A DNA stretch of 35,431 bases from Bacteroides sp. (GTDB taxonomy: Bacteria; Bacteroidota; Bacteroidia; Bacteroidales; Bacteroidaceae), in assembly GCA_021203405.1 (NCBI GenBank), contig JAJQBG010000111.1:1-35431 (forward strand), in the 5' to 3' direction. Of the stretch, positions 1 to 35,431 are shown piece by piece (position 1 is the stretch's first letter; each line of letters starts with the position of its first letter). A program made the position numbers and the translations under genes. The notes beneath the pieces are model-generated. The model was given only the letters and a program-made list of their open reading frames with translations. It ran no database searches and had not been told where the DNA came from.

Positions 1-385
1 CCCCAAATATCCTGGATATATAAGTGGTTGTCAAAAATGTAAAATTTCCCCATATAAAGAAACTCATCAGGCCCACTTCCCTGGCTTCCAATTTTAGCTA
101 TAAATTTTCCGTTCCTATCAAATATAAAAACTCCCGGATTAACCTGATCTGATACATAGATCCTGTCCTTATGAACTACTATTTTCTTAATTTGGGATAA
201 CAAACATTCATCGGAAGTTTCCAGCGCAATTATGTCGATGATTTGATCTATATGAACCGAAAGATCCAATTTGGGTAATGTCTTATCCGGATCAATAGTT
301 ATACTTTGAATAGTTACATCGTTGGCTGTCTCTTTTTGGCAGCCTATTAAAAGAAGAATAAAAAGTAAATAGTTGCGTTTTTCAT
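1..385 (-). CDS. 6-bladed beta-propeller lipoprotein, N-terminal part (runs off window; frameshift at start)
   Basis: This gene is not in the ORF track. Reading the minus strand gives a lipoprotein signal ending LLLIGCQKET, with the lipidated Cys in the lipobox. A region typical of the Bacteroidales 6-bladed beta-propeller family (DUF4934/BF3164-like) follows: a conserved ALETSDE segment, then KIVVHKDRIYVSD, VFIFDRNGKF and GSQGSGPDEF. The C-terminal part lies beyond base 1. The only sensible ATG (383-385) is out of frame with the rest. Adding one A to the five-A run after it restores M-K-K-R-N-Y-L-L-F-I-L-L-L-I-G-C, so I assume a one-base deletion at 378-382 (T run on the + strand). The ligand and role of this family are not established. 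Confidence 0.72.
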
Positions 386-506
386 GGTCGTTTTTATTGT
401 ACCTGGATAATCGAATACACCATCTGAACTTCAGGGTTATGTATTTATTCCCTACATTTAACAAAAGAAATGTATATCCGGTAGCTTCTGCCAGGATAAA
501 ATATAA

Positions 507-1925
507 CTATCTGGATTCAGGCTCTTTTATTTTCATTCCCTGGAAACCTTTCTTTTTAAAGGATTCGTAAACAGGTGTTAGCTTTTTGTTAAATGTTGGA
601 GTCCGGCTACGGAATAATCCTGTAGTTTCCGTTTCGTTTTTATCACCTTCATTTTCTTGATCATCTTCATCTTCGTCGCTTCCATCATCCGTACTACTGA
701 GTATAACCTGATGGATCGTATAGTTTAATAGTTTTTCCTCAGGATCTCCTAAATCGTACCAGATCAGGTCTGAAGTATCGGTTATTCCATGATCCGCCGT
801 AATTCCGCTGCTATAGTCGGATTCTCCCCGTGAATTATACACCTGGCAGGTGATAGGATGAAGGATCCATTTGGGATATTCATCGTTGGTAAAGGCCTGC
901 GAACCTATATTCTTGCCTTCGGTAGTAGCCCCTACCACTGTTACATTCATATAAGGGCGGAGTCCGTAAATAACGGCTTCGGAGGCTGAGGCAGTGGCAG
1001 AAGTCGTAATAACATAGAGATCGCTCAGGTTCAGGTTCCCCGCCAGCGGCAGAAATCTGTAGTCTGTTTGTCCCGGGTTATTTATGTTGTATTTTAAAGA
1101 GATGAAAACCTCTTCGAGATGGTTTTGGGGTACGATCAGGCTGGCCAGCTCCTGAGCACAATGTATATATCCGCCCGGATTATACCGTAGATCCAGGATC
1201 AGTTCATCTACACCCTGGAACTGAGCAAAGATCCTTTGCATCTCCTGAAAATAAGCTGTTTCGTTACCGGTATCTTCAGGACCGGTGGCAAATTTATTAT
1301 AGACCAAATATCCGATCTTCCGGTTCTCAACCGTATATATGGTATAAAATAAAAACGGATTGTCTTCTATCGTTTCGCGGGATAAGGTAATAGTCCGGGT
1401 ATCTTCATCCGGTTCGGAATTTTCGTCGTAGGTAGTCAGGGTTAAATGAATCTCCCCGGTCGCCTCTTCAATAAGGGAGGCATAATTCGATTCGGTGAAT
1501 TCGGTCCCGTTTACCGCACTGATCCAGTCTCCTCGTTTGAGTCCTTTCAGGGAAGCCTGTGAACCGGGAAGTACATACAGCACCCTGGCTATATAGGGAG
1601 AAGAGTATACGGCATATTCAAATCCGTAATTACTGCGGCTATAGAGGGTACGCGGGGAATAAGTAACCTCTTCAATGGTAGAGTATTTATCAGCAGAGAC
1701 TAATATGCTGCTGAAAAATTCGGGTTGTGATGCAAAAAGATTCAGCTTAGAGCGTGAGGGCATGTCTTCTGTCCAGAAATAGTGATCTTCCATCACCTCA
1801 TAGATCCACCGGTTAGCGCCGGTCTCTTCCTCAAACTCTTTTCTTCTGTCCTGAAAACAAGAAGAAAGGAACAACAGAGCTGTGATCAAAAGCAGAAGGC
1901 TACTGCTTTCAGGTACTCTTTTCAT
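507..1925 (-). CDS. S41 family peptidase lipoprotein with PDZ domain
   Basis: This is an intact 472-residue protein. The N-terminus is a lipoprotein signal (LLLLITALLFLSSC), placing it in the periplasm or on the outer membrane. A short helical N-terminal region (ANRWIYEVMEDHYFW) typical of Bacteroidetes S41 proteins precedes a PDZ domain (around residues 100-150, PGSQASLKGLKRGDWISAVNG). The S41 (C-terminal processing/tricorn-like) catalytic domain follows: DLRYNPGG, the nucleophile Ser in TSATASASEAVIYGL, and a candidate Lys in TEGKNIGSQAF. The C-terminus is a low-complexity acidic stretch (DDGSDEDEDDQENEGD) followed by a basic tail. Family members are serine proteases with a Ser-Lys dyad; the substrate is unknown. 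It stands alone, divergent from cysK. Confidence 0.9.
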   Translation of the reverse strand: MKRVPESSSLLLLITALLFLSSCFQDRRKEFEEETGANRWIYEVMEDHYFWTEDMPSRSKLNLFASQPEFFSSILVSADKYSTIEEVTYSPRTLYSRSNYGFEYAVYSSPYIARVLYVLPGSQASLKGLKRGDWISAVNGTEFTESNYASLIEEATGEIHLTLTTYDENSEPDEDTRTITLSRETIEDNPFLFYTIYTVENRKIGYLVYNKFATGPEDTGNETAYFQEMQRIFAQFQGVDELILDLRYNPGGYIHCAQELASLIVPQNHLEEVFISLKYNINNPGQTDYRFLPLAGNLNLSDLYVITTSATASASEAVIYGLRPYMNVTVVGATTEGKNIGSQAFTNDEYPKWILHPITCQVYNSRGESDYSSGITADHGITDTSDLIWYDLGDPEEKLLNYTIHQVILSSTDDGSDEDEDDQENEGDKNETETTGLFRSRTPTFNKKLTPVYESFKKKGFQGMKIKEPESR

Positions 1926-1945
1926 ATAGTGATCTGGTTTTAGTT

Positions 1946-1953
1946 CAAAATTA
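1946..1953 (-). promoter_or_regulatory. candidate -7 box (TAATTTTG) for the S41 peptidase gene
   Basis: The minus strand reads TAATTTTG, which fits the Bacteroidetes TAnnTTTG -7 consensus, 20 bases upstream of the S41 start codon. I see no convincing TTG at the expected -33 position, so support is weak. Confidence 0.35.
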
Positions 1954-2002
1954 AACGTTTTCCGTAAAGGTATGGTTGATGGGAATTATATACGTTTACG
2001 GG

Positions 2003-2028
2003 ACTGTTTTATCCCGTTTTTAACGGGT
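2003..2028. repeat. two overlapping small inverted repeats between divergent S41 and cysK
   Basis: Two dyads share a half: ACGGGA-N8-TCCCGT and CCCGTT-TTT-AACGGG. They lie in the divergent intergenic region, about 100 bases upstream of the cysK promoter. They could be an operator or alternative hairpins; neither is proven. Exact edges are approximate by a few bases. Confidence 0.35.
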
Positions 2029-2100
2029 TATAGTGCACAAAATTACACATTTATTTGTTTAATACCATAAGTGTGGTATGAAAATGACTTAAATATGCGA

Positions 2101-2131
2101 TTGGGTAACATACGGGTTTGCCCTACCTTTG
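2101..2131 (+). promoter_or_regulatory. Bacteroidetes-type promoter of cysK-metY
   Basis: TTG at 2101-2103 and TACCTTTG at 2124-2131 are separated by 20 bases, matching the -33 TTTG / -7 TAnnTTTG architecture of the primary sigma factor in Bacteroidetes. The expected transcript start is about 30 bases before the chosen cysK start, which supports the ATG at 2172 over the upstream ATG at 2118, because 2118 lies inside the promoter. Confidence 0.75.
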
Positions 2132-2171
2132 CAATATCAGAAATAACAATAACTTAAAAATATATAGAACT

Positions 2172-3119
2172 ATGGCAAGAATAGCAAAACAGCTTACAGA
2201 TTTGATTGGTAATACACCGCTGCTTGAACTTTCTCACTACGGAAAAAGTAAAAATTTAAATGCGACTGTGATCGCAAAGCTGGAGTATTTCAACCCGGCA
2301 GGTAGTGTAAAGGACCGTATCTCTTTTGCAATGATAGAGGATGCCGAAAAGAGAGGGATATTACAACCCGGATCGGTGATCATTGAACCAACCAGTGGTA
2401 ATACAGGAATTGGCCTGGCATTTGTATCGGCCGTAAAAAAATACCAGCTTATTCTTACTATGCCGGATACCATGAGCCTGGAGCGTCGTAACCTGTTGAA
2501 GGCATTGGGTGCTACTATTGTGCTGACTCCGGGAGCGCAGGGAATGAAGGGTGCAATCGCCAAAACACAGGAACTGAAGGCTGAAACTCCGGGAGCAGTG
2601 ATCCTGCAACAGTTTGAAAACCCGGCTAACCCGGCTGTCCATAAACGTACTACTGCCGAAGAGATCTGGCGGGATACAGATGGAGATGTAGATATCTTTG
2701 TAGCGGGTGTAGGAACCGGTGGTACTGTATCGGGTGTGGGTGAAGTATTGAAAAAGTATAAACCGGATGTAAAGATCGTAGCAGTAGAGCCGGTGGATTC
2801 TCCCGTTCTTTCAGGAGGAAAACCGGGGCCTCACAAAATACAAGGTATCGGTGCAGGTTTTGTTCCGGCTACGTTCAACCCTACGGTAGTAGATGAGATC
2901 ATACAGGTATTGAACGATGATGCGATCCGTACAGGCCGTGAACTGGCTAAAGAAGAGGGGTTGTTGGTGGGTATCTCTTCGGGTGCTGCTGCTTATGCTG
3001 CGACCCAACTGGCGCTTCGTCCGGAAAATGCAGGTAAAAAGATCGTGGTTCTGCTGCCTGATACCGGTGAAAGATATCTCTCTACACTGCTTTACGCATT
3101 TGACGAGTATCCGTTATAA
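2172..3119 (+). CDS. cysK: cysteine synthase A (O-acetylserine sulfhydrylase)
   Basis: This is a 315-residue, PLP-dependent fold-type II enzyme that makes L-cysteine from O-acetylserine and sulfide in the cytosol. The PLP Schiff-base lysine is K47 in NPAGSVKDR. The substrate-binding loop PTSGNTGIG and the PLP phosphate-binding loop [10 protein letters not shown] are present, and the C-terminus ([15 protein letters not shown]) is the usual CysK end. The ORF track starts at 2118, but those extra 18 residues overlap the promoter and look non-coding; [20 protein letters not shown] is the normal start. metY follows after 27 bases, making a sulfur-assimilation operon. Confidence 0.96.
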
Positions 3120-4454
<1,335 letters not shown>

Positions 4455-4482
4455 TAGTCAGGATAACAGGTTTACTTTATGT

Positions 4483-4956
4483 ATGGAAGAGCTGCGTATA
4501 GAGTTGTACCGGCCCGAATATAAAAAAGATTTTGTCCGCCTTAATTCAGCATGGATAGAGACTTTCTTTCATCTGGAAAGTTCAGACCATATCGTACTTA
4601 ACGATCCTGAGGGTACCATTCTGGATAAGGGAGGACAGATCTTTTTTTGCTGTAACCCCTGAGGGGGAAGTAGCCGGGTGTTGTGCCTTGATCCACAATA
4701 TGGAGGCAGGATGTTATGAACTGGCTAAAATGGCGGTCGCTCCCCGGCACCAGGGAAAAGGTGCCGGACGGTTGCTGGGTGAGCCCTGGTAAAATATGCC
4801 CGTGAAAAGGGAATCCCTAAACTTTTCCTGGAAGGGAATACCCGGTTGGAGGCCTCTATTATACTTTACCGGAAACTGGGATTCAGAGAGGTTCCTCTGA
4901 CACAGGTTGCTTATGAAAGGTGTGATATCCGGATGGAACTGGAACTTATACCGTAG
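4483..4956 (+). CDS. GNAT family N-acetyltransferase (two frameshifts as sequenced)
   Basis: This gene is absent from the ORF track because it is broken twice. Frame 1 begins MEELRIELYRPEYKKDF at 4483. After the T7 run (4642-4648, one T too many) the reading continues as FAVTPEGEVAGCCALI ... ELAKMAVAPRHQGKGAGRLLGE. A missing G near 4783 then shifts to ALVKYAREKGIPKLFLEGNT ... ILYRKLGFREVPL, ending at TAG 4956. The QGKGAGRLL segment is the acetyl-CoA binding motif A (Q/RxxGxG/A) of GNAT proteins. The restored length of about 157 residues fits a stand-alone GNAT enzyme. The substrate is unknown. It starts 28 bases after metY and may ride on the same transcript. Confidence 0.8.
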
Positions 4957-5004
4957 TTCTCTTAAGGAATGTCAATGGGCTCCGGAAAGAAAAATAAAAA
5001 TTTC

Positions 5005-5012
5005 TATTTTTG
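5005..5012 (+). promoter_or_regulatory. candidate -7 box (TATTTTTG) of mnmA
   Basis: TATTTTTG fits TAnnTTTG and sits 31 bases before the mnmA ATG at 5044. No clear TTG at -33 is visible. It lies within the N-terminal extension proposed by the ORF track, which argues for the downstream start. Confidence 0.5.
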
Positions 5013-5043
5013 CCGGCTGCTAATTAAACAGGATCAGATAAAT

Positions 5044-6105
5044 ATGGAAATAGCAACGTTGCTCTCCGGTGGAGTGGATAGCTCTGTGGTGGTACACCGT
5101 TTATGTGAGTGGGGATATAAACCCGCTCTCTTTTATATAAAGATAGGTATGGAGGGGGAGGACTATGACTGTTCTGCCGAGGAAGATATAGAGATGGCTA
5201 CTTTTATTGCCCGTAAGTATGGCCTGAAGCTGGAGATTGTGGATCTTCACCGGGAGTACTGGGATAATGTAATGGCCTACACACTAGATCGGGTGAAGCG
5301 GGGACTTACTCCCAATCCGGATGTGATGTGTAACAAGCTGATCAAATTCGGTAGCTTTGAACAGAAAGTAGGTCGTTTCTTTGATAAAACGGCTACAGGA
5401 CACTATGCCACTACCGTGGAGAAGGAGGGTAAGATTTGGCTGGGTACAGCGAAAGACCCTGTAAAGGATCAGACCGATTTTCTTGCACAGATCGATGCGC
5501 TGCAGGTTTCGAAATTGATGTTCCCGATCGGTGACCTGATGAAGGAGGAGGTGCGTGAGCTGGCTAAAGAGGTAAATCTCCCTACAGCTCGTCGGAAAGA
5601 TAGCCAGGGGATCTGTTTCCTGGGTAAGATCAATTATAATGATTTTATCCGTCGTTTCCTGGGTGAAAAGGAGGGGGATATTATTGAGCAGGAAACAGGT
5701 AATAAGGTAGGACGGCATAAAGGGTACTGGTTTCATACCATTGGCCAGCGAAAAGGGTTAGGGCTGAGTGGGGGACCCTGGTTTGTGGTGCGGAAGGATG
5801 TAGACCGGAATCTGATCTATGTCTCCCGGGGATATGATACCTCTAAGCAGTATGGAGATACCTTTCATATCGGAGATTTCCATTTTATTACGGATGATCC
5901 CTGGAAAGATGAGTCGGGTGAAATCCCGGTAACCTTCAAGATCAGGCATACACCGGAATTTATTCAGGGAATTCTTTATAAAGAAGAGGGTAGTTATAGG
6001 GTTGTCTCTTCTTCTGCTTTACAAGGTATTGCTCCCGGACAATTCGGGGTTATTTATGACAGAGATGCTGAGATCTGCATCGGTAGCGGGGAGATCACGT
6101 TTTAA
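5044..6105 (+). CDS. mnmA: tRNA-specific 2-thiouridylase MnmA
   Basis: MnmA thiolates U34 of tRNA-Lys, tRNA-Glu and tRNA-Gln in the cytosol. The protein starts [16 protein letters not shown], with the ATP-pyrophosphatase P-loop SGGVDSS at residues 8-14. The two catalytic cysteines are visible: C96 in [13 protein letters not shown] and C191 in [22 protein letters not shown] and a C-terminal beta-barrel domain ending [10 protein letters not shown] follow. The length is 353 residues from this ATG, which is normal. I reject the 25-residue upstream extension because it overlaps the -7 box and lacks conservation. The stop overlaps that of the convergent response regulator by 3-4 bases. Confidence 0.95.
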
Positions 6106-6752
6106 ATGTAGTACTCCGCCAGGTCTACGATTCCGGCACGCATTGCATACTTCATAGCCTCGTGCACACTGTTAACTTCCAGTTTCCGGAAAATGTTTTT
6201 CCGGTGGCTGTTTACGGTGTGGAAGCTCAGGTTTCGTTCCGCTGCGATCTCTTTGGTGGTTTTGCTCAGGGCGATCTCTTTTAAGATCAGCTTCTCCGTA
6301 GCGGTAAGGTGGTGCTCTTCTACTACTTTCTGCGGTTTACCGGAAGAGAGCAGCAGGTTGCTGGTATGGTTGCATATATATCGCTCGTTCCGGATGTTGC
6401 ACTGTATGGCTGAGATGATCTCCTCTTTGGCACTGTCTTTCATCACTACGCTGAAAGCATCTCCGCTGAGAATTACCTGGCGCAGGAAATCGATGCTGAG
6501 CTCGTCGGAAAAAAGGATCCAGCGTGCCTCTTTAAACCGCTCCTGAAGGACGATCAGCTCTTCTACACCAGCAAAGTCAGTCAGGGTATAATCCAGGATC
6601 ACAATGGCTTCCGGATAGGCACGTAAAGCCTTGATCAATTCCATCTTGTTATCGGCCTCCAGGATCATGTTCACCTCTTTGACTCCTTTGAGCAGGAAGA
6701 GCATTCCGGCTTTGGTAATGTCTTGATTATCCGCCAGGATATAGTCACGCAT
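6102..6752 (-). CDS. NarL/LuxR-family response regulator
   Basis: This is a two-domain response regulator of 216 residues from the preferred ATG ([16 protein letters not shown]). The receiver domain has the acidic pocket D8/D11, the phospho-acceptor D54 in VILDYTLTD, and the conserved Lys K105 in [10 protein letters not shown]. The C-terminal LuxR-type helix-turn-helix (around 150-210) reads [22 protein letters not shown] ... [18 protein letters not shown]. The ORF track starts ten codons earlier at 6782, but a -7-like box (CAAATATA on the + strand, 6780-6787) sits right there, favouring the shorter form. No partner kinase is adjacent. It overlaps the mnmA stop codon in antisense. Confidence 0.88.
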
Positions 6753-6779
6753 TGTATTGGTTTTTCTGAAGAATTTCTG

Positions 6780-6787
6780 CAAATATA
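6780..6787 (-). promoter_or_regulatory. candidate -7 box (TATATTTG) of the response regulator gene
   Basis: The minus strand reads TATATTTG, matching TAnnTTTG, 27 bases upstream of the preferred ATG at 6752. No good -33 TTG is visible. The rest of the intergenic region to 6976 shows no clear promoter for the divergent phosphoesterase. Confidence 0.45.
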
Positions 6788-6976
6788 GTGTATTTCCTGT
6801 TATGAATCTTTGCCGGGGGCGTTAATGTTTACATATTGTTTTTCTCAAAACACAAAAAATAACTAAATGCCGGATGTTGTTCTCCAGGGTAACGGGGTCT
6901 GTAACAGGAAAGTAATTTGCCTGACATTCTCCTGTCATATAAAGTGACTTCCTTTGTGGAAGAAAACCATGTAAAG

Positions 6977-7777
6977 ATGTATTTAAGAACCTATTATCCG
7001 ACAGTTGTTTTATCAGATATCCATCTGGGCTCTTCCCATTCCCGGACTGAAGAGGTAACGGAGTTCCTGAAGAGTATCAATTGTGACCGGCTTATCCTCA
7101 ACGGAGATATTATTGACGGATGGCAATTGTAAAAGGGAGGTAGTAAAAAATGGAAAAGTAAACACACGGACTTTTTCAAGGTTATCATGAAAATGATGGA
7201 GAACTTCGGAACGGAAGTGATCTATGTACGGGGTAACCACGATGATTTTCTGGATAACCTGGCTCCCATGACTTTTTACAATGTAAAGATCGTCAAAGAA
7301 TTTATTCACACCTCGCACGGAAGGAATTACTATATAACTCACGGAGATATTTTTGATGCGGTGACTACCCGGATGAAATGGCTCTCTATGCTGGGAGATA
7401 TGGGTTATACTTTTCTTTTATGGATCAATAAACTTTATAATAACAGGCGGGCCCGTCAGGGAAAGCCTTACTACTCGCTATCGCAGTCTATTAAACAAAA
7501 AGTCAAGTCAGCTGTTTCCTATATTTCCGATTTTGAGAAGGAACTTGTTAATTATGCCCGTGCCCGTAAGTGCCAGGGTATTATTTGCGGTCATATACAC
7601 CATCCGGCCAATCAGTGGTATGAAGATATTCATTATCTGAATTCCGGCGATTGGGTGGAAACCCTTTCGGCACTGGTGGAGGATGAGAGCGGGAACTGGG
7701 ATGTCTTGTTATATGATGTATCCCGGTATATGGAAAATGAACCTGAAAAACAACTTTTAACTGCACCGGCTTCATGA
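6977..7777 (+). CDS. LpxH-like calcineurin-type metallophosphoesterase (in-frame stop as sequenced)
   Basis: All five metallophosphoesterase blocks are present: SDIHLG (D14, H16), NGDIIDG, RGNHDDF, the ITHGD histidine, and CGHIHHP. This is the UDP-2,3-diacylglucosamine diphosphatase (LpxH/LpxI-function) family as annotated in Bacteroidetes, acting in lipid A biosynthesis or a related glycolipid pathway; the exact substrate is inferred. Codon 52 is TAA (7130-7132) in DGWQL-stop-KGGSKKW. The frame is unchanged on both sides, so this is a point nonsense change (probably AAA to TAA), not a frameshift. The ORF track therefore splits it at 7132/7187. The start at 6977 (MYLRTYYPTVVLSDIHLG) is preferred to 6917. 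The stop overlaps the next ATG (ATGA), indicating translational coupling. Confidence 0.85.
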
Positions 7778-8911
7778 AATTTTTATTCATTGTACAGGGA
7801 GAGGGGCGTGGACACCTGACACAGGCCCTTGCTTTGGAAGAAATATTACTTCGTAACGGACACGAAGTAGTGGAGGTATTAGTAGGAGAGAGCTCTTCCC
7901 GGATACTTCCCGGATTTTTTAACCGCAATATCCGTGCTGTGGTAAAGCGGTTTATTAGTCCTAATTTTTTGCCGGCTCCTGAAAATAAGCGGGCAGATAT
8001 CAAACGTTCTGTTTGCTGGAACCTGATGCGTTCTCCGGTTTATATGCGGAGTATACGCTTTATTCGTGAACGCATTGAAGAGTCGGGAGCAGATGTGGTG
8101 ATCAACTTTTATGAACTACTTACCGGCCTTACTTATCTGTTGTACCGGCCTTCGGTGCTGCAGGTAGCGATCGGACATCAATATCTGTTCTTACATAAGG
8201 ATTTTAATTTCCCCGAACGCAAAAGTGCGGCGTTCCGTTCGCTCAATCTTTTTACGCGTCTGACCTCAATAGGAGCGGTTTCCCGCCTGGCTCTCTCTTT
8301 CCGGAGAATGGAGCACGACTCTTCACAGAAAGTACGGGTCGTACCTCCTTTGTTGCGCAGGGACTTGTTCTCGCTGGAAGCGGAATCGGGGAGCTATTTA
8401 CTGGGATATATGGTGAATGCCGGATTTGCAGAGAGTATCCGGGAGGCTCATCGGAAAAAGGCCGGATGTAAAAATGCATGTTTTCTGGGATAAAGCCGAT
8501 GCTGCGGATGTATATAAGCAGGATCCGACACTCTGGTTTCACCGGATCGATGATACGGAATTTCTCCGGAAAATGGCCGGTTGCCGTGCTTATGCCACTA
8601 CGGCAGGGTTTGAATCGGTCTGTGAAGCTATGTGGCTGGGAAAGCCGGTGCTGATGGTGCCTGCTCATATTGAACAGGAATGTAATGCCTGGGATGCCTC
8701 GCAATATAAGGTCGGTATTACAGCTGATGAGTTTGATGTGGAAAGTCTCCTTGGTTTTGTTGCTGCTCATCAACCTGATCCCGATTTCCGGGGATGGGTA
8801 GCCAATGCAGAGTTCGTATTGCTGAATGAACTGGAGCGGGCCATAGAACCTTTGAATTCCAACACTTTTCCCAATACCGAAACCTATGTTCCTGCCATGG
8901 ATCACTTATAA
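7774..8911 (+). CDS. GT28/MurG-like glycosyltransferase (frameshift as sequenced)
   Basis: The N-terminal motif FIVQGEGRGHLTQALALEE is the acceptor-side glycine-rich loop of GT-B enzymes of the MurG/monogalactosyldiacylglycerol synthase type. The C-terminal half has the donor-binding signature YATTAGFESVCEAMWLGKPVLMVP. Two ORFs (7774-8493 and 8417-8911) join at the A5 run 8455-8459: one A fewer gives EAHRK-RPDVKMHVFWDK. The restored protein is about 379 residues. It starts inside the stop of the phosphoesterase (ATGA), so the two probably act in the same envelope glycolipid pathway. Acceptor and sugar donor are unknown. Confidence 0.83.
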
Positions 8912-8970
8912 CAGGAAACTTTACTTACGGCTATTCATACATATTATTGCTTTTACATTTCTTCTCTTCT

Positions 8971-9003
8971 ACCGTCGGGTTGTAAATCCGGCGGTTATTT
9001 TTC
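8971..9003 (+). terminator. rho-independent terminator after the glycosyltransferase
   Basis: The stem ACCGTCGG (8971-8978) pairs with CCGGCGGT (8988-8995) with one G-U pair and a 9-base loop, followed by TATTTTTC. It sits 60 bases after the glycosyltransferase stop and separates the housekeeping block from the glycosidase operon. Confidence 0.7.
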
Positions 9004-9037
9004 GGCTTCTTTTTAAAGAGGTAAAGCTGATTTAAAG

Positions 9038-9066
9038 TTGCAGATGGTATACTCTTTCTACTTTTG
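9038..9066 (+). promoter_or_regulatory. promoter of the GH43-GH143/142-GH78-GH28-esterase operon
   Basis: TTG at 9038-9040 and TACTTTTG at 9059-9066 are spaced by 18 bases, close to the Bacteroidetes -33/-7 consensus. The first gene starts at 9134, giving a leader of about 60 bases. I do not see the TTGTAACATGT repeat found upstream of the GH2 genes here. Confidence 0.7.
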
Positions 9067-9133
9067 AGTACATCTGCCCTCTTTTCACATCTGTCTCTAT
9101 ATAATATAACTAAGATTTTCGATAGATATAAAT

Positions 9134-10125
9134 ATGAAGAGTAACGTGAATAGAGTATTGTTCCTGTTGTTAGCGGGAGTAACAGTGTTTTTCACTGCCT
9201 GTAAACAACCTGCCAGAGAGAGTGCCGAAACAGCTGAAAAAGAGTATTATGTATTTACTTCTTTCCATGAACCCGCTGACGAAGGGCTGCGTTTCCTTTA
9301 CAGCGAGGATGGTATAAAGTGGGATAGTATCCCGGGTATCTGGTTAAAACCGGAGTTGGGTAAACACCAGATCATAAGGGATCCCTCTATGGTACGTACA
9401 CCGGATGGAACCTATCACTTAGTATGGACTACTAGCTGGAAAGGCGATCTGGGTTTTGGGTACTCTTCTTCCAAAGACCTCATTAACTGGGAGCCGCAAC
9501 GGATGATCGAAGTAATGGCAAACGAACCGACTACGGTCAATGTATGGGCACCTGAGATCTATTATGATGATGAAACCGAAGAGTTTATGGTAGTATGGGC
9601 CTCCTGTGTTCCCGGGCGTTTTGAACGGGGAATAGAGGATGAAGATAATAACCATCGTCTTTATTATATTACTACTAAAGATTTTCAGACTATTTCGGAG
9701 ACCAAACTGTTTTATGATCCGGGCTTTAGTGTGATCGATGCTATTGTGGTAAAAAAGCTCCCAAAGATTACGTAATGGTGGTAAAGGATAATACCCGCCC
9801 CAACCGTAACCTGATGGTCGCTTTCTCTGATTCCTATACCGGACCTTATACGGCTCCTTCCGAGCCTTTTACGGATACTTTTGTAGAAGGGCCTTCCGTG
9901 GCGAAAGTGGGAAATGAATATTATATCTATTTCGATGCTTATCGGGAAATGATCTATGGTTCGGTTAGTACCACTGATTTTATTAACTTTACCGATCGTA
10001 CTCAGGAGGTTTCTATTCCTGTCGGGCATAAACACGGAACTGTTTCCAAAGCTCCGGCTTCTGTTCTGGAAAACCTGCTTAATCAAACTAAAGATAACCA
10101 ATCAACAAGATTAACGTTACAATGA
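9134..10125 (+). CDS. GH43-like glycosidase lipoprotein, BT_1021-like (frameshift as sequenced)
   Basis: The protein begins with a lipoprotein signal (VFFTAC, Cys23) and has five-bladed propeller features of family 43: the base Asp in IIRDPSMVRTPDG (D83), the repeated blade motif YSSSKDLINWEP, NVWAPEIYYDDE, and after the break the acid-type EGP in TFVEGPSVAKVGN. GH43 enzymes are mostly arabinofuranosidases and xylosidases; I cannot assign the subfamily. The ORFs 9134-9775 and 9775-10125 join at the A-run 9751-9756: one extra A gives IVVKKAPKDYVMVVKDNTRPN. Restored length is about 330 residues. The stop overlaps the next ATG (ATGA). The position matches the gene preceding the GH143-GH142 protein in the B. 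theta RG-II locus. Confidence 0.8.
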
Positions 10126-13100
10126 AATATTGTAGTAAACTAATTCTCCTTCTTGCCGCTACTCTGGGGTACACTGCTCCTGCCGTATCGCAGGAGGGAG
10201 TTCGTTATACAGGCAATGTATTATCGAACCCTGCTTATCACGACGGACAGCTGACACCGGTAGTAGGTGTTCATAACATACAACTTTTACGGGCCAACCG
10301 TGAGAACCCTACCGAAGCCAACGGTGACGGATGGACGTATAATCATCAATCTATGCTGGCCTACTGGAACGGAAAGTTCTATTACCAGTATCTTTCCGAT
10401 CCGGTGGATGAACATGTGCCACCCTCACAGACCCTGTTAATGACTTCGGAGGATGGATACAGTTGGACCCATCCGGATATTATTTTTCCCCCTTACAAAG
10501 TGCCGGACGGACATAGGAAACCTGGAAGAGAAGGTGTAACCAAAGACCTTTATACCATTATGCACCAACGGGTCGGTTTTTATGTTTCCGGATCGGGACG
10601 TCTGCTTACCATGGGGTATTACGGGATCGCTTTTGATAAGAAAGATGATCCGAACGATGGGAATGGGATCGGCCGTGTGATCCGGGAGATCTACCCCGAT
10701 GGTACCTACGGGCTGATCTATTTTATCTATTACAACCATGATTTTAACGAAAAGAATACCCTCTATCCCTATTATACCCGCAGTAAAGACAAAGGATTTG
10801 TGCAGGCCTGTAAAGAGATTTTAAACAATCCCCTTTATATGATGCAGTGGGTGGAAGAGGCCGACCGGGAAGATCCGCTGATCCCGCTCCACAAAAGTTA
10901 TAAAGCCTTTAACAACTATACCCTTCCGGACGGACGCCAGGCTGCTTTGTGGAAACATGCCCTTACCTCTATCAGTGTGGACGGAGGATATACCTGGTCT
11001 GAACCGGTAGAGCGTGTTCCCGGCTTTGTGAACAGCAATGCCAAGATCTGGGGCAACGCCTTACAGACGGTATGTATGCTACCGTATACAACCCTTCGGA
11101 GTTCCGCTGGCCGCTGGCTATTTCCCTCAGTAAAGATGGATTGGAATATACGACCCTGAACCTGACACATGGTGAGATTACTCCCATGCGTTACGGTGGG
11201 AACTATAAATCTTACGGACCCCAGTATCCGCGTGGTATCCTCGAAGGTAACGGAGTTCCGGAAGATGGGAACCTGTGGGTAACTTACAGTGTAGATAAAG
11301 AGGATATGTGGATCGCCCGGATACCGGTTCCGGTCCGGGATAAGGCTACCGCTCATGTAAATGATGATTTCTCAGCCTATACCAAGCTCGCTGATATGAC
11401 CGACTGGAATATCTATATGCCGGTAATGGCTCCTGTTACCCTCGAAAAACGGAATGGTAAAAGCTGGCTTACTCTGAGTGATACCGATCCGTTTGATTAT
11501 GCGAAAGTAGAACGTAAAATACCGGCTACCAAAGAGCTCACTGTATCCTTTGATCTGGTTGCCGGACAAAATGATAAAGGAACCCTTCAGATTGAATTCC
11601 TCTCAGAGAATGGGATTGCCTGTTCCCGCCTGGAATTCACTCCGGATGGAATATTCCGTGCCAAAGGCGGTTCCCGTTTCGGGAACCTGATAAAGTATGA
11701 ACCGGGTAAAGTATATCAGGTAGAAGCCCGTCTTTCTGTAAAGAACCGTAATATTGAGGTCTATATAGATGGGAAAAAGGCTGGTACCCGTATGTTGTAT
11801 GCACCTGTACCCTCTATTGAGCGGATTGTATTCCGCACCGGTGAGGTGAGGCAGTTCCCTACACCGGAAACACCTGCAGACCAGACGTATGATCTGCCGG
11901 ATGCGGGAAGAACAGATCCCCTCTCTTATTACAGCATTACTAATATTAAGAGTAGTTCGGCCGATGCCGATGCTACCGCTGCTATCTTGAAGTATGAAGA
12001 TTTTGCCCACTATGCGGAGTACTTTAACCGCATGGAGGATGAAAATATCATCCAGGCTATTCCCAATGCAGCCTCTTCGGAGTGGATGAAAGAGAATATT
12101 CCACTCTTTGAATGTCCGCAGGATAACTTTGAAGAGATGTACTACTTCCGCTGGTGGAACCTCCGGAAACATATCAAGGAGACCCCCGTAGGATATGCTA
12201 TGACTGAATTTCTGGTAGACCGTTCCTACGCGGATAAATACAACCTGATTGCCTGTGCGGTGGGGCATCATATTTACGAGAGCCGCTGGTTGCGTAACCG
12301 GAAGTATCTGGATCAGATCATCCATACCTGGTATCGGGGAAATGAAGGGGGGCCGATGGCTAAAATGTATAATTTCAGTTCCTGGAATATAGATGCTATC
12401 CTGAACCGCTATAAGGTAGATGGCAATAAAGAATTTCTGTTCGATATGGTCGGCGACCTGGAACGCGAGTATCACCATTGGGAAAGTACGCATCGTCATC
12501 CCAATGGACTCTATTGGCAGGGAGATGTACAGGATGGAATGGAAGAATCCATCAGTGGCGGTCGCCGCAAGCAGTATGCCCGTCCTACTATCAACAGCTA
12601 TATGTATGGCAATGCCCGTGCGCTTTCTACGATCGGTTTTCTGACGGGTAACGAAGGAGTCATGAGAGATTATGCACTCAAGGCCGATACCCTGAAGTCA
12701 CTGGTACAGGATAAACTCTGGAATCCCCGGCACGATTTCTTTGAAACACACCGGATAGACTCTTTTGCCAATGTACGGGAAGCGATCGGATATATTCCCT
12801 GGTACTTTAACCTGCCTGATGCCACTACATACGATATTGCCTGGGAGCAGATCACAGACGAAGATGGATTCTCTGCTCCTTACGGACACACCACCGCCGA
12901 GCGTCGTCATCCCGAATTCCGTTCTCATGGCGTAGGAAAATGTGAGTGGGACGGTGCTATCTGGCCTTTTGCCACTTCCCAGACACTAACAGCCATGGCA
13001 AACTTTTTGAATAATTATCCGCAGAGTATCACTTCAGACAGTGTTTATTTCCGTCAGATGGAACTTTATGTAGAATCGCAGTATCACCGGGGACGTCCCT

Positions 13101-13450
13101 ATATCGGAGAGTACCTGGACGAAGTAACCGGCTACTGGCTCAAAGGAGATCAGGAACGGAGTCGTTACTATAACCACTCTACATTCAATGACCTGATGAT
13201 TACCGGGCTGATGGGACTTCGTCCCCGCCTGGATGATACATTAGAGGTCAATCCGCTTGTCCCGGCTGACCGGTGGGATTGGTTCTGCCTGGACAATGTA
13301 CCTTATCACGGACATACTATCACGATCCTGTGGGATAAGGATGGAACCCGTTATCACCAGGGTAAGGGATTGCGTGTATATGTAGATGGTGTCCAGGTGG
13401 GACAGGCAGATACGATTACAAGAATTATCTGTCCCGATGCATTAAAGTGA
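10122..13450 (+). CDS. bifunctional GH143-GH142 RG-II enzyme, BT_1020-like (DHA hydrolase + beta-L-arabinofuranosidase; frameshift)
   Basis: A signal peptide (LILLLAATLGYTAPAVSQ) is followed by a sialidase-like beta-propeller (about residues 30-400, with blade motifs LLMTSEDGYSWTHPD and ISVDGGYTWSEPV). Next comes a beta-sandwich (about 405-560), then an (alpha/alpha)6-barrel (about 600-1105, e.g. YFRWWNLRKHI, GVGKCEWDGAIWPFATSQT). This order is that of the B. theta RG-II protein with N-terminal GH143 (2-keto-3-deoxy-lyxo-heptulosaric acid hydrolase) and C-terminal GH142 (beta-L-arabinofuranosidase). The ORFs 10122-11159 and 11072-13450 join near 11069-11074, where one base seems missing (GNALQT-G-MYATVYNPSEF). 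Restored length is about 1,108 residues. The assignment rests on architecture and neighbours, not on an alignment. Confidence 0.78.
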
Positions 13451-13466
13451 TTCATCTATTCAATAT

Positions 13467-13504
13467 AATTTCCCGTAAGATGGTTTATACCCTTACGGGA
13501 AATT
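13467..13504. repeat. 13-bp perfect inverted repeat between the GH142 and GH78 genes
   Basis: AATTTCCCGTAAG (13467-13479) and CTTACGGGAAATT (13492-13504) form a perfect 13-bp stem with a 12-base loop in the 84-base gap. No T-tract follows, so it looks more like an mRNA processing or stability hairpin, or partial attenuator, than a strong terminator. Confidence 0.6.
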
Positions 13505-13534
13505 CAGTTATAGAAAATAAAAACAGGATTAACC

Positions 13535-16304
13535 ATGAACAAGAGAAGAGCCATAGTCTGCTGCGCATTGTTTATCACCCTCTTATTACCGCTCAAAGCC
13601 ATTGAGGTAACCCGTCTTACCTGCGAAATGATGGAAGAGCCGCTGGCATTGGCCACTGCCACTCCTCGTTTCGGATGGCAGATGGAAGCCAAAGAGAACG
13701 GTGTATCCCAGTCTGCCTATGCCATTGAAGTATATGCAGGAGAGAACGGATTTTCCCGGTTAGTCTGGGAGTCCGGTAAAATCTCCTCTTCACAAAGCCA
13801 GCTCATACCCTACCAGGGAGAGAAACTGCTTCCCATACGACGGTATACCTGGCGCGTAAAGGTATGGGATGAAAAAGACCGGCCTTCTGCCTGGAGCCGG
13901 GAAAGCCAGTTCCGGATTGCTCCCGATGCCGCCTTTCTGGATGCCGATTGGATCGGTGCCATTGCCCACGAAGAGGCTAACCTGCCGGAAGGACGTCATT
14001 TTCAGGGCTCTGTCCTGAAAGAGCCGGAAGTAAAAGAAAAATGGGAAGCTGTGGATTCACTTTCCCGCAAAAGCATCTATCTCCGTAAAGGCTTTCAGGC
14101 AGAGAAGCAGATCCGGGAGGTAGTGGCCTATGTCTGTGGCCTGGGACACTATGAGTTCTCCCTCAATGGAAAGAAAGTAGGGGATAGTGAGTTTGCCCCT
14201 TTGTGGAGTGATTATGAGAAAACTGTCTACTACAATACCTATGATGTCACCTCTTACCTGAAAAAGGGAGAGAATATTGCCGGTGTACTGCTGGGTAATG
14301 GGTTCTATAATGTGCAGGGTGGACGGTATGTAAAACTGAAGATCAGTTTCGGGGCCCCTACACTCTTCTTTAAAATGATAGTGACCTATAACGACGGCAC
14401 CACGGAAGCGATCTGTTCCGGAAGCGACTGGAAGTATGATCTCAGTCCGATCACTTTCAACTGTATCTATGGGGGAGAAGAGTACGATGCCCGCCTGGAG
14501 CAAAAGGGATGGGATAAGGCTGGTTTTAGAGATATGAACTGGAAACCAGTCGTTGTACAAACAGCTCCTAAAGGAGTGTTAACTCCGCAGCAGGCTCCTC
14601 CGGTAAAGATTATGGAGTATTATAATATTCAGCAAGTGAACAAACTTACTGCGGAAGAGGTGGAAGCTGCTACTTTGTCTACCAAACGCACGGTAGATCC
14701 TTCGGCGGTAGCACTCGATATGGGACAAAATCTGGCAGGCTTTCCGCAGATCACCGTCAAAGGAAAGAAAGGACAGCAGGTAACGCTGTTGGTTGCTGAA
14801 TCACTAACAGACGAAGGAGCCGCCAATCAACGCCAGACCGGCCGTCAACATTATTACGTATATACCCTCAAAGGAGAGGGAACAGAGACCTGGCATCCGC
14901 GCTTCTCTTACTATGGGTTCCGGTATATCCAGGTAGAAGGGGCTGTCCTGAAAGGAGAGAAGAATCCGCAGGATCTGCCCGTTATCCAGGATCTCAAATC
15001 CTGCTTTATCTACAATTCAGCTCCGAAGATCGCTACCTTCGAATCTTCCAATCCTATATTTAACGCTGCCCATCGGCTGATCGAGAAAGCGGTCCGTAGC
15101 AATATGCAGTCTGTCTTTACCGATTGCCCCCACCGGGAAAAATTAGGATGGCTCGAACAGGGACACCTGAACGGACCCGGACTCTTTTACAATTACGATC
15201 TTACTACCTATGCACCGAAAGTGATGCAGGATATGGCTGATACCCAGCAACCCGATGGCTTCCTGCCTACCACAGCCCCCCCGGTATGTGGTATTCGAAG
15301 GACCGGGTATGGACGATTTTGCCGATTCGCCCGAGTGGGGAAGTTCCATTGTGATCCTGCCCTTTATGTATTACGAGAACTACGGAGATAACTCTTTAAT
15401 TGTAAATTACTACCGTAATATGCGCGGCTATGTGGATTACCTTACCTCCCGGGCAGATAACCACATCGTCTCTCACGGTCTGGGAGACTGGTATGACTAT
15501 GGCGATTTCAAAGCCGGTTTTTCAAAGAATACCCCCGTCCCCTTGGTGGCTACCACACATTATTACCTGGATATCTGCTATATGATCGAAGCGGCCCGTA
15601 TGGTAGGGAATGCCTGGGACGAAGCCTACTACACCCGTCTGGCTAAAGAGGTAAAAGAGGCTTTCAATGAAAAATTCTTTGATCCCGTTACCCGTCAGTA
15701 CGGAACGGCCAGCCAGGCCAGTAATGCATTACCGCTCTTTCTGGATCTGGTAGATCCTCAGTACCGGGAAGACGTACTTGGTAATCTGGTAAAAGATATT
15801 CAGGAACATGGCAACCGACTGACTACCGGAGATGTAGGGAACCGTTACCTGTTCCAGACACTGGCCCGTAATGGATTAAACGAACTTATGTATACCATGC
15901 ATAACCACGAGGAGACTCCCGGATACGGATTCCAGCTTAAGTTTGGAGCCACTACCCTGACAGAACAGTGGGACCCCCGGCAGGGATCATCCTGGAATCA
16001 CTTTATGATGGGGCAGATTGACAAGTGGTTCTTTGCTTCCCTGGCAGGTATTCAGTATGATGAAGAGCGTCCGGGATATCAACACTTTGTGATCCGTCCC
16101 GAGCCGGTAGGCGATCTTACCTATGTAAAAGCCACTCACGAATCGCTATATGGTACTATAAAAGTGGATTGGCAGCGGAAAAACGGTATCTTTACACTGA
16201 ATGTTTCCATTCCTGTTAATACATCCGCACAGGTATGGGTACCGGGCGAGAAAGAGCCCAGAGAGATCAGTAGCGGAGATTATACATTTACCACCAATTT
16301 ATAA
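13535..16304 (+). CDS. GH78 alpha-L-rhamnosidase, BT_1019-like (frameshift as sequenced)
   Basis: A signal peptide (IVCCALFITLLLPLKA) is followed by the N-terminal fibronectin-like domain (TPRFGWQMEAK ... YTWRVKVWDEKDRPSAWS), a jelly-roll with the DMGQNLAGFPQITVKGK region, and the (alpha/alpha)6 catalytic barrel with VFTDCPHREKLGWLEQGHL, the GH78 signature (Glu as acid). The C-terminal part has the typical TTLTEQWDPRQGSSWNHFMMG motif. The two ORFs meet at the C7 run 15276-15282; with six C the reading is PTTAP-RYVVFEGPGMDDFADSPEWGSS. Restored length is about 922 residues. It hydrolyses terminal alpha-L-rhamnose; in the RG-II context it probably acts on side-chain rhamnose. GH28 follows after 5 bases. 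Confidence 0.9.
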
Positions 16305-16309
16305 GAACG

Positions 16310-17643
16310 ATGAAACCTATTATTATCTATTGATAACAGCCTGCTGTTTTCCTGCTTTGCTAAAAGCGGAGCGGGTAGATATGAAGCAGGCCGGAGCAGT
16401 AACCGATGGAAATACGCTCAATACCCAACTGATCAACGAAACTATCCAGCGGCTTGCGGCCGATGGAGGAGGAACCTTGTTCTTTCCGGCCGGTACCTAC
16501 CTGACTGCTTCTATCCGGATGGAGAGTAATATAACCCTGGATTTGGAAGCCGGAGCTACATTACTCTTCTCCGATGATTTTGAGCAGTACCTTCCCTATG
16601 TAGAGATGCGTTACGAAGGAGTGATGATGAAGAGCTTTCAGCCACTTATCTATGCGGTAGATGCTGAGAACATCACGATCAAAGGAGAAGGAAAACTCGA
16701 CGGCCAGGGTAAAAGCTGGTGGATGGAGTTCTTCAAGGTGATGGTTGACCTGAAAGAGAACGGTGTACGGGATGTAAACCCTTATCAGGTACTATGGGAT
16801 AAAGAGAATGATACCAAAGCTATCTATGAGGAGACCAATTCCGATTATGTAGGTACATTGCAGCATCGGTTTTTCCGCCCTCCTTTTATCCATCCCATCC
16901 GTTGTAATACGGTACGCATAGAGGGAGTAACCATTGTGAACTCTCCCTTCTGGACCATCAATCCCGAATTCTGTGACAATGTATTTATAAAAGGAGTCAC
17001 CATTAACAACCCTCCTTCACCCAATACTGACGGTATCAATCCGGAGTCGTGTCGCAATGTACACATCAGTGACTGCCATATCTCGGTAGGAGATGATTGT
17101 ATCACCATTAAATCGGGTCGTGACCTGCAGGGGCGTAACATGGGAGCACCCTGCGAAAATATCACTATTACCAACTGTACCATGCTTGCCGGACACGGTG
17201 GTGTGGTTATTGGGAGTGAAATGAGCGGAAGCGTACGGAAGATCACCATCAGTAACTGTGTATTTGATGGTACCGACCGGGGTATCCGTCTGAAATCTAC
17301 CCGTGGACGCGGTGGAGTCGTGGAACAGATACGCGTAAATAATATTGTAATGAGCAATATCAAACAGGAAGCTATTGTGATGGATCTGATGTATAGCAAT
17401 ATGCCCGAAGAACCCTTCTCGGACCGTACCCCTGTATTCCGTAACATTCATATCTCCGACCTGACAGGCGTGAATGTAAAAACTCCCATTAAAATACGGG
17501 GATTGGACGAGTCGCCCATCCGGGATATAACCTTGCGGAATATTAATATTGAAAGCAGTGAGAAACCTTTTTTCCAGAATTACGAAAGGATCAGGCTCAC
17601 CGATGTAATTGTGAACGGAGAAGAAATAAAATTGGATAAATAA
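16310..17643 (+). CDS. GH28 polygalacturonase/galacturonidase, BT_1018-like (frameshift in signal peptide)
   Basis: This is a right-handed beta-helix pectinase. The GH28 catalytic motifs are all present: SPNTDGINPES, VGDDCITIKSG, GHGGVVIGSEMSG and RGIRLKSTRG. The ORF track starts within GH78 (16201) because the true start is broken. ATG 16310 followed by AAA reads MKPIIIY-stop, while one more A (16313-16315) gives MKTYYYLLITACCFPALLKAERVD, a good signal peptide just 5 bases after the GH78 stop. Mature residues start QAGAVTDGNTLNTQLINE. Length is about 444 residues. The homologue in the B. theta RG-II locus is an alpha-galacturonidase; exo- or endo-action cannot be told from motifs. Confidence 0.9.
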
Positions 17644-17654
17644 GAATAAGAAAA

Positions 17655-19630
17655 ATGAACCGTAAAAACCTATTGCTTACATTAGTTTTTTTGTGCGGTA
17701 GCAGTAGCGGCCTTGGCCCAGCCTCACCGCCAAACTTCCGACCATCAATACAGACGCTCCCTGAGTGATGTATTGAATCAGATCGAAGAGCGTTTCGGGG
17801 TTACCCTGAAATATGATATTGACACAGTCAATAAACCGGTCTTTTATGCCGATTTCCGGATCCGTCCCTATTTGGTAGAAGAGTCACTCACCAATGTACT
17901 GGCTCCCTTTGATTATAAGTTTGTCAAACAGGGGAAGGAGTCTATAAACTTAAATCTTATGAATATCCCCGTCGTACGGAAGAGGATGGAGAGAAAATGA
18001 TCGCTTACCTCAACTCACTCTATAGCGATAAAGCTTCCTGGGAAGCACGCAAAGAGTGCCTGCGTAAAGAAGTGCGTGAGAAACTGGGTATTGATGAACC
18101 CCTGGAACATGTAACAGGTAATAAACCCATTCTTTCCAAAATACGTAAATTCGACGGATATACCGTTCAGAATATTGCGTTGGAGACATTGCCCGGACTC
18201 TATGTCTGCGGTTCTATCTATACACCCACCAGTAAAGGCAAACATGCCCTCATTATGTGCCCGAACGGACACTTTGGCGACGGCTGTTACCGCAAAGACC
18301 AGCAGGAGCGTATGGGAACCCTGGCCCGTATGGGAGCCGTGTGCGTAAGCTACGACCTTTTCGGTTGGGGAGAATCACAGCTTCAGGTAGGAGCTACCGG
18401 ACACCGTTCAGTCATTGCCCACATTATCCAGGCCATGAACGGCATCCTGCTACTGGATTATATGATGACCCGCAAAGATATTGATCCCACACGTATTGGT
18501 GCCAACGGAGGTTCAGGTGGTGGCTCGCAGGTTGTATTGCTCACTGCTCTGGATGATCGCTTTACAGCGGCAGCCCCGGTAGTAAGCCTGGCCTCTCACT
18601 TTGATGGGGGCTGTCCCTGCGAAAGCGGTATGCCTGTCACCATGGCTTGTGGCGGGACCAATAACGCCGAACTGATGGCCATGTTCGCACCCCGTCCTGT
18701 ATTGATTGTTTCAGACGGAAAAGATTGGACCAGCAGTGTGCCGGAGCTGGAATTCCCCTACCTGCAACGTATCTACGGATTTTACGATGCAAAAGATAAA
18801 GTGACTAATGTACACCTGCCCGACGAAGGCCATGATTTTGGACCCAATAAACGGAATGCCGTTTACGACTTCTTTATCTCCGTATTCAACCTCGACCGCA
18901 GTAAACTTGATGAGAGCAAAGTAACCATCGAACCGGAATCAGCGCTGCTCAGTTTTGGCGACCGTGCCGAAGACCTTCCGGCCAATGCCATCCGTACCTT
19001 TGACAATGCTACTATCTATTTTGGTACCAAGGTAACTTCACACATGAAGTCCGATGCTGCCATTGAAAGAAAGGCGCAGGGCTGGGTCGCTTCCCTGGAA
19101 CTGAACGATGTCAAGAAAGAGGGCTATGTAGTGACCCTGATCTATAACCACCTGCGTGCCGTGCGCGACTGGCATAACAACCATCCTTTTACCTTAGTTC
19201 CGGAAGGAGTAAATCCTCACAACGGAGAGCCCCTTTCTCAGTTAGACCGGGAGATGATCATTGACTCTACCATGCCGGCCGAAGTACACAATAAACTTAT
19301 GAACGGTATGCGTAGGGTACTTACCGAAGAGCAGGTAGAAGCAATCCTGGATAAATACACCATTGGTAAAGTAGCTTTCACCCTGAAAGCTTATAAAGAG
19401 ATCGTTCCCGATATGACTCCTGAAGAAGAGGCATTTGTGGTGGAGAACCTCAAAACAGCCCGCGAAAAAGCCATTGATTATAAAATATGAATCAAATATC
19501 TGCTGTGTTCAAAATGTATAAGAACCGGATTGAACGCTATTTCAATGATAACGGACGTAACTGGAGAGATATGTACCGGGATTATAATGAAAAAATGAGG
19601 GCAGAAAAGAAGAAAAAAGAACAGCAATAA
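17655..19630 (+). CDS. alpha/beta-hydrolase pectin methylesterase with C-terminal DUF3826, BT_1017-like (three frameshifts)
   Basis: Three pieces join into one protein of about 658 residues. The T7 run 17686-17692 (one too many) breaks the signal peptide: MNRKNLLLTLVFCAVAVAALAQ after correction. A short A-run at 17952-17954 (one too few) joins the STN-like N-terminal domain (SLSDVLNQIEERFGVTLKYD) to KSYEYPRRTEEDGEKMIAYLNSL. A third A-run, 19482-19485 (one too few), joins DYK to MNQISAVFKMYKNRIERYF, the expected end of DUF3826. The hydrolase core has the nucleophile Ser in NGGSGGGSQ, an acid in SDGKDWT and His in PDEGHDFGP. In B. theta the equivalent enzyme is an RG-II-linked pectin methylesterase, which would release methanol. 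It follows GH28 by 11 bases and ends the operon. Confidence 0.82.
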
Positions 19631-19658
19631 GTAACCTCTTTTTGAAGTATATGGGTAG

Positions 19659-19690
19659 CAGCCGGTTCCTTAGGAGCCGGCTGTTTGTTT
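19659..19690 (+). terminator. strong rho-independent terminator at the end of the RG-II operon
   Basis: CAGCCGGTTCC pairs with GGAGCCGGCTG as an 11-bp stem (one T-G pair) around a TTA loop, followed by TTTGTTTG. It lies 29 bases after the corrected esterase stop. Confidence 0.82.
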
Positions 19691-19713
19691 GAATAGTTAC
19701 AGGCAAATAGAAT

Positions 19714-19733
19714 CCGGTTCTTCAGCCGGTGAT
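19714..19733. repeat. REP-like palindrome (CCGGTTCTTCAGCCGGTGAT)
   Basis: This short imperfect palindrome shares the core CCGG-TTC-YYA-GCCGGTGA with hairpins at 35091-35114. It may be a degenerate member of an intergenic repeat family or a former terminator. Confidence 0.4.
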
Positions 19734-19769
19734 ACACGGTAAACTAAATTGCCATTGTCTTGACGTATC

Positions 19770-19876
19770 TGTGCCACCTTGTTGGCACAGTTGTGCCATC
19801 ATATTGGAATTATTGTGCCACCAAAGTGGAATTATTGTGCCATCGTTATGGAATGGTGTGCTATCGGGGTAGCAAA
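19770..19876. repeat. tandem array of five spaced palindromes, 22-bp period
   Basis: Units start at 19770, 19792, 19814, 19836 and 19857 (steps 22, 22, 22, 21). Each reads TGTGCCA-N6-TGG(A/C)A or close: TGTGCCA-CCTTGT-TGGCACA is a perfect 7-bp dyad; then TGTGCCA-TCATAT-TGGAA, TGTGCCA-CCAAAG-TGGAA, TGTGCCA-TCGTTA-TGGAA, and TGTGCTA-TCGGGG-TAGCA, whose compensatory change keeps the dyad. The centre N6 varies while the arms are kept. The array lies 166 bases upstream of the MtaA-like gene and downstream of a terminator. A period near two helical turns suggests repeated protein-binding sites; the function is unknown. Confidence 0.75.
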
Positions 19877-20041
19877 TCTACCTGTTGCTGATCTTATAAA
19901 TGGCTGTTCTTTGTCTTCCTGAACAAATTGAAGGATCTATTCTGCGTACTATAGGAATTCTTCCCTAAAAGAGATCCGTATTGATTACACCACAGCTGTT
20001 TCTCCGTCTTATCCATAGATAGTAACCTCATAACTAATAGA
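19877..20041. other. intergenic stretch with no recognised gene
   Basis: This is the remainder of the 411-base gap before the MtaA-like gene. I found no TAnnTTTG box with a spaced TTG and no convincing ORF. The 63-residue minus-strand ORF 19894-20085 in the track has no recognisable features. A promoter for the following gene is expected here, but I cannot place it. Confidence 0.4.
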
Positions 20042-21164
20042 ATGAAAGATACCTTTGATTTCTCCCTCCCGGACTCGCAGGCCACTGCGGTAGAACCGAT
20101 AAAACCCGAAAAATTTGACTTTGAATCTTATCAGGCTTATGAGCAGGGGTTACTTGCCCGATGCAAAAAATTCTGGGAAAGTGATAGTGGAGTACTGGTT
20201 CACCGCCGTATGCGGGTCCAGGAAGTATTTTCCTATGATTCCAAAGATATGGAAAAGTCACTGGGGTGGCAGTTAGGAGCCTTGTGGAAAAGTATGGCTT
20301 TCCAGGCTGATGTTCCTAACTTCCTGGAGCCGTGGTATGGTCTGGGAACTATTGCATCCGCCTTTGGCTTCGACTATGTATGGAGCGAAGGACAAGCCCC
20401 CGCTATAAACGGTCATTTCGATTCGGTAGAGCAGTTACTGGCTTATGAAGCAAAACCCGTAGAAAAGACCCCGATCGGAAAGCATACTCTCGATATGATC
20501 GATTACTTTCTGACAAAAACCCAGGGAAAACTTCCTCTCTCTTACTCCGATATACAATCCCCCTTGAATATTGTAGCGAATATTGTAGATTCCAACCAGT
20601 TCTATATGGACTTTATGCTCAATCCGGATCTCATTCACCAGGCTTTTGACCGTACTGCCGCTCTTTTTGTAGATTATATGAAGATACAGCAACGAATGAT
20701 CGGAGATGCTCTGGCAAAACCCGGACACGGGTTTGCCTCTTCCCGCTGTTTTGATGGAATGGGTATGAGTGACGATAATATTGTGATGCTCTCTAACGAC
20801 ATGTATAACGAATTTGCTGTTCCGGCCTTTATCAAAGCCTGCACTCCTTTTGGAGGGGGGCCACTCCTGTGGCGACTGGTCGGGAAAGAAAGAGGATATA
20901 GTGAAGATAGATGGGATCCGGATGGCAGATGGTGCCTTCTCCAAAGCAACCGATCCGAATGCCAATCCTACCGGTGGGTTTGCAGATACCTTTGCCGGTA
21001 CCGGAGTGGTACTGAATGCACGCATCGTCGGTACTCCGGATGTGGTAGAGGAGAAAGTACGTGAATTATGGAAACCCGGGATGAAACTGATCGTGGTTAC
21101 CTATTGCGATACACCGGAAGAACAGAGCAGGGTCTATCAGAAAATCCATGAGATATGCCGGTAA
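20042..21164 (+). CDS. uroporphyrinogen-decarboxylase-superfamily, MtaA-like methyltransferase (frameshift as sequenced)
   Basis: The fold family is indicated by the N-terminal PEKFDFESYQAYEQGLLARCKKFW and the DIQSPLNIVANI region. The two ORFs 20042-21064 and 20814-21164 join at the G6 run 20855-20860; with five G the reading is KACTPFGGGHSCGDWSGKKEDIVKIDG. This restores HSCG and, about 79 residues later, Cys in VVTYCDTPEEQ, the H-x-C-x(75-80)-C zinc ligand set of MtaA/MtbA-type corrinoid:coenzyme methyltransferases, which true HemE lacks. Restored length is about 373 residues. No signal peptide, so cytoplasmic. It overlaps the hexuronate transporter gene, so they are co-expressed. The substrate is unknown; methanol or O-methyl-sugar methyl transfer is only a hypothesis. 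Confidence 0.75.
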
Positions 21165-22417
21165 CAGCTCCCTCTAAAGTGGGTAATTATAGATGGCGGG
21201 TGGTTGCACTGCTCTTTTTTGCCACTACGATCAATTACATTGACCGGCAGATACTGGGTATGTTAAAGCCTTTTATTGCCAGTGATTTTAATTTAACCGA
21301 ACTTAGTTACGGCTATATTGTCTCCGCCTTTCAGGCGGCTTATGCGGTCGGACTTCTGTTTGCCGGTAACCTGATCGACAAATACGGTACCCGCATCAGT
21401 TATGCAGTGGCTGTAGTGGTGTGGAGCCTGGCCGGATGTTTCCACGCAGCTGCCCGGAGTGCTTTCGGATTCGGGATTGCTCGCTTTTTCCTGGGATTGG
21501 GAGAGTCCGGGAACTTTCCTGCCGCTATTAAAGCCACAGCCGAATGGTTCCCCAAAAAAGAGCGGGCCCTGGCTACCGGGCTTTTTAATACCGGAGCCAA
21601 TATGGGAGCCATTATCGCTCCGATCATTGTTTCCGTGATAACTGTAGCCTGGGGATGGCGGTGGGCCTTTATTGTCACCGGATTGTTAGGCTTTGTCTGG
21701 GTCATCGCCTGGTTCGTATTGTACCGTTTACCCGCTCAGGTGAAGGGGCTCAGTCGGGCAGAGTATCGGTATATACACTCCGATAGCCTGCATCCGGAAG
21801 CAGAGAAGGCGGAAAAGAGTGTACCCTGGAAGGAACTGTTAAAACAGCGCACTACCGTTGGTATCTGCGGAGCCCGTTTTATCTCCGACTGGGTGTGGTG
21901 GTTCTTTCTCTTCTGGACGCCCGATTTTCTGCATAAAGTCTATGGAGTGGATATTACACAAATGGTATTGCCACTGATCATTATCTATGTTTTTTCCTCC
22001 GTTGGGGGAGTAGCAGGGGGAGCGCTCTCCTCTATGCTGATCAAAAGAGGCAAAGAGGTGAGTACCTCCCGTAAGATAGCGATGCTGGTCCTGGCTCTCT
22101 GTGTAGTACCGGTTATCCTTATCCCTTCCCTCTCTTCGCTCTGGCTCTCCGTCTGCCTGATCGGGGTCGCTGCTTTTGCTCATCAGGGGTGGGCATCCAA
22201 CGTATTTACCCTGGTCTCTGATTTCTACCCGAAGAATTCGGTTGGAAGTATGACGGGGCTGGCTGGTTTTGCAGGCTCCATGGGAGGGATCCTTTCCGGT
22301 ATCTTTGTGGGTAAGGTGCTGGATCTCACGGGAAGTTATTTCCTGATCTTTACCGTCGCGGGACTGGCTTATGTTATTGCATGGAGTGTTTTGCAATTGA
22401 CTTTGCCGAAGAAATAG
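21155..22417 (+). CDS. MFS hexuronate transporter, ExuT-like
   Basis: This is an intact 420-residue major facilitator protein with about 12 hydrophobic segments. The ExuT/anion:cation symporter type is indicated by the N-terminal RWRVVALLFFATTINYIDRQILGMLKP, the loop NLIDKYGTRISY between TM2 and TM3, FFLGLGESGNFPAAIKATAEWFPKKERALATG and the TM6-7 loop. It would import galacturonate or glucuronate across the inner membrane by proton symport. The ATG lies 10 bases before the end of the MtaA-like gene, so the two are translationally linked. Uronic acids are major products of pectin and RG-II breakdown, fitting the neighbouring operon. Confidence 0.88.
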   Translation: MPVTAPSKVGNYRWRVVALLFFATTINYIDRQILGMLKPFIASDFNLTELSYGYIVSAFQAAYAVGLLFAGNLIDKYGTRISYAVAVVVWSLAGCFHAAARSAFGFGIARFFLGLGESGNFPAAIKATAEWFPKKERALATGLFNTGANMGAIIAPIIVSVITVAWGWRWAFIVTGLLGFVWVIAWFVLYRLPAQVKGLSRAEYRYIHSDSLHPEAEKAEKSVPWKELLKQRTTVGICGARFISDWVWWFFLFWTPDFLHKVYGVDITQMVLPLIIIYVFSSVGGVAGGALSSMLIKRGKEVSTSRKIAMLVLALCVVPVILIPSLSSLWLSVCLIGVAAFAHQGWASNVFTLVSDFYPKNSVGSMTGLAGFAGSMGGILSGIFVGKVLDLTGSYFLIFTVAGLAYVIAWSVLQLTLPKK

Positions 22418-22452
22418 ATAATTCCTGCAGATCAACCATACTCCTGATCTTT

Positions 22453-25400
22453 TTACGGAGTGTACTGAGTCGGCAGCACCCCGAACATCTTTTTGAACGA
22501 TTTCGTAAAATAGCTGGGCGTATTGAATCCTACCGTATAGGCTACCTCTACTACACTCATTTTGCCTTCTTTAAGCAGTTCGGCTGCCTTTTTCAACCGG
22601 ACACTCTTTACAAACTCCGTCGGCGTATTCCCGGTGATGGATTGCAGTTTCCGGTAAAGGTTTACCCGGCTCATACCTACCTCCCGGCTTAACTCTTCAA
22701 TCGAATATTCGGAATTCCCCATATTCTTTTCAATTAGGGCCAGGGTACGTTTCAGGAACTTCTCATCCACATAAGAGATCGTGATCTGTTCCGGCTGTAT
22801 CTCTATCTCCTTCTCAAAAAGCTGCCGGTGTTGTGATTGTTGCTCCAGCAGGTTCCGGATGCGCAGTAACAAAATATCCCACTGAAAAGGTTTGGCAATA
22901 TAGGCATCTGCTCCCTCCTTATAACCCTGCCGTTCGTTCTCGAAGGTATTATTAGCCGTCAGTAAGATCACCGGAATGTGAGAGATAGAGAGGTTGTTCT
23001 TAATTCTTCTGCACAACTCAAACCCGCTTACCTGCGGCATCATCAGGTCGGTAATAATAAGATCCGGCTCTTTTTCCAGCGCCACCCGTTCTCCTTCTTC
23101 TCCATCCGCCGCTTCATACAGGATATAATAACGGCTGAGTTCCTTTTTCAGGTAGTTGCGGAACTCCTGGTTATCCTCCACGATCAATATCTTTTTCTTA
23201 GACTCCTCTTCCGGTTCGGCCGTGCTTTCCATAGGCAGCTCTCCGGTTGTGGACGAGGCCTCCAGGTCCATGGGAATATAGACCGAAAAAACAGAGCCCT
23301 TTTCCGGTTCGCTCTCTACCCGTACCTCTCCCTGGTGCATCTCCACATACTCTTTGACCAGGTTCAGCCCGATACCGCTTCCTTTGCGTCCGTCTCCCTC
23401 TTCCACCTGTTTAAAGTGTTCAAAGATCGTAGCAAGTTTTTCCCGGGGAATCCCTTTACCGGTATCTTCTACCTTTATCACTGCGTACGCTCTCTTCTCT
23501 TTTATCTCCCGGGTCAAAGAAACCCGTATGGTTCCGTTCTCTCCGGTAAATTTAATGGCATTTGAGAGCAGGTTGTGAAGGATCTTCCGCAGTTTATCGT
23601 GGTCAAAGCATAGTTCACAACCGGTAAGTTGTGTCTCATAACTGAATTTCAGGCTCTTCTCCGTGGTAATAAGCCTGAAGTTCTCATAAATGGAGTGCAG
23701 AAAGAGGTGAATATCTCCCCAGCTCAGGAAGAGCACTTCTCCTTTCATCTCCACCCTTCTGAAGTCCAACAGCTGGTTCACCAGCTCTAACAGTCCCCGC
23801 GCATTCCGATGGATAGAGGTTAGCTGTTCATTGATCTCCGGGTCTCTTACTCTTTTTAGTAGGGTCTCCAACGGAGCAATGACTAATGTAAGAGGGGTAC
23901 GGAGCTCGTGGCTGACATTGGTAAAGAAGCGATATTTGATCTGTGCCATCTTCTCCTCCATAGCCACCCGCTGTTTCTCTTTCTGGTATCCGATATACCG
24001 GAAGAGCACCCACAAACCTACCACCAGTAAGGTGAGGTTATACAACGTATACGCCCACCAGGTCTCATACCAGGCAGGCTGGCGGTCAATAAGAATGGTC
24101 ATACTCTCATCACTCCAACTGCCGTTCTCGTCCGTTGCCTTGATCTCTACCTCATAGCTGCCTTTCGAAAGTTCCGTCAGATAGATACTATTCTGGTTCT
24201 CCGGCAGGTAGTTCCAGGGAGCACCTTTCCTTTTATGCCGGAAGGCATACCGTATATTCTCCCTGGCAACCGGAGTGAAAGTAGAAAGGAAGAGCTCCAG
24301 GTTACGCTCCTCCGGTTGCAATATAATATGATGAGGCTTATAACCGGATAACCGGGATTCGCCGTTTACCCGGATCGCTATCAGTACCACAGGCGAAGTT
24401 TGACTCTCTGTCCGGAGCGGGATAAGAGGCGGAAATACCAAAACTCCTCCTGTTCCGCCAATGTGCATTTTTCCCTCTTCATCTTCGTAAAGTGACTGGA
24501 AATTATGCATGGATACATCCGGGTCGCTGCTGCGGATGATATAGAGGGATTCATTTTCCGGATGGTAAACTGTTATTTTCTGATCACAAAGTATCCATAT
24601 ATTTCCCTGGCTGTCGGCCCTGACGGCAGAGATGGCATTTCCGTCCAGACCGCACTCCGTGGTTTTTGCTGTAAAACGGTCGTCCCCCGGATCGTAACAA
24701 TACAAGCTTCCCGCCTGGGTGCCTGTCCACACCCTGCCATCGGGGGCTACCGTTACATTCCGGAAATTTTCTCCGGTATGGTGCCGGACCTTCCGGCTAT
24801 CTGCAAACAGTACCAGGAAACCATTCGACTCCGTGCCTATATATACATTCCCATCCGCAGAAGGGGCCACTGCGTTCACAATACCCGTTTTCTCCCACGC
24901 TGTCTCCAGCTCTTCACGCTCCGGATTGTATTTTAATAGATGGTAAGTGGTCCCTACCCACAAATTTCCCGGAAGATCTTCGTGAAGCGTGCGGATGCGC
25001 TCTCCGCTTCGGGTGGGTATCGTGGCAAGGGGCGTCTCTTGCAGACGGTTCTCCTTTTCGTGAATAAATAAGATCGTGGATGTATTCTCAGACTCGATCA
25101 ACGGGCTTCCTGTTACCTGCACAGAACGTACAGTGGAGGTATTTGCCGCCGTAAATATTCCCTCCCGGCTCCGGGCTTTTTCGAAGAAGGCCAACAACCG
25201 CCGGTTATTGGATATAAGGACACTGTTGTTGTCCGGATGCGAAAAGCATAAACCTGTATATTTCTGCCACATCCAGTAATGCCCATTTTCGTAGGCCAGG
25301 TGTTGCGGAGCGGCCGGAAAACCCGTTCTTTCTTCTATGGCAGGCAACAGATGGCGAAAAGATTCCTGGGACTGAAAAGAGAGAATAAAAGAGTAGGGAT

Positions 25401-26402
25401 AGCTTCCCGATACCCATATATGCCCCGACCTGTCACTCATTACATCATTCGGTAACTTTTTTCCGGGCGGCAGGAAAGCTGCTGTCTCTATAGGTTGTAG
25501 CTCATCCTGTTCATCCCTTTTATAGGCATATAAATTCTCCCGTGTAGCGACCCAGATATAATTCAGGGTACTATCCTGTGCAATACCTTTTACCCGTTGT
25601 GTTAATATATCCTTGCTGGTAAGGGAAAAACGTGCATTCGAGGAGTTGGTCGAAGATTGCGCTACAAACATCTCCTCCGGCTTTTCCGTCCCGGGATCAA
25701 AACGCACCACTCCTTTGTCCCAGGTACCGATCCAGTAGAGGGGAGCAGTGCAATCCTCTATTATACAGGTAGGACATTCCGGAAAGGGCCACGGATAGGG
25801 AATAAAAGAGTCTGTCTGTTTATCATACCGGGTAAGACCTCCCCGCCATTGGATCACCCATACATTTTTCCGGCTATCCTCATAGACCTGGTAAACGGTT
25901 TTGGGAGTTCCCTGCCACTCACTGATATAAGCTCCCAGCTTCTCTTCTTCCAGGTTATAGCGTTGCAGAAAGTGTTGCGTAGATATCCAGACCGTACCAT
26001 CCGACAGGGCATCAATGGTGCTGATCACCCAGCCCTTTATTTCGTCGTCATCCAGCAGTCTGATCCGGTAATCTTTTTTTTATCTAAGATATAAGCCCCC
26101 GTTTGGTGCCGAACCAGATGCGTTTCAGGCTATCTTCCGTTATGCAGGTAACGCTGTTACTCTCGATCCGTGTGGGATGGGTAAAGTCGGCCCTAAATAT
26201 CTCCACGGTATATCCATCGTCCCGGCACAATCCTCCGCCTTCCGTACCATACCACATATACCCTTCCGAATCCTGAAAAGTACAGACGATCTCTCCCACC
26301 GGTAACTGATTTTGAGTAGGCAGCCCCGATAGCGTCATGTTCTGTGCGGTTACGCTGCAAAGCAATAGGCAGAGTGTGAACAGCAGCCCCGGTTTTTTTC
26401 AT
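22453..26402 (-). CDS. hybrid two-component system sensor/regulator (HTCS; three frameshifts near the N-terminus)
   Basis: All HTCS parts are present: signal peptide, two Reg_prop beta-propellers (repeats such as SVTCITEDSLKRIWFGT, DRSGHIWVSG, DLPGNLWVGT, DSQGNIWILC), a Y_Y_Y domain, a TM helix (WWAYTLYNLTLLVVGLWVLF), HisKA (NVSHELRTPLTLVIAPLE), HATPase (DTGKGIPREKL ... GSGIGLNLVKEYVEMH), a receiver (ILIVEDNQEF, phospho-Asp in LIITDLMMPQ, KPF) and a C-terminal AraC HTH (VGMSRVNLYRKLQSITG ... VGFNTPSYFTKSFKK). The ATG at 26402 and A7 (one too many) give MKKPGLLFTLCLLLCSVTAQN when corrected. Further breaks are at 26096-26100 (C5, one short) and 26074-26081 (T8), joining GTKRGAYILDKK to DYRIRLLDDDE. 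Restored length is about 1,316 residues. It is divergent from the GH2 cluster, which it probably controls. Confidence 0.92.
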
Positions 26403-26431
26403 GGCAGGATACAAATTGGTTAATAAGTACA

Positions 26432-26439
26432 CAAATTTA
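26432..26439 (-). promoter_or_regulatory. candidate -7 box (TAAATTTG) of the HTCS gene
   Basis: The minus strand reads TAAATTTG, matching TAnnTTTG, 30 bases upstream of the HTCS ATG. The -33 element is not clear. Confidence 0.45.
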
Positions 26440-26525
26440 TACTTTAAAAATGAGATTCGAAAGTTACGGCTATTTCTTTTTCCGGATATGTCTTTTTGTG
26501 CGGTTTACCCGATCGAAACGGCCCT

Positions 26526-26557
26526 TTGTAACATGTATTGCATCACTTGTAACATGT
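26526..26557 (+). promoter_or_regulatory. direct repeat TTGTAACATGT x2 (21-bp step), candidate HTCS operator
   Basis: Two identical 11-mers, TTGTAACATGT at 26526-26536 and 26547-26557, are 21 bp apart (two helical turns) and end just upstream of the -33 element of the GH2 promoter. AraC-type regulators commonly bind direct repeats on one face of DNA next to the -35/-33 region. The divergent HTCS is the obvious candidate; this is inference from position and symmetry. Confidence 0.6.
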
Positions 26558-26563
26558 GTACTA

Positions 26564-26592
26564 TTGCCGGAACAGAGAGGCTTCTATCTTTG
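26564..26592 (+). promoter_or_regulatory. promoter of the GH2 cluster
   Basis: TTG at 26564-26566 and TATCTTTG at 26585-26592, spaced by 18 bases, match the Bacteroidetes consensus. The leader to the first GH2 ATG is about 70 bases. Confidence 0.72.
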
Positions 26593-26670
26593 CCGTAGTT
26601 ACTTTCGGTAACGTGTGACGGTAAAAGTGGATACCGCCTTCGGACGGGAAAATTATCAATTCATACCATA

Positions 26671-29600
26671 ATGAGACATACAAAACTACTTATTGCGGCT
26701 TTTCTGGCAGTTTACCTGCTTACCTCTCTCCCCCTGCTGGCTCTTGACTTTAAAGAGAACAGACGGGCAAGATACAATTTTAACAGTGAATGGCTCCTTT
26801 ATATCGGCGACCTGCCCGGAGCCGGACAGGCACGTTTTGATGACAAGTCGTGGGAAATGGTCACACTTCCCAGGGCTTATAACGAAGACGAAGCCTTCCG
26901 GGTAGCCATTGACGACCATACCGGGGGTATCGTCTGGTACCGTAAATACTTCAGGCTACCCGGTAAAGATAGCGGAAAAAAGGTTTTCCTGGAATTTGAA
27001 GGGATCCGTTTCGGCGGTGAGTTCTATGTGAACGGACAAAAGATCGGCATCCACGAGAACGGGGTCATGGCCTTCGGGTTTGACATCACCGACTATGTGA
27101 ACTTTGGAGGCAAAGAGAATGTCATTGCCATTCGCATTGGCAACTCCTGGGATTATAAAGAGAGCACCACAGATAGCCGTTACCAGTGGAACGATAAAAA
27201 TTTCAACGCCAATTACGGAGGTATTCCCAAAAATGTATACCTCCATGTTACCGATAAGTTATACCAGACACTCCCGCTCTATACTAACTTACAAACTACC
27301 GGTACCTATATCTATGCCCGGCAGATCCATATTTCTGAAGCCAGTGCTACCATCCATGCCGAATCAGAGGTGAGGAACGAATATCGTACCGAAAAAGAGT
27401 TCTGTTTTGAAGTTCAGATCGAAGATATGGAGGGTAACATCGTAAAAAAGATCGACGGGCCTCTGACCCGGCTGCAACCCGGTGAGACCGAAATAGTGAA
27501 AGCACAGGGTAAGATGGAGAATATCCACTTCTGGAGCTGGGGCTACGGTTATCTCTACAATGTATATACCACCCTGTATGTCAATAACAAACCGGTCGAT
27601 GTGGTAAAGACCCGCACCGGCTTCCGGAAAACCGCTTTCCGGGACGGTCTGGTTTACCTCAATGACCGGGTGATCCAGCTGAAAGGATATGCCCAGCGTA
27701 CCAGCAACGAGTGGCCTGCTGTGGGAATGTCGGTTCCTGCCTGGCTTAGTGATTACAGCAACCGGCTTATGGTAGAGAGTAACGGTAACCTAGTGCGCTG
27801 GATGCATGTAGCTCCCTGGAAACAGGATGTAGAGTCGTGCGATAGGGTAGGGCTTATCCAGGCGATGCCTGCCGGCGATGCCGAGAGAGATGCCAAGGGC
27901 CGCCAGTGGGAACAACGGGTAGAACTGATGCGCGATGCCATTATCTATAACCGTAACAACCCCAGTATTCTTTTTTATGAATCAGGTAATCAGGGAGTCA
28001 GTGAAGAACACATGGCCGAAATGAAAGCACTCCGTGATAAATACGATCCTTACGGAGGACGTGCTGCCGGTTCACGCGAAATGCTGGATAGTTATATAGC
28101 CGAATATGGCGGAGAGATGCTCTATATCAATAAAAGCGCCCGCCATCCTATGTGGGCTATGGAGTATTGCCGGGACGAAGCCCTTCGTAAATACTGGGAT
28201 GAATATTCTTATCCTTATCACAAGGATGGCGAAGGGAACGCCGCCTATAAATCAACGGTGACCAATACTACCCATACACAGGTTGATGCCAGTCCTTATA
28301 ACCGTAACCAGGACTCTTTTGCGGTGGAGACCGTCATCCGTTGGAACGACTATTTCCGGCTACGTCCCGGTACCGGGGCAGAGTCAGTTCGGGAGGTGTT
28401 AATATTATCTTCTCCGATAGCAATACTCATTTCCGCGGAGTAGAAAATTACCGCCGTAGTGGTGAAGTGGATGCCATGCGCATTCCCAAAGATGCCTTCT
28501 ACGCTCATCAGGTAATATGGGACGGTTGGGTCGATATTGAGAATGACCGTACCCATATTGTTGGTCACTGGAACTATACCCCTGAAGTAAAGAAAGATAT
28601 CTATGTTATCTCTTCCGGTGAACAGGTAGAACTCTTTATCAACGGGAAGTCACAAGGAATGGGAGAGAGAAGCCATACCTTCCTCTTTACCTTTAAAGAT
28701 ATCCGGTGGGAGGCCGGTAAAATAGAAGCTATCAGCTACGATGCTTCGAAAAAAAGAACTCAGCAGACACGAAATAAAGACAGCCGGCGATCCGGCCGCG
28801 ATCCGTCTTACCCTGATGCAGGCCCCTGATGGTTTCAAAGCCGATGGTGCCGATCTGGTATTGGTAGAGGTAGAAGTCGTAGATAAAGAGGGTATCCGCC
28901 ATCCGCTGGCTAACGACCTGATCTCTTTTGAACTCACCGGCCCGGCCGAGTGGCGGGGAGGGATTGCCCAGGGTCCCGATAATTATATTCTTTCTACCGA
29001 TCTTCCCGTAGAGTGTGGAGTGAACCGTGCTTTTATCCGCTCTACCACTAAAAGCGGTAAAGTTACCCTGAAGGCTACTGCCGCGGGACTTTCTGAAGCT
29101 ACCCTAACTTTCAACGCTATCCCTTTTAAACAGAATAATGGCCTTTCCACCTATATTAGCGGTGATTATCAACCCAGTCACCTTTCACGGGGTGCAACAC
29201 CGGCCACACCCGCTTTCAAACCCTCCCGCAGGAACGTAAAGATAGTAGATGCTATGGCCGGAGCCCACGAAGAGCAGGCACGGACCAGTTTTGATGATAA
29301 CGAACGTACTACCTGGGAGAACGACGGCAGGTTGAGAACCGGCTGGATCATTTACGAACTGGAGCGGGATGCTGAGGTGGCTGAGATCGATCTGAAACTC
29401 TCCGGCTGGCGCCGGCGCAGTTACCCGATCCGGATCTTTGTAGACGATAAAGAGGTCTATACAGGCAATACCCCGCAGAGCCTGGGTTATATATCCATTC
29501 CCATAACTCCTACCCAGGGACGTTTCGTCAAAATACAACTCAGCGGAGCCAGCTCCGAGGAGGATGCTTTCGGCGGACTGGTAGAGGTAACCGGTAAGAT

Positions 29601-29688
29601 CGAGTCGGATGTAGTAGGGAACAAAAACACCGATGCCAAAGGCCAGCTGGCTATTGTTGAAATAGATATACACGAAGCGATCCGATAG
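26671..29688 (+). CDS. GH2-family glycosidase with discoidin-like C-terminus, copy A (two frameshifts)
   Basis: A signal peptide (LLIAAFLAVYLLTSLPLLA) is followed by the GH2 sugar-binding domain (VTLPRAYNEDEAFRVAID, WYRKYFRLP, FYVNGQKIGIHENGVMAFGFDITDYV), an Ig-like domain, and a TIM barrel. Next come DUF4982- and Ig-like modules and an F5/8C-like domain (SFDDNERTTWENDGRLRTGWIIYELE). The usual acid/base motif is GNQ here (Q441 in FYESGNQGVS) instead of GNE, while the nucleophile region AMEYCRDE keeps its Glu. The ORFs join at the G4 run 28375-28378 (one G short: RPGTG-GRVSSGGVNIIFSD) and the A7 run 28749-28755 (one A extra: YDASKKELSRHEIKTAGD). Restored length is about 1,005 residues. It is a close tandem paralogue of the next gene. 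Confidence 0.86.
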
Positions 29689-29752
29689 AACTGTCACAAC
29701 ACAAACACATTTACATACAGTCAAACATCTTTTCATGACTAAGATCCTCACA

Positions 29753-32728
29753 ATGAAAAAACAATTGCTTGCGATTTTCTGTAGCTGTGCACTTGCTTTG
29801 CAGGTGCCGGCTGCAGCCGATTGTTCCGGTAGAGAAACATACAATTTCAACTCCGGATGGAAACTATTTGTCGGAGACCCCGAAGGAGCCGCAGGCGAAA
29901 GTTTTGCCGATGAAACCTGGAAGCCGGTTACTCTTCCCCATTCGTGGAACGAAGATGACGCTTTCCGCCTTGCGATCAATAAAATACCCAAAGAAGTAGC
30001 CTGGTATCGTAAAACCTTTCAAATACCGGCCTCAGCTACCGGGAAAAAAATCTTTCTGGAGTTTGAAGGGCTGCGCCAGGCCGGTACCGTCTATCTCAAC
30101 GGTCAGGAGATGATCCTCCACGAGAACGGAGTGATGGCCTTCGGGATCGATATAACGGGAGTCGTACGTTTCGGCGAAGAAGAAAATACGATCACCATAA
30201 GGACCGATAACGGCAGCCGCTATACGGAAAAGGCGACCGGAACAGGCTTTCAGTGGAACCACAGCGTCTTCTATGTGAGTTACGGCGGGCTTAATAAATC
30301 GGTAACCCTCCATATCTTACCTCCGGTATACCAGACCCTTCCTCTTTACACCAACCTGAAAACAACCGGAGTCTATATATATGCTTCTCAGATCGATATA
30401 CCGACCGCATCCGCTGTTATCCATGCGGAATCAGAAGTGAAGAACGAAACTTCTGCCCCGGCAACCCTTGAATATACCGTAGAGATCACCGACCTGGATG
30501 ATAAACCGGTGGTGGAGTTCCCGGGTGACCGTGTCACCCTTAACCCCGGTGATACGAAAACACTTACAGCTTCCCGGAGAGTAGACAACCTCCACTTCTG
30601 GAGTTGGGGGTACGGCTATCTGTATAATGTAAAGACTATTCTGAAAGAGAATGGCAAACCCATTGATGAAGTAGTTACCCGTACAGGCTTCCGTAAGACA
30701 GAATTTGGCAACGGCGTGGTTAAACTCAACGACCGGGTGATCCACCTGAAGGGGTATGCCCAGTGCTCTACCAACGAGTGGCCCGCTATCGGTAGCAGTG
30801 TCCCTGCCTGGCTGAGCGACTACTCCAACCGGTTGGTCGTAGAGGGCAACGGGAATTTTATACGCTGGATGCACGTAACTCCCTGGAAACAGGATATAGA
30901 GTCCTGCGACCGGGTGGGACTTATCCATGTAATGCCTGCCGGCGATTCCGAAAAAGATGTAGAGGGCCGGCAATGGGAACACCGGCTGGAACTGATGCGC
31001 GATGCCATTATTTACAACCGCAACCACCCCGGTATCCTCTTCTATGAATGTGGTAACAAAGGAATTTCCTATGAACACATGGCAGAGATGAAAGCCCTTC
31101 GTGACCGGTACGATCCATCCGGAGGACGGGCTATCGGCTCCCGTGAGATGTTGGATGTGGAGAATAGTGAGTGGGGAGGAGAGATGCTCTATGTTAATCA
31201 TAGTGCCAGGCAACCCATATGGGCCAATGAATATATGCGCGACGAAGGGCTACGCAAATACTGGGATGAGTACTCTTATCCCTACCACCAGGAAGGAGAT
31301 GGGCCTCCTTACCGGAATGAACCCGCACCCTCCTATAACCGTAATCAGGATGGGCTGGCCTTAGAGAATATTCGTCGTTGGTACGATTATTACGAAGCCC
31401 GTCCCGGTACCGGACGCCGGGTCAATGCCGGAGGTGCCAAGATCATCTTCTCCGACAGCAATACCCACATGCGGGGGGAGGAGAACTATCGCCGCAGTGG
31501 AGTGGTCGATGCCATGCGTATCCCCAAAGATGGGTGTGGAGTCCATAAAGTGATGTGGGACGGTTGGGTAGATACCGAACAGTATGAAACTTACATAATC
31601 GGTCACTGGAATTATCCTGATCCTACCGTTAAAGATATGTATGTTGTCTCCGCAGCCCCTGCCGTTAAGTTGCTGCTCAATGGCAAAGCGGTGGGAGAAG
31701 CAGAGCGGGAAGCCCACTTCCTGCATACTTTTAAAGATATTGCGTTTGAACCCGGCACCTTGAAAGCCATCAGTTACGATGAAGCAGGAAAAGAGGCAAG
31801 TTCCTATACGTTAGAGACTGCCGGAGAACCGGTAGCTCTCCGGATGGTTGCTATGACCGCACCGGATGGAATGCTGGCCGACGGACACGATCTGGCACTG
31901 ATCGAATTTGAAGTAGTAGATGCCCGGGGACGCCGCTGTCCCTTAGCAAATGACCTTGTAAAATTCGAACTGACGGGACCCGCTGAGTGGCGGGGAGGAA
32001 TTGCCCAGGGCCCGGATAACTATATTCTTTCCACCGAGCTTCCGGTAGAGTGTGGTATCAACAGAGCCTTTGTTCGTTCTGCTCCGCAGGCAGGCACTAT
32101 TACCCTGAAAGCTACTTCCGGGAAACTTACTCCGGCTATCCTTACCCTTCAGACCAGGCCGGTAACGGTAGAAGCAGGACTCAGTAAAACTTTCCAGGCA
32201 GCCTCTCTGCCCGTTTATCTGGAGAAAGGGCCTACACCCGCTACACCTTCTTATAAGGTGAATCGCTATGCCGTAGAAGTAGGATCGGTCAAGGCCGGTT
32301 CCAATCAGGAAGAGGCGATAAAGAGCTACGATGACAACGAAATGACAGAGTGGAAAAACGATGGAAAGCTCTCTACGGCCTGGATCAGCTATACCCTTGA
32401 AAGAGAAGCCTCCCTTTCTGAGATCTGTGTCAAACTCTCCGGTTGGAAAACCACCAGCTATCCCCTGGAGGTCTTTGTGGAGGGGAAAAAGGTATGGAGT
32501 GGTCATACGGAACAGAACCTGGGCTATTATACCATCCGGTTTGAACCGGTAAAAGGTAAGAATGTAATGATCCGGCTTACCGGAAAGAGCAAAGAAGAAG
32601 ATGCTTTTAAAAGTATTGTGGAAGTAGACCGTAAAGTAGACCTGGATGTATTCCGGAACAACGCTGACCCGGATGCCAGAGGTTTATTAAGGATCGTGGA
32701 GATCGAGTTTTATGAAAAAGCAAAGTAA
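29753..32728 (+). CDS. GH2-family glycosidase with discoidin-like C-terminus, copy B
   Basis: This is an intact 991-residue paralogue of the preceding gene, with identical domain order and long near-identical blocks (e.g. RTGFRKT, YDPSGGRAIGSREML, KYWDEYSYPYH, GPAEWRGGIAQGPDNYILST). The preferred start is the ATG at 29753 (MKKQLLAIFCSCALALQVPAAA, a signal peptide), not 29735. The acid/base position of classical GH2 enzymes is K436 (ILFYECGNKGIS) and the nucleophile candidate is E493 (WANEYMRDEG). Substrate is unknown; GH2 enzymes in RG-II systems include galactosidase, glucuronidase and arabinopyranosidase activities. It is separated from copy A by 64 bases with no promoter seen, so probably co-transcribed under the HTCS. 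Confidence 0.9.
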   Translation: MKKQLLAIFCSCALALQVPAAADCSGRETYNFNSGWKLFVGDPEGAAGESFADETWKPVTLPHSWNEDDAFRLAINKIPKEVAWYRKTFQIPASATGKKIFLEFEGLRQAGTVYLNGQEMILHENGVMAFGIDITGVVRFGEEENTITIRTDNGSRYTEKATGTGFQWNHSVFYVSYGGLNKSVTLHILPPVYQTLPLYTNLKTTGVYIYASQIDIPTASAVIHAESEVKNETSAPATLEYTVEITDLDDKPVVEFPGDRVTLNPGDTKTLTASRRVDNLHFWSWGYGYLYNVKTILKENGKPIDEVVTRTGFRKTEFGNGVVKLNDRVIHLKGYAQCSTNEWPAIGSSVPAWLSDYSNRLVVEGNGNFIRWMHVTPWKQDIESCDRVGLIHVMPAGDSEKDVEGRQWEHRLELMRDAIIYNRNHPGILFYECGNKGISYEHMAEMKALRDRYDPSGGRAIGSREMLDVENSEWGGEMLYVNHSARQPIWANEYMRDEGLRKYWDEYSYPYHQEGDGPPYRNEPAPSYNRNQDGLALENIRRWYDYYEARPGTGRRVNAGGAKIIFSDSNTHMRGEENYRRSGVVDAMRIPKDGCGVHKVMWDGWVDTEQYETYIIGHWNYPDPTVKDMYVVSAAPAVKLLLNGKAVGEAEREAHFLHTFKDIAFEPGTLKAISYDEAGKEASSYTLETAGEPVALRMVAMTAPDGMLADGHDLALIEFEVVDARGRRCPLANDLVKFELTGPAEWRGGIAQGPDNYILSTELPVECGINRAFVRSAPQAGTITLKATSGKLTPAILTLQTRPVTVEAGLSKTFQAASLPVYLEKGPTPATPSYKVNRYAVEVGSVKAGSNQEEAIKSYDDNEMTEWKNDGKLSTAWISYTLEREASLSEICVKLSGWKTTSYPLEVFVEGKKVWSGHTEQNLGYYTIRFEPVKGKNVMIRLTGKSKEEDAFKSIVEVDRKVDLDVFRNNADPDARGLLRIVEIEFYEKAK

Positions 32729-32833
32729 TACTTTCTTCTTTTTTGGAGGTTGAGAAGGATCAGAAATTACTCTATGAGCAGAAGTCGTAGTATTTACTTT
32801 TTGAGAACTGATTCATATAAATATCCTTTAATC

Positions 32834-32848
32834 ACCCTCGTAGAGGGT
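32834..32848. repeat. small hairpin ACCCTC-GTA-GAGGGT
   Basis: A perfect 6-bp stem with a 3-base loop in the 201-base gap after GH2 copy B, 12 bases before a stronger hairpin. Confidence 0.45.
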
Positions 32849-32860
32849 AATATACCTTAG

Positions 32861-32879
32861 CCCCCGGCATCGCCGGGGG
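32861..32879 (+). terminator. GC-rich hairpin CCCCCGGC-ATC-GCCGGGGG, possible terminator
   Basis: A perfect 8-bp GC stem with a 3-base loop. The following bases are AAATGATAG rather than a T-tract, so it may attenuate or protect the mRNA end rather than terminate efficiently. It separates the GH2 pair from the esterase. Confidence 0.5.
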
Positions 32880-32929
32880 AAATGATAGATAAAAAGTTGC
32901 TCAGGAAATAAGTAAATATAAGAAAAAAT

Positions 32930-33883
32930 ATGAGTAAAAAGAGTTTTTGGATACCAACTTTGAACTGCTATATCCTGGCAAATTTACAGGCTATGGAACC
33001 GGTCAAAGTAATTATAACAGCCGGGCAATCCAATACCGAAGGGAGAGTGTTTAATACGGAACTTCCTGAGTATATGGCCCGCCTTGCCGATACCGGATAC
33101 AAACATTGTAAATGGATCAAAGGATTTACAACCGATTCTATAACCGGAGAGTTCGCCCCTTTCTGGCCTCTCTGTAATGCCTCCAACGATCCACGTAGAT
33201 GGGCCTACGGTGCAGTAACCTATTACTGGATGGAACAGGCCCTGCAGGAAGATTTCTATGTAATGAAGTGGTCACTCGGAGCTACGGCCATTGATACCCT
33301 GGCTACCTCTTCCGGCGGATACTACTGGCAGGCCGATTCTCTCTGGCTCTTCCGGACCTCTTCTACCGCTATCGGAGGTAACTCACTACTCCTCTCTTTC
33401 GAAGAACTGATCAGCGCCGGTATTGACAATACCCTTTCCAAACTCGACAGGGAGTATGAGATCGTTGCCTTTCTCTGGCATCAGGGGGAAGGAGACCGCA
33501 GGCGGGGAGAGTACTATTACGAGAACCTCCGTAAAGTGGTTGCCCATGTACGGAATTTCCTGGCAGAGAAGACCGGTAAAGAGCATTACCGGGAACTCCC
33601 TTTTATCTACGGGACCATCTCCCATGCCAGTAAAGAGTATAACGATCAGGTAGAAGAGGCCATATACCGGCTGGCTGCCGGGCAGACTAACTTTTACCTG
33701 ATCGATATGTCGCAGGTAGAACTGCGCTCCGACCAGACCCATTTCTCAAATGTTTCGTCCGAATATCTGGGTATAGCAATGTACAATACCCTGGTTGATT
33801 TAGGGGCGACAGGAACCCGTGCGCAGAAATTAGACCCGAAGAAGTGGGTACCCGCCTATTTTAAAAATAGACAGAATAAATAG
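32930..33883 (+). CDS. SGNH-type carbohydrate acetylesterase (SASA / sialate O-acetylesterase-like)
   Basis: This is an intact 317-residue protein with the SASA family blocks: the nucleophile Ser in ITAGQSNTEGR, WHQGEGD (block III) and the Asp/His pair in RSDQTHFSN. The N-terminus (KKSFWIPTLNCYILANLQAMEP) looks like a weak signal peptide, so a periplasmic location is likely but not certain. Family members remove O-acetyl groups from sugars. RG-II carries O-acetyl groups on 2-O-methyl-fucose and aceric acid, so a deacetylating role in the same pathway is reasonable but inferred. No promoter of its own is clear; it lies 201 bases after GH2 copy B. Confidence 0.82.
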   Translation: MSKKSFWIPTLNCYILANLQAMEPVKVIITAGQSNTEGRVFNTELPEYMARLADTGYKHCKWIKGFTTDSITGEFAPFWPLCNASNDPRRWAYGAVTYYWMEQALQEDFYVMKWSLGATAIDTLATSSGGYYWQADSLWLFRTSSTAIGGNSLLLSFEELISAGIDNTLSKLDREYEIVAFLWHQGEGDRRRGEYYYENLRKVVAHVRNFLAEKTGKEHYRELPFIYGTISHASKEYNDQVEEAIYRLAAGQTNFYLIDMSQVELRSDQTHFSNVSSEYLGIAMYNTLVDLGATGTRAQKLDPKKWVPAYFKNRQNK

Positions 33884-33900
33884 TGACAATGCAGAGAAAT

Positions 33901-33951
33901 GGGAAGAAGGAGGTAAAGTTTCATGCGGGTAACAATCGTTCTCCTCTTCCC
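33901..33951. repeat. inverted repeat GGGAAGAAGGAG ... CTCCTCTTCCC
   Basis: The arms 33901-33912 and 33941-33951 pair over 11 bp with one bulged A; the loop is 28 bases. It occupies the gap between the esterase and the deacetylase. Function is unknown; the left arm is purine-rich and resembles ribosome-binding sequence. Confidence 0.4.
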
Positions 33952-33996
33952 TGTTCCTGCCTGTCTGAACCGTAAAAAAAAGATCATTCTATAGTT

Positions 33997-34966
33997 ATGA
34001 AACGTTTACTAAGTATATCAGTTCTTCTGCTTTTCTCTTTCTTCCTGTTAGTTACACAAGAACCCTCAACACCTGTAACAATTGCCCGTTACAAAGGAGA
34101 TAAGTTCTGTGCCATCAGTTATACCTTTGACGATGGGTTGAAAGAGCACTATACGCATGCCGCTCCCCAGCTTGAAAAGCGGGGCTTTCGCGGAACCTTC
34201 TGGATCAATGGAGCAAAGATCAATGAAGATACGGCATAATATCCTGATACGACCCGTATGAACTGGCAGGAACTCCGGGAGCTGATAGCAGCCGGACACG
34301 AGGTCTCCAACCACGGATGGTCGCACCGCAAGCTGACTGCTGTCCCGCTGGAAGATGCAATCTATGAAATAGGGAAAAATGATACGGTGATCTTTGAACA
34401 GACCGGCGTTTTTCCCAAAAACCTTCTGTTATCCCTACAATGCAAAAAATGATACGATTCTGGAATTGGCTTCCCGGGATCGGATAGTCACCCGCATAAA
34501 ACAGTTTTCCTTAGGCAGTAAAGCATCCCCCGAAAACCTGAAGCAGCGGATGGTAAAATTGCTGGAAACCAGAGGATGGGATGTTGCCATGATCCATGGC
34601 ATCCATTACGGATACGATGCCTTTCCCGACCCGACGCTCTTCTGGGATCACCTGGATCGGGTAAAAGCGCTGGAAGATCAGGTATGGGTAGGTACTTTCG
34701 AAGAAGTAGTTGCTTATATAGCCGAAAGAGAGGCTACTACCCTGGGGATCATATCCGGGGGAAAAGGAAAACTGCTGGTAAAACCTACCTGCTCTTTTAA
34801 CAGCGAACTTTTCAAAGAACCCCTCACAGCTATACTTCACCGGTCTGGTATAAAGGAACTATCGGTCATCCAGGATCACAAAGAGCTGAATTGCATTCTG
34901 CTGGCTGATAAAGCACTTTTTAATTTTGATCCGCAGGGAGGAACGATTGAAATAAAATTCAGGTAA
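33997..34966 (+). CDS. NodB-type polysaccharide deacetylase (in-frame stop and frameshift as sequenced)
   Basis: A signal peptide (LLSISVLLLFSFFLLVTQ) is followed by NodB motif 1 (ISYTFDDGLKEHY, with the metal/catalytic Asp pair), motif 2 (VSNHGWSHRKL, metal His pair) and a motif-3-like FCYPYNAKND. Codon 81 is TAA (34237-34239) in NEDTA-stop-YPDTT with no frame change, consistent with CAA to TAA. The A5 run 34417-34421 (one too many) then shifts the frame; corrected, it reads GVFPKTFCYPYNAKNDTILELASRD. A C-terminal beta-domain follows (LLVKPTCSFNSELF). Restored length is about 322 residues. Family members deacetylate polysaccharides in a metal-dependent way; the substrate here is unknown, plausibly an acetylated pectin fragment. 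Confidence 0.78.
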
Positions 34967-35090
34967 CAAATCTTACTTATTGCTTTTATATGCCCTGTTA
35001 TCGCCAGTTTAGCTTTGTTCACCGTTGGTTCTTAATTCTGTTGCCGCCAGTTTCCTGGTGGTTGTTGCACGACTATGGCTGCCACTTATT
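34967..35090. other. intergenic region with small palindromes
   Basis: No ORF of note. The dyad CCGCCAG-TTTC-CTGGTGG (about 35044-35061) pairs over 7 bp with one G-T. It belongs to a run of hairpins that continues to about 35180. Confidence 0.4.
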
Positions 35091-35125
35091 GTCGCCGGCT
35101 TCCCAGCCGGTGACTCTTTCTTTTG
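35091..35125 (+). terminator. hairpin with T-rich tail (GTCGCCGGC-TTCCCA-GCCGGTGAC)
   Basis: A 9-bp stem (one G-T) at 35091-35099 / 35106-35114 with a 6-base loop, followed by TCTTTCTTTTG. It is a plausible terminator for the GH2-esterase-deacetylase transcript. Its core CCGGCTTCCCAGCCGG resembles the palindrome at 19714. Confidence 0.6.
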
Positions 35126-35140
35126 CGGCTTCCTAGCCGC
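35125..35140. repeat. palindrome GCGGC-TTCCTA-GCCGC
   Basis: A 5-bp stem with a TTCCTA loop, nearly the same loop as the hairpin at 35091-35114. This suggests these are copies of one repeated element. Confidence 0.45.
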
Positions 35141-35164
35141 TTCTTACCGTACAGGAGTTATCAA

Positions 35165-35180
35165 GCCGGTGACCACTGGC
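35165..35180. repeat. palindrome GCCGGTG-AC-CACTGGC
   Basis: A 7-bp dyad with one G-T and a 2-base centre. It contains the AGCCGGTGA 9-mer also seen at 19724 and 35105. Confidence 0.4.
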
Positions 35181-35261
35181 GCAGAGAGTTAAAAATAGAT
35201 TCAATTGATTATTTTTAATAAAATGAATCTTCTGATACTAATCGGCTAAACTGATTTTTCC

Positions 35262-35269
35262 TATCTTTG
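35262..35269 (+). promoter_or_regulatory. candidate -7 box (TATCTTTG) for a gene beyond the window
   Basis: TATCTTTG is a perfect TAnnTTTG match. A dyad GGAGAG-TAATTT-CTCTCC (35298-35315) follows in the presumed leader. No clear TTG at -33. Confidence 0.5.
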
Positions 35270-35335
35270 CACCGTAATTGTTAAACTAAACTTTATCGGA
35301 GAGTAATTTCTCTCCTGTTGATATAAGACTTTTCT

Positions 35336-35411
35336 ATGCTTGCAGGAGATCCTGAAATTCCTGAAGACTGAAAATGATCCGGAAGTGTACCGGGCCTTTG
35401 AAATGAACTGA
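35336..35411 (+). CDS. very short ORF, possible leader peptide or small protein (start uncertain)
   Basis: The frame from TTG 35340 encodes 23 residues, LQEILKFLKTENDPEVYRAFEMN, ending TGA 35411. An ATG at 35336 is one base out of frame; losing one base would give MLQEILKFLKTENDPEVYRAFEMN. A promoter-like box and a hairpin precede it. The composition looks like a real helical peptide, but I recognise no family, and given the indel load in this window the evidence is thin. Confidence 0.3.
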
Positions 35412-35431
35412 TTTACTAACCATTATTTAAT

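Follow-up and report, generated by a model that had tools for sequence, protein, structure and literature searches.

The array of five spaced palindromes that occupies positions 19,772 to 19,874 of the window, by which we mean the whole 35,431-nucleotide stretch of DNA analyzed here, is most probably one of the scattered copies of an array that is recognized by a DUF6078-family protein (PF19555), the array and the protein making up a REP/RAYT-like two-part system in which binding of the former by the latter is predicted. The array belongs to a previously undescribed family of palindrome arrays, located between genes in Bacteroides and Parabacteroides.

All units of the window array lie on the forward strand. 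The five palindromes start (TGCCA or TGCTA) at positions 19,772, 19,794, 19,816, 19,838, and 19,859, that is, with steps of 22, 22, 22, and 21 bp, which confirms the period given in the preliminary description. Unit 1 (TGCCA-ccttgt-TGGCA, 19,772–19,787) has fully symmetric arms, the arms TGCCA/TGGAA of units 2 (TGCCA-tcatat-TGGAA, 19,794–19,809), 3 (TGCCA-ccaaag-TGGAA, 19,816–19,831), and 4 (TGCCA-tcgtta-TGGAA, 19,838–19,853) are not exact complements, and unit 5 (TGCTA-tcgggg-TAGCA, 19,859–19,874), at the 21-bp step, does carry the matching changes in both arms that had been noted earlier. A decayed sixth unit (TGCCA-ttgtct-TGACG, 19,750–19,765) lies one step upstream. The pattern TGTGCCA-N6-TGG, with at most one mismatch, was found seven times in the window (1.5 expected; no shuffled sequence reached seven), and the array scored 86–87 at period 22 with TRF. 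Along the array, each TKCCA is followed after 11 bp by a TGGMA and vice versa, loop and link comprising six free bases each; because the link between units is as regular in length as the loop, the conserved feature is a series of half-sites every 11 bp in alternating orientation. The general grammar of the family is the same: TGCCA/TGGCA half-sites alternate each 11 bp with a period of 22, usually in four units, and the bases between them are hypervariable; in the window the half-sites are often of the variant TKCCA/TGGMA.

The array lies downstream of a forward-strand gene (17,997–19,490) whose product has an alpha/beta-hydrolase-like N-terminus and a DUF3826 C-terminus, of a 47-amino-acid open reading frame (ORF; 19,487–19,630, +) recognized from sequence and alignment, and of a terminator-like hairpin (AGCCGG...CCGGCT followed by a T-rich stretch; 19,659–19,690, +); it is followed by an MtaA-like (URO-D) gene (20,042–21,164, +). 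Only one relative with this gene order was found, the sister genome G522 (95% protein identity), which possesses the small ORF, the hairpin, and the array itself, the latter with changed loops and fewer units: the counterpart of the degenerate upstream unit reads TGCCA-tcacct-TGACA and unit 5 is missing. Absence from close relatives of equal gene order, which according to the preliminary description would refute its reading, was thus not observed. The MtaA-like gene of the window is frame-shifted relative to its G522 ortholog and is five bases shorter than the part of the latter that is intact. Elsewhere in the window, series of same-strand ORFs that overlap in different frames (7,774–8,911, 9,134–10,125, 10,122–13,450, 13,535–16,304, and 26,671–29,688) suggest several frameshifts, probably due to sequencing or assembly errors of the draft genome.

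The draft genome that contains the window (G000; 4.0 Mb, 427 contigs) yielded 52 matches to the half-site pattern (one mismatch at most), corresponding to about nine arrays, versus a single match to a reversed control pattern. Array-rich genomes are only a few among the 295 examined in the order. In the genus of the window, 30 of 61 genomes had at least one match, with 0 to 123 matches per genome, and 9 of the 125 genomes from a second family, to which G205 belongs, were positive for a stricter pattern. A strict four-unit pattern, run against 84,980 species genomes, matched 113 stretches; the titles of the 80 that were tabulated all refer to Bacteroides, Parabacteroides, Mediterranea, Bacteroidaceae, or Tannerellaceae, and include the species B. 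faecis, B. cutis, B. oleiciplenus, B. stercorirosoris, B. nordii, P. goldsteinii, and P. faecis. A phage origin was rejected, as no strict array was found in 2.9 million viral contigs. Among 154 distinct arrays, 114 have four units, 26 have five, 10 have three, and four have six to eight. The first half-site of an array is TGCCA and the last is TGGCA; a further one, 11 bp beyond, is rare (12/306 ends), and outside the half-sites most arrays show only the outer bases TTT(G)...(C)AAA. Several arrays of the window's genome (L012, L020, L021, L024, and L014) have further short flanks in common, e.g., CTTCCTGATAGAT and GGCTCTGACT, which suggests that arrays were copied with some flank. Two contigs of this genome end, just beyond an array, in the same 54-bp sequence (GTCTGTTAACGTTTTTAGTTGACTG...; L011, 3,016–3,069, and L012, 4,328–4,381), as if a repeated element adjoined the arrays; an insertion sequence was considered as a partner and rejected, no further copy of the 54-bp sequence being present in the draft.

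The placement of the arrays is far from uniform. Out of 140 arrays, 59 lie between convergent, 70 between co-directional, and 11 between divergent genes, versus 19, 92, and 71, respectively, of 182 array-free gaps at the same loci (non-divergent placement, Fisher odds ratio 7.5, P = 4e-11). In 115 of 140 cases the closest gene end is a stop codon, in 25 a start codon; the median distance is 47 bp for stops and 142 bp for starts. Arrays of this family are not promoter operators. Random genome-wide scatter as an inert repeat, which according to the preliminary description would also refute its reading, is borne out by half: the arrays are scattered, but they do not look inert.

Clustering of the neighboring ORFs brought out one 144-amino-acid protein, encoded next to the array at 14 loci in 14 genomes, at a distance of 4–72 bp and always with the 3' end of its gene facing the array. 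This protein belongs to the DUF6078 family. Using one scoring rule blind to the half-site (array within 260 bp downstream), we found a palindrome array of 22-bp period downstream of 46 of 56 DUF6078 genes and upstream of none, and the same rule gave no downstream array for 43 other ORFs of the same loci. When the period was varied, 22 bp gave these 46 arrays, 23 bp gave two, and 18–21 and 24–26 bp gave none. Arrays were also present behind 30 of 40 DUF6078 genes fetched by protein search only, and behind all eight genes (one array being weak) of loci obtained later, out of sample, from plasmid- or phage-labeled records. One of these eight, on a Treponema saccharophilum plasmid, encodes a helix (TKYYRFYREE) similar to that of the GTTTC type described below and is followed by three GTTTCA units with the lowest score of the eight, 28. 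Another record, NZ_OY725951.1 (L317), a 25.7-kb Bacteroides finegoldii "plasmid", contains a DUF6078 gene with a TGCCA array, and may be a mislabeled chromosomal circle or reflect real mobility.

The association also holds at the level of genomes. A close homolog of the TGCCA-type protein (over 100 bits) was found in 16 of 61 Bacteroides genomes, all 16 of which had at least four array matches, versus only 4 (G000, G298, G315, and G334) of the 45 genomes without one (16/0/4/41, Fisher P = 2e-11). In G298, a more distantly related DUF6078 gene is followed at 30 bp by an array of four units; G315 and G334 show some TKCCA/TGGMA matches, the close homolog being absent. Behind some close homologs (L239, L244, and L271–L278) the array is absent or present in degenerate form only. 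Conversely, arrays are present in G205 (99% complete) and G470, in which no DUF6078 gene was found. A Tannerellaceae genome (f105/g106; L280, G387:C1:4179957) carries a truncated DUF6078 gene of the TGCCA type, from whose own array units have been lost, with 17 strict array matches elsewhere in the genome; this is likely a recent loss of the partner.

All 49 members analyzed by profile search match DUF6078 (160.6 bits, cut-off 27), and none of them matches a transposase family of Pfam-A. A match to an Xre-like helix-turn-helix (HTH) domain (PF20432) remains below its cut-off (22.5 vs. 25.8 bits; 7 of 49 members at E-value ≤ 0.01). The AlphaFold2 model computed from 49 sequences (pLDDT 94, pTM 0.81), which follows an earlier one based on 19 close homologs with a weak N-terminus, contains helices at residues 83–97, 99–107 (containing RRTYYRVRK), and 114–126, between two strands. 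Four near-invariant cysteines (C17, C22, C28, and C59) suggest a zinc site. Foldseek searches of the PDB with both models returned no significant solved relative, the HTH-like entries in the nonsignificant lists being restriction-modification (R-M) controllers and a lambda-repressor-like protein; PDB sequence, NCBIfam, and PADLOC searches gave nothing for DUF6078, and none of the open-licence papers searched mentions the family.

DUF6078 paralogs with different recognition helices are followed by different half-sites: TGCCA/TGGCA, TTTAC/GTAAA, GTTTC/GAAAC, GTTTCC/GGAAAC, TTTTCC/GGAAAA, and GTCCC/GGGAC, in an unchanged 22-bp architecture. Array similarity correlated with helix identity (Mantel r 0.71, and 0.33 in a partial test that controls for the remainder of the protein; none of 2,000 permutations as high), a correlation partly confounded by phylogeny, and the helix window was the best predictor of array similarity among all windows of the protein. 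GTTTC-type arrays are dispersed as well, in 18 of 61 genomes, with the same 3' placement (0/20 divergent). At one locus (L262, G334:C61), what lies behind the DUF6078 gene is an asymmetric tandem repeat of 22 bp (TTCAGTCGTAGTGGGA) rather than a clean palindrome, possibly a directly repeated site.

Comparison of 32 orthologous array pairs gave 12.3% differences in flanks, 1.1% in half-sites, 37.5% in loops, and 35.9% in links, the half-site figure being partly ascertained, as loci were found by half-site patterns, and the flanks being partly coding. For 11 close pairs, with the nearest 50 bp taken as flank, these values were 9.8%, 0.2%, 20%, and 12%, respectively, the contrast between loops and flanks (20% vs. 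10%) being modest and uneven between pairs. Given the ascertainment and the partly coding flanks, the robust statements concern the fixity of half-sites and the discrete changes. Units are gained or lost between species in 22-bp steps. Moreover, one array (L184) and its B. oleiciplenus counterpart (L203), with identical flanks of 52 bp on each side, differ by two exact inversions, namely, the flip of a 6-bp loop (atgcag to ctgcat) and that of a 28-bp segment including both links, with breakpoints at half-sites. A similar flip distinguishes L119 from L125, and the same loops recur in both orientations within a genome above the expectation from composition. These inversions may be driven by DUF6078 or by ordinary hairpin slippage. 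Base pairing across loop and link was set aside, since extended complementarity is confounded by between-array differences.

The window array may itself be an orphan copy, because no DUF6078 gene was found in its genome or in the sister G522 (drafts 84% and 79% complete, respectively) and because, among the genomes compared, G000 has the most degraded half-sites: 56% are exact TGCCA, the main variant being TTCCA, versus 75–93% exact in partner-bearing genomes and 73% in G205, which lacks a detected DUF6078 gene. Such degradation fits decay after loss of the partner; alternatively, a missing or unusual partner that reads TKCCA is possible.

The most probable explanation is thus that, in species that have retained the system, a DUF6078 gene of the matching type has an array directly behind its stop codon, further copies being intergenic and mostly 3' of genes. 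The C-terminal HTH of the protein would read one half-site of 5–6 bp, and about eight subunits could sit side by side, presumably in a cooperative manner, on one face of the DNA, the alternating half-sites recurring each 11 bp and 22 bp being close to two helical turns; the bases in between would be unread, so that they may drift or flip. The dimer-operator array of the preliminary description would keep its phasing on one face, its constant arms, and its free centers; it loses its assignment to the MtaA-like and transporter genes, since arrays are dispersed and 3' of genes, and the likely binder is the DUF6078 protein instead of a local regulator. As to physiological role, the array may be a REP-like element whose presence at the ends of genes is tolerated, or it may act there as a transcriptional roadblock. 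A bolder version, in which DUF6078 and its array would constitute a self-maintaining element of a new class, whose small zinc/HTH-type non-transposase protein spreads, repairs, and rearranges its own 22-bp-phased arrays over the chromosome (with precise inversion at half-sites) and whose helix/half-site code could be read, seems to us rather unlikely.

The strongest competing explanation, plausible although we consider it somewhat doubtful, shares the binding step and differs in function: DUF6078-bound arrays would be selected regulatory sites acting as roadblocks or insulators at gene ends, halting read-through, chiefly where genes converge, and the array that follows the DUF6078 gene would limit the neighbor of that gene. 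The excess of convergent gaps, the nearness of stop codons, and the lack of divergent GTTTC-type arrays are in agreement with it, as is the fact that arrays hold their locus between species, with near-fixed half-sites, while flanks diverge by up to 25%. However, presence is patchy among species of one genus, a terminator-like hairpin already precedes the window array, and a 3' bias is equally expected of any promoter-avoiding repeat. Position 3' of genes would also suit units acting as RNA, as tandem hairpins (TGCCA/TGGCA stem, six-base loop) that affect mRNA stability or termination in 3' UTRs, and a P. goldsteinii array indeed folds far better than shuffled sequences (z = −6.8). This is nonetheless improbable, given that the window array reaches a z of only −1.7 (+ strand) with mismatched arms in units 2–4, that other DUF6078 arrays with weak stems (GTTTC/GAAAC) show the same strict 22-bp period, that the half-site letters and not merely their pairing are conserved, and that the array has no match among the structured RNA families of Rfam.

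Multi-site arrays that are dispersed and have a putative DNA-binding protein of their own likewise recall chromosome-organising or centromere-like sites (cf. parS, matS). Occurrence in some species of a genus but not in others, the several paralog types per genome, and the lack, in neighbor clustering, of a recurrent second gene (e.g., an ATPase) beside DUF6078 make such a site bound by DUF6078 slightly less likely still than RNA hairpins. Least likely of all, and by our estimate very improbable, is that the array consists of operators through which a local dimeric regulator controls the adjacent MtaA-like and transporter genes: it does precede the MtaA-like start by about 190 bp, and G522, where the gene order is identical, has retained it, but other arrays of the family have unrelated neighbors, avoid divergent promoters, and sit at the 3' ends of genes.

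Among known systems, the closest organization is that of REPINs and RAYTs, whose defining transposase is absent here. REPs and REPINs are dispersed extragenic palindromes with a single-copy RAYT gene that has the same repeat beside it; several repeat types may coexist in a genome, each beside its own paralog, with co-variation of repeat and protein, and RAYTs are Y1 tyrosine transposases related to IS200/IS605 (PMC3116915). The arrays described here are similarly palindromic, extragenic, and dispersed, with the repeat beside a cognate DUF6078 gene and different repeats beside different paralogs. In contrast, DUF6078, which matches PF19555 and weakly an Xre-like HTH, is no Y1 (HUH) transposase, REP doublets are replaced by about four palindromes at a 22-bp period, and the array linked to a gene always lies downstream of it. 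BrickBuilt, a minisatellite/MITE of Porphyromonas gingivalis, is another intergenic repeat of Bacteroidales; according to the parts of its description used here (PMC4596501), it consists of 23-nt direct repeats with a leader and a tail that terminate in inverted repeats, has a copy number of 1 to 22.8, and occurs about 19 times per genome. Compared on that description and not by unit sequence, it resembles our arrays in its short-period tandem units with conserved and variable positions; it differs by its direct repeats, for which those parts describe no linked protein, versus head-to-head half-sites at 22 bp, mostly in four units, with a DUF6078 gene. The 23-nt period is found in just two gene-linked arrays. 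As regards leader and tail segments, some G000 arrays have flanks in common, most arrays showing just the outer bases given above.

The weak PF20432 match and the weak, nonsignificant fold resemblance of the C-terminus also bring DUF6078 near Xre-like HTH regulators and R-M controllers (C.Kpn2I, C.BclI). Those proteins bind one or two operators in promoters, unlike arrays that are located behind a gene and genome-wide. None of the known repeat-protein systems matches the protein feature that defines the DUF6078-array system, and for this reason we set the latter apart as a new kind; if any repeat with a linked protein were counted as one kind, it would be a variant of that kind.

These data unite an intergenic repeat and a protein family, both of them anonymous so far, in one testable system of common gut bacteria, and give DUF6078 a likely target and a testable recognition code, for which the natural series of paralogs differing in helices and half-sites is ready-made. 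Furthermore, the position of the arrays at gene ends, their fixed half-sites with flipping or changing centers, and their patchy occurrence bear on the upkeep and the role of dispersed repeats in bacteria.
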